Virus record (IMG/VR): IMGVR_UViG_3300006615_000042
Span: 745-41,990 of that record
DNA length: 41,246 nucleotides
Source of the DNA: a virus
Reading direction: 5' to 3' (one strand)
This document shows, in pieces, positions 1 through 41,246 of this stretch. The notes below the pieces were generated by a model. The model was not told the origin of the DNA. It did not search any database and saw only the letters and a list, made by a program, of their open reading frames with translations. Numbering within the stretch: the stretch's first letter is position 1; each line of letters begins with the position of its first letter. Position numbers and translations under genes: made by a program.

Positions 1-2
1 TG

Positions 3-3000
3 GCTAATTCTAATTTATCTACTAAGGCTTCTCAGTTTAGTAAGGTCATTGTATCTCCAACACACAGTTCTTCTAATTTAGAAGAAGGAGAAGATATGGT
101 TCGCCAGTCACCAATCAATCGCCGAATTAGTACTGGCATACTAATTAATAACAGTGGAGGTTATGCGGCTAGCACTACATCAGCAATGGCAGTTGATGGC
201 GTGGATGCTAGGACTATATTTTCTAACGGCGATACTGTTTACAGGGCTGACGGTAAAGTACTCGGCACAATTAGTGCTACAGTGACGGAAAATGCAATAA
301 CAATAGGTGGTGGCACATCTGTTCTTTTGCAAGATAACGAAGAGTTGTATAAAACCCCTATAACATTAGGTCAGGGTACCACTAATCATTCTACAGCCGT
401 ACACGAAGTCTTTGACATCATTGAACACCAAGTCTTAGGTAAAAAGGTCGTCTTGACTGTACAGCCTAGTGACCGTAGGCGCTTTTCGCAATTAGCAAAA
501 CTCAGGTCAAATGCCTCTATGTCTAACTCAATATCCATTGAATACTTAGTTTCAAGAGGCAGGGTCTTATCATTTGATGATGATGATGCGGGTAATTCTA
601 ATCTATTAGCCTATGGGCTTGTATCTGACATTGCAAGCGCAAGTGTCAGTGCAAAGGGTGACGGAGCGCCTGATTCTCACATAGTCAAGGAAATTATGCC
701 CGGTGCACCTGTAGTGACAGTCACATTGGGTGGCCCCGGTCAAGGTGCAATCAACACCAAAGAAACATGGGATCCGAGTCCAACTGCTAGACTGGCTTGG
801 AGTACAAGGCGTGATTGCGTAACAAGTGGTACTGCTGTCGATACGAGTGCTAGAACTATTACAGTAACCCCTCTCAACAATCGTACAACTGATTTACAAT
901 CTTGGGGTACATACTGTTTCCCTAAAGTCGGCAGAGTCTATCTTGAAATGCCAAGGACTGACATAACTGAAGCAATTCGTTTTGCTTCTGCAGAGTACGC
1001 CTCTAAGACTGGCACTACATTTTCGTTTGCTTCGGGAAGCCACAGAGGAACTGGTAAGTTTATTCTTGCAGATGGTAGTGAAGCAGACACATTTACTGAG
1101 TGGGTTAATGGAGTAGCGAGTATAAACATAGTCGGTGGCAATTTACATGTTGATGATAAGTTCCTTGAAGAATCACTATGTAATGACGGTACAACAATTA
1201 ATGATAGGCTTTTCCAAACTCTTGATACTGTTCAGCACGACTATCAATTAGGTACACAGTATGCTAGCACTCGTGCGTTAGTTGAGATTCCTTTATTCCC
1301 TGACCAGTTCTTTGAAAACAAAGTGGACGGTATATTCCCCGGCCCTGACAACAGTATGAAGTTGCACATAGATGCAACGCACACTGCTAGCAATTGGGCA
1401 CCCAACCCTGTTGGTAGAAGGCACGATTCTATTGCACCGCAAGACCCTGAGATATTCGGTGCGTTTTCCTATACTGTTTCTTCTAATAGTCATAGATCGG
1501 GTACTAAGATTACAAAGCCATTTACGGGTATTACAATATCTGTAGAAGATGCAAGTATATTTCCAATTTCTTCTGCTGCACCAGTTACAGTAGCAGGTAT
1601 AGACGGTAGCGCAAGGTATCGTAGGGCATTCTTACCAAGTGGTGAGTGGGTCTTGTACACTGGTACTCCTGATACGACTAACAACACGATTACAGCAGCA
1701 GCAGCAGCAACTGCTGGTGGTAACTTTGCTATGAGCAAAAACTTTGTCAAGGAGTTTGCAGTAGGTGTACAATTGACTCCAGCACCCGGTTACCAAGACA
1801 TGACTTACAGCCCAATCGCAGATAACCCACTATTACGAAGTGCAGGTTACGAAGGTAGACGCTCATTCTATTATGACCGATCTAATGTAATGACTCAAGG
1901 TGGCAATGTCGATTACGGTATGAAGCAGTATGTCAGTGCTGTAGAGTTTAGAGCAGGCCCTCGTGTCAATCCTCACCTTGATAGAATTAAAAGTGGAAGG
2001 GCGAAAGGTATAGTTGAATCTCTAAATACAGGACTTAATATATTATATCTGAAAGATGCAAGCCTTTTCCCTGAAAATGTACAAGGAGTGAGCGGGTATA
2101 GTGGCTATCGTTATAGATTGGCTTACAGAAATGCTAGTGGTACTTTGAACTACGCACACTATGAAGCAAGAGCAGGTACTGTATTTACTCTAAATCAAAG
2201 AGATTCCGGCTTTACGCCCTCTGAAGGCGATGAAGTTACACTTGTAGATATGAATGCTAGCCCTAGCACAATTTATCCTGAACAAAAAGAGGGAGTTTTA
2301 CTAAACAAATCTTGGGCATATCCTTATGCTCCGGGTGGATTGCGTGACGGCGACACCGTTTGGATGAACATGCACTACACCAACCCTCATTCGATTGAAG
2401 GACTGTTCTGTAAAAGCAGAGGTACACTGAACGAAGGTAAAGTTTGGACTGGCTTTAACGATGGGCAGGGTGCCATGAATGCAAACCCTAGAAGCAGTAC
2501 ACCTTTGGAAAACTTCTTGATTGGTAATACCTGTGTCGAAACAGCAGAAAACTTCGTACAGCATGTAAACAAAACAATCGAATTGAATTATGAAGCGTTA
2601 GGTCTATCTGCTACGCTTGCACCAACTGTCGCTTACATAGATCCGTATCAATCATCTGATGAACATGCTCGTGTGTTACTATACGATGTAGCGCATGACC
2701 GTGAGTTCATTGCGTTCCAAGACCTATGGATGCAGGTTCAAAGTGGCGCTGACGCTACTAAGATTGGAGCAGCACCGGCTACAACCGCAGGTGCAATTTT
2801 ACACAGTGATACGAACTCAGGCTCCTCTTTAGATGTAGCATCCGGCTTCCCAAGCCAAAGTAAATATCTTACAGCAACTACCAAGTCGCAGTTTATCGAA
2901 GCGGCGTACTCACACAAGAGTACATGGAATGCTAGTACTGGTACTATTCTGTCGCCGCATTCACCTGATGTGGGTACAAAGTACACAACAAATAGTGGTA

Positions 3001-6000
3001 TGCCTAGAACTAATGATGCTGTCATTAATTCAGACGATGCACTTTTACTACATCAGCAAATTGATAAAGATTCAAGAGAAGCCTCTACCTTCTTTGACAC
3101 TCCTGATGGTACTCGTGCTATCCCTGCGTTCCTTGCTTTGAAGGGTATTCGCAGTTCAACATTAGACTTGAGCGGGCATGAAGAAACCCGCCTGCAATAC
3201 TTAGACCACTGGACTCAGATGGATTTCGTGCGCCGCTTGACAGTCGATCTTGGTGAGGTGGCACTAAGAGATGGTGTCACTAACATAGAGTCTGCTGCAC
3301 TTGAAGTTGTTAGACTAATCAACCAAGCCGGTGCTAAGAATGGTAGAACGCATGTCAAGAAAACTGCAGAACAGCACTTAGGTAAAAGCACAGGTTCTAC
3401 TCACGACCCTGCGCCATTTTGGGATATCAAGAAAGGATTCTCTAGTCACGATAAGGGTAGCCACATGGGGTATGTCCGTGCTCACCTTGGTAGAGTTATG
3501 TTAGACTCTAATGGTAAAGAAGGTTTCTCTGTAGTCATACATTCTACAGTACCGGGTGCACAGGGGAGAAACTTCTGTGTTTGGTTAGACAACAGTCGTG
3601 CGCAGAGTCCTTATCGCCCACAGTATTTGATAGGACATGGTGGCAGATTCCGTAACTACTGGTGTCAGCCTGACGAAATGACAGGTGAAAACATGCACCC
3701 TGCGCCTATGCCAATCAATAGATTTGGCAGACCGTTTGCACCAATCACTACTCTCAAAGAGTTCATACCACCTGAAGAAACATTAGACTCGTTTGAAAAC
3801 AATCTAAGTCTTGGTCCCGAAACTGTCGCTGGTTCTACACAAAAAACAGATGCATTCCGTGAAAACGCTTCGGGTAGAAACTCAAACACTGTCATTAACG
3901 AGTCGTTTGAAACAAAAAGCCCATCCTCTACAATGGTAGATGGACTCAGAATTGGAACCACTGCAAAAGCCCGCATTAACTTTGGTGGCTTGACACAGGC
4001 TGGTATTCCGGGCTGGGCACCTAATACTGGCAAATGGGGTATGGGTAGAGATGGAGAGGCTAGATTCAAAGCAATATATGGTAACGCATCTAACGCTGCT
4101 ACCGCCATGTTAGGTAGCACGATTTATACAAGTAGCAATCCAACTGGTTACATTCCTGAAGAGCAAATGAAGCCCGATAACATAGGTGACGGTAACTTAT
4201 ACGGATTTAGATTTACAGACCACATCGGCAACAATCATACTATCAGAATGGTGTACAAAGAATGTGACAAGCCATTTGGTAACGACTTAACAATGGTTCC
4301 ACCTACATTTGACGAAGAGGTTGTAATTTACTTTGATGACAAAGATGTAGCACAGGGTGGATTTACAATTGGTAAGCATATGGTTGGTACAGGTGATGTT
4401 TGTGGAGAAAAAACACCTTCATCTCCTTCAGATGCTAAACCATACAAAGGTAATCTTTGGAATAACTATCCTTCGCCGTCTGTGGGAATACATGCAACTT
4501 GTAACAAGGCTGCTGGTACAGGAGTTACATTAGATGTCACCCTTACTGCACCTTACAGCACAGGAGATACACTAACTCACCCTGATGTATTGGGCTATCT
4601 TGGATTCCCTGAGTCAGGGGTGCTGCAATTGACTGATGATGCCGGTACCAGTGGCGACCAAGGAATTACTATTCATTACACTAGCCGATCTCATTACGAC
4701 CACGATGGTGATACTGGAGCATCTAACAAGCACTACTTCTATGGCTGTACAGGTGGTCGTGCTATAGGTGATGTTACTGACGCTAGCACTAACGAAGGTA
4801 TGTTAATTAGTCCAAGAATCAACTTCACAAGTGTGCTGACTGATGAAGTGATTGCAGCAGCAGTTGAGTTTGCTATGAATGCTGACCCAACAAAAGATGG
4901 CAACTACTTTGACTGTACGCATATGTTTGCGCCCGATGGCAAGACGCTTGCAGAATGGGGAGTTAGCCCTAAAGCAATCAAAGTCAGGTCTAATGCTAAA
5001 GTCAAAACACCACTCAACAAATTGTTTGAGGTGTCGAGAAGTAAGGATTGGGGATTAGTTGAGGGTGCAAGTAGTGATGCCATTGTTTCATCAAAGCACA
5101 CTGGTGGACTTAGTGACAGTGAAAGGGATGACGGTACACGATTAGATGTGGGCTATATTCCTGAAACTGTATTACACATTACCACTCGCTACAGAGGGAC
5201 TAACGCTAATACTGCTACCCCTATACTAGTCGATAATCAAAACAACCCTGTTGATACATCGACATGGCAAAGAAACCTTCGTGGTGACAATTACACTAGC
5301 ATAGCGGGCGACCACATCATTCCAAAGGTAGATAGTCCAATGATAAAACTTGGTAGCATATCATCTTCTCGTTTGACCTTGGCAAGTAACACTTACCTGT
5401 ATTCGATATGTGTTCCCGGTTCAGATAATGCACAAAGTTGGGGCGAGCGTTTTACTCTTTGGTTAGGGTCTGATGAAAATGCAGAGGTCACCAGTCAGAG
5501 AGATGGTTCTGATGCAGAAATCAAATTAACATACAGTGCTGCTACAGGCACTAGTACCAATTTCAATAACTCTACTATTTCGGGAACTGAGATATTGATG
5601 CGGAATGGAGATGTTAAAAGCGGTATGAAAACGGATGGCATTCGTAGAGCCGGTAGTAAAATGTCTAGTCCGTTCCTTTACTTTAGAGGCGGCAGAGATA
5701 GCCCGGACCACTGGGTACCGTTGTACTTTGGTGGTGGCTTCAGCGGAGTAGTCATGGATGTAAATGACGGCACTCAGAATGATTATGGCGATTTCTATAC
5801 GCACCCTTATGCTGGTGGCCCGACAGGTTCTGCCGGACTACAAAATGTCGGAGAAATCGCTGGCTCTTATGCTCTCCTTGATACTAACGCTATGCTGGCT
5901 ATGTTCCCCGGCACACCATACTTAGACGACCATAAAGGGAAAAACAACCCACCTCTATTCAACCAAGATGGCATTTTGCCGTTTGATATGGCTAAAGGTG

Positions 6001-9000
6001 CAAACAGCAAGGCTACGGGTACGACTTACACTGATGGTACAAACACAGTTTCTGTAAACTTACCAAGCCCTATCATACTACGGTTTGCTCATCCACACGC
6101 TAGGTACACTTCTTCAGGAGATACTAACGACCAAACTATCTACATGGTGTTTGGTCCCGGCCAAGCCTTCCCTCACAACAGTGCTACATTTGAGCCGCAA
6201 GGATCGAACATAGTAACTACAGGTAACGGCTATAGCGCTGTTCCTATCTACATAGGTGGTAGTGTGTCTGATGAATCTTACTTACCTAATCAATTGGCTA
6301 ATGGTGACGATTCAGTTAGTGGATTCAACAGAACTTTGGCTGCATCTGCTCACTTACCAAGGACCAGTTTCTTCCAAAAAAATAGACTTAGCGCTTTCAA
6401 TTATGATATGAACTGGGAGCCAACTAAGGGATTCCCAAGTTTAGCAGTACATAGTAGTAGTGGAGATACTTTTGCACAAACATATGACAAGGCGTTTTAT
6501 TATGAAGGCTCACTATTTGATGTGCCACATTTAACATACCCACCAATAGCCCATCCATTTAATCACGCATTCACCGATTTGGCTGGCAATACTTTAGAGA
6601 GTGCTTCGCATGCTGCTACAAAGAAAGCCTTTGCAATTTGGCACATGGATGGCGGCTATCATCCGGGCGGTCATTTCCTTGATAACCATGTAAATCTAAA
6701 TCCAAAGCACCCAATCGAAAGCCTCACAGATACTGTAAATGGTAGATTAACCAAAGGTGATACTAACAAACACAATGTGTCTGCGTTTAGACCATGTGGG
6801 TTATTAGCGGAGGCTTATGTGGCTGCATACGGTTCAGAAGAAGACCAAGTGAGCGACCAAAACATAGTGTTAATTGATGCTACCCGTGTACAAAATGCAG
6901 AAGAGTTAGGGGCGGTTATTAGCGCATCTATCAATACATTCCCCGGCAAAGACCCTCTCAAGGCTATTGGTGGTACATTCCTTCCGTCTATGCAAAATGC
7001 ACACAAGCAGGACAGGTACGGTTGGGTAGAACTTGCAGTAAATCAGTACACTGCTCAATCAGGAAGCACCGCTGCTTCTGTCAGAGTAACTAGTACAGCA
7101 ACCACATTACCTGATTATGGGTGGCTTAGATTTAGTGATGGTACCACTGCTGGATATGCACCTTATATCAGTCAAAGCGTAAGTGCACCTAATACTACTT
7201 TCACGCTCGGCAAAAGCCCTGCATTAAGCACACCTTCTGTAATTAATGTTGCATATCCGGGAACTAGTGGCTATTCGACGGCTTCCGGTTTGGCTACAAC
7301 TGGAGGTTCAGGCACTGGTTTAACTGTCGAAATAACGGCAGTGTCATCGGGAAGCATCGATCTTAGTGGTCCTTCAGGGGGAATAGTAATCACTAATGCG
7401 GGTTCGGGATATATACCCGGTGACGAAGTGGTTGTTCAACAAGGTGGCTCTTCAAATGATGCCCGAATTACAATCGATGATTGCGTTGCAAATTCTAATG
7501 TAACCGACCCTACAAATATGAGGGATTTGACAATAGACAATACTTACAAGGCATATGTTTGGACTAAAGCCGGTACGCATAGGCACAATAACGACAACTC
7601 TGTAACTGCACGAGATCACATGTGTCAAGTACACTACAATGGGCTAATTGATGCAATAGACAGAACCAAGCCAATCGGCGCAGTGGGTTGGGCGGGTGAA
7701 GCCTATTCCTATCTCAATTCTTACACAGGTACTCAGATAGGCTCAGGTGTCTACCCTGCCGGACTTGGCGCTTGGCATCCGTTCCTCGGCTTCAACCCAT
7801 ATGGTGCTGCTGAAACTTGTTTGGCATCGTCTGCCCCTGTGGGCACTGGTGATACTGCTACAGCAACATTCTCCGATTATTGTGTAAACGGTTTATCTTC
7901 AAGGCACCTCATTGCAATCACAAATGAAAGTGAATTGCCACTCATTGCCAAAGCAGACAGGGATGGTATACTTTGTTCAGGCGATTGGCTGATGGCAAAG
8001 GAAAATGGTAACATTTTACACGCTGGTACAATTCAATGGGACACAGGTAAAGTGCACAACAAATCAAGATATGTTGCTTACGCTAACGCCGGACCTCGTG
8101 TAGAAGCACAGATGCACACTGGTTTCACTAGACCGTTTGACAATACAGATTATCCGGCAACTAACGCTGCTCCGACAGACGCAGAATGGCACCGCACAAT
8201 ACAATCAGGCGACATGGTACAGGCTAATGCTTGCCTACACCCTACTGGTGATTTGTATTGGGATGAAAGTATAGTCAAAGGTTCTAACTTCCACGAGGAC
8301 TTTGGTACATATGGAGTAGAATGCATCGGTAACAGTGGTCTAAAGGACTACCTGAATCCTGCAGCAGCGAGTAGCGTTGCTATGCCTCACCCCGGATTGT
8401 TTGGTTATTATCAAAAGCGAAGTGCTGCTCGTAACTTCTCGGCTGAACATGTAGTTTGGAAGCGCATGGATGGCGGTAGCCTAACTATGCCTGCCGCTAA
8501 TGCTAGAGGGTTAGGGGCTGTTCCATGGGTGAAGCGAAAGGATGGCGGTTCGTACAAGTTAGTGGGTGAAAAGGTACTAGGTAATGTTAGGTTTAGTTTT
8601 GAATCTACAAACTCTGCAATGTTCCCTGTTATACAAGCGCAGGAATTGGCGCACCCCCAGTTGGCAGAACAGCATCCAATAGAAATTAAGAATGCGTTGA
8701 TGATTCCAAACGAAGAGATGCAATTCCAAAGCATGACAGTTGTAGATGACACGGGCCAAGAGCACAGACTAGAAGGTGGCTCTCCATTAGGTACAGTCAT
8801 CATGGACTTTAGGCATGTTAGTGATAGAGAAATACAAGGTCTAGCCCCAGCATTGGCAGGTACAGGTGTTTCCCCTAACATGAAGATTAGACTACCCAAT
8901 CCTGATGAAATACCGGGCAACATAATTGTTAGACCCGGATTCGATCGCATCCAAGCCTATCAGAATGAAACTATTGGTTCAGGTGGACTTCAGCACCCGT

Positions 9001-12000
9001 CGCAACCAGTACAGCACATTAAGGAAATATTCGACAATACATACGCAGGCCCTCGTCTTTGGCCTACTTGGGAGAATAATGGTTGGGAGCATTTGAGCCA
9101 AGACTTGACAGATGTATCTATTGATAAGCATGAACATAGGCTTAATTTCCCTGCCTCTACATCTGAAGGTTGGCTAGACCATACAGATAACAAGCCATTG
9201 TCTACATCTTATGAGCCGCACGATAGAAGCCTGTACTTCCATGTAACGAAAATGGGCGTGAGTATGACTCACAGAGATGATGTAGATGAATTGGTATATT
9301 CTAGTTATAGTGGTACAGAAATAACTGTAACTTCTACTCCTGAAACTGCCACTTGGACTGACTCAAATGAATTAAGTGGCGGTAGATATTTCCTCAGAGT
9401 TTATGACCCAACAACTGACAAAGGTGTAATTGCCTCTTATACGGGTGTAGGGACTAACAAGTTCACAGGTGTAGTTTACAGTCCTGATTTTGTAGAGTTT
9501 GTTACAGGTAAAACTGGACTCAAAGTTGTACCAAGTTACTACATGCCTGCAGGCAGCACTCGTATATTTGCATCTCGTAGATTACGGGACCACAGCGAAT
9601 ATAGCGGTGCAAGCCCTGATATGAAAATTACAGATTGGTTCACACTGTACGGTGCTTTACCTGCAAATACAGGTGCCATGTCTAGGCCATCAACTGCTCA
9701 CGATAATCTAACCAAGCCAAAGATGACACCTATGCCTGTCCCAAGAATGGGGCACCATTATGTCAATCCAACTATGGCTTTGATGCCGGGTCATTATGCA
9801 CACCCTGCATACCAAAGATTGTATCAGTTGAATCAAAGTTGTAGAACTTCTAACAACGACTTTGCCATCAACAGTTTGATTGGTACAAATGAAGGTACGA
9901 GAACCAGTACAACTGCAACTACAACTACGCACGAGCCGGGTCGTGACCCTTACATTTACTTCTCAGGGCCAACTGCTGCGTTCTCTCCATCTGATATACA
10001 CGGTGGAGGATTTACACTATTGACTGAAACTAAAGTCAAGTACGAGGGCTATGGTATAGCGGCATCAGTGGGTGACGCAGGTAGCAAGAATGCTGCTGGT
10101 GGACACGAATTAGTATTAGAAGCGGCTGGTACATATACGCTAAACAACCACTTCCCCGATCCGATGGAAGTCGGTGCTTATCAAATTGTGATACAGCCCA
10201 ACTTATTCAAACAACAATTGAAAGGATTCCACGCAAACGGCCCTGCTACAGATGTACCTGACGGTTCAGTTGTAGAATTGACCGGACAGCAGGTAAATAC
10301 AGTCATCGCAATTGAACAAGATATTAGCACAAATGGGGCACATACACTCATTTTGTCTGAAGCAATTATGGCTGATGTACGAGGTTGTGAAGTAATTATC
10401 AATGAAGTCATACTCGACATAGAGCCGGATTCCGGTAGCCATTTTGCAAATATCCCCTCTTTAGGTCTTTACAACCCATTAGGTGTACAGGAAACTACAT
10501 CTCCTTCACTGAGTCGAAGAAGTCTACCTTACAAGCCGGGAATGTTTAGTAGCGCTACTCCGGGCTACACAGTTACAATTCCTTGGTGGGGTATCTTGCA
10601 CAAAGACGGTGCTACTGCTAGCGGTGCTAACAAGTTCAAGCACTTAGAGTGGCACAAGCCTGACAACTACTACGAGTTCTGCAGAATGTCTTATGGTTGC
10701 GTGGGCGCACAGATTACAATTGCTGGATATCCTACATCATTCATGGATATTTACGAAGTACACAGGCGCAATAGAAGCCTAAATCCAACTTGTGTGGTTC
10801 TCTCCGATAACCAAGGAGGCTCTACAATCACAGTCGATAATAACGACTTATTCCCTGTCGAACCGTATTATGGTGAGCAGTTGGAATACACTAAAAATGG
10901 AATAACATACACTGCTACTTATGGCAACCGTACTGGTACTTTGGCACATGCTACTTTGGGTGCATCTACTACATTTGAAAGCGTAACAGGTAGTGCAGAG
11001 TTTTGGGCGAATCTTAATGGCGATTCTGATACAGGAGACAATACTGTACTAAAACTAACTAGGCCTTACAACACATACGCTTCTGATAGCATTTACAAAG
11101 ATGTCAAATCCAGCATAGCGACTAGGCTCTTCCCTCCAAAGCAATTGGAAGAGAGATTTGGTAAATCATTAGTTGATGGTACAGGTGACACAAACAGCCT
11201 ACACTTGCCTGATGCTTACTTGTGCATGTGGCATCCAAATCTAGGTAGACCTTTTACTTGGTACAGCGACACTGCTACAGGCGGCACTCGTAACTTCTAT
11301 GACAAGACCGGAGTAGCAGATACTCCTGTAGACAAAAAGCCTTACAACCATTTACCTGAACACTTTGAAACTATACATTATCACGACTTCAACTATGTCG
11401 CTAGCAAGGGTCCGTTTGGATTTGCTATGAAGTGGGTAGCGCCTCCTCACGACCATGACAATGATGGCGGTACAGCACTAAGTCACGATGGATCGATATA
11501 CACTGCTGCACAAATAGATGCACTTGTCGATGGTTCCGGTACTCTGAATCACCAAGGTGGTACAGATAGTTCAGAGAAGTATAACTTTGCAGGCTTTTGG
11601 CCGGGTGGTTCGCACGGTGGTGGCGCAGTAAGTCGTTTAGAATCTTATGCGACAGCATTGATTGGCTGGGGCGGCGAAACACATGGAATGGAATGTGGTG
11701 GATTTGATGATGACACTGGCATTAGGACTAGGACATATGCAGAACTGACCACCGCATCAGGCGGGGTCGCTCGCAACAATTGCTTTGGGTTTAGATTTGG
11801 AGTTAGGCAGGCCTACAATAGACCACGCTGGGCTAACTATGTCAGAGGTTGGTTAGAAGTTGCTAATCCAAACGCCCTGTTAGGTTACTACCATGGGCCA
11901 TTTGTACAACAAGACACCAAGTCAAGTGGATGGGATTATGTCGGTACGGACACTGGCTCTCAATCAGACATAACATTCAATGCTACTTACATAGGAATAC

Positions 12001-13658
12001 TTGAAAGATTAACTCAAATCAGTGCACTGCTGAACCAAGACCAAATCGGACGACAGGTCAGATACAGTGACGGCAGAAGAATGACTGAGCCGTTTGGTTG
12101 TGCTATCAGAACCATAAGAAATGCATCTACAGTCAGAAGAGAATATCCGGGCGACAATGCAGGTAAAGGTATTTCAGAATTAGCAAATGCGCATCGATAC
12201 TACCTAGTGGATTGGTGGGGCAATACTCGTGGAGAAGATGTTCGCAGATTCCCTGTTAGAGGATTTGGTGTTAGGCCATCTTGGGATCCTGAAGATGCTT
12301 ACAAAGACACCAATGTAACTCACAGACCAGCAGCACACGACTTGTTTGGTGGTGACGGAAATGACCGCTACAGTGGTAACGCCAACACTGCCAATAACGA
12401 TGCAAGTAACATGGGTACTGCGGATTGGTTTAACCCAGCCAGCGCTATGCGTGTCGGTGACAGAGGAGATGGAAGAGGTGTTCGCTGGCCTACAGTATTC
12501 AATGAAAGTATGCTCATGGATGTCAGCGAAACGCACGAGGCTACAGGCTTAGTCCTGTCCCATAGCACAGCCGAGCCTGCGTTTGGACAGGGATTGGTTC
12601 GACCAAGTAACGAAATACTACAGCCAAGCGAAATAGATAGAGGTATCAGCGCAAGATTAGACTTGGCTGACGAAGATGGCTTGCTCAAGCCAAGTTCATC
12701 TGTCGGTGAAGGAGTAGAAACTGTAACCGCTGATACTAGATTAGTAGACCCTGTTGCTAGAGATGATATCCGAATGGGATTAGATGTAGATACTATCGCT
12801 GAACTCAATGATGGTGTCAGCAGAGAGTATGTTATCATGTCCACGGAAGCAGCGAGTTTGCACACTGACAGAGAAGTGGGACAGAGAACCAATCTAAGAG
12901 GAGCCATGACTGGTGGCAGTCGCACATTAGGTAATTTCGATCTGACTGCTCTAAACTTCAGCACCAATCCGGTTGCTGGAATCACAAGGTTCTCTAACGC
13001 TCATGCTTATTGGCCTCTAGGTGGCACTTACATCATGGAATGGAGCAGGCATTCAGGCGTATTAGATGTCAAAGGATGGGGGCAGACGGGTGTATCTACT
13101 TCGTCTAACCCATACCAAGATGCTAACCACGACCCTATTATACAGAATACTAACTTCACTGATTCTAAGATAGACTTCTTGTATAGACCTGCTCAAGTAT
13201 TGGACAGTAAACACATACAGTTCTTCAGACCTGCACCTGTAATGAAAACTAGCGCTGACCAAGTTGGCTCTAACTTCTATAGAGCGACAGCCGGAGGCAA
13301 ATATGGACTGTTCACAAGTGATGCGCCAAATGCACTAACAGGCACTCCTAGTAGCCCACCATATGCACCTGTTTATTCGATTACACCCGGTTCTAGCCTA
13401 ACTGTACCAACCAGTCAAGGGCCTAACATTCAGGGTGTCGATGTAACAGGATATGACAAGACTGACATCCGTTCTCCGGTAGCAAGAGTAGTTATGTCTG
13501 AAAACACACTTGAGCACTTCAGAGCAGATGCAAGTCGCAAATCACCTGATGATGAAGAAGGCGATTACAATGTGCAGCCGAGGCACAGCCAAACACTACA
13601 TCCAAAGGGTAGTGATGGGGATGCAAGTTATAATACAGGCGACCATAGCGGGGAGTGA
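3..13658 (+). CDS. Giant virion structural protein (putative tail/adhesin), 5' partial
   Basis: This reading frame is open from the left edge, so the true start is probably outside the window. An in-frame ATG at 96, preceded by GAAGGAGAAGAT, is an alternative start giving 4520 residues. The protein is rich in Gly, Thr, Ser, Asn and Asp and poor in Cys, with no membrane segment seen, as in phage tail fibres and adhesins. Visible modules are a STGILINN...DNEELY domain at 129-350 that recurs in the next gene; three strand motifs of the type I-x-V-x-D-A-S-x-F-P near 1525, 2040 and 10825, each followed by a YTG- or YxY-type strand; and a Gly-rich segment near 7276-7480 (SGYIPGDEVVVQQGG) of a kind common in marine phage virion proteins. 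Asp-rich loops (DHDNDGG near 11450, GGDGNDRYSG near 12350) resemble calcium sites. It heads the plus-strand late block. A virion role is inferred from context and composition; the exact function is unknown. Confidence 0.75.
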   Translation, partial: ANSNLSTKASQFSKVIVSPTHSSSNLEEGEDMVRQSPINRRISTGILINNSGGYAASTTSAMAVDGVDARTIFSNGDTVYRADGKVLGTISATVTENAITIGGGTSVLLQDNEELYKTPITLGQGTTNHSTAVHEVFDIIEHQVLGKKVVLTVQPSDRRRFSQLAKLRSNASMSNSISIEYLVSRGRVLSFDDDDAGNSNLLAYGLVSDIASASVSAKGDGAPDSHIVKEIMPGAPVVTVTLGGPGQGAINTKETWDPSPTARLAWSTRRDCVTSGTAVDTSARTITVTPLNNRTTDLQSWGTYCFPKVGRVYLEMPRTDITEAIRFASAEYASKTGTTFSFASGSHRGTGKFILADGSEADTFTEWVNGVASINIVGGNLHVDDKFLEESLCNDGTTINDRLFQTLDTVQHDYQLGTQYASTRALVEIPLFPDQFFENKVDGIFPGPDNSMKLHIDATHTASNWAPNPVGRRHDSIAPQDPEIFGAFSYTVSSNSHRSGTKITKPFTGITISVEDASIFPISSAAPVTVAGIDGSARYRRAFLPSGEWVLYTGTPDTTNNTITAAAAATAGGNFAMSKNFVKEFAVGVQLTPAPGYQDMTYSPIADNPLLRSAGYEGRRSFYYDRSNVMTQGGNVDYGMKQYVSAVEFRAGPRVNPHLDRIKSGRAKGIVESLNTGLNILYLKDASLFPENVQGVSGYSGYRYRLAYRNASGTLNYAHYEARAGTVFTLNQRDSGFTPSEGDEVTLVDMNASPSTIYPEQKEGVLLNKSWAYPYAPGGLRDGDTVWMNMHYTNPHSIEGLFCKSRGTLNEGKVWTGFNDGQGAMNANPRSSTPLENFLIGNTCVETAENFVQHVNKTIELNYEALGLSATLAPTVAYIDPYQSSDEHARVLLYDVAHDREFIAFQDLWMQVQSGADATKIGAAPATTAGAILHSDTNSGSSLDVASGFPSQSKYLTATTKSQFIEAAYSHKSTWNASTGTILSPHSPDVGTKYTTNSGMPRTNDAVINSDDALLLHQQIDKDSREASTFFDTPDGTRAIPAFLALKGIRSSTLDLSGHEETRLQYLDHWTQMDFVRRLTVDLGEVALRDGVTNIESAALEVVRLINQAGAKNGRTHVKKTAEQHLGKSTGSTHDPAPFWDIKKGFSSHDKGSHMGYVRAHLGRVMLDSNGKEGFSVVIHSTVPGAQGRNFCVWLDNSRAQSPYRPQYLIGHGGRFRNYWCQPDEMTGENMHPAPMPINRFGRPFAPITTLKEFIPPEETLDSFENNLSLGPETVAGSTQKTDAFRENASGRNSNTVINESFETKSPSSTMVDGLRIGTTAKARINFGGLTQAGIPGWAPNTGKWGMGRDGEARFKAIYGNASNAATAMLGSTIYTSSNPTGYIPEEQMKPDNIGDGNLYGFRFTDHIGNNHTIRMVYKECDKPFGNDLTMVPPTFDEEVVIYFDDKDVAQGGFTIGKHMVGTGDVCGEKTPSSPSDAKPYKGNLWNNYPSPSVGIHATCNKAAGTGVTLDVTLTAPYSTGDTLTHPDVLGYLGFPESGVLQLTDDAGTSGDQGITIHYTSRSHYDHDGDTGASNKHYFYGCTGGRAIGDVTDASTNEGMLISPRINFTSVLTDEVIAAAVEFAMNADPTKDGNYFDCTHMFAPDGKTLAEWGVSPKAIKVRSNAKVKTPLNKLFEVSRSKDWGLVEGASSDAIVSSKHTGGLSDSERDDGTRLDVGYIPETVLHITTRYRGTNANTATPILVDNQNNPVDTSTWQRNLRGDNYTSIAGDHIIPKVDSPMIKLGSISSSRLTLASNTYLYSICVPGSDNAQSWGERFTLWLGSDENAEVTSQRDGSDAEIKLTYSAATGTSTNFNNSTISGTEILMRNGDVKSGMKTDGIRRAGSKMSSPFLYFRGGRDSPDHWVPLYFGGGFSGVVMDVNDGTQNDYGDFYTHPYAGGPTGSAGLQNVGEIAGSYALLDTNAMLAMFPGTPYLDDHKGKNNPPLFNQDGILPFDMAKGANSKATGTTYTDGTNTVSVNLPSPIILRFAHPHARYTSSGDTNDQTIYMVFGPGQAFPHNSATFEPQGSNIVTTGNGYSAVPIYIGGSVSDESYLPNQLANGDDSVSGFNRTLAASAHLPRTSFFQKNRLSAFNYDMNWEPTKGFPSLAVHSSSGDTFAQTYDKAFYYEGSLFDVPHLTYPPIAHPFNHAFTDLAGNTLESASHAATKKAFAIWHMDGGYHPGGHFLDNHVNLNPKHPIESLTDTVNGRLTKGDTNKHNVSAFRPCGLLAEAYVAAYGSEEDQVSDQNIVLIDATRVQNAEELGAVISASINTFPGKDPLKAIGGTFLPSMQNAHKQDRYGWVELAVNQYTAQSGSTAASVRVTSTATTLPDYGWLRFSDGTTAGYAPYISQSVSAPNTTFTLGKSPALSTPSVINVAYPGTSGYSTASGLATTGGSGTGLTVEITAVSSGSIDLSGPSGGIVITNAGSGYIPGDEVVVQQGGSSNDARITIDDCVANSNVTDPTNMRDLTIDNTYKAYVWTKAGTHRHNNDNSVTARDHMCQVHYNGLIDAIDRTKPIGAVGWAGEAYSYLNSYTGTQIGSGVYPAGLGAWHPFLGFNPYGAAETCLASSAPVGTGDTATATFSDYCVNGLSSRHLIAITNESELPLIAKADRDGILCSGDWLMAKENGNILHAGTIQWDTGKVHNKSRYVAYANAGPRVEAQMHTGFTRPFDNTDYPATNAAPTDAEWHRTIQSGDMVQANACLHPTGDLYWDESIVKGSNFHEDFGTYGVECIGNSGLKDYLNPAAASSVAMPHPGLFGYYQKRSAARNFSAEHVVWKRMDGGSLTMPAANARGLGAVPWVKRKDGGSYKLVGEKVLGNVRFSFESTNSAMFPVIQAQELAHPQLAEQHPIEIKNALMIPNEEMQFQSMTVVDDTGQEHRLEGGSPLGTVIMDFRHVSDREIQGLAPALAGTGVSPNMKIRLPNPDEIPGNIIVRPGFDRIQAYQNETIGSGGLQHPSQPVQHIKEIFDNTYAGPRLWPTWENNGWEHLSQDLTDVSIDKHEHRLNFPASTSEGWLDHTDNKPLSTSYEPHDRSLYFHVTKMGVSMTHRDDVDELVYSSYSGTEITVTSTPETATWTDSNELSGGRYFLRVYDPTTDKGVIASYTGVGTNKFTGVVYSPDFVEFVTGKTGLKVVPSYYMPAGSTRIFASRRLRDHSEYSGASPDMKITDWFTLYGALPANTGAMSRPSTAHDNLTKPKMTPMPVPRMGHHYVNPTMALMPGHYAHPAYQRLYQLNQSCRTSNNDFAINSLIGTNEGTRTSTTATTTTHEPGRDPYIYFSGPTAAFSPSDIHGGGFTLLTETKVKYEGYGIAASVGDAGSKNAAGGHELVLEAAGTYTLNNHFPDPMEVGAYQIVIQPNLFKQQLKGFHANGPATDVPDGSVVELTGQQVNTVIAIEQDISTNGAHTLILSEAIMADVRGCEVIINEVILDIEPDSGSHFANIPSLGLYNPLGVQETTSPSLSRRSLPYKPGMFSSATPGYTVTIPWWGILHKDGATASGANKFKHLEWHKPDNYYEFCRMSYGCVGAQITIAGYPTSFMDIYEVHRRNRSLNPTCVVLSDNQGGSTITVDNNDLFPVEPYYGEQLEYTKNGITYTATYGNRTGTLAHATLGASTTFESVTGSAEFWANLNGDSDTGDNTVLKLTRPYNTYASDSIYKDVKSSIATRLFPPKQLEERFGKSLVDGTGDTNSLHLPDAYLCMWHPNLGRPFTWYSDTATGGTRNFYDKTGVADTPVDKKPYNHLPEHFETIHYHDFNYVASKGPFGFAMKWVAPPHDHDNDGGTALSHDGSIYTAAQIDALVDGSGTLNHQGGTDSSEKYNFAGFWPGGSHGGGAVSRLESYATALIGWGGETHGMECGGFDDDTGIRTRTYAELTTASGGVARNNCFGFRFGVRQAYNRPRWANYVRGWLEVANPNALLGYYHGPFVQQDTKSSGWDYVGTDTGSQSDITFNATYIGILERLTQISALLNQDQIGRQVRYSDGRRMTEPFGCAIRTIRNASTVRREYPGDNAGKGISELANAHRYYLVDWWGNTRGEDVRRFPVRGFGVRPSWDPEDAYKDTNVTHRPAAHDLFGGDGNDRYSGNANTANNDASNMGTADWFNPASAMRVGDRGDGRGVRWPTVFNESMLMDVSETHEATGLVLSHSTAEPAFGQGLVRPSNEILQPSEIDRGISARLDLADEDGLLKPSSSVGEGVETVTADTRLVDPVARDDIRMGLDVDTIAELNDGVSREYVIMSTEAASLHTDREVGQRTNLRGAMTGGSRTLGNFDLTALNFSTNPVAGITRFSNAHAYWPLGGTYIMEWSRHSGVLDVKGWGQTGVSTSSNPYQDANHDPIIQNTNFTDSKIDFLYRPAQVLDSKHIQFFRPAPVMKTSADQVGSNFYRATAGGKYGLFTSDAPNALTGTPSSPPYAPVYSITPGSSLTVPTSQGPNIQGVDVTGYDKTDIRSPVARVVMSENTLEHFRADASRKSPDDEEGDYNVQPRHSQTLHPKGSDGDASYNTGDHSGE
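129..350 (+). repeat. Copy 1 of a structural module shared with 15005-15244
   Basis: The encoded segment of about 74 residues starts STGILINNSGGYA, contains an ADGKVLG strand and ends DNEELY. The copy at 15005-15244 starts STGILINNGGGYA, contains an ANGNLLG strand and ends NNEELF. Both also share a DG-x-x-A-x-x-IF step. The match is at protein level. Confidence 0.75.
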
Positions 13659-13660
13659 AG

Positions 13661-15337
13661 ATGGCACTAGGTAAGAATCTCGCAACTGGTCGTGCTGATG
13701 CAGCACAGAATACAATTATGAAAGTTGTGCGTAAGCCTAAGTTTGTAGATAATGGTGTCCGACATGGAGAGTACACTAAACAACAAAGTGGATTCTTAGT
13801 AAAGGCACCCACATCTAGTGACTTCATGCCTACTCACGATCGAAAGTACTCTCTAATTGAAGAAGAAGACACCATTAGGCTAAGTCATAACATTAGTGAC
13901 GGGCATAGATATACAGGTAACATTTTCGTTAACAAAGAAAAGGTCAATAAAGAAACCAATGCTACTTTACCCCCTCTAATCATAGGTGCCGATAACCCTA
14001 ACCAAGCCTTAGTGCCAGCGTCTATAGAGGCTAGTACCAAAGGTTCACGCTACCGCCTTGGAAATCTAAAAGGCGCAGAATTAAAACAAATTGGTTTTAC
14101 CGACAAAAGGGTACGGATTGGACAGAAAGCAAATGTAGGTTTGCGTACAACGGATTTAGTCAGTCGTATAGCAAAGGCCAGTACTAGTTCAATCAACGGG
14201 TTGACTATTAAAAATCCAAGTGGCACATTCGTAGCACAGGACTTTTACGGAGTAGACGGTATCAGCGCAATGCGCTTTTTAGCAAAGCATGATGGCTATA
14301 ATACTAGTACCGATCAATTCGGCAACATACATTATTCTCACCAGCGTAAGCATGGTCGTGAACACCGCATTACTAACACAATGGTCAGTGAAGGGGAAGT
14401 TGAAACTGAGGGGAAAAGTACACTCAATCGTGTAGTAGTCCGGGGAAAAGCCCGTGCTAATAATGACCAAAATGTAGTACAGGTTGACGACTTTGGTCCT
14501 CAAAAAGACACTGTGAATGAGATTCCGGGTGGTATTTATGCCCCTACTGCTGTAACTAAGGCCAGTGCTAAAATGATTGGTCGTAGGTTACTTTCTATGG
14601 CAAAGAAAGCAGAGGGTAATAAGAAACTAAAAGGTACATTGCTATCGAGTAAAGTACAACCGGGAGACATTGTATCATATGACACTTTAACATCTTCAGA
14701 ACGCAAAGTAGTTTTGTCTACTAGGCATCATCTTACAGAGCGTAAATCAGATATTGACATTAACTCAGTTGAAGGCTCTATAGAAGACATTTTGCAACGA
14801 TTCCAAGAAGTAGACATCAGTTCTAGCACAGGTGATAACGAAGAGAGAAATCGCCAATACAATAAGGAAGAGTTTGCTACTGCATTTGGCTTTAATGTTA
14901 GAATTGCATGGCGTGTTGAAACTCGCAGAGTTAAAGATCCAACCGGCGGTATGACAATTGGAGTAGCCAACAGAAACACAGTACACGGTAGAATGCATTT
15001 AGTGTCAACTGGTATATTGATTAACAATGGTGGTGGCTATGCAATAGGAACGACTACATTTGCGACTGATGGTACCAATGCAGACTCGATATTTACATCG
15101 GGTGTCATCAGTGCAGGTAAAGCAGACGCATTTGTTTACAAGGCTAATGGAAACCTACTAGGTAAGGCCCAATCGGCTACTGCTAGCCAAATTGTACTTA
15201 CTAAGGCATCGCCTTATGCAGTTGAAAATAATGAAGAGTTGTTTTTAATCTCTATAGATACATTACCTGAGTCTGCAAACGACCATCTGAAGATAAAGAT
15301 GAACAAAGGCACATTCTCAAACAGAAGGAGGGGCTGA
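13661..15337 (+). CDS. Tail/baseplate hub-like structural protein
   Basis: This is a 558-residue protein. I prefer the ATG at 13661, because GGGGAG ends 5 bases upstream; a GTG at 13655 overlaps the stop of the giant gene and would add two residues. The middle resembles the hub proteins of contractile and siphophage tails (gpD/XkdQ type): a segment around residues 195-232 reading roughly SAMRFLAKHDGY...GNIHYSH, then a VVVRGKA strand, then an Ala-rich helix (SAKMIGRRLLSMAKK) and a QPGDIVSYDTL strand near 335-345. This similarity is by pattern only. The last 110 residues (from about 449) carry the STGILINN...NNEELF module also present at the visible start of the giant protein. The protein ends in a basic tail, SNRRRG. 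It sits between the giant protein and other tail-like genes, which supports a place in the tail tip. Another structural role is possible. Confidence 0.6.
   Translation: MALGKNLATGRADAAQNTIMKVVRKPKFVDNGVRHGEYTKQQSGFLVKAPTSSDFMPTHDRKYSLIEEEDTIRLSHNISDGHRYTGNIFVNKEKVNKETNATLPPLIIGADNPNQALVPASIEASTKGSRYRLGNLKGAELKQIGFTDKRVRIGQKANVGLRTTDLVSRIAKASTSSINGLTIKNPSGTFVAQDFYGVDGISAMRFLAKHDGYNTSTDQFGNIHYSHQRKHGREHRITNTMVSEGEVETEGKSTLNRVVVRGKARANNDQNVVQVDDFGPQKDTVNEIPGGIYAPTAVTKASAKMIGRRLLSMAKKAEGNKKLKGTLLSSKVQPGDIVSYDTLTSSERKVVLSTRHHLTERKSDIDINSVEGSIEDILQRFQEVDISSSTGDNEERNRQYNKEEFATAFGFNVRIAWRVETRRVKDPTGGMTIGVANRNTVHGRMHLVSTGILINNGGGYAIGTTTFATDGTNADSIFTSGVISAGKADAFVYKANGNLLGKAQSATASQIVLTKASPYAVENNEELFLISIDTLPESANDHLKIKMNKGTFSNRRRG
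15005..15244 (+). repeat. Copy 2 of the STGILINN structural module
   Basis: This is the C-terminal module of the hub-like protein, about 80 residues, matching the module at 129-350 in its opening, middle and closing strands. It is slightly longer through an insertion around VISAGKADAF. Confidence 0.75.
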
Positions 15338-15338
15338 T

Positions 15339-15695
15339 ATGCCATTATTAAATGAAGCAAATAGATTTATGATAGACACGCTAAAGGCGAGAATAAACGA
15401 AGTAGTATTCGGTTTTGGAGGAACACTAGCAACACAGGATGATACAGGGGCCGCTCAACCGGCGATTGTAGTTACACCTACCGTGAGGGTATTGGACGAT
15501 CATAGTCTATCCGTTGAAGCCAAAATACCACTTAGTAGTTCATTCAATAATACACTAAAAGAAGTAGTAATACAATACAAGAACCCTAGCGATGCGACAG
15601 ATGTTACTGCCATAGCAAGGTACACATACGACTCAATTACTAAGACTAACGATAACGAAATCGTTTTCTCAGCAATTATTGAGGTGAATTCATGA
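15339..15695 (+). CDS. Small virion-associated protein, probably tail
   Basis: A 118-residue protein with a very good ribosome-binding site (AGAAGGAGGGGCTGAT before the ATG), starting one base after the stop of the hub-like gene. After an N-terminal helix (NEANRFMIDTLKARINEVVFG) it appears all-beta: VVTPTVRVLDDHSLSVEAKIP, then LKEVVIQYKNPSDATDVTAIARYTY and EIVFSAIIEVNS. This layout resembles small phage tail-completion or fibre-base proteins, but I do not recognise a named family. It overlaps the following tail-fibre-like gene by 4 bases (ATGA), so the two are probably translated together. A virion role is inferred from position only. Confidence 0.7.
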   Translation: MPLLNEANRFMIDTLKARINEVVFGFGGTLATQDDTGAAQPAIVVTPTVRVLDDHSLSVEAKIPLSSSFNNTLKEVVIQYKNPSDATDVTAIARYTYDSITKTNDNEIVFSAIIEVNS

Positions 15696-16888
15696 CGAAT
15701 CCAAAAGCAGGGCATACAAGCGCAGCCGGAATGAGCACTAGTGCTGAAGGGCTAAGAGATGGAGATGGACTATCATCTCCGAGTTTAACTAACCCATATG
15801 AAGGCATACATGGTAACGGTATTATTCGATTATTGGATAGTGCTGTCGGTGATAGTAACAGGAATGCTATTTCTGCTGCAACTCCGGGTTATATCGAAAC
15901 GGCATCATCAGGTGTAGTCACTATTCATGGAGGATGGTGTGTACTTGACGGAGCACTGTACAAGTTTGCTGGAGGAATTGGTGCTACTCAACAAATCACG
16001 ATCGGTGCTACCGGTACTGCTAATTTCAATGGTGAGTTGCCAGCCGTACCCACTGCTACCAGCGATGTATTTGTTGTAATCTACATCTGCTCTGATAGCG
16101 GCACTACTACTAGAATAAGGTACGAAGTAGGTACTCCAGTAGCCCCTAGTGTAGGTACGCCACTCATACCTGCTGGCTTTTTGACTAATCCAGCCATCGG
16201 CAATACTCGTAAGAATCATCAATCGATTGTACTAGGTGTATTGCGCTATACAATGACAGCAGGGGCTGCAAATGTGACCGCTTCTTTGAACGCCACACCT
16301 ATATTGCACGATAGAAGGGTTTTCATCAGAACCAGTCCTATGTATCTTCAGCACATGTCTAAGGGTACTAGGACTATGGGTACAGGTGGTACTGATTTGG
16401 GTCATACTAATAACAAGATTACTCATCATACCGATCTTGCGGCAATGTACGGCTCTCCTGAAAGTAGCGATTTGACTAATAGTGAATTTGGTGCTATTTG
16501 GCAAAGCCATACTGCAGATTCAAACGCTATGCTCTTTTATGCAGCATCTAATACACTAACTGGTACTAAGGCCATGCACACTCATAGGTTAGGGCCTGAT
16601 GAAGTTAAGATAATAACTGCTAATACCAGTTTCACCTTCGATCAAGCGAACATATGGCTAGTGAATCCCAACGGGGGTAGCGCACACGCTACGCTTACAC
16701 CTAGTGGTACATTCCCTCCGGGTCATGTGATTGAAATTAGAAACATATCTACCAGTGGCTCTTACAATACGGTATTCAACGCTAAGACAGACAATGCTAG
16801 CGCTGCCAATATCAACATAGCCAATGGTAAGTATGCTAGATTCGCATACGATGGCACCGATTGGCACTTGCTAATACTACAGGCTTGA
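15692..16888 (+). CDS. Tail-fibre-like / receptor-binding candidate protein
   Basis: A 398-residue Gly/Ser/Thr-rich protein with GAGGTGAATTC upstream of its ATG. The N-terminal third has the segment VVTIHGGWCVLDGALYKF (near residues 73-91), a strand-turn motif often seen in phage fibres and baseplate wedge proteins. The middle (about 195-300) is rich in His and Thr. The C-terminal 80 residues run LTPSGTFPPGHVIEIRN...ANGKYARFAYDGTDWHLLI, a typical C-terminal fibre domain: a strand ending in IEIRN, then NGKYARF, and a final DGTDWHLL strand. It overlaps the upstream gene by 4 bases and ends 4 bases before a small zinc-ribbon gene. The call as a fibre or receptor-binding protein is an inference from these motifs and the late-block position. 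Confidence 0.65.
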   Translation: MTNPKAGHTSAAGMSTSAEGLRDGDGLSSPSLTNPYEGIHGNGIIRLLDSAVGDSNRNAISAATPGYIETASSGVVTIHGGWCVLDGALYKFAGGIGATQQITIGATGTANFNGELPAVPTATSDVFVVIYICSDSGTTTRIRYEVGTPVAPSVGTPLIPAGFLTNPAIGNTRKNHQSIVLGVLRYTMTAGAANVTASLNATPILHDRRVFIRTSPMYLQHMSKGTRTMGTGGTDLGHTNNKITHHTDLAAMYGSPESSDLTNSEFGAIWQSHTADSNAMLFYAASNTLTGTKAMHTHRLGPDEVKIITANTSFTFDQANIWLVNPNGGSAHATLTPSGTFPPGHVIEIRNISTSGSYNTVFNAKTDNASAANINIANGKYARFAYDGTDWHLLILQA

Positions 16889-16892
16889 TACT

Positions 16893-17132
16893 ATGGGTAA
16901 ATTACTTACTGAATTGCAGATAGAATGCGTCAATTGTAACGAGAAAAGCATTCCCCTTGTAATTAGAGGCGTTTACTTTTCCGGCAAAGGTACGACAATT
17001 CAGGAATGTCCGATTTGCGGGCATATGTCCAAATTGGGTGAAAAGTCGCTACCCAAATCTAAGTCTAGCAAGGCCCGCAGGTTTCCCTACGGGCGCTTTG
17101 CTAGAGAATTAGTTACTGCTTCTAGGCAATAG
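16893..17132 (+). CDS. Small zinc-ribbon protein
   Basis: A 79-residue protein with two CxxC pairs about 26 residues apart (ECVNCN near 11-16 and ECPICGH near 37-43), separated by beta-strand-like sequence, which is the layout of a treble-clef or zinc-ribbon domain. The C-terminal half is basic (PKSKSSKARRFPYGRFAR), suggesting nucleic-acid contact. It is the last gene of the plus-strand block and its final 11 bases overlap the end of the opposing gene. The codons for ARRFPYG contain a strong hairpin (17073-17094). The function is unknown. Confidence 0.6.
   Translation: MGKLLTELQIECVNCNEKSIPLVIRGVYFSGKGTTIQECPICGHMSKLGEKSLPKSKSSKARRFPYGRFARELVTASRQ
17073..17094. terminator. Hairpin at the convergent gene ends
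   Basis: GCCCG (17073-17077) pairs with CGGGC (17090-17094); inside, AGG pairs with CCT around a TTTC loop, with one C/A mismatch. It lies within the end of the plus-strand zinc-ribbon gene, about 30-50 bases before the convergent stops, with no long T-run after it. A role in ending transcription from either side is an inference. Confidence 0.3.
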
Positions 17133-17559
17133 GTACTCGTTCCATTATTCCACCACTGGGATATTTGCCCGACAGCATCAATTCAGGGTTTACTTTACAT
17201 AATTTTAACAAATAAAGCATGCTTTCCATACAATATGCAGTATCATTTTTATTATTAAATTGCTCAGTTTGAGCGTGGTGTGCTAATAAGTGCATTAGAA
17301 AGGCTACATCATCATCAAAGAATGATGAGGCTAATGCGACATAATCACCAAAGTATGCTCCTTCTCCCTTATCTTTATCATAGCCGTTTTCAGGTATAGA
17401 CTTAGCATGTTCTAAGTCATCAATTGCAGTGGCAATCATATCATCTAATTGCTTTGATTGCTGCTCTATGACAGGTAGTGACAAATACTGTGCTAGTGCC
17501 TCGTCACTGGCTGTTTGTTCGTTATTCTCGCTCTCCTTGTTATGGTCTTTCTCCGCCAT
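17122..17559 (-). CDS. Uncharacterised acidic helical protein
   Basis: A 145-residue protein of unknown function. The first 25 residues are polar and disordered-looking (AEKDHNKESENNEQTASDE). The rest is mainly helical, with a His-containing segment FLMHLLAHHAQTEQF and a C-terminal helix YCMESMLYLLKLCKVNPELML. It is the last gene of the minus-strand block, downstream of the chaperonin with a 78-base gap. Only a weak AAAGGT lies before the ATG, unlike most genes here. Its stop overlaps the end of the plus-strand block by 11 bases. It may have its own promoter in the gap. Confidence 0.65.
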   Translation of the reverse strand: MAEKDHNKESENNEQTASDEALAQYLSLPVIEQQSKQLDDMIATAIDDLEHAKSIPENGYDKDKGEGAYFGDYVALASSFFDDDVAFLMHLLAHHAQTEQFNNKNDTAYCMESMLYLLKLCKVNPELMLSGKYPSGGIMERVPIA

Positions 17560-17637
17560 ACCTTTTGGTATACCATACCATAGTTAAAGGTGCTGAGGAT
17601 AAAATTATGAAAATACTCACCCGTACAGCGTTTAGGA
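17560..17637 (-). promoter_or_regulatory. Possible promoter/operator gap between chaperonin and last minus gene
   Basis: This 78-base stretch is one of only two real gaps in the minus block. It contains the perfect 10-bp palindrome TGGTATACCA and, in the minus direction, two AT-rich candidates for an archaeal TATA box: TTTAACTAT about 29 bases before the ATG and TTTTCATAATTTTATCC further upstream. With no strong ribosome-binding site before the ATG at 17559, a near-leaderless transcript is conceivable. No other gene is seen in it. Confidence 0.3.
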
Positions 17638-19134
17638 TTACTCGCCACGCTTGCCGATGATGTCATCGATGCGCAGGATGCTGATAGTGACTTCACTTGC
17701 AGACTGAATGGCCTGCTTGACTAGATTTAGTGGTTCCCATACATCAGCACTCTTCATTGACATAGTGCCCCCGTTTTCAATATCGGGGCCATAATCGATG
17801 TTACCTGATAGGTGCTCATTTCTGAGTGCCAGCACGGTGTCCAGTGGATCGTGACCTGCATTCTCAGCGATAGTAGCAGGGATTGTTTCTAGTGCGTCTG
17901 CAAAGGCATCGATAGCCATTTGAGCACGGCCACCAATCTCTGCCGCTCTGCTTCTTAGATTGATAGCAGAGTTGAGATATGCTGCGCCTCCACCCGGTAC
18001 GACTTCAAGAGTATTGTATGCCAAGCACACTACACCGAGAGCATCTTCAAAGCCACGCTCGGTTTCATCGAGTGTCTGCTTAGTAGCACCTCTGAGGATG
18101 AGAGTAGTGACTTCACCCTTGCCTTCGACTACGACATACTTCATGTCACCAATGGCTCTGCATTCGATACCTGCATCGACAGCATCCCCTAAGTCCTCGA
18201 TAGTGTGGGCTACATTTGTATTGAGAAGTAGACCTAGTGCGGTCATATCACTCTCAGGCAAACGCTGTACAACGCTGACACCAGCCTTAGCCAGTGTAGC
18301 GGCGACCACTTCATTTACATGGTCCCTAACGAATACTGCGCCGCCATTAGGTAGACGCTCAATGATAGCCTCTGCTTTCTTAACCCAAATATCTCTAGTC
18401 GTGGTCTGCTGATATTGCTGATATTCAGCAGCAGATCCAAGTGATACCTGTACATTGTCCTCATTCTTCTTATTGCTGAGTCCAGTGTTGATTAGTAGTG
18501 CTTTATCTTGTAGTAGTGGCATAGCAGGTAGCATGAACTCCTTGTGTAAAACTACACCTGAGAAACATGTTGAATCCTCTAAGCCCCCACCGGGCTGACA
18601 TAGGACACGGATGCGCTCAAAATCGCCTCCAGCCAATTCTGCCGCCTTTACACATAATCCACTGACATGTTCCATGGCAGATTCTAGTGATTTACCTGTG
18701 ATTGAAGTCTGAGCCACATGCGTTAGATGCGGCTTTGCTGCTTCTGACAGTGACTGAATGTGCTCGACAGCCCATTGCGCTGCTTGTCTGTAACCTTTAC
18801 AGATTACATTAGGGTGTAGACCCTTTTCAAATAGTGATTCTGTGTTACTTAGTAATTGACCTGCCAATACTACTGTACTGGTCGTGCCATCGTAACACAT
18901 GCTTTCTTGTGTGTTAGCGGCTTCAATTATCATCTTGGCACCGGGGTGGGAAACATCAAGTTCCTGCAGAATTGTAGCCCCATCATTTGTTACAATGACA
19001 TTGCCACCTCCATCTACCATCATCTTGTCCATTCCCGCCGGACCTAGCGTCGTTCTAACCGTGTCTGCTATTGCTTTCGCAGCACGAATGTTTAGGCTCT
19101 GTGCTGTTTGTTGTTGCTCTCCATTATTTACCAT
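17638..19134 (-). CDS. Group II chaperonin (thermosome) subunit
   Basis: A 498-residue ATP-dependent protein-folding chaperonin of the thermosome/CCT type, expected to form a double ring in the cytoplasm. Recognisable blocks are [10 protein letters not shown] (30-39), NDGATIL (50-56), [12 protein letters not shown] (81-92, with the Asp expected to take part in ATP hydrolysis), the [21 protein letters not shown] hinge region, [21 protein letters not shown], and the end [17 protein letters not shown]...LRIDD. The apical domain keeps a segment ([12 protein letters not shown]) where the built-in helical lid lies in group II enzymes. It is about 40-50 residues shorter than cellular subunits and lacks a Gly/Met-rich tail. 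The residue before DGTT is Tyr where Gly is usual. It overlaps the preceding gene by 7 bases. Chaperonin genes are known in magroviruses; here it might fold the very large tail proteins, which is inference. Confidence 0.93.
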
Positions 19135-19682
19135 TCTACATCAAACTCCATTGGTATTTCTTTGTCTCTTTGTCTCACCTTTATAGTACCTGCGCTGCTA
19201 CAGCGCTCTATCAAGTCGAGAATTATATTTGCATCTGATATGCAATCTTCAATTATTTTGACTTCGCTACCCTTTTGCCAAATTGGTGCGTATATCTCAG
19301 TGAGTAACTGAGATGTTAAATCTGTATCGTTTAGATTCAGTTTCTGTCCAGTCAGTTTCTTCAAATCTTTATCGATATCTATAACATGATTTTCAATGTA
19401 ATTTATCATGTCACTAGGGTTAGATTTGGTTATACCCGACCAAGATAAAGTGAGTCCGTAATCCTGAGTATTTTTCAAAACTAATACCCCTCCATTATCT
19501 ACAATAAGTGCCATTTCGTCTTGTATTTTTGAGTATTTTATAGGTTTGGAATTAATGTAAGGTCGATGACTAGTGTATACAGACAGGTAGTCCTCGCCAG
19601 TTATGACCACTACTTCGGGGGCATCCACTATATGCGAAAACTCACTACCATAGGCTAACACTACAAAGTATTGATCTTTCAT
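19128..19682 (-). CDS. Uncharacterised protein upstream of the chaperonin
   Basis: A 184-residue protein I do not recognise. The N-terminal half seems beta-rich ([42 protein letters not shown]), the C-terminal half helical ([42 protein letters not shown]). It has no obvious signal peptide or metal site. Its end overlaps the chaperonin start by 7 bases and its start overlaps the stop of a 53-residue zinc protein, so it is likely translated together with the chaperonin. Any link to chaperonin function is only suggested by this coupling. Confidence 0.7.
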
Positions 19683-19840
19683 TCCTCCTCACCCGACAGT
19701 GTGTTGAGGCTTTCGTGCATTGCACCCATACAGGCTAAGCAAAAATCACAAAAGTCCACCTTTAATAATCCAAAGTAACCACTGATGCCTTCTTCTTTGT
19801 GCTCATACTTAGCACCGCATAAAGTACAGGCCTTTTTCAC
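19679..19840 (-). CDS. Small zinc-binding protein (53 aa)
   Basis: A short gene starting with GTG at 19840, which overlaps the stop of the upstream ATPase gene (GTGA). It has an excellent ribosome-binding site, AAGGAGGGAAATAA. The protein begins KKACTLCGAKYEHK and continues with DFCDFCLACMGA, giving CxxC and CxxCxxC groups fit for one zinc ion, and ends in an acidic tail (SGEEE). Its stop overlaps the ATG of the next gene. The function is unknown; it belongs to the set of tiny zinc proteins scattered through the block. Confidence 0.65.
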   Translation of the reverse strand: MKKACTLCGAKYEHKEEGISGYFGLLKVDFCDFCLACMGAMHESLNTLSGEEE

Positions 19841-21246
19841 TTATTTCCCTCCTTACTCCTATGCTCTTTGAGTAGTCGGACATACTTACTTTTCCCCTCA
19901 CGGGTTTCCTCAAACAGACTTTTCCCCGCTTCGTTGTATTTGTTATTGATTCCGGGCATACTACTCAGATTCTCGTTTTTACCGAACATCTTCATAACTT
20001 CTACTTTCTTTGCCCATCCCGGCCCACGATTGTCATTGAAGTCGTATTGCTCACACCGCCAATAAGAGGATTTCCAACTGGCTTCTAGTTTCCTCTTGGT
20101 AGCACTTGCCATGCCTACTTTAACTTCGGATTCAAGCCAGTCAATTAGATTGTGATATAGGTCATACAGTATTTCTTTAGCCATGTCAACATGGTCGCCT
20201 GTAACGACCCATACACCCTCTATCATAGCCATGTGATGTGCCAATATGTTAGTGTAATTCTGTAATCCCATGATGAAAGAAGCACACACACCCTGTTTCT
20301 TAGGGTCCATGTTTTCTACTAAATCATAATAGTCATCAATAGCCTGATGCAATGCCGATCTATACGATGCATCGATTTCAAACATGTCATACATAGCATT
20401 CATAGTCCAACCCTCTTGTAGTTCACGGGTAGAATCCATCCATTCCTGTGCACTGATTCCATTAATCTGTAGTACTCTTTGTTTCAAACGGGTCATCAAA
20501 TCAGTAAAGAAATCAACAACTTCATCATAAGATACTTCAAACTCGACCCTGTTGTGTACAGCGTCTGCTAGTTCGTGTGCAATGTTACGCTTCATTTCAA
20601 GAGTCCAGTGCCTCCAATAAACTAGTACTCTTTGGAAAATACCTTTGTCAAGTACATGCTCTTTGATGCCCTGCGGAGGGAATGTAGTAATCCATAAAGA
20701 CACTAAAGATTCTATGGTAATCGTACCATCTTTCAAGTGCTTTGTCAAAAAGTTTCTACCTGTACCTGCAGAGTTTAGTGCTGATTGCAAGAATAAAACA
20801 GTTTGTTCTGAATGCTGTGTAGGCTTGAGAATAATAGAGCCTTCATCGAAGTTCATACCCTTTGCACCCGCTAATACACCGGGCGTTTGTACCAAGTTAT
20901 CATCACCGTCCCTACTCCAAGAACCTACCATGGCCGCATCTGTACCAGTTGTATAATCAACACACTCTATACCTACATCTTTCATCACCTTTTGAATGAT
21001 TTCAAAGGCAACAGATTTACCAGTCCTAGTGTCTTGAATCCAAAACATGCTAACCCTTGGATCGATGTTAGATGCCCCAATTGGCATTCTTACAAAGGGA
21101 AGGGCTGCTTGTCCAAGAATAAAGAAAAATGATAGTAAGCCGGGTATTTCGTTGTCTTTAGATACCTCTCTAAAGTGCTCTAAATACCCTCTTAAAATTG
21201 GATATTTCTGCATGCATTCATAATGTTCTACGCTGTGTTCTATCAT
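19837..21246 (-). CDS. P-loop ATPase, candidate replicative helicase (DUF3987-like)
   Basis: A 469-residue protein with a P-loop in WIQDTRTGKS (69-78), where Gln stands in place of the first Gly of Walker A; an acidic pair in GMNFDEGSII (DE 134-135) fitting Walker B; and a sensor-like strand SLWITTFPPQGIKEH followed by DKGIFQRVLVYWR (about 183-212). The last part resembles the G-(L/I)-x-Q-R-x-L signature of DUF3987-type primase-associated ATPases. The C-terminal half is helical and ends in a basic stretch. It lies between the ERCC4 nuclease and the chaperonin, in one run with primase and PolB. No MCM or DnaB gene is visible here, so this is a candidate for the replicative helicase, which is inference. 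A packaging or annealing role cannot be excluded. It starts by overlapping the nuclease gene by 4 bases. Confidence 0.6.
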   Translation of the reverse strand: MIEHSVEHYECMQKYPILRGYLEHFREVSKDNEIPGLLSFFFILGQAALPFVRMPIGASNIDPRVSMFWIQDTRTGKSVAFEIIQKVMKDVGIECVDYTTGTDAAMVGSWSRDGDDNLVQTPGVLAGAKGMNFDEGSIILKPTQHSEQTVLFLQSALNSAGTGRNFLTKHLKDGTITIESLVSLWITTFPPQGIKEHVLDKGIFQRVLVYWRHWTLEMKRNIAHELADAVHNRVEFEVSYDEVVDFFTDLMTRLKQRVLQINGISAQEWMDSTRELQEGWTMNAMYDMFEIDASYRSALHQAIDDYYDLVENMDPKKQGVCASFIMGLQNYTNILAHHMAMIEGVWVVTGDHVDMAKEILYDLYHNLIDWLESEVKVGMASATKRKLEASWKSSYWRCEQYDFNDNRGPGWAKKVEVMKMFGKNENLSSMPGINNKYNEAGKSLFEETREGKSKYVRLLKEHRSKEGNK

Positions 21247-21959
21247 ACTTTCTCTCTCCTTTTGTTATACTTCCGCTCTACTTTGACTGGTTCTTCGCTC
21301 GTCAGAACCTCAATTAATCGCTGTCGCAGAACAGAACCCATCCCTTTCACTTGTTTAACAGATTCGACATGTAACATTTCTTCTATGCAACCACACCTCT
21401 CTAGCAACTTGTTCACCAAATCTTGCCCAAAGCCGGGTATTGCAAGCAACATGTCTGCTCTAATGTCGTTAGTGCTCACTCTAGTGATTGCCTTTGCACC
21501 ATGACTGGATGCAGAGGTGTGTAGTTTGGAATGTAATTTAGTGATGAACATGGCCGCTTCGCTGTAATTGTTAGCCCGCCATACATGGCAGTCAAAATCA
21601 GCCATTATGCGAGCAATGATTCCTGTCAATGTGTTAAGTGATTTAGAATAAGTGGTTTTTCTACCTTGATTGTTTGAAATCTTGACATACTTTGCAAGAT
21701 CTCCGTGTACCACTAGGAATACTCTCTGACAATTAGCATCTAAGTTTTCCATCTGTCGCATCAAATGCCCTGAGTATGTAGATTGGAATAAATCAGAGAT
21801 GCTTTTGCACTCTATGTGTCCATCTCCTGCTTTGTAATCACCCATCCCTTGCAGAAACTCCATCTTTACAGGAATACCCTGTCTTTCTGCAGCCCTTTCT
21901 ACAGCGTCCTTTAGAGGGCCTCTTTCGTTTGAATCAATTATTAGAGGTACTTTAGTCAT
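21243..21959 (-). CDS. XPF/ERCC4-family structure-specific nuclease
   Basis: A 238-residue nuclease of the archaeal Hef/XPF type, expected to cut branched DNA such as flaps, forks and recombination intermediates. Active-site pieces of the ERCC4 fold are visible: IIDSNERG (D9, E12), GDYKAGDGHIECKSISD with G40-D41 and E50-C51-K52 in place of the usual E-R-K triad, and D56. The C-terminal part carries two helix-hairpin-helix segments, LLAIPGFGQDLVNKLLERCG (171-190) and VKQVKGMGSVLRQRLIEVL (201-219), which bind DNA. A basic tail ends the protein. There is no helicase domain, so it corresponds to the short archaeal XPF form. It sits between a 36-residue membrane peptide and the P-loop ATPase with 4-base overlaps on both sides. 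ERCC4 nucleases have been reported in magrovirus genomes. Confidence 0.85.
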   Translation of the reverse strand: MTKVPLIIDSNERGPLKDAVERAAERQGIPVKMEFLQGMGDYKAGDGHIECKSISDLFQSTYSGHLMRQMENLDANCQRVFLVVHGDLAKYVKISNNQGRKTTYSKSLNTLTGIIARIMADFDCHVWRANNYSEAAMFITKLHSKLHTSASSHGAKAITRVSTNDIRADMLLAIPGFGQDLVNKLLERCGCIEEMLHVESVKQVKGMGSVLRQRLIEVLTSEEPVKVERKYNKRREKV

Positions 21960-22066
21960 CCAAACACCTTCTTATTAATTATGTAAATTGGATATAAAAT
22001 TAGTAGAATAGGTAATAAAACTATGATTAACAAAACTGCTTCAACAAATTGTAGTATTTTCCACAT
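21956..22066 (-). CDS. Single-span membrane micropeptide (36 aa)
   Basis: A very short gene with a strong ribosome-binding site (AAGGAGGCATAAATT before ATG), lying between the winged-helix gene and the ERCC4 nuclease, whose ATG overlaps its TGA. The peptide begins MWKILQFVEA, continues with an uninterrupted hydrophobic span of about 22 residues (VLLIIVLLPILLILYPIYII) and ends NKKVFG, so it is predicted to cross the membrane once with the C-terminus in the cytoplasm. Reality is supported by the site and the two tight junctions. A holin-like or membrane-anchoring role is speculation. Confidence 0.55.
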   Translation of the reverse strand: MWKILQFVEAVLLIIVLLPILLILYPIYIINKKVFG

Positions 22067-22069
22067 AAT

Positions 22070-22351
22070 TTATGCCTCCTTGAGTCGCCATAGAGCCACT
22101 TTCATACTTTTTTTACTAAGAGTACCTTCTAGTGCCGTACCCATTCTTTCAAAGTATGGATATTTGCTTAAAAGTTGACACACTGTGCCTTTTTTAGGCT
22201 GCTTAAGGTATCTACTTCCACTTAGTGTTTTTTGGTTGTTGAGATGAACCATAATATCATTAGTACTTAGACCATCGCCATATTCTTGAAACACTCTAAT
22301 TATTCTCATTATGTTTCTATCTTTTTTGAAATAAGGTTTGTTTTCTTTCAT
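22070..22351 (-). CDS. Small winged-helix DNA-binding protein
   Basis: A 93-residue protein; the ATG at 22351 overlaps the primase stop (ATGA), which favours it over an upstream in-frame start. The order of elements suits a winged helix: RNIMRIIRVFQEYGDGLSTNDIMVHL (helices 1-2), SGSRYLKQPKKGTVCQLLSKYPYF (recognition helix region) and VALWRLKEA (wing strand and end). It resembles the protein at 35737-36006 in the SxRYxxxxxxGxVxQ segment and the final LW-x-L-x-E. It could be a viral regulator or a replication accessory protein; no target is visible. Confidence 0.6.
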   Translation of the reverse strand: MKENKPYFKKDRNIMRIIRVFQEYGDGLSTNDIMVHLNNQKTLSGSRYLKQPKKGTVCQLLSKYPYFERMGTALEGTLSKKSMKVALWRLKEA

Positions 22352-23442
22352 TCTACAGCCCCCGTTTTGTCCCAATATCTACACTTACCCATACACAGTC
22401 CCTTAGACCATAACATACTGCAGGTCTGAGGGTAGTCTTTACCAACAATTGTACGGACTTGGTAACGGGTGACTCCTTCATCGAAATCAGCCCATTGTAG
22501 ACCCTTTATGAAAGAAACAATTTTCTCTGTGTGTGATGTCAAGATGTCGGGTGTAAATCTGTCTAAAGGAAGAAAGTGTCTGAGGCGTTTTGCTAGATAT
22601 TTCACCAATTGTACCCTAGAATCGTGACTAGGGTTGCCTCCTACATGACAGGCTGCTTGATTTAGACAGGGGAGTATGATTACTCCATCCATCTTGAGAG
22701 TCGGCAAATCTAACGGCGCAGTATTCTTTTGAAATACGCCCTTCTTTTCACCGGGCTTCTTAACCTGCAACTTTACACCATCTTTGCCGTATGAAATCAC
22801 TCCACTTGTTGGCTCTAGGGCCTTTTCAAGAATGTGACCTATACCACTCTCTAAATCCTCTGTGTTTAGAGGTACACTCCAGTAGCCACGCTTAGCATTA
22901 TAGGAATTAGGAATACGAATTAACCCACTTGTATCGAATGGCACTGCAGGGTCAGAACAGTACAGATTTAAGTCCTTAATCCAGTCATTTACTCTTCTCA
23001 TACCAGCCTCTCTGATAGCCGATAAGTGAGAACCACTGGCAGGGGTGTATGTTTCAGACAATGCCACCCATATGTGGAAGCCACCACCACTAAACCACAC
23101 ACCGTGCTCTATGTCTTTTTCTAAGAGTTCTTTGTGTAACCTGAGAGCCTGTGATAGTGGTACATCTAGTGCTACATCAGGTCGTTTTGGATTAGTGAAG
23201 TCTTTAGGATCGAAATCCAAAACAAAGTGTCTGATTATCGGAGTTTGTAGATTTACTCTCTTATGATTAGGGGCTTCTGTAGCACGATATCCATAAACAG
23301 TGGTATATGCGTTAGATACGCCATTTTTACCGGCCCAATATCTCTCAAACTCACCACTGTTTCGCACTAACTTTCTGAAGCCTTTGCCTTTCTCTGTGCT
23401 TAACTCTAATACTTCTCTCGGAAAATCAAACTGTACATACAT
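22348..23442 (-). CDS. Archaeo-eukaryotic primase, PriS-like with PriL-type C-terminus
   Basis: A 364-residue primase that would make primers for PolB. The start at 23442, with GAGGTGGTGAA ahead, is preferred; an in-frame start 75 bases upstream would run into the nuclease gene. Catalytic motifs of the AEP fold are FVLDFDPKDF (D76, D78), WFSGGGFHIW (His123) and SGLIRIPNSYNAK (about 173-184). The C-terminal 110 residues look like the Fe-S domain of the large primase subunit: LPCLN (C259), a helical stretch with SRVQLVKYLAKRLRH, then TCSMLWSKGLCMGKC (C341, C350, C354). This gives four cysteines for a 4Fe-4S cluster, so the single protein appears to join small-subunit catalysis with the large-subunit iron-sulphur domain. 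It lies between the Cas4-like nuclease and a winged-helix gene in the replication run. Confidence 0.85.
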   Translation of the reverse strand: MYVQFDFPREVLELSTEKGKGFRKLVRNSGEFERYWAGKNGVSNAYTTVYGYRATEAPNHKRVNLQTPIIRHFVLDFDPKDFTNPKRPDVALDVPLSQALRLHKELLEKDIEHGVWFSGGGFHIWVALSETYTPASGSHLSAIREAGMRRVNDWIKDLNLYCSDPAVPFDTSGLIRIPNSYNAKRGYWSVPLNTEDLESGIGHILEKALEPTSGVISYGKDGVKLQVKKPGEKKGVFQKNTAPLDLPTLKMDGVIILPCLNQAACHVGGNPSHDSRVQLVKYLAKRLRHFLPLDRFTPDILTSHTEKIVSFIKGLQWADFDEGVTRYQVRTIVGKDYPQTCSMLWSKGLCMGKCRYWDKTGAVE

Positions 23443-23443
23443 T

Positions 23444-24400
23444 TCACCACCTCGGCCAATAGTGCTCACCGCCCGGTTTCCAAGCGGGGCAATCTTCAGT
23501 AAAACTGCACCAAGCACATTTACCTTGGTGTGGTTTTGGTGGGAAGTTATCTGTAAAGTAGGCCTCTAACAGATTATTGATGTCCTTATCTAAGGACTTA
23601 GAATAGGACTTAACTACCTTCTCGTGTTTCCAACTATCTATGAATCTGACACCCTCCATGTCATCTCCGCAAGAGCCATCAGGGTAGAACCAACCCCAGT
23701 GAGTTACATTCTGTAGCGGGTGGTCTGCCATTTTGAGCAAATCGACATAGAATGCCATTTCTTTACGCATCCCCTGTACTTTGTACCTATCATCAGCCCA
23801 GTCGTTCTTTTTCTTATCCCACTTTTGTTTCCACTTGCCTGTTTTCAACTCCATAAGGCTAATTGAACCATCTTCATTCTCAAAACCACGGTCAATCATA
23901 CCTGCAAAGTGTATAGGAACTGTGTGTGTTTTCCCATTGTGTACAAACTCACGCTCTGTAAATACATGTATCTCATCTTCGTTAATGATTGGTAAAAAGT
24001 TGTGACCTTGTGTGGCCTCTAGTCGATCTAACTCCCAATCCAGCCTTTTGATTAGTATTTCCTGTTCGCCTAGAAGGTAAGGCTCTTCGGGTTCAGGTAG
24101 ACTTTTCACAAACAAGGCGAATGCTTCTTCTCGCCTTTTGTCGTTAAGTAGGCTAAGTACCTTGTCTAAGTTAGGCCTAACATAGACATAGAACTCCTCC
24201 ATTGCGTTGTGTACATTTGTACCCTTACGCATTGCGTCAGTTTCGGGTGTCTTCCTACCCTCTCTACGCTTGTAATGATACTGCTGTGGGCAGTAATCGA
24301 AGTCGCTTGTCAAACTAGACTTAGTGATTCGTAAATGTAATTCATGTCCCGGTTCCCACTTATATGTGGACTTCTTGTATGCTTCAAAATCTCTACTCAT
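23444..24400 (-). CDS. Cas4/RecB-like PD-(D/E)XK exonuclease with Fe-S cysteines
   Basis: A 318-residue nuclease. The ATG at 24400, which overlaps the previous stop and follows GAGGATGATGAAA, is chosen over one 90 bases upstream. RITKSSLTSDFDYCPQQYHYKR (C37) and RKGTNVHNAMEEF (H64) open the PDDEXK_1 fold; the catalytic core is FAGMIDRG (D170) and SLMELKTGK (E184-x-K186), followed by Gln209 in YKVQGMRKE. Near the end GKCAWCSFTEDCPAW gives C295, C298 and C304, which together with C37 match the four-cysteine 4Fe-4S arrangement of Cas4 and AddB. Such enzymes resect DNA ends in recombination or help process replication intermediates. No CRISPR array or other cas gene is present, so a replication or recombination role with primase and PolB is more likely. 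It ends one base before the primase start. Confidence 0.85.
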   Translation of the reverse strand: MSRDFEAYKKSTYKWEPGHELHLRITKSSLTSDFDYCPQQYHYKRREGRKTPETDAMRKGTNVHNAMEEFYVYVRPNLDKVLSLLNDKRREEAFALFVKSLPEPEEPYLLGEQEILIKRLDWELDRLEATQGHNFLPIINEDEIHVFTEREFVHNGKTHTVPIHFAGMIDRGFENEDGSISLMELKTGKWKQKWDKKKNDWADDRYKVQGMRKEMAFYVDLLKMADHPLQNVTHWGWFYPDGSCGDDMEGVRFIDSWKHEKVVKSYSKSLDKDINNLLEAYFTDNFPPKPHQGKCAWCSFTEDCPAWKPGGEHYWPRW

Positions 24401-24662
24401 TTTCATCATCCTCATATAGCACATATTCTTGTTTTTCGTCATCCCAATATCTGCTTGAACGCCCTGTCCTTGATTCTTGAATCCAAACAAAGGGAAGAAC
24501 CTTGTGAAAGAATCCCTTTTCCATTAAGTGTTCTTCAATACCTCTTGGTGGATATGTCGTTTTCCAATTATCAATGTTAAAGCATTCTTTACAATGTTTC
24601 CCTGTCCTTTCTAAAGTAAAGGCTTTTCCACATTCAACGCAATTTCCTTTTTCACTCCTCAT
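24393..24662 (-). CDS. Zinc-ribbon protein carrying ATPase-like motifs (89 aa)
   Basis: The N-terminal 30 residues form a zinc ribbon (GNCVECGKAF and KHCKECFN). Residues 35-56 then match the sensor segment of the P-loop ATPase at 19837-21246: TTYPPRGIEEHLMEKG against TTFPPQGIKEHVLDKG, continuing FFHKVL against IFQRVL, 13 of 22 positions identical by eye. Immediately after, WIQESRTGRS (60-69) matches that ATPase's P-loop WIQDTRTGKS in 7 of 10, but here it follows the sensor segment instead of preceding it. The end is acidic (YEDDENE). The Lys of the P-loop is replaced by Arg, so ATP hydrolysis is unlikely. It has 4-base and 8-base overlaps with its neighbours. It might be a partner-binding mimic or a rearranged remnant; the function is unknown. 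Confidence 0.65.
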   Translation of the reverse strand: MRSEKGNCVECGKAFTLERTGKHCKECFNIDNWKTTYPPRGIEEHLMEKGFFHKVLPFVWIQESRTGRSSRYWDDEKQEYVLYEDDENE

Positions 24663-24808
24663 CTCCTATCCCTCCATTCATCAAAGGCATGAGCGGCTCC
24701 ACAAGAGCACCAACCCCATGCTTGATAACCGCCCGCCATAGCGGAAAATTGACTAGCCTTAACTATGCGCCCACATATACACTCTCTTTCAGATTTCGGT
24801 TTATCCAT
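24659..24808 (-). CDS. Tiny zinc-binding protein (49 aa)
   Basis: The start at 24808 is preferred because it follows GGTGATAAT just after the PolB stop; an in-frame start inside PolB would add 11 residues. ECICGRIVKASQF and GWCSCGAAHAF give two CxC pairs for one zinc site, and the protein ends DEWRDRR. Its TGA overlaps the next ATG. The function is unknown. Confidence 0.55.
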   Translation of the reverse strand: MDKPKSERECICGRIVKASQFSAMAGGYQAWGWCSCGAAHAFDEWRDRR

Positions 24809-24812
24809 ATTA

Positions 24813-27167
24813 TCACCAGTACCTCTTTGGTCGTGCTGCACCCGAAGCCGCCTCTAAGTCCCATTCAAGGGCTTGGAATATCGGCTTGACTTTTCGCTTA
24901 ACTAACCTGTCAACCATTTTCTCCCAATCGAGCGTAAAGCCCTCCATCTCAGATATGTCCTTGTAACAGACAATATCTGTAGGTGCGGCCCAGTCAGGAG
25001 AAGCGGCAACATACACCCACGGTACACTGTCACCTTCATCAAACTTGGGCTGGTTGAATCGCCCCGCCATGTGTTTGTTGTAGTACACTGCTGCCTTAGC
25101 GCCCAAGGTTGGTTTGGCGTAGTCCTTCAATCGCTTGGATATTCTAGTAACCCCAGTGACATCTTTCAATTCGACATCTGCCTTCTGTATCTTGAGTGCG
25201 ATTGGCCTAACATGGTCTATCACATCTGCTTCTGATGCACCTTGGCACACTAAGTTTAGCACATCTCTCTCTAAGTTGCGAGAGATAGGTGCAAGAGTGG
25301 AAATCTTGCCAAATCGGGCAGATTTAGCCTTGCCCTCATCTTCAGGGGGCCAAGAGCATATACCGTAGTAGAGATTTTTCCCCGCTACTAACCAGTATGG
25401 CATATATGCCTCAAACTCCACGAATAGGTGACTTGCATTGAGATCGACTTGTACCTTGTCTGTCAGATGCTTGGCTAGTGCCGGTGCTTCATCGAATGGT
25501 ACACTCACGAATGCCGAATCAGTGTGACCGTACAGGGCCTCGTAGCCCTGAGCCTCTGATTCCTCCATTAGGAACTTGATTGCCTCTCTACCACAGGCTG
25601 TGATAGCATTGGCAATGTCGAAGTCACACCAGCCCCAGTGAGCACTCGCGACCATGCCATATAGGCTCGCCATCACCCTTTTGGTAGCAAGTTGCATGGT
25701 GTTCCAACCCGCTCTTTCAGTCGGGGTTTCTGCTTCTCTCATTCTGCGCTTATATTCGTCACGCAATTCAAACATTTCCTCTACAATCTGAGGAAGTAAG
25801 CCTTTCTTGGATTGGTCCCAACAAGAACCGTCAGGTAACTTGTGTATACCGGCTTCACCGGCTCTACTTCGATCTACTTGGGTTTCCCACGAAAGTGAGT
25901 GTGAGAGTATGAGTGAAGGGTACAACCCCTTGTAATCTACACAGGCTACACCTTCGTACCTGCCCGGTTTGGGCGGAGGAATGTATGCACCCTCGTAGTC
26001 CTGCTTTTCTGTATCAGGTCTAGTTGGTGCCTTCCAGTGTGTGCGCCTACTGAGCAGGCCACGAGCGAATCTAGTTACATTGTGGCATGAAGTGAATGTC
26101 ACACCACATATGCGTTGTAATGATAGGAAGAAGTTTAGAACATGGTTTTCTTCATCCATTCTTTTGAGTAGTAAAGTATCTTGCATACAGTAGTCGCAGT
26201 AGTCATCAAACCTTTCTCTCCATCCTGTAAATACATCCATGTCAAACTTGCCACCGTAGTCTAATACATCGGGGCCTGTAATGTGGTCTAATTTTCGACT
26301 GGCTAACTGCGGTTTGCCGCTATCCTTCCATACACGCTCAAAGCCCGTGCCACTGTCATAGGGTGCCGCTGTATCAAAGCACAGTCTACCTATGATTGGC
26401 TGGTCTGTGTACTTGTAGCCACGCTCATTCTTAGGTGGGCGTAATACACGCCCAAGTGGGCTAAGTCGCCTAAACTCATCTAGTCTACGAACTAGGTGTG
26501 GTAAATCTGCCCACATGATAGCGTGGGCTACGAGTATGTCAGGGTTGCATTCCTCTAAGTAATCCAAAAAGGCACTGTGCATAGATTTCTCATCAGTGTA
26601 GAATAAACGCTCGTAACTAAACTCGACACCTTCGTACTTTACATGGCGTACTTCTTTTCTAACGAAGCCCTTTTCTTCTATCTCGGCTGTTTCTTCGCTC
26701 CAGCAAAATGTAACATTCCGATTGTTGTAATTGTCTACTACAGACATTACAGTAGTGAAATCCTCATGCGGATCCCATTCCAAGTCAAAGTGCCATACAC
26801 GGGGTTTCCATTCCGGCATCTCTTGTATCTTATCTATGAGGTATCTGTCTGTTAGGCTTAGGTCAGCCTCCCATGTTTTGCCGAACTCCTTCTGCATGTT
26901 CCTTAAATCAGATTGCCTGTAAGCGTATACCTTCACTAAATCCTCTTCTGTCCTTAGTGCTGTAGCAGTGTCATTCCGGTCTATGCTACTACCATAGTAG
27001 CGACCTAAGACCCTATTTACAATACGGTCACTAGTGTCGGCTTTAATCCAAAAGTAAGGCCTGAAGTTGTCAATGTGTTCCTCTATGAGGTTGCCCTCAG
27101 AGTCACGCCACCGCTTGTATATGTGTGCATGCTCTTCGGGGTCAGGGTGGTATGAATTGATAATCAT
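24813..27167 (-). CDS. Family B DNA polymerase with 3'-5' exonuclease
   Basis: A 784-residue replicative polymerase of normal archaeal PolB length. The proofreading domain shows Exo I WHFDLEWDP (D128, E130), Exo II around HAIMWADLPHL (D221, but Ala where the conserved Asn is usual) and Exo III YCMQD (Y326, D330). The polymerase domain shows PPPKPGRYEGVACVDYKGLYPSLI (motif A, D411; Gly in the usual Ser place of SLYPS), KRVMASLYG (motif B, K496 and Y503; Ala in place of the usual Asn) and LYGHTDSAF (motif C; His548 in place of the first Asp of the DTD triplet, D550 kept). The two metal-binding Asp residues D411 and D550 remain, so the enzyme should be active. The stop of a small coiled-coil gene overlaps its ATG. 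PCNA lies two genes upstream and primase three genes after it. Confidence 0.95.
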   Translation of the reverse strand: MIINSYHPDPEEHAHIYKRWRDSEGNLIEEHIDNFRPYFWIKADTSDRIVNRVLGRYYGSSIDRNDTATALRTEEDLVKVYAYRQSDLRNMQKEFGKTWEADLSLTDRYLIDKIQEMPEWKPRVWHFDLEWDPHEDFTTVMSVVDNYNNRNVTFCWSEETAEIEEKGFVRKEVRHVKYEGVEFSYERLFYTDEKSMHSAFLDYLEECNPDILVAHAIMWADLPHLVRRLDEFRRLSPLGRVLRPPKNERGYKYTDQPIIGRLCFDTAAPYDSGTGFERVWKDSGKPQLASRKLDHITGPDVLDYGGKFDMDVFTGWRERFDDYCDYCMQDTLLLKRMDEENHVLNFFLSLQRICGVTFTSCHNVTRFARGLLSRRTHWKAPTRPDTEKQDYEGAYIPPPKPGRYEGVACVDYKGLYPSLILSHSLSWETQVDRSRAGEAGIHKLPDGSCWDQSKKGLLPQIVEEMFELRDEYKRRMREAETPTERAGWNTMQLATKRVMASLYGMVASAHWGWCDFDIANAITACGREAIKFLMEESEAQGYEALYGHTDSAFVSVPFDEAPALAKHLTDKVQVDLNASHLFVEFEAYMPYWLVAGKNLYYGICSWPPEDEGKAKSARFGKISTLAPISRNLERDVLNLVCQGASEADVIDHVRPIALKIQKADVELKDVTGVTRISKRLKDYAKPTLGAKAAVYYNKHMAGRFNQPKFDEGDSVPWVYVAASPDWAAPTDIVCYKDISEMEGFTLDWEKMVDRLVKRKVKPIFQALEWDLEAASGAARPKRYW

Positions 27168-27418
27168 TTCATGCCACCTGCAAAATATTGTACCAACTTG
27201 AATAGCGGCATATCTGTCCCTACCCCATCTACGGGGTCAAAAAATACCCTTGGTTGGGGTGGCCTAACACCATTACCTTCATCCCAATAAAACTCCATTT
27301 TTATGTGACTCATTGCCTTTGAATATGGAACTTCCTTGGTATACTTGTACTTTCTAAGTTCTTTCTTCAACCTCAAAATCTCTTCTGACATATTCATTAT
27401 CATATCTTCTTCGCTCAT
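27164..27418 (-). CDS. Small coiled-coil protein upstream of PolB
   Basis: 84 residues from the ATG at 27418, which follows GGAGGGGGATTGAAT; a start 27 bases upstream would lie inside the previous gene. Residues 1-30 (SEEDMIMNMSEEILRLKKELRKYKY) look like a helix or coiled coil, followed by a beta-rich part with KMEFYWDEGNGVRPPQPRVFF. It ends by overlapping the PolB start by 4 bases, so it is probably translated with the polymerase. I do not recognise the family; a polymerase accessory role is only suggested by position. Confidence 0.6.
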   Translation of the reverse strand: MSEEDMIMNMSEEILRLKKELRKYKYTKEVPYSKAMSHIKMEFYWDEGNGVRPPQPRVFFDPVDGVGTDMPLFKLVQYFAGGMK

Positions 27419-27420
27419 AT

Positions 27421-27612
27421 TCAATCCCCCTCCAAACACTCGCAATCATTACACCCACCTTCACCTTGATAACTCTTGCAATGTGGACAAAGCGGCTTAC
27501 CCTTGTGATAAGGTATGTCTTTGCCACAGTTGCATTGGTTTAGATTTATCAGCAAGTTATGCTCTACAGGCCACACATTACCTAAAGAATCTCTAATGTA
27601 ATGTGACATCAT
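27421..27612 (-). CDS. Small cysteine-rich zinc protein
   Basis: 63 residues with QCNCGK, LCPHCK, and GCNDCEC, enough for one or two zinc sites. The ATG at 27612 overlaps the PCNA stop (TGATG); a second ATG follows directly. The N-terminal HYIRDSLGNVWPVEHNLLINL is strand-like. It lies between PCNA and a coiled-coil gene. The function is unknown. Confidence 0.6.
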   Translation of the reverse strand: MMSHYIRDSLGNVWPVEHNLLINLNQCNCGKDIPYHKGKPLCPHCKSYQGEGGCNDCECLEGD

Positions 27613-28370
27613 CAGTCCTCCTCGTATTCTTGGTCCATCACAACTAACAGGAAACCAGTGTCACCCTGCTCTATCACAAGCACCGTTTCATCTCCAGTGT
27701 GGAGATTGAGCGGCCCCGGTGGTAAGTTAGACAGGAGTGACGGTAGCCAGTAGGCAAAGGCTGAGTTAACTGTATCGTTTCTCGATTCACAATTGGTGAT
27801 AGGTACACGCACAAACATCTTGCCTTTAGGTTTCGACCCTGCACTGACAACAAATTCCCCTGATGGATCGAATGATGCCTTACAGGAGAACTTGCCTCCA
27901 ATCACCTTATCGAATTGCGCTGCTGGCGCAAAGTCCTCACCGTTTACTATACCGTGACAGTCTAAACTAAACGATGCCCATTTCTGCCACATGTTCTTTT
28001 CACCCTCGATTACCAATCTCTCGATTAGAGGCAATTGCTTCTGAGTCGTGAGGTATGATGATGTCGGCAACTGTAGTGTAGATTTACCGCAGGCTACATG
28101 TAACACTGATGTTTTACCCATCTGATTGATAGACACTTCACCAGTCTTGGTAGCCTTCAGAAATGCAAGTAGCCTAGAAACATCACTAACTGCAATATCT
28201 CCAGCCTCCGCCTCTCTGACATTCATTCTACGCCTGAGATAGTGGGTGTCTTTACCCACTGCTGACTCGACATAATCACCTTTCACTCTGAACACTATGT
28301 CCGGCAACTCCTTGCCGAAGCCAGTTATGAACTGCGTTAGATCTTTGTTGTTTACTTTGAAACTTACCAT
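27612..28370 (-). CDS. PCNA-like sliding clamp
   Basis: A 252-residue protein of the size of archaeal PCNA, which holds the polymerase on DNA as a ring. The identification rests on length, strand pattern and context more than on invariant residues. The repeated fold is suggested by helix-then-strand units: KDLTQFITGFGKELPDIVFRV at the start, VSRLLAFLKATKTGEVSI around residues 82-100 and FAYWLPSLLSNLPPGPLNLHT near 205-225, followed by ETVLVIEQGDTGFLLVVM and an acidic tail. The archaeal C-terminal pattern is Y-x-x-x-L-x-x-L followed by a strand with the bound-partner pocket, which fits. It follows the RecA-fold ATPase after a 110-base gap and is two genes ahead of PolB; an RFC clamp loader lies nearby. 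AGGTGATATT precedes its ATG. Confidence 0.7.
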   Translation of the reverse strand: MVSFKVNNKDLTQFITGFGKELPDIVFRVKGDYVESAVGKDTHYLRRRMNVREAEAGDIAVSDVSRLLAFLKATKTGEVSINQMGKTSVLHVACGKSTLQLPTSSYLTTQKQLPLIERLVIEGEKNMWQKWASFSLDCHGIVNGEDFAPAAQFDKVIGGKFSCKASFDPSGEFVVSAGSKPKGKMFVRVPITNCESRNDTVNSAFAYWLPSLLSNLPPGPLNLHTGDETVLVIEQGDTGFLLVVMDQEYEED

Positions 28371-28480
28371 AATATCACCTACACAGGTGGGGTGGGGTAC
28401 GACTCATCTCGTGGTGAGCCAGCACATGCCTTCGTTAGGATATACCCAATTACCTTGCCAAGAACCCCGTGTGTGTTGTA
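28371..28480 (-). promoter_or_regulatory. Leader region before PCNA
   Basis: The largest gap in the minus block, 110 bases between the RecA-fold gene and PCNA. Read on the minus strand it has a TATA-like GGGTATATCC, a short stem ACGA-GATGAG-TCGT and the PCNA ribosome-binding site AGGTGATATT. No gene with a credible start is seen in it. It could house an internal promoter for PCNA and PolB or a translation-control element; this is inference from its being a rare gap. Confidence 0.35.
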
Positions 28481-29491
28481 TCAAAGAACTCCTTCACGCA
28501 GTTCAGCAAGCCCATGCCATTGCGCAGGCTCGCCCTTCTTAGTGACGAAGTAAAGCCTCTCCTGACCCTTTAGGTCAGAGTTGGTCTTTTCTTTGAAGAA
28601 CTCTGCTGTGTGTCTGATTTCGCCTGTTTCCTTACCATCATCACCACGCACTTTGTTAGCGTGGCACCAAATGATTTGGAACAGGTCATTGTTTGCGCTC
28701 TTTTCCCATGCGAACTTCCAGCCGTCGAATCCGACCTTGCCGTCCTTGTCCTCTTTGAGGTGGGTTTCCCAGTATATGTCTACACCGAGAGCGTTTAGTT
28801 TCTGACAGAGTGCTGTCATTTGTTTGAACCTAGTGGACCTGATGCTCCAGTTCCAGCCGATACCTTGGTTGACTTCAACCTTAGCGGCACCAATTGCATC
28901 TTTCACATTATTGTCCTCTAAATCGTATATCTTCATGTTGTTCATGCATACCGAATCCCATTGGTCTACAGATGTAATCAAAACAGTGTTAAGTTTTCTA
29001 TTCTCAAAGTCAGGCTTAGTCTGCTTCTCTGCATATTCTACAGCGAATCGTAGTAAATCCATCATGCGACTGTGTGTCGCCGGATAGTCGTAAGCAGTGC
29101 TGTCACCTGTTTGAAACACCCAAGGTGACCATACCCTGATGCGTTCATCTTCACCGGGGTAGTGTGCTTCCTTACAAGCCATAGCCCCGTTATCAAAGTC
29201 GTAAGCCCAAAGCATACCTTCGGGATATCTGTGCATGTGGCCGTCAATAACTATACCGGACTTTCCAGTACCTTCATGCCCAACTACACCGCACATTACC
29301 TTGCTAGGCCTCATCCTGTTAGGGTTGGCTTGTTGTACAAACTCTGCTTCCAAATGAGGGAAGTTGCTGTTAGAGACAGGTGCAGGGGCTTTCGCCCCTG
29401 CAACCTGCTTGTCTACTTCTGCTGCCTCTACTTGGAAGATCGCTTCTGCTCTCTCTTCTTCTTTCTTCTTCATTGCTCCAAATCCTGCCAT
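28481..29491 (-). CDS. RecA-fold ATPase (RadA/Sak4-like)
   Basis: A 336-residue P-loop ATPase probably acting in recombination or single-strand annealing. Walker A is GHEGTGKS (71-78); Walker B is TVLITSVDQWDS (D176), a Ser-Val-Asp variant; a sensor-like strand VDIYWETHLKED follows near 240-251. This is the single RecA core seen in phage Sak4 and related AAA_24 proteins. The first 60 residues are an Ala/Glu-rich extension (KKKEEERAEAIFQVEAAEVDK then AKAPAPVS). It lacks the N-terminal helix-hairpin-helix domain and length of a cellular RadA. Its ATG shares one base with the stop of the RPA-like gene (TGATG), typical of a recombinase and ssDNA-binding-protein pair. Confidence 0.75.
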   Translation of the reverse strand: MAGFGAMKKKEEERAEAIFQVEAAEVDKQVAGAKAPAPVSNSNFPHLEAEFVQQANPNRMRPSKVMCGVVGHEGTGKSGIVIDGHMHRYPEGMLWAYDFDNGAMACKEAHYPGEDERIRVWSPWVFQTGDSTAYDYPATHSRMMDLLRFAVEYAEKQTKPDFENRKLNTVLITSVDQWDSVCMNNMKIYDLEDNNVKDAIGAAKVEVNQGIGWNWSIRSTRFKQMTALCQKLNALGVDIYWETHLKEDKDGKVGFDGWKFAWEKSANNDLFQIIWCHANKVRGDDGKETGEIRHTAEFFKEKTNSDLKGQERLYFVTKKGEPAQWHGLAELREGVL

Positions 29492-30771
29492 CAGTATTCC
29501 TCTCCATTGTTTCTAAATTGCTCTATGCTGGTGTCACCACCCTTGGCACCCGGCCTCGCTGTACGAGATGGTACATAGATGCCGAATGCCGTCAGGCTTG
29601 GTGTTGTTTGGTCGTTGTACACACTCATGCGTACTCTACCAAAGATAATCACAGGTGTCTTTTCAGCGTATGGTTGCCATTCGCCGTAGTTGTCCTTGAA
29701 CTCAAACGGGTGGCTGTCATCATAGACTCGACCCGGTACCCATACAGTTACTTCAGACATTGCTGAATCCCTGCCATACTTGCGCTGCAGGTTAGGGCTG
29801 GTTACGCTGAGTCTGAATGCACGACCAGTTTGGTCGTAAGCATTGTCAGATGGTTCCTTGTTTAGTCTGCTGACATATCCCTTAGTGATGATAGTTGGAC
29901 CGTAGTAGTTACCGTTGCTACCCTGTTCCTTGCGCTCATCGTATGCTTCGCTTAGTTCATCAAGTTCAACAAAGGCATCATGCATCCCCTTGCTAACCAA
30001 GTACTTCTCAGGCTTGAGTAGCACCCTGTCATCTTCATCCACGAAGGAATCAGTGTAAACCATAGTCTTACTGAAGTCCCTGTTTGTGTAAAGCGTGTCC
30101 GAGCCTTCTTTCTTAGCCCTGATTACTTGACAAGTAACTGGTCTGCCGAACTCGTATTCCTCAGTCATATTGTTACCTGTTAGTGAGATACGCCAAACAC
30201 TGATTGCTCGGTTGAAATCCTCTTTAGCGTTACCTAACAAGTATAGGTTGCGCACTTTGCTTTCAGGTGCAATAGGTGTACCCTTTTCATTCATCAGACA
30301 AATCAAGTCGCCATCAACCTGTAGTCCAAACCAAGGTAGTTTGTCGCCATCAATGCGCTCTTTGGTTGGCTCGCCGTTGACATGCCATACGCCGTCTTTC
30401 GCCTTTACAATACCAATCAAGCCGTTGTCTATGGCTTGGTTAGAATTGTTTCTGTAAGCAGTGATTGCTGCATTTCTTAGGTTCTCTCTGTAGTCATTGA
30501 TTTTGTCATCTATTCCTACATACTCTCCAACGAAGGTTACTGTTTCACGACTACTGCCGCTGCTACCTAGATTGCGGGTTTCAAGAGTAAACATCTCTGC
30601 CCACTCGACCAACAAATCATCGTCTTCGTCTTTCCAATCAGATACAGCAAACTCTTGCTCGATCCAAGCAAGGTACTCGTTTGCTGCCTCTCCTATCTTC
30701 TTCTGTGCTCTCTCTGCATATCCTTCTAGGCGCTCTAGTACGCCTTCCGGTAATTTTCTTTCTTCATTCAT
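29491..30771 (-). CDS. Putative single-stranded DNA-binding protein (RPA-like)
   Basis: A 426-residue acidic protein with a strong ribosome-binding site (GGGAGGATTAATT). The N-terminal 60 residues are helical. Then come probable OB-type beta segments: SRETVTFVGEYVGIDDKIND near 75-95, a VWHVNGEPTKERI stretch, RPVTCQVIRAKKEGSDTLYT near 220-240, and TPVIIFGRVRMSVYNDQ...LTAFGIYVPS near 375-405. The end is a flexible Gly/Thr-rich tail (SRTARPGAKGGDTSIEQ) closing with GEEY, like the tails of many ssDNA-binding proteins. Position between the clamp loader and the RecA-fold ATPase supports an ssDNA-binding role. The sequence match to RPA is weak, so this is an inference. Confidence 0.5.
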   Translation of the reverse strand: MNEERKLPEGVLERLEGYAERAQKKIGEAANEYLAWIEQEFAVSDWKDEDDDLLVEWAEMFTLETRNLGSSGSSRETVTFVGEYVGIDDKINDYRENLRNAAITAYRNNSNQAIDNGLIGIVKAKDGVWHVNGEPTKERIDGDKLPWFGLQVDGDLICLMNEKGTPIAPESKVRNLYLLGNAKEDFNRAISVWRISLTGNNMTEEYEFGRPVTCQVIRAKKEGSDTLYTNRDFSKTMVYTDSFVDEDDRVLLKPEKYLVSKGMHDAFVELDELSEAYDERKEQGSNGNYYGPTIITKGYVSRLNKEPSDNAYDQTGRAFRLSVTSPNLQRKYGRDSAMSEVTVWVPGRVYDDSHPFEFKDNYGEWQPYAEKTPVIIFGRVRMSVYNDQTTPSLTAFGIYVPSRTARPGAKGGDTSIEQFRNNGEEY

Positions 30772-30898
30772 AATTAATCCTCCCTAATTGGTAGTCATAT
30801 CCATATTTTTCTAGTATACTGGTTAGTTCTTCTACTTGGCAGTGCTTACCACCTTTACTAACTAGTATTTTTACAACATAGTCGTTTATTTCTCTCAT
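30764..30898 (-). CDS. Small protein between RFC and RPA-like genes (44 aa)
   Basis: Starts at the ATG overlapping the RFC stop (ATGA) with a perfect AAGGAGGAAAAAAT ahead of it, and its stop overlaps the start of the RPA-like gene by 8 bases. The sequence REINDYVVKILVSKGGKHCQ then VEELTSILEKYGYD looks like two helices of a small winged-helix or accessory domain. Ribosome-binding site and both junctions make it a convincing gene; its function is unknown. Confidence 0.6.
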   Translation of the reverse strand: MREINDYVVKILVSKGGKHCQVEELTSILEKYGYDYQLGRINYE

Positions 30899-31839
30899 AT
30901 TTTTTCCTCCTTGTTTTTCCTTAATTTTGCTACAAAGTAGTCTACAAAGGAATCGTCATCATCGGGCCACAAGTTTGCTAACAGGATAAACTCTCCATAT
31001 GTTAGCATAAATGCGTACCAATCGTCCTGACCGCCCTCCAGTAGAGTTTGCCCTCGATGCCTCAGACCTATTAGGGTTGCGACACGACTGTTTCCCTCTC
31101 GGAGGTTGGTTTTCATGTGTTCTGCTAGTCGCTGGTAGTCACCACCGACAAAACTGAGTGCTGCCTTGTTTAGGCTCTCAGTGTTGCGTTTAAGTTTCTG
31201 CAAAAGGCCGTCATCTGTCTTGGGTGTACCCTCTAAAATGTCGATACTTTGCCTCAAACTTCCGTTGGTTAAACGGTTCAACATAGTATACTGTTCTAGC
31301 CATGGTTCCGGCAGGTTTTCTACTAAGTGAATCTGAGTTAGTTTGCTTTTTGCCTCTTCATCGCTGAGAGGTTTGAATCTGAATGTGAGGCATCTGTCTC
31401 TAATTGCTTTGTGAATCGGAGAGATGTCATTGGCTGTCAATATGAATATCGCAGTTTTATGACTGTCCTCCATCACTTGCCTCAGTGCCTTCTGTGCTGC
31501 AGGTGTCAGAGAGTCTGCCTCATCCAATACGAATATGCGCCTCCTGACCCCTATTCCTTTCTGCTTCGCCATGTGCTTTAGTTCTCTGACGAAATCGATA
31601 CCACGCTCATCACTTGCATTGGTTACAATGAAGTTAGATCTATCGAAGTAATCACCGTACAACTCCTTGGCTAGTGCATAGGCTGCGCTGGTCTTGCCTA
31701 CACCGGGTGGCCCTACATACAGCATGTTTGCTGGTAGACTACCCTTGGCTAGCCAAGACTTGGCTGCTTCTTTGAATTCCTTACAACCTGCTAGGTCGTC
31801 TATTTTGTTTGGTCTGTATTTCTCTCTCCATACTATCAT
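30895..31839 (-). CDS. Replication factor C small subunit (clamp loader ATPase)
   Basis: A 314-residue AAA+ protein that would open the PCNA ring and load it on primed DNA. The opening WREKYRPNKIDDLAG is the classical RFC box II. Walker A is GPPGVGKT (43-50), Walker B DEADSL (106-111), sensor 1 ILTAND (133-138), and the arginine-finger box is RDRC (147-150) in place of the usual SRC. NGSLRQSIDIL (about 212-222) corresponds to the sensor 2 GDMR/GSLR region, and a helical collar domain follows. No large subunit is seen in this window, so it may work as a homo-oligomer or with the host large subunit. It is 4 bases overlapped with its neighbours on both sides. Confidence 0.93.
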   Translation of the reverse strand: MIVWREKYRPNKIDDLAGCKEFKEAAKSWLAKGSLPANMLYVGPPGVGKTSAAYALAKELYGDYFDRSNFIVTNASDERGIDFVRELKHMAKQKGIGVRRRIFVLDEADSLTPAAQKALRQVMEDSHKTAIFILTANDISPIHKAIRDRCLTFRFKPLSDEEAKSKLTQIHLVENLPEPWLEQYTMLNRLTNGSLRQSIDILEGTPKTDDGLLQKLKRNTESLNKAALSFVGGDYQRLAEHMKTNLREGNSRVATLIGLRHRGQTLLEGGQDDWYAFMLTYGEFILLANLWPDDDDSFVDYFVAKLRKNKEEKI

Positions 31840-31955
31840 TCTTTCACCGCCCTATAATGTCCGCAGTACCATGTGATATAACCATCAACTATCTCTTCAT
31901 TAGTAAAACGGCACTTCATTATGTCTGTATTACCACAAGTTGGACATTCTCTCAT
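31836..31955 (-). CDS. Tiny zinc-binding protein (39 aa)
   Basis: It starts at the ATG preceded by GGAGGTGACGGC and its TGA overlaps the RFC start. RECPTCGNTDIMKCRF and WYCGHYRA provide three cysteines of CxxC plus C type and a CxH pair for one zinc. The function is unknown. Confidence 0.55.
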   Translation of the reverse strand: MRECPTCGNTDIMKCRFTNEEIVDGYITWYCGHYRAVKE

Positions 31956-31967
31956 GCCGTCACCTCC
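31952..31967. repeat. 16-bp junction repeat, copy 1
   Basis: TCATGCCGTCACCTCC, identical to 32083-32098. On the minus strand it reads GGAGGTGACGGCATGA and holds a full ribosome-binding site with the start/stop overlap. Confidence 0.9.
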
Positions 31968-32086
31968 CACTCAATCGCTTTAGTTATTTTCTTCTTGCCA
32001 CACATGGGACAGTAATTCCACTTGGCTGCTATACGAACACCACAGTGTTCGACTACGCTTCCGTCTTTACGCTCACCTCGTTTCAT
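31952..32086 (-). CDS. Tiny zinc-ribbon protein (44 aa)
   Basis: The ATG at 32086 overlaps the preceding stop and follows GGAGGTGACGGC; an in-frame ATG 51 bases upstream lies within the previous gene. HCGVRIAAKWNYCPMCGKKK is a compact zinc ribbon with HC and CxxC halves. The gene ends GAGGTGACGGCATGA, the same junction that precedes it. The function is unknown. Confidence 0.55.
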   Translation of the reverse strand: MKRGERKDGSVVEHCGVRIAAKWNYCPMCGKKKITKAIEWEVTA

Positions 32087-32098
32087 GCCGTCACCTCC
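32083..32098. repeat. 16-bp junction repeat, copy 2
   Basis: Identical to 31952-31967, 131 bases apart; the two copies flank the 44-residue zinc-ribbon gene. Confidence 0.9.
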
Positions 32099-32628
32099 AC
32101 GCCTTGCCACCAGTATGGAGTAGGTGACCTGTCCCATCTAGGTGGACCGTTTGAAAATCTCTTAGTGTGGTAGAACTCCCTGTATGCGCTTACTGCATCA
32201 TACTTCTCTTCATCATAAAGGTGAACCAAGTCAGGGTTCTTCAAGTCAAATGCTCTAGCAAAGGGTGTGAGTTCACCTTCGGGAATTAAGTAGGCCATGT
32301 CAGCCAATTGGCGTATACCTTTCTCACTGAAATGAATATTACCAAAGCGACGAGTGAACTCTTCGCACAGTTCTATCGCATGGCGAATGGCCCACATGAA
32401 ATTGCTTCTTGAATCACCGCACCAAACTGTACAAGGGTGCCCATGGTAACCTCCTTTCAGTGGAGTTTTGTGCTTCTTAGTCAGTGGCATCATGTCAGGT
32501 GTAGCACCATGACGAATGACTGCGCTGCCAAGTTGTTGTAAAAGTTCAGTCACCATCTTAGGTGAATGTTTGTCACAGTACATTCGTGCTGCTACTACTG
32601 GGTCTTCGTCTAATACAAATATGTTCAT
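32083..32628 (-). CDS. Conserved phage protein of the MNIF...CDKH family
   Basis: A 181-residue protein. The N-terminus MNIFVLDEDPVVAARMYCDK followed by HSPKMVTELLQQL is a pattern I know from many marine phage proteins (N-I-F, D-P, A-A, CDKH, KM, E, Q-L). HPCTVWCGDSRSNFMWA (about 64-80) and ELTPFARAF near 120 also fit that family, as does a C-terminal YREFYHTKRF...PRWDRSPTPYW segment. Some members are annotated as pyrimidine-dimer DNA glycosylase-like, which I cannot confirm here. It shares 4-base overlaps with its neighbours and is preceded by GCAGGTGGAAGC. The cellular role is unknown; DNA metabolism is suggested by the surrounding genes. Confidence 0.65.
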   Translation of the reverse strand: MNIFVLDEDPVVAARMYCDKHSPKMVTELLQQLGSAVIRHGATPDMMPLTKKHKTPLKGGYHGHPCTVWCGDSRSNFMWAIRHAIELCEEFTRRFGNIHFSEKGIRQLADMAYLIPEGELTPFARAFDLKNPDLVHLYDEEKYDAVSAYREFYHTKRFSNGPPRWDRSPTPYWWQGVEVTA

Positions 32629-32638
32629 GCTTCCACCT
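32624..32638. repeat. 15-bp junction repeat, copy 1
   Basis: TTCATGCTTCCACCT, identical to 32950-32964. On the minus strand it supplies AGGTGGAAGCATGAA at the start of the 181-residue gene. Confidence 0.85.
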
Positions 32639-32954
32639 GCCCTTTAAGCCACTTTATTGTTTTACAATACTTTGGCTTATTGTAAGTCTCTCCACATATC
32701 CAATTTGGGTCGCCATTCAGCATTCTAAGAGGCTTATCAAATTGGTTGTGGGTTCTTTTTTGTTCTGAACAATTAAAGCATTCTTTACTCGCCTCTTCAA
32801 GTTTTTTGTAACACTCATCACATGTCCCAAACATCATATCCTCTTCATAATTATCATATACTTTCATCTTACCAAATGGCTCAACTTGTTCCCCATCATC
32901 ACCACAGAACACTGCACAATATACGCTAATTTCTTTTTCTTTTCTTTTCTTCAT
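32625..32954 (-). CDS. Cysteine-rich zinc-binding protein (109 aa)
   Basis: The N-terminus is basic (KKRKEKE), then a strand region with VYCAVFCGD. FGTCDECYKKLEEASKECFN followed by C gives two CxxC pairs, and WICGE and KYCKTI supply more cysteines, suggesting two zinc sites. GGAGGTGGAAGC precedes the ATG, and both ends overlap neighbouring genes by 4 bases. I do not recognise the family. It belongs to the group of small zinc proteins between the ligase-like and RFC genes. Confidence 0.6.
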   Translation of the reverse strand: MKKRKEKEISVYCAVFCGDDGEQVEPFGKMKVYDNYEEDMMFGTCDECYKKLEEASKECFNCSEQKRTHNQFDKPLRMLNGDPNWICGETYNKPKYCKTIKWLKGQVEA

Positions 32955-32964
32955 GCTTCCACCT
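32950..32964. repeat. 15-bp junction repeat, copy 2
   Basis: Identical to 32624-32638; the two copies stand at the starts of two consecutive genes, whose upstream partners both end in V-E-A and stop. Confidence 0.85.
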
Positions 32965-33112
32965 CCAAGGTATCTTGAAGTTCATCAAGTAGGTGAACCA
33001 AGCCCCATACTATGTGTTCGGTGTCCTCTTCCCACGCTTTCTCAACGAGCCACTGCTTCTGTTGTTTGAGCAGCGGTAAATCAATACGCTGCATAATTTC
33101 ATCTATTTTCAT
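32951..33112 (-). CDS. Small helical protein (53 aa)
   Basis: Starts at ATG 33112, with GGAGTGAGAGAA ahead that includes the stop of the ligase-like gene. The peptide is almost entirely helical: KIDEIMQRIDLPLLKQQKQW then LVEKAWEEDTEHIVWGLVHL and LDELQDTLEVEA, with Leu/Trp spacing suited to a helical bundle or coiled coil. Its stop overlaps the next gene. The function is unknown. Confidence 0.6.
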   Translation of the reverse strand: MKIDEIMQRIDLPLLKQQKQWLVEKAWEEDTEHIVWGLVHLLDELQDTLEVEA

Positions 33113-33117
33113 TTCTC

Positions 33118-34584
33118 TCACTCCGCTAATTCTATCAAATCTGTTAATTGCGATGTATCACTGTAACCCAGTGTATCATCTGCATATAGTATGTTCAAGT
33201 GTGTGGCTTTCATCTTATCAAGATCGAAGCCGGTTACTTCGGCTACTACAACCAAACCATATTCGTCTATAGGCATCCAAGATTTCCCCGCAAGCACCCC
33301 CTGTTGGCCCAGCCTCGTTCTTATGTGTTGGGCTACATCAGTCGGAACCTTGCTCTCGCCTACCTCAAATGTCTCATAACCATCTAATACAGACAGGCGC
33401 AGGATTGTATCGAACTCCTCATCCTTACGAATTGCACTTACTAAGAAGTGTATGTGGAACGCTTGCTGAATCACAACCCATCCGTTGCTATCACGCATCT
33501 CCACTGGGCCGGACTTAACTAGGCGCAGTCTTTCCCTGCCGTCTAGTTGATTTAACAAAGAGCCAATGTCCGACCCACTCTCTATCAGAATACCACCATC
33601 AACTGGTACATTTGATTCTAAACTATTCGCCATAGAAATTCGTTCGGCCCTATTTAGTTTGTAAACACTCCAGTCCTCACCAATTGAGTAGGCATCAGTT
33701 ATCTTGGTGATTTTATCACCGGACATCTCTACTTCAAGGATGGCCTCGACTTGGAATGGCAAGTCGAATGTGTGTATCTTACCCACCACTTGTCTATCCC
33801 TAGAGTAAACTACTCCTCTGAAAGAACCCTTTGGGAACTCAGTGATGTGTAAGTATCTCCTTGAGCCTTTCATCACATCTGCATACACACCGGATGGTGC
33901 TACCATCGATGTCCATGCTTGGAAGATAGGTGCCACGAATGGCTGTCCCGGCTGAAGGAACAGTTCATTGTTAGGTGTGACTAACTCCTTGTGCAAGATC
34001 TTGATTGCCACTTCTTGAGGACTCATGGTCGTCAGTAGGTGGCGAATGCTTTGTAGATTGGTTATGCCGTTCGACTCAGGTAGATACGAGAGCATCTGCA
34101 AGAATCTGTCAATAGGCATAGGTTCCTGTTCACCCATTGCCCTAGACCAAAACAGCAGTGCTTCGTCCTCGTTCATGTTCTGAGCCATAGACAGCACACC
34201 CTCATCCTTGATGCGGTGCATTGCCATTAGTGCCTGCTTGATTGTCCAGCCTTCGCCTCCTATCTCAGAGGACTCGGTTGCCAAGAATGGCACGATTGGT
34301 TTACCTGTCATAACTGTGTTCCAGTGTATGGGTGATATGCCCAACTCTGTACACACATTGTCTCTGACCCAAAGCACTGAAACAAACTGCTGTTCGTACT
34401 TAGAATACTTGGAGTAGAATATATCGATGACATCTTCAATCACTTCGACTCTCTCACTGAGTCGCTGCTTCAATGCTTTGATTGATATTTTGAAGGCTTC
34501 CGATCTTGATTCGGTTTCACGCCTCCATCTTGTATAGGACTCTTTGAGTCTGCGTGACAACATTGCTGCTTCAGCCAGTAGCAT
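33118..34584 (-). CDS. Divergent ATP-dependent DNA ligase-like protein
   Basis: A 488-residue protein whose layout follows archaeal DNA ligases. The N-terminal helical part has ALLFWSRAMGEQEP then SIRHLLTTMSPQEVAIKIL (about 142-197), like the DNA-binding domain. PGQPFVAPIFQAW (212-224) is like the segment before the catalytic Lys. VMKGSRRYLH (237-246) aligns with K-x-D-G-x-R of motif I, VVYSRDR (258-264) with the SR motif, AILEVEM (281-287) with the DGE motif, DAYSIGEDWSVYKLNRAER (297-315) with the post-motif III region, and 385-450 with the OB domain (ILRLSVLDGYETFEVGE). In this alignment Val stands for the adenylated Lys and Lys for the Asp; NGWVVIQQ (368-374) aligns with EGxVxK of motif IV. 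It may be inactive or use a shifted Lys. The alignment is by eye; another function is possible. Confidence 0.5.
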   Translation of the reverse strand: MLLAEAAMLSRRLKESYTRWRRETESRSEAFKISIKALKQRLSERVEVIEDVIDIFYSKYSKYEQQFVSVLWVRDNVCTELGISPIHWNTVMTGKPIVPFLATESSEIGGEGWTIKQALMAMHRIKDEGVLSMAQNMNEDEALLFWSRAMGEQEPMPIDRFLQMLSYLPESNGITNLQSIRHLLTTMSPQEVAIKILHKELVTPNNELFLQPGQPFVAPIFQAWTSMVAPSGVYADVMKGSRRYLHITEFPKGSFRGVVYSRDRQVVGKIHTFDLPFQVEAILEVEMSGDKITKITDAYSIGEDWSVYKLNRAERISMANSLESNVPVDGGILIESGSDIGSLLNQLDGRERLRLVKSGPVEMRDSNGWVVIQQAFHIHFLVSAIRKDEEFDTILRLSVLDGYETFEVGESKVPTDVAQHIRTRLGQQGVLAGKSWMPIDEYGLVVVAEVTGFDLDKMKATHLNILYADDTLGYSDTSQLTDLIELAE

Positions 34585-34963
34585 CTCCCTGCTCCTCCTT
34601 TTTTCTTAAATAACGCTCACGCCTTTTTGCTTTCACTTCAGGGCGTTGATTATATCTGCGAAGATATTCATTCCTTTTCTTCCTCTGCGCAGCAGTCATT
34701 TTCTTCTTTTTAGCATAGGTTTTGCGAGCAGCCTTGTTCCTTCGCTCTTTTACTTCAGGGCGATGGTAGTATTCACGCTCATATTCTCGTCTACGCTCTT
34801 TTACTTCGGGGCGACTAAGATACTCACGCTGATATTCAGCACTACAAGAACGACAATAGGGTCTCCAAGTTTTAAGTCCCTTTTTATTTCTATCACGATA
34901 ATTTTTGATTTCACTTGGGTAAAATTCCTTAACATCATTTTCGTTACATATTGGACATTCCAT
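34571..34963 (-). CDS. Zinc-finger protein with basic RPEVK repeats
   Basis: 130 residues. The N-terminus MECPICNENDVKEFYPSEIK, then CRSCSAEYQREY near 37-48, makes a CxxC/CxxC zinc domain of the kind frequent in marine phage proteins. The rest is highly basic and helical, with three units of the form Y-x-x-RPEVK-x-RR (SRPEVKERR, HRPEVKERR, NQRPEVKAKRR) separated by Lys/Arg-rich linkers. This suggests nucleic-acid binding. It overlaps the previous gene by 20 bases and the ligase-like gene by 14 bases; AGGAGAGGGAAAGCG precedes its ATG. A role linked to the ligase-like protein is only suggested by the overlap. Confidence 0.65.
   Translation of the reverse strand: MECPICNENDVKEFYPSEIKNYRDRNKKGLKTWRPYCRSCSAEYQREYLSRPEVKERRREYEREYYHRPEVKERRNKAARKTYAKKKKMTAAQRKKRNEYLRRYNQRPEVKAKRRERYLRKKEEQGDATG
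34627..34815 (-). repeat. Coding repeats for RPEVK units
   Basis: On the plus strand, CGCTCTTTTACTTCAGGGCG near 34743 and CGCTCTTTTACTTCGGGGCG near 34794 are 19/20 identical and 51 bases apart. A weaker third copy, GCTTTCACTTCAGGGCG, lies near 34629. They encode the RPEVK-x-RR units. Confidence 0.7.
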
Positions 34964-35228
34964 CGCTTTCCCTCTCCTCTTGCAAATGCTCTACAAGTTT
35001 AGACAGTGCCTTGCTCAGGGACACTGCGTCTTCCAAGGAAAGGCGAATACCCTCCCTTGTAAAACCACCTGTTACATTGTTGCGTAGTCTGATGTCCACT
35101 TGTGGACCGCTCGGTGGGTAGACTTTGGTAAGCACTGTCTCCTTCTTACCTTTGTGGCGCTTGCTCGTAGCAGGTTTGCGCCATACGATGTACTGCGGGT
35201 ATGCTTTACCAATGTCTACCTCACTCAT
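34944..35228 (-). CDS. Small protein with PC4-like C-terminal half
   Basis: 94 residues. GPQVDIRLRNNVTGGFTREG then IRLSLEDAVSLSKALSKLVE (about 46-82) follows the outline of the PC4/p15 ssDNA-binding fold: a VDIR strand, a variable loop, a GIxL strand and a closing amphipathic helix. The N-terminal half is basic (RKPATSKRHKGKKE), as in PC4-like proteins. The similarity is modest and the family's conserved W and PTxKG residues are not all present. The gene overlaps its neighbours on both sides. The alternative is an unrelated small basic protein. Confidence 0.5.
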   Translation of the reverse strand: MSEVDIGKAYPQYIVWRKPATSKRHKGKKETVLTKVYPPSGPQVDIRLRNNVTGGFTREGIRLSLEDAVSLSKALSKLVEHLQEERESDGMSNM

Positions 35229-35467
35229 TCTGACTCACTCCCAACATATTTACCTTCATCTACCATCTGCGCAACACAAGTTTCCTCCCATGAATCACCA
35301 TGTAAAGTAACCTCCATCACTCTTATGTCAACTCCATCTCCTCTATCTAAATCAATTCTAATGCAGTCATTATACCACTCCATCGCTTCTTCTAATGTAT
35401 GGAAATCTGTCCGACTTGACATTCTATCATATTTCAAGTGAAATGTTTCTACAGAATAAAATCTCAT
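35225..35467 (-). CDS. Uncharacterised small acidic protein
   Basis: 80 residues beginning MRFYSVETFHLKYD, with a strand-helix-strand layout: TLEEAMEWYNDCIRID is a helix and VDIRVMEVTLHGDSW strands. It ends GSESE. AAGGAGGAATGAAGA before the ATG is a strong ribosome-binding site. No family recognised. Confidence 0.6.
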   Translation of the reverse strand: MRFYSVETFHLKYDRMSSRTDFHTLEEAMEWYNDCIRIDLDRGDGVDIRVMEVTLHGDSWEETCVAQMVDEGKYVGSESE

Positions 35468-35481
35468 TCTTCATTCCTCCT
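35464..35481. repeat. 18-bp junction repeat, copy 1
   Basis: TCATTCTTCATTCCTCCT, identical to 40738-40755; on the minus strand it reads AGGAGGAATGAAGAATGA and holds ribosome-binding site and start of the 80-residue gene. It does not contain the stop of the gene before it in this copy. Confidence 0.8.
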
Positions 35482-35734
35482 TATAATTCTCTAAGCATCC
35501 ACAGTCATTGTCTATGTTACAAATATAATCTGCCGTACCTACATGGTCTAAGCAATTCCTGTAAGATATTTCTAAGTAAGAGTGACAAGTGTTGAAGTTC
35601 CTACCTTCCGGTGCAAAGATTTCCCACTTTGCATCACATTCGTCATATCTGTCTCCCATGTAATGTGCATGACTATCCCATAGTGGGACAATCTCATACA
35701 CTCCGTGGTCTGTTTCTATGTAATGTGTTTTCAT
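35471..35734 (-). CDS. Uncharacterised Cys/His-containing protein
   Basis: 87 residues from ATG 35734, chosen because GGAGGAATGAAT lies ahead; earlier in-frame starts lie inside or too close to the previous gene. HYIETDHGVYEIVPLWDSHA suggests strands; later Cys residues (YDECDAK, NTCHSY, RNCLDH, YICNIDNDCGCLEN) could bind metal but the spacing fits no known finger. It ends NYKEE. The function is unknown. Confidence 0.55.
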   Translation of the reverse strand: MKTHYIETDHGVYEIVPLWDSHAHYMGDRYDECDAKWEIFAPEGRNFNTCHSYLEISYRNCLDHVGTADYICNIDNDCGCLENYKEE

Positions 35735-35736
35735 AT

Positions 35737-36006
35737 TCATTCCTCCGCTAGTGTCCATAAGTTGACACGCCACTCGTCTTGTTCTTGTTTTACAAATCGT
35801 TTATCTTGTCTAAACCACTGACTAACTGCACCATTAGAAATCTCTCTAAAATACCTGTTACTTGGCTTGCGACCATTTTTTAATTTCCTAGTTAATGCTC
35901 TAGCAGCAACTTTGTCGATAATTACACTAACTGGTAATGCTCGATTTGATTCTTTCAATACCTGCTCTGCTAAGTTTGCAAACTGCACTTTTACTTTTTT
36001 ACTCAT
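35737..36006 (-). CDS. Winged-helix protein, HARE-HTH-like
   Basis: 89 residues. ANLAEQVLKESNRALPVSVI begins a pattern resembling HARE-HTH and RNA polymerase delta domains (helix A, then residues before the first helix turn). SNRYFREISNGAVSQWFRQD is a probable recognition helix region, KRFVKQEQDEWRVNLWTLAE the wing, ending like a winged helix. It resembles the protein at 22070-22351. It starts with AGGAGGAATAAAT ahead. A viral transcription or replication regulator is plausible, but no target site can be named. Confidence 0.6.
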   Translation of the reverse strand: MSKKVKVQFANLAEQVLKESNRALPVSVIIDKVAARALTRKLKNGRKPSNRYFREISNGAVSQWFRQDKRFVKQEQDEWRVNLWTLAEE

Positions 36007-36008
36007 AT

Positions 36009-36191
36009 TTATTCCTCCTCGTATGGCACCATAAGTACTAACACTTCAGGCATTTGTACTTCAAACTTAGTGCCGAAGTCGCTGATGACTGGGTAACACT
36101 TGTCCCAATCTATGTTATTCTCTACGCACCAGTTAATCCAACCAGTTGTTACTAACATCTTCAAATCTTGCTTGGCTTCCTCTAAACTCAT
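36009..36191 (-). CDS. Uncharacterised small protein (60 aa)
   Basis: Starts at ATG 36191 overlapping the previous stop (ATGA). LEEAKQDLKMLVTTGWINWC is helical, VQMPEVLVLMVPYEEE a final strand with an acidic end. No family recognised. Confidence 0.55.
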   Translation of the reverse strand: MSLEEAKQDLKMLVTTGWINWCVENNIDWDKCYPVISDFGTKFEVQMPEVLVLMVPYEEE

Positions 36192-36916
36192 TCTTCTTCA
36201 CTCTCCAATTCTTTGAAACTAACTACGGCTCCTCTGACATGAGGTGGTAACAGTGCACCACTAAATGGACAGAAGGATCCCGTGACTACTATTTCCGAAT
36301 TACCTTTACCGGAATCCATCACTTTGATAATAGTCATCCTATCTAAAGCCACTAGTTGCGCTTTAGGTGTTCTGTAAGACATCATAATGTCGTCACCGGC
36401 AAGCATAGCATACTCTAAAGGTTCCATGGAAATCATAGTGTCACATATAGGACAAGTAATGTTTACTGCCCATACTTCTACATCTTGTACTGTGCCATCT
36501 TCATCTTCCATTTTTTCTTGAGTAACTAATACCCACTCTGCTCTATCTAATGAGAATGCTGAAAGTAAGCAACCGCAGTCAGGTGTTTGGCACTTCCATG
36601 TGGACTGTGCTATTTCCTGTCGCTTCATCTGCTCTTTCATGTACTGCTGTTGTGGTGACAGGTTTTCAGAAGGAGTGATCTGTACATTGTCCTCCTTTAC
36701 CTGCCAACCAGTTTTAGCCATTAGTATTCCCAATCGAACACGAGACTGTGCTGACTCCGTGTTGTCTTGTTGTACCATCAATTCAACTTCTCTGTCACTA
36801 ATTTTCATGTATGTCAAGCCATGCCCTGCTGGCTCCCATAAGGCACCAATTGCTAGACCACTTAACAACATCTCTATCTGTTCTTCCGGTGTTTTTTCAT
36901 GCTTCGTAGATTTCAT
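36188..36916 (-). CDS. Uncharacterised zinc-binding protein (242 aa)
   Basis: The ATG at 36916 is preferred, with GAGGGATAACA ahead; an in-frame start at 36931 would add five residues. The N-terminal 75 residues are mixed (TPEEQIEMLLSGLAIGALWE). In the centre KCQTPDCGCLLSAF (about 108-121) and ITCPICDTM (about 152-160) are two CxxC-type halves with an EVWAVN strand between, forming a zinc ribbon. The C-terminal part has SFCPFSGALLPPHVRGAV and ends ESEEE. No enzymatic motif is evident. It overlaps its neighbours on both sides. The role is unknown. Confidence 0.6.
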   Translation of the reverse strand: MKSTKHEKTPEEQIEMLLSGLAIGALWEPAGHGLTYMKISDREVELMVQQDNTESAQSRVRLGILMAKTGWQVKEDNVQITPSENLSPQQQYMKEQMKRQEIAQSTWKCQTPDCGCLLSAFSLDRAEWVLVTQEKMEDEDGTVQDVEVWAVNITCPICDTMISMEPLEYAMLAGDDIMMSYRTPKAQLVALDRMTIIKVMDSGKGNSEIVVTGSFCPFSGALLPPHVRGAVVSFKELESEEE

Positions 36917-37220
36917 TGTTATCCCTCTCATCTGTCATCCATACCATTTTGTTACAGCAGTGCGCTGGGTATATCTTAGTATATTCTGTGACTAGTATAA
37001 TTCCCGGTGCTGGTTCTGTACCACAAGCAGGGCACATCTCTAACCAACCCTTGGCATCAGTAATCATCAGTACTTCTTGCCTCTTGGGGTCCATGTCTAA
37101 TCGAACATTATCCGGTATAGGTACATGGTTACCTAGTAATGGCATTTCTTTACCGTCCCAATGCCACACACCTTCTTCGTCTATATCTGTTGCTTGTATT
37201 ATTACATCATCATTTGTCAT
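36897..37220 (-). CDS. Small zinc-binding protein (107 aa)
   Basis: The ATG follows GAGGTGTAAAT. The N-terminal half is strand-like (DVIIQATDIDEEGVWHWDGK), and LEMCPACGTEPAPGII with AHCCNKMVWM gives a CxxC and a CC pair for one zinc site. It ends NNEIYEA and overlaps the following gene by 20 bases. The function is unknown. Confidence 0.55.
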   Translation of the reverse strand: MTNDDVIIQATDIDEEGVWHWDGKEMPLLGNHVPIPDNVRLDMDPKRQEVLMITDAKGWLEMCPACGTEPAPGIILVTEYTKIYPAHCCNKMVWMTDERDNNEIYEA

Positions 37221-37222
37221 AT

Positions 37223-37480
37223 TTACACCTCATGTATTAGTATTAATTTTCTATTTACTTTCTTCATCTCGTCTTGTATTTCACGGACTGCACTCGCCAG
37301 TAATTCTGAAGAAGACAATTCATTAGCCAATGATTCTATCTCCCTAATCAGCCTTGTGTTAGTTTCTTTCAGGTCCGCTACTTCTTCTGACATCTTGTCT
37401 ATAACTTCAGTAGTTAATTCTAACAAGTTCTCTACTTCATCTAAATTCTCTTCCAATTCTTTTATTTTCTTATCATACAT
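37223..37480 (-). CDS. Coiled-coil protein after the SNF2 helicase
   Basis: 85 residues from ATG 37480; GAGGTGATGAGTG stands ahead of it, with a GTG three bases earlier as an alternative. The sequence is a near-continuous coiled coil: ELEENLDEVENLLELTTEVI then DKMSEEVADLKETNTRLIREIESLANELSS can be read in heptads with Leu/Ile/Val at a and d. It overlaps the helicase end by 8 bases, so it may bind or regulate the helicase; this is inference. Confidence 0.65.
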   Translation of the reverse strand: MYDKKIKELEENLDEVENLLELTTEVIDKMSEEVADLKETNTRLIREIESLANELSSSELLASAVREIQDEMKKVNRKLILIHEV

Positions 37481-39461
37481 CACTCATCACCTCTTCCCAT
37501 TTCCAATCTCTATCTGCTTTCATCTTCTTCACTAACTCCTTTACTAGACTCTTCCTCTCCTCAACATCTCCTCCGTCAAGTACGGCTTTAACAACCTGTC
37601 GCTTTTGTTCGACTACTCGATCGAAGTGCTCATCAATAGTATTCATACAAGACAGGTACACCGAATGGACACTATTACTTTCTTGTCCGATACGATGCAC
37701 TCTAGCCTCGGCCTGCTCTTCATCCGAAGGCACCCATTCTCTCTCTATGAACAGCACAGTGTCAGCCTTAGTCAGAGTTAATCCTTCCTTGGCCGCTATA
37801 GTATTACACAGTAGTACATCGATTGCCCCTTCTTGGAAGGTGTTGACAATTTCCTGTCTAATTTTAGGTGCTGTTTCTCCCGTAATACTGGCTGTTTTGT
37901 ATTCCCTTTCTAAGCCTAACTGTATTCCTTTGATTACATCCTTATGATGTGCGAATACAATGATAGGCTTACCTGTACTTGAGTTGTATTCTCTAACCCA
38001 ATCACAAGCATATGGTATCTTGATAGTGCCACACTTGTGCCTCAAGTCACTCAGCATGTTCAGCATAGTGCCCGGAGGAATAGGTTCACCGTTGAGATAG
38101 CATTCATTCAAGCGCTGCTCCCACTCATCCTGCGCCACATCATACATGTCACGCTGGTCTGCTGTAAGTCGAATAGGTAAGAACTGCCTAGTCTTTGGGG
38201 GCAGGTCAGGTAACACCTCACTCTTGAGCCTACGAATACAAACATCACGGGTTCGCTCATTTAACTCTCTAGTGTTTGAAGCACCATCAAAGTTCCAACC
38301 AAACCCATTATGGAATGGATCGCAATAACTCTGCAAGAAGTTCCACTCAGATGAAAACTCATCCGGCCTCAGTAGATTCAAGATGTTGAAGAACTCCTTG
38401 GGTCTACTGGCTATGGCTGTACCACTTAGTGCAACCACTTTAGGACAGAACCTAGCCAGCGTCATAGTAGCAACTGTGCGCTTGGCCTTCTTGTTTTTCA
38501 GATAGTGGGCTTCGTCGATAATAGTCAACCTCGGATTCATTTTGAGTAATTCGTCCAACTTCTTACCCATCAAATCGTAATTAATAATGTAAAAATCTGC
38601 ATTAGTTAGTTCTACTTTACCACTGTCGATTACCTGCACCGTTTCACCCGGTAACCACTTGAAGATTTCTTTCTGCCAGTTGTACTTTACATTCGCTGGG
38701 CAAATAACTAACGCTGGTCGCTCTCTATGTAAAGCAGCATACCCTAAAGCCTGTATCGTTTTACCAATACCCATCTCATCGCCAATCAAACAGCGCCCAT
38801 TGCTGGCTTCAGCAAATGCTACTCCCACTTTCTGAAAGGGGTACAGTTCTAAGTGAGGAGGTATTCTAACTTCTAATCTCCTATCCAAATCCTTTAGTTC
38901 CTCATTAGATAATTCAGCAGCACTACTCATTTCGACTCGCTTGATGCTATCCCATACATCGTGCACCGCTGCATCACAGTTTAGAATAGCCTCTGCTAAA
39001 GGAGGGTATAGTTCTTTCATAACCCCATACAATATCTTACCCTGTGCTAAAGGAATACTCCAGCACTTTGCAAGTGGCTCAAACTTGCGACCATCGATTG
39101 AGCGGATAGCAAGTCTAACCTTCTCTCGTAAATCTGTGTCCTTAATGTAAGGCCAGTGTACTTTGAGTCTAGTACCGACTTCTTCTACCCAGCAATCGTT
39201 AGGGTTCTTTTGGTCCCTTGGGTGTATGTTTGCACGATTGTACAACTCTTCACCATCAAGACCAAAGTCCACCAGTGCCTCCGCTGCAATGAGTATTGTG
39301 TTACGATTATCTTGTATACTCCAAACCTTTTGCTCACCGTCCCATTTAACACCGGGAAAGCCAATCCTTGTTTTCAAAGCGTCATTAAGATCGGGATTGT
39401 ACGGGTACTTCATACCAATTCGCTTGCCATATTTATCACTGTAATCAATTAGTTCCACCAT
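37473..39461 (-). CDS. SNF2-family helicase, SMARCAL1/HARP-like
   Basis: A 662-residue DEAD/H-box ATPase acting on branched DNA, of the type that anneals or remodels forks. Two tandem N-terminal repeats, GMKYPYNPDLNDALKTRI...VKWDGEQKVWSI (16-49) and LKVHWPYIKDTDLREKVRLA...FEPLAKCWSI (99-136), look like HARP-type domains. The motor has GDEMGIGKT (motif I, 227-235), DEAH (motif II, 316-319), ALSGT (motif III, 344-348) and EARVHRIGQ (motif VI, 585-593). It resembles SMARCAL1 and phage SNF2 proteins and lacks the long insertions of chromatin remodelers. The ATG overlaps the previous gene by 17 bases. It is not a typical replicative helicase; fork restart or recombination is the likely role. Confidence 0.92.
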   Translation of the reverse strand: MVELIDYSDKYGKRIGMKYPYNPDLNDALKTRIGFPGVKWDGEQKVWSIQDNRNTILIAAEALVDFGLDGEELYNRANIHPRDQKNPNDCWVEEVGTRLKVHWPYIKDTDLREKVRLAIRSIDGRKFEPLAKCWSIPLAQGKILYGVMKELYPPLAEAILNCDAAVHDVWDSIKRVEMSSAAELSNEELKDLDRRLEVRIPPHLELYPFQKVGVAFAEASNGRCLIGDEMGIGKTIQALGYAALHRERPALVICPANVKYNWQKEIFKWLPGETVQVIDSGKVELTNADFYIINYDLMGKKLDELLKMNPRLTIIDEAHYLKNKKAKRTVATMTLARFCPKVVALSGTAIASRPKEFFNILNLLRPDEFSSEWNFLQSYCDPFHNGFGWNFDGASNTRELNERTRDVCIRRLKSEVLPDLPPKTRQFLPIRLTADQRDMYDVAQDEWEQRLNECYLNGEPIPPGTMLNMLSDLRHKCGTIKIPYACDWVREYNSSTGKPIIVFAHHKDVIKGIQLGLEREYKTASITGETAPKIRQEIVNTFQEGAIDVLLCNTIAAKEGLTLTKADTVLFIEREWVPSDEEQAEARVHRIGQESNSVHSVYLSCMNTIDEHFDRVVEQKRQVVKAVLDGGDVEERKSLVKELVKKMKADRDWKWEEVMSDV

Positions 39462-39903
39462 CGTATCGCCTCTGCACTCTCTCCATTATATCACTTGGGA
39501 CTTTGTTAGGTTTGGTTTCATAGGGATTGTCTACACTAGGTTCCGCAGGGTCAAACCCGTATGGTTCAGTGGCTTCCTCTACGGGTTCCTCTTCAGGGAC
39601 CTCAACATCAATCTCATTCAAGCCCAAAGATTCCAATGCACCAAACTTCTCTTTATCTTCAGGCATCTCTAGTGAAATGTTCTCAAACAGTTCTGTTTCT
39701 GCTCCGCACACACTACACCTCACTGCCATCTGAAGTATCTCGTGAAACTCCTGCTGCTCTAAGTGCAACTCAAAGGTGTGTCCGTGTTGCAAACACTTCT
39801 GTAGATTCTTCATAGTCTGTAAGCCAGCCTGCGCTACCTTGGCCTGCTCCTGTATCTTTCTTGCCTCTTCTTCTAGTACTTCTCTGTTCATGTTGTAACC
39901 CAT
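39445..39903 (-). CDS. Small protein with CxxC and long acidic tail
   Basis: 152 residues from ATG 39903; in-frame GTG and ATG codons just upstream add up to five residues and the site choice is uncertain. The N-terminal 45 residues form an amphipathic coiled coil (EEEARKIQEQAKVAQAGLQT). VRCSVCGAETELF has a single CxxC. The region after residue 90 is acidic and Pro/Glu-rich (EIDVEVPEEEPVEEATEPYG). No family is recognised. Overlap with the helicase gene is 17 bases. Confidence 0.55.
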   Translation of the reverse strand: MGYNMNREVLEEEARKIQEQAKVAQAGLQTMKNLQKCLQHGHTFELHLEQQEFHEILQMAVRCSVCGAETELFENISLEMPEDKEKFGALESLGLNEIDVEVPEEEPVEEATEPYGFDPAEPSVDNPYETKPNKVPSDIMERVQRRYDGGTN

Positions 39904-39905
39904 AT

Positions 39906-40094
39906 TCATACCCCGCACTTGTTACAAATCCACCAACCTATTCGATTGATTTCTTCTACTGTATATTCTTCTTCAAAGTTATATCCACCTTCGCAATTAA
40001 GCACATTCAATAGGTGTACTGTGTTGTGAAAGCCATCTTCTAAAACTGTGTACAGTGCTGCCTTTTCTTTCTTCGTTAATCTAATTCCTTTCAT
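39906..40094 (-). CDS. Uncharacterised small protein (62 aa)
   Basis: ATG at 40094 with GGAGGAATCAGT ahead, starting inside the end of the preceding gene by 14 bases. LTKKEKAALYTVLEDGFHNT begins with a helix pair and the C-terminus is WWICNKCGV with a single CxxC, so zinc binding would need a partner. No family recognised. Confidence 0.5.
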   Translation of the reverse strand: MKGIRLTKKEKAALYTVLEDGFHNTVHLLNVLNCEGGYNFEEEYTVEEINRIGWWICNKCGV

Positions 40095-40320
40095 ACTGAT
40101 TCCTCCAGTGTGCAAAGAACTCCCTATTCCTTTTGTTAGTTTCTTCTCTGACCTTACGGCGGAGTTCTAAATACTCGTAAAGTCTTTCTCGATCTTCGCC
40201 TACTAATTCCTTGTGACTGTCAGTCATGTGACCGCAATTCTCACATTGTAAAAACATTAAATCATACGACATCACATGGCACTCTTCGCACCTCATTATG
40301 TAGTTCGGATTGACGCTCAT
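40081..40320 (-). CDS. Zinc-ribbon protein with helical tail (79 aa)
   Basis: Residues 8-31 hold MRCEECHVMSYDLMFLQCEN followed by CGH: two CxxC pairs of a zinc ribbon. After it comes a long basic helix (EDRERLYEYLELRRKVREET). It overlaps the previous and next genes. Nucleic-acid binding is plausible; the function is unknown. Confidence 0.6.
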   Translation of the reverse strand: MSVNPNYIMRCEECHVMSYDLMFLQCENCGHMTDSHKELVGEDRERLYEYLELRRKVREETNKRNREFFAHWRNQYERN

Positions 40321-40481
40321 TGTGCTACCTTCCTCTTTCTAACACAGTTGCTGTGTTTGACTTCTATCTGACCGTGGGGTTTCGATATAATCGTCAAACA
40401 ATCTCTGCATGTATATTCATTACAATGGTCACATCTAGTGACTCCATTATTTCCTTTACATTGTGTACAGTATTTACTCAT
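40317..40481 (-). CDS. Small zinc-finger protein (54 aa)
   Basis: ATG 40481 overlaps the previous stop and follows GAGGAGAGGTTAAA. YCTQCKGNNGVTRCDHCNEY then TCRDC gives a C-x2-C...C-x2-C...C-x2-C array like a B-box or double zinc knuckle, and the end is basic (CVRKRKVAQ). The stop overlaps the next ATG. The function is unknown. Confidence 0.6.
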   Translation of the reverse strand: MSKYCTQCKGNNGVTRCDHCNEYTCRDCLTIISKPHGQIEVKHSNCVRKRKVAQ

Positions 40482-40741
40482 TTTAACCTCTCCTCGTATT
40501 CCTTAATCATTTGACAACAATATCGAATCTTCTGTGTAGATTCAAGATTCCAAAAGGCATCTCTTTCAAGACTAAAGCCTCTTTCAATATGTCTACACAG
40601 TTCTCTTCGTGTCATGCCCTGCAAATACTCGTCAATCTCTACACCGAGTATTGGACTTGTTTCGTGCTTTAAGAACCTATCCAAGAATACATAGGCTCTG
40701 CCCATGATTCCTATTAATCTTCTAATCATCCATTGTATCAT
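40478..40741 (-). CDS. Uncharacterised small basic protein (87 aa)
   Basis: The N-terminus IQWMIRRLIGIMGRAYVFLD is a hydrophobic, basic amphipathic helix that could touch a membrane. The rest is mixed helix (DEYLQGMTRRELCRHIERGF). GGAGGAATGAAGA precedes its ATG. No family recognised. Confidence 0.55.
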   Translation of the reverse strand: MIQWMIRRLIGIMGRAYVFLDRFLKHETSPILGVEIDEYLQGMTRRELCRHIERGFSLERDAFWNLESTQKIRYCCQMIKEYEERLK

Positions 40742-40755
40742 TCTTCATTCCTCCT
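40738..40755. repeat. 18-bp junction repeat, copy 2
   Basis: Identical to 35464-35481, 5.3 kb apart; here it includes the stop of the 90-residue gene (GAATGA) and the start of the 87-residue gene. Confidence 0.8.
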
Positions 40756-41017
40756 CATCTGTGTATTGTAATGCCGCCATCAACCAAGCAGGCTTCAACT
40801 CATAGAGTCCAAGTCCTTCAGGGAAATGGTTTAGGTAGCCCAACTCATCGAGTAAATAGGTTAGGCTCCTTTTGTTTTGGGGCATCTCGTGGAAGGCAAG
40901 AAGTACCCTATCTCTAAAGACAGTCAGTTTTTCGACCTCTGCCACTACCCTGTTTATTTCCATCTCTGCAAGATTGTTTATCGATTGCATTCTCTTTTCA
41001 AATTCGTCTGTGTTCAT
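40745..41017 (-). CDS. Uncharacterised helical protein (90 aa)
   Basis: FEKRMQSINNLAEMEINRVV and AEVEKLTVFRDRVLLAFHEM are long helices, and a shorter one ends with WLMAALQYTDEEE. The layout suggests a helical or coiled-coil dimer. GGTGATACT precedes the ATG, which overlaps the preceding stop. No family recognised. Confidence 0.6.
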   Translation of the reverse strand: MNTDEFEKRMQSINNLAEMEINRVVAEVEKLTVFRDRVLLAFHEMPQNKRSLTYLLDELGYLNHFPEGLGLYELKPAWLMAALQYTDEEE

Positions 41018-41246
41018 AGTATCACCTTGTGTATGTCTGCTACCTTCATGTCACTAGAACAAACGAATCCATTCTCTGCTGCCCATGTCAGTAGGTCAGG
41101 CTTCGACAGGTATCGAATCGCTTGGTACCTTTCGTTGCGTAGTTCTGCAATCGTGCCTGTGATTGCCTCGCTGTTTATTTCGTTATTCTTGTAAGCGATT
41201 ACTATGTCATCTGCTAAAGATGTCCTGACACTTGATGTGTCAATAA
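41014..41246 (-). CDS. C-terminal part of an unknown protein, cut by the window edge
   Basis: An open minus-strand frame enters from the right edge and ends at a TGA overlapping the next ATG. The visible 76 residues include RTSLADDIVIAYKNNEINSE then AITGTIAELRNERYQAIRYL and end VADIHKVIL. ITGTIAELRNERYQAIRYLS looks like a helix-turn-helix unit, but the family cannot be told without the missing part. Confidence 0.55.
   Translation of the reverse strand, partial: IDTSSVRTSLADDIVIAYKNNEINSEAITGTIAELRNERYQAIRYLSKPDLLTWAAENGFVCSSDMKVADIHKVIL

Follow-up and report, generated by a model that had tools for sequence, protein, structure and literature searches.

A 41,246-nucleotide stretch of viral DNA (the window; IMG/VR record IMGVR_UViG_3300006615_000042) raises the question of why a protein of 89 residues should carry two pieces of a much larger ATPase encoded nearby. 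The small ORF, here called zn89, lies at 24393–24662 on the minus strand, where a previous sequence-only reading had placed it. It has close relatives, which we refer to together with zn89 as mimics. Its parts follow in the order zinc knuckle, segment 1, segment 2 and acidic tail. The zinc knuckle (24582–24641, minus strand) was recognized from its sequence, CxxC...CxxC, with C8, C11, C24 and C27. Segment 1 comprises residues 33–58 (24489–24566, minus strand; WKTTYPPRGIEEHLMEKGFFHKVLPF) and segment 2 comprises residues 60–69 (24456–24485, minus strand; WIQESRTGRS).

The sequence-only reading had described a CxxC/CxxC protein of 89 residues that joins two segments of the 469-residue ATPase, and the sequences bear this out. 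There are 13/22 identities between zn89 35–56 and ATPase 187–208 and 7/10 between zn89 60–69 and ATPase 69–78, both as counted before, and the order of the two segments is truly swapped. The further claim that the P-loop and sensor motifs were copied holds for the segments and fails for the catalytic residues of both motifs. Segment 1 has HK in place of the invariant QR of the ATPases, and segment 2 reads GRS instead of GKS, so zn89 lacks the Walker A lysine of an active P-loop ATPase. Nothing in Pfam or PHROG matched zn89 above the cut-off; a Pfam FYVE zinc finger match (E 0.001) fell short of it. Alone, zn89 gave a poor structure model (pLDDT 51.6). On one side it is flanked by the PolB gene (24813–27167), behind which lies a Cys-rich 60-aa ORF (24659–24841, minus strand). 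This ORF shares the accessory slot of zn89, lies upstream of it and has no similarity to the ATPase. On the other side of zn89 is a PD-(D/E)XK nuclease gene.

The 469-aa ATPase (19837–21246, minus strand) models as an MCM-like AAA+ ATPase related to DUF3987. Its AF2 model had a pLDDT of 87. Every top Foldseek match in the PDB was an MCM helicase (E 6e-12, TM about 0.5), and among the viral proteins of BFVD its neighbours were members of DUF3987 and helicases or primases of phages. For the DUF3987 ATPases, a role as replication helicases in mobile elements has been predicted (PMC5862659). By sequence, the window's ATPase gave no match to PF13148 or PF00493 at E ≤ 1 and stayed below the Pfam and PHROG cut-offs; Pfam DUF3987 (PF13148) matched 1 of 34 ATPase homologues (E 1.6e-4). 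An hhalign profile comparison of the ATPase with MCM aligned the Walker A alone, weakly. This conserved MCM-like ATPase of the virus group, present in the window and 189 related stretches, almost entirely escapes sequence searches with Pfam and PHROGs. One contig, L228 (NZMJ01000138.1), is binned as a Maricaulis MAG and carries this viral ATPase at 44% identity; the contig is therefore probably viral or misbinned. A pattern search found no mimic in it.

Because the ATPase models as MCM-like, the copied segments can be assigned to predicted parts of its active site. Segment 2 corresponds to β1 and the Walker A (residues 69–78, WIQDTRTGKS; 21013–21042, minus strand), and segment 1 corresponds to residues 185–210 (20617–20694, minus strand), which run from β4, the sensor 1 strand, through a helix to Q205-R206. 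K77, Q205 and R206 are invariant in 34/34 ATPases, and the copied regions rank among the most conserved of the protein. In the model, the invariant Q205-R206 stands at a fitting place after sensor 1 for a trans arginine finger. The ATP site of MCM lies between subunits, one of which supplies the Walker A in cis and the other the SRF arginine finger in trans; the strand order of MCM is 5-1-4-3-2, in which β1 adjoins β4 and β5 (PMC4619765). The two copied pieces may be the two halves of such an inter-subunit ATP site, where the arginine-finger half is presumed from position and fold.

Comparison with shuffled sequences, which the sequence-only reading had proposed as a check, supported segment 1. 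Smith–Waterman alignment (BLOSUM62) of zn89 33–58 with ATPase 185–210 gave a score of 98, which none of 5000 shuffled controls reached (mean 31, sd 4.7, max 64), and segment 1 matched the ATPase HMM at E 2.4e-6 among 29,973 small ORFs. Segment 2 alone was not significant in pairwise comparison and reached E 0.54 against the ATPase profile (about 30,000 ORFs). Its likeness, seen as the 7/10 identity, is secured by relatives with the same tail, whose version matches the P-loop of the ATPase with E between 1e-5 and 7e-3. The codons of segment 1 are 77% identical to those of the ATPase gene at positions 1 and 2 and 19% identical at position 3. Segment 1 is therefore no recent DNA copy, and any common origin is old. 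Recent copying of the resident ATPase gene, or gene conversion by it, was rejected. Neither the co-linear remnant nor the recent DNA similarity to the ATPase gene that would mark a pseudogene or rearranged copy was found.

Signs of selection on the mimics were modest. Of the codon changes between the window and L005 ORFs, 6 are synonymous and 3 nonsynonymous (dN 0.03, dS 0.22); between the L179 and L005 ORFs the counts are 9 and 8. The synonymous excess over the 25% expectation had P of about 0.01 in each comparison. Between the zn89 genes of the window and L001 there was little constraint (dN/dS 0.6–0.8).

Scans of IMG/VR and the full records behind the matches showed small mimic ORFs in no fewer than 13 contigs of marine viruses, namely the window and 12 others. 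This is a rare family: a single scan gave 189 ATPase-bearing stretches, compared with 13 contigs for the mimics. Its members carry the P-loop segment only, the other segment only, either one behind varied N-termini, or both. The P-loop module stands alone in L182 and L041; it follows the zinc knuckle in L006, a different Cys-containing N-terminus in L005 (7795–8001) and L179, and a coiled-coil-like N-terminus in L178. The segment-1 module is a 46-aa protein in L007 and L014, where it stands alone, and in L214, and it follows the zinc knuckle in a second ORF of L005 that has lost the P-loop. Both modules occur together in the window, L001/L002 and L003. The joint in zn89 lies where both modules read R/K-V-x-x-F-x-W. 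As judged from these sequences, zn89 is a fusion of two pre-existing mimic modules. Since the modules occur separately in other viruses, the swapped order reflects their fusion and not an inversion of the ATPase gene. The suggestion that zn89 is a rearranged gene fragment does not survive, because third codon positions are saturated and both segments exist elsewhere as separate small genes (L007, L014 and L214 for one, L041 and L182 for the other) and behind other N-termini. Absence or free variation of the segments in homologues had been named as a refuting result. Some homologues do lack a segment, as a whole module (segment 1 in L006, segment 2 in L005), and the segments that are present are conserved save for the catalytic residues.

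The copying was specific to the ATPase. A profile of the whole ATPase, built from 81 ATPases, was searched against the 29,973 small ORFs of all loci. Only two of its regions were recovered, profile positions 66–100 and 195–223 (best E 1e-5 and 8e-7, respectively), and after filtering no other ATPase segment was found among the small ORFs. When small ORFs were compared with all large ORFs, with gene ends and read-through or out-of-frame overlaps removed, no internal-segment matches appeared except the ATPase mimics. An additional segment-1 scan added no new contig. INPHARED phages held no relative of zn89 or of the ATPase, and no mimic was found in species genomes. Within the copied pieces, the mimics keep W69, Q71, T75, G76, T188, P190 and P191. 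K77 is replaced by R, N or L in every P-loop mimic, and Q205-R206 by HK or CK in every segment-1 mimic. Searches of IMG/VR found no WIQD..RTG with N, R, S or H at the K77 position, and no source ATPase with the mimic-specific letters (EKGFFHK; WIQE..RTG without K).

The mimics also move between viruses. A 405-bp stretch holding the 60-aa ORF and zn89 (24401–24805) is delimited by BLASTN breakpoints against L044 and L052. The close relatives of the window, whose ATPases are 88–96% identical to its own, lack this stretch or have another small Zn ORF in its place, and its joints are start codons. At the DNA level, zn89 is shared with L001 and L003 at 96–97% identity; the identity of their ATPases to that of the window is 25% for L001 and 62% for L003. 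Such sequences indicate that the gene moves horizontally between distant viruses. The GC content of zn89 is 36.7% against 43.8% for the window (4th percentile); it falls below the 1% level in L003 and is normal for L001 (34.6%). The donor was therefore probably an AT-rich virus with a divergent 509-aa ATPase. Most mimics are closer to the ATPases of other lineages than to their own. The segment-1 score against another lineage's ATPase versus the resident one was 101 versus 57 in L001 and 97 versus 54 in L005. The own ATPase ranked 12, 27, 28, 13, 27 and 20 of 28 for segment 1, and 26, 2, 44, 41, 45 and 37 of 57 for the P-loop segment. In the mimics of the window and L003, segment 1 lies fairly near the resident ATPases. 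An ATPase-sized ORF with a match to the sensor segment was present in 13/13 mimic-bearing or comparison records. A homing element found no support: no endonuclease was found with the module, and the mimic DNA is unlike the resident ATPase gene.

A second slot for small genes lies between the ATPase gene and an exonuclease-like gene. It usually holds a 45–50-aa Zn-ribbon ORF. According to the translation and the slot survey, the window has a 53-aa small Zn-ribbon ORF with a GTG start there (19679–19840, minus strand), directly downstream of the ATPase. In G003 this post-ATPase slot is occupied by a segment-1 mimic and in G005 by a P-loop mimic, both standalone.

Several other features of these slots were observed. 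Between PolB and the nuclease gene, small genes are exchanged as units that run from one start codon to the next in the window (24393–24841), L003, L006, L044, L047 and L049. Their acidic C-terminal tails (EEE, EDDENE) are apparently the ribosome-binding site of the next gene read in frame. In L001 (5971–9498) and L005 (6149–9851), PolB consists of two ORFs. The break comes immediately ahead of the YGHTDS motif, and several small ORFs, mimics among them, lie in the gap; there was no sign of an intein sequence. The window gene at the exonuclease-like position (19128–19682, minus strand) lacks the ALDIET motif of its relatives and resembles them only in position and C-terminal end. After the mimic gene, several viruses encode a conserved protein of about 60 aa (EDEVCKKIQAR..VGKKKYGVTM...HLQEELMDAAVYVEKLL), found at L003:2722–2913, L006:6102–6293, L001:8134–8439 and L179:1698–1934. 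It has no Pfam match and is MazG-like by eye. The virus group also carries thermosome, PolB, clamp-loader-like and Sak4-like genes, and this gene content suggests a magrovirus-like virus of Poseidoniales.

We speculate, with a probability of about 0.4, that the zn89 family consists of horizontally moving mini-proteins that carry dead halves of an ATP site and act as a decoy or poison subunit of the ATPase. The earlier proposal that zn89 works as a mimic, binding to the ATPase or to its partner, is still the leading reading of the sequences. The poison-subunit reading is favoured by the specific similarity, the fact that only the ATPase is mimicked, the constant replacement of the catalytic residues, the post-ATPase slot and the horizontal transfer. 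The mimic would bind the viral MCM-like ATPase at or near the subunit interface, and could then block ring assembly or ATP turnover in the manner of a microProtein. Its target may be the replication ATPase of a co-infecting rival more likely than that of the carrier, because most mimics fit other lineages better and zn89 seems at home in AT-rich viruses that have the 509-aa ATPase. A purely anti-rival role fits poorly with segment 1 of the window and L003, which is near their own ATPases. Segments from core strands would also be unusual as an interface peptide. The wider picture is a rather unlikely one: marine viruses would trade helicase-ring jammers against rivals, dead ATP-site halves built from interchangeable modules, and the carrier's own divergent helicase would be spared.

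Other explanations share part of this evidence. A third protein, such as a helicase loader, primase, polymerase or host factor, might recognize the segments, and the mimics would then compete for that partner or recruit it; the zinc knuckle would give them a further point of attachment. The adjoining PolB, PD-(D/E)XK nuclease and ATPase genes agree with such a partner, as do the small Zn-ribbon proteins usual in the post-ATPase slot and the retention of the segments without their catalytic residues. A single partner surface would not predict that the Walker A and the sensor 1/arginine finger, two segments of one ATP site, are copied, and we consider this explanation somewhat doubtful. The mimics might instead soak up a host- or virus-encoded antiviral sensor or inhibitor that recognizes conserved ATPase motifs, and indeed few regions of the ATPase are as conserved as those copied, and mobile accessory genes are what counter-defence would predict. 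A faithful decoy would have no need of catalytic residues that are always altered, we know of no sensor of this kind, and this explanation seems to us quite improbable.

The mimics could also be functionless debris, pieces of foreign ATPase genes that by chance were caught in hyper-recombining small-gene slots and are carried along passively. Fast slot turnover, junctions at start codons and acidic C-termini that resemble the next ribosome-binding site in frame are what debris would leave. It would hardly be limited to two ATPase regions in several separate architectures, with no other conserved gene giving such pieces, and its ORFs would not be expected to stay intact across distant viruses. 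This specificity and the synonymous excess in two comparisons weaken the debris explanation, which we regard as improbable.

If the poison-subunit reading is true, the mimics would represent inhibition by catalytic-site peptide mimicry and point to AAA+ ring inhibitors that occur naturally and are built out of pieces of the ring's active site; to our knowledge, no such system has been described. The modules are short enough for direct synthesis and testing. The mimics give access to the question of competition among uncultured marine archaeal viruses within one cell, and they draw attention to an MCM-like replication ATPase, conserved throughout the virus group, that has lacked annotation.

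Among known systems, the MCM AAA+ helicases and the viral primase-associated ATPases of DUF3987 (PF13148) have a fold like that of the 469-aa ATPase, which differs from them in its unusual Walker A (QDTRTGKS); zn89 has no AAA+ domain. Like zn89, the small zinc-ribbon accessory proteins of phages have CxxC...CxxC, fewer than 100 aa and a place in an operon among replication genes. Unlike zn89, none of the families searched carries ATPase segments. MicroProteins of plants and animals are small, sequence-related to a larger protein and thought to form unproductive complexes (PMC7534434, PMC4807768). zn89 resembles them in being small and related to part of a larger protein. However, microProteins hold a whole interaction domain, whereas zn89 holds two short catalytic-site segments and no complete domain. 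The mimics further differ in being made of catalytic-site pieces of 16–35 residues from two places. In these pieces other residues stand in for the catalytic ones, fusion has swapped their order, and the genes pass from virus to virus.
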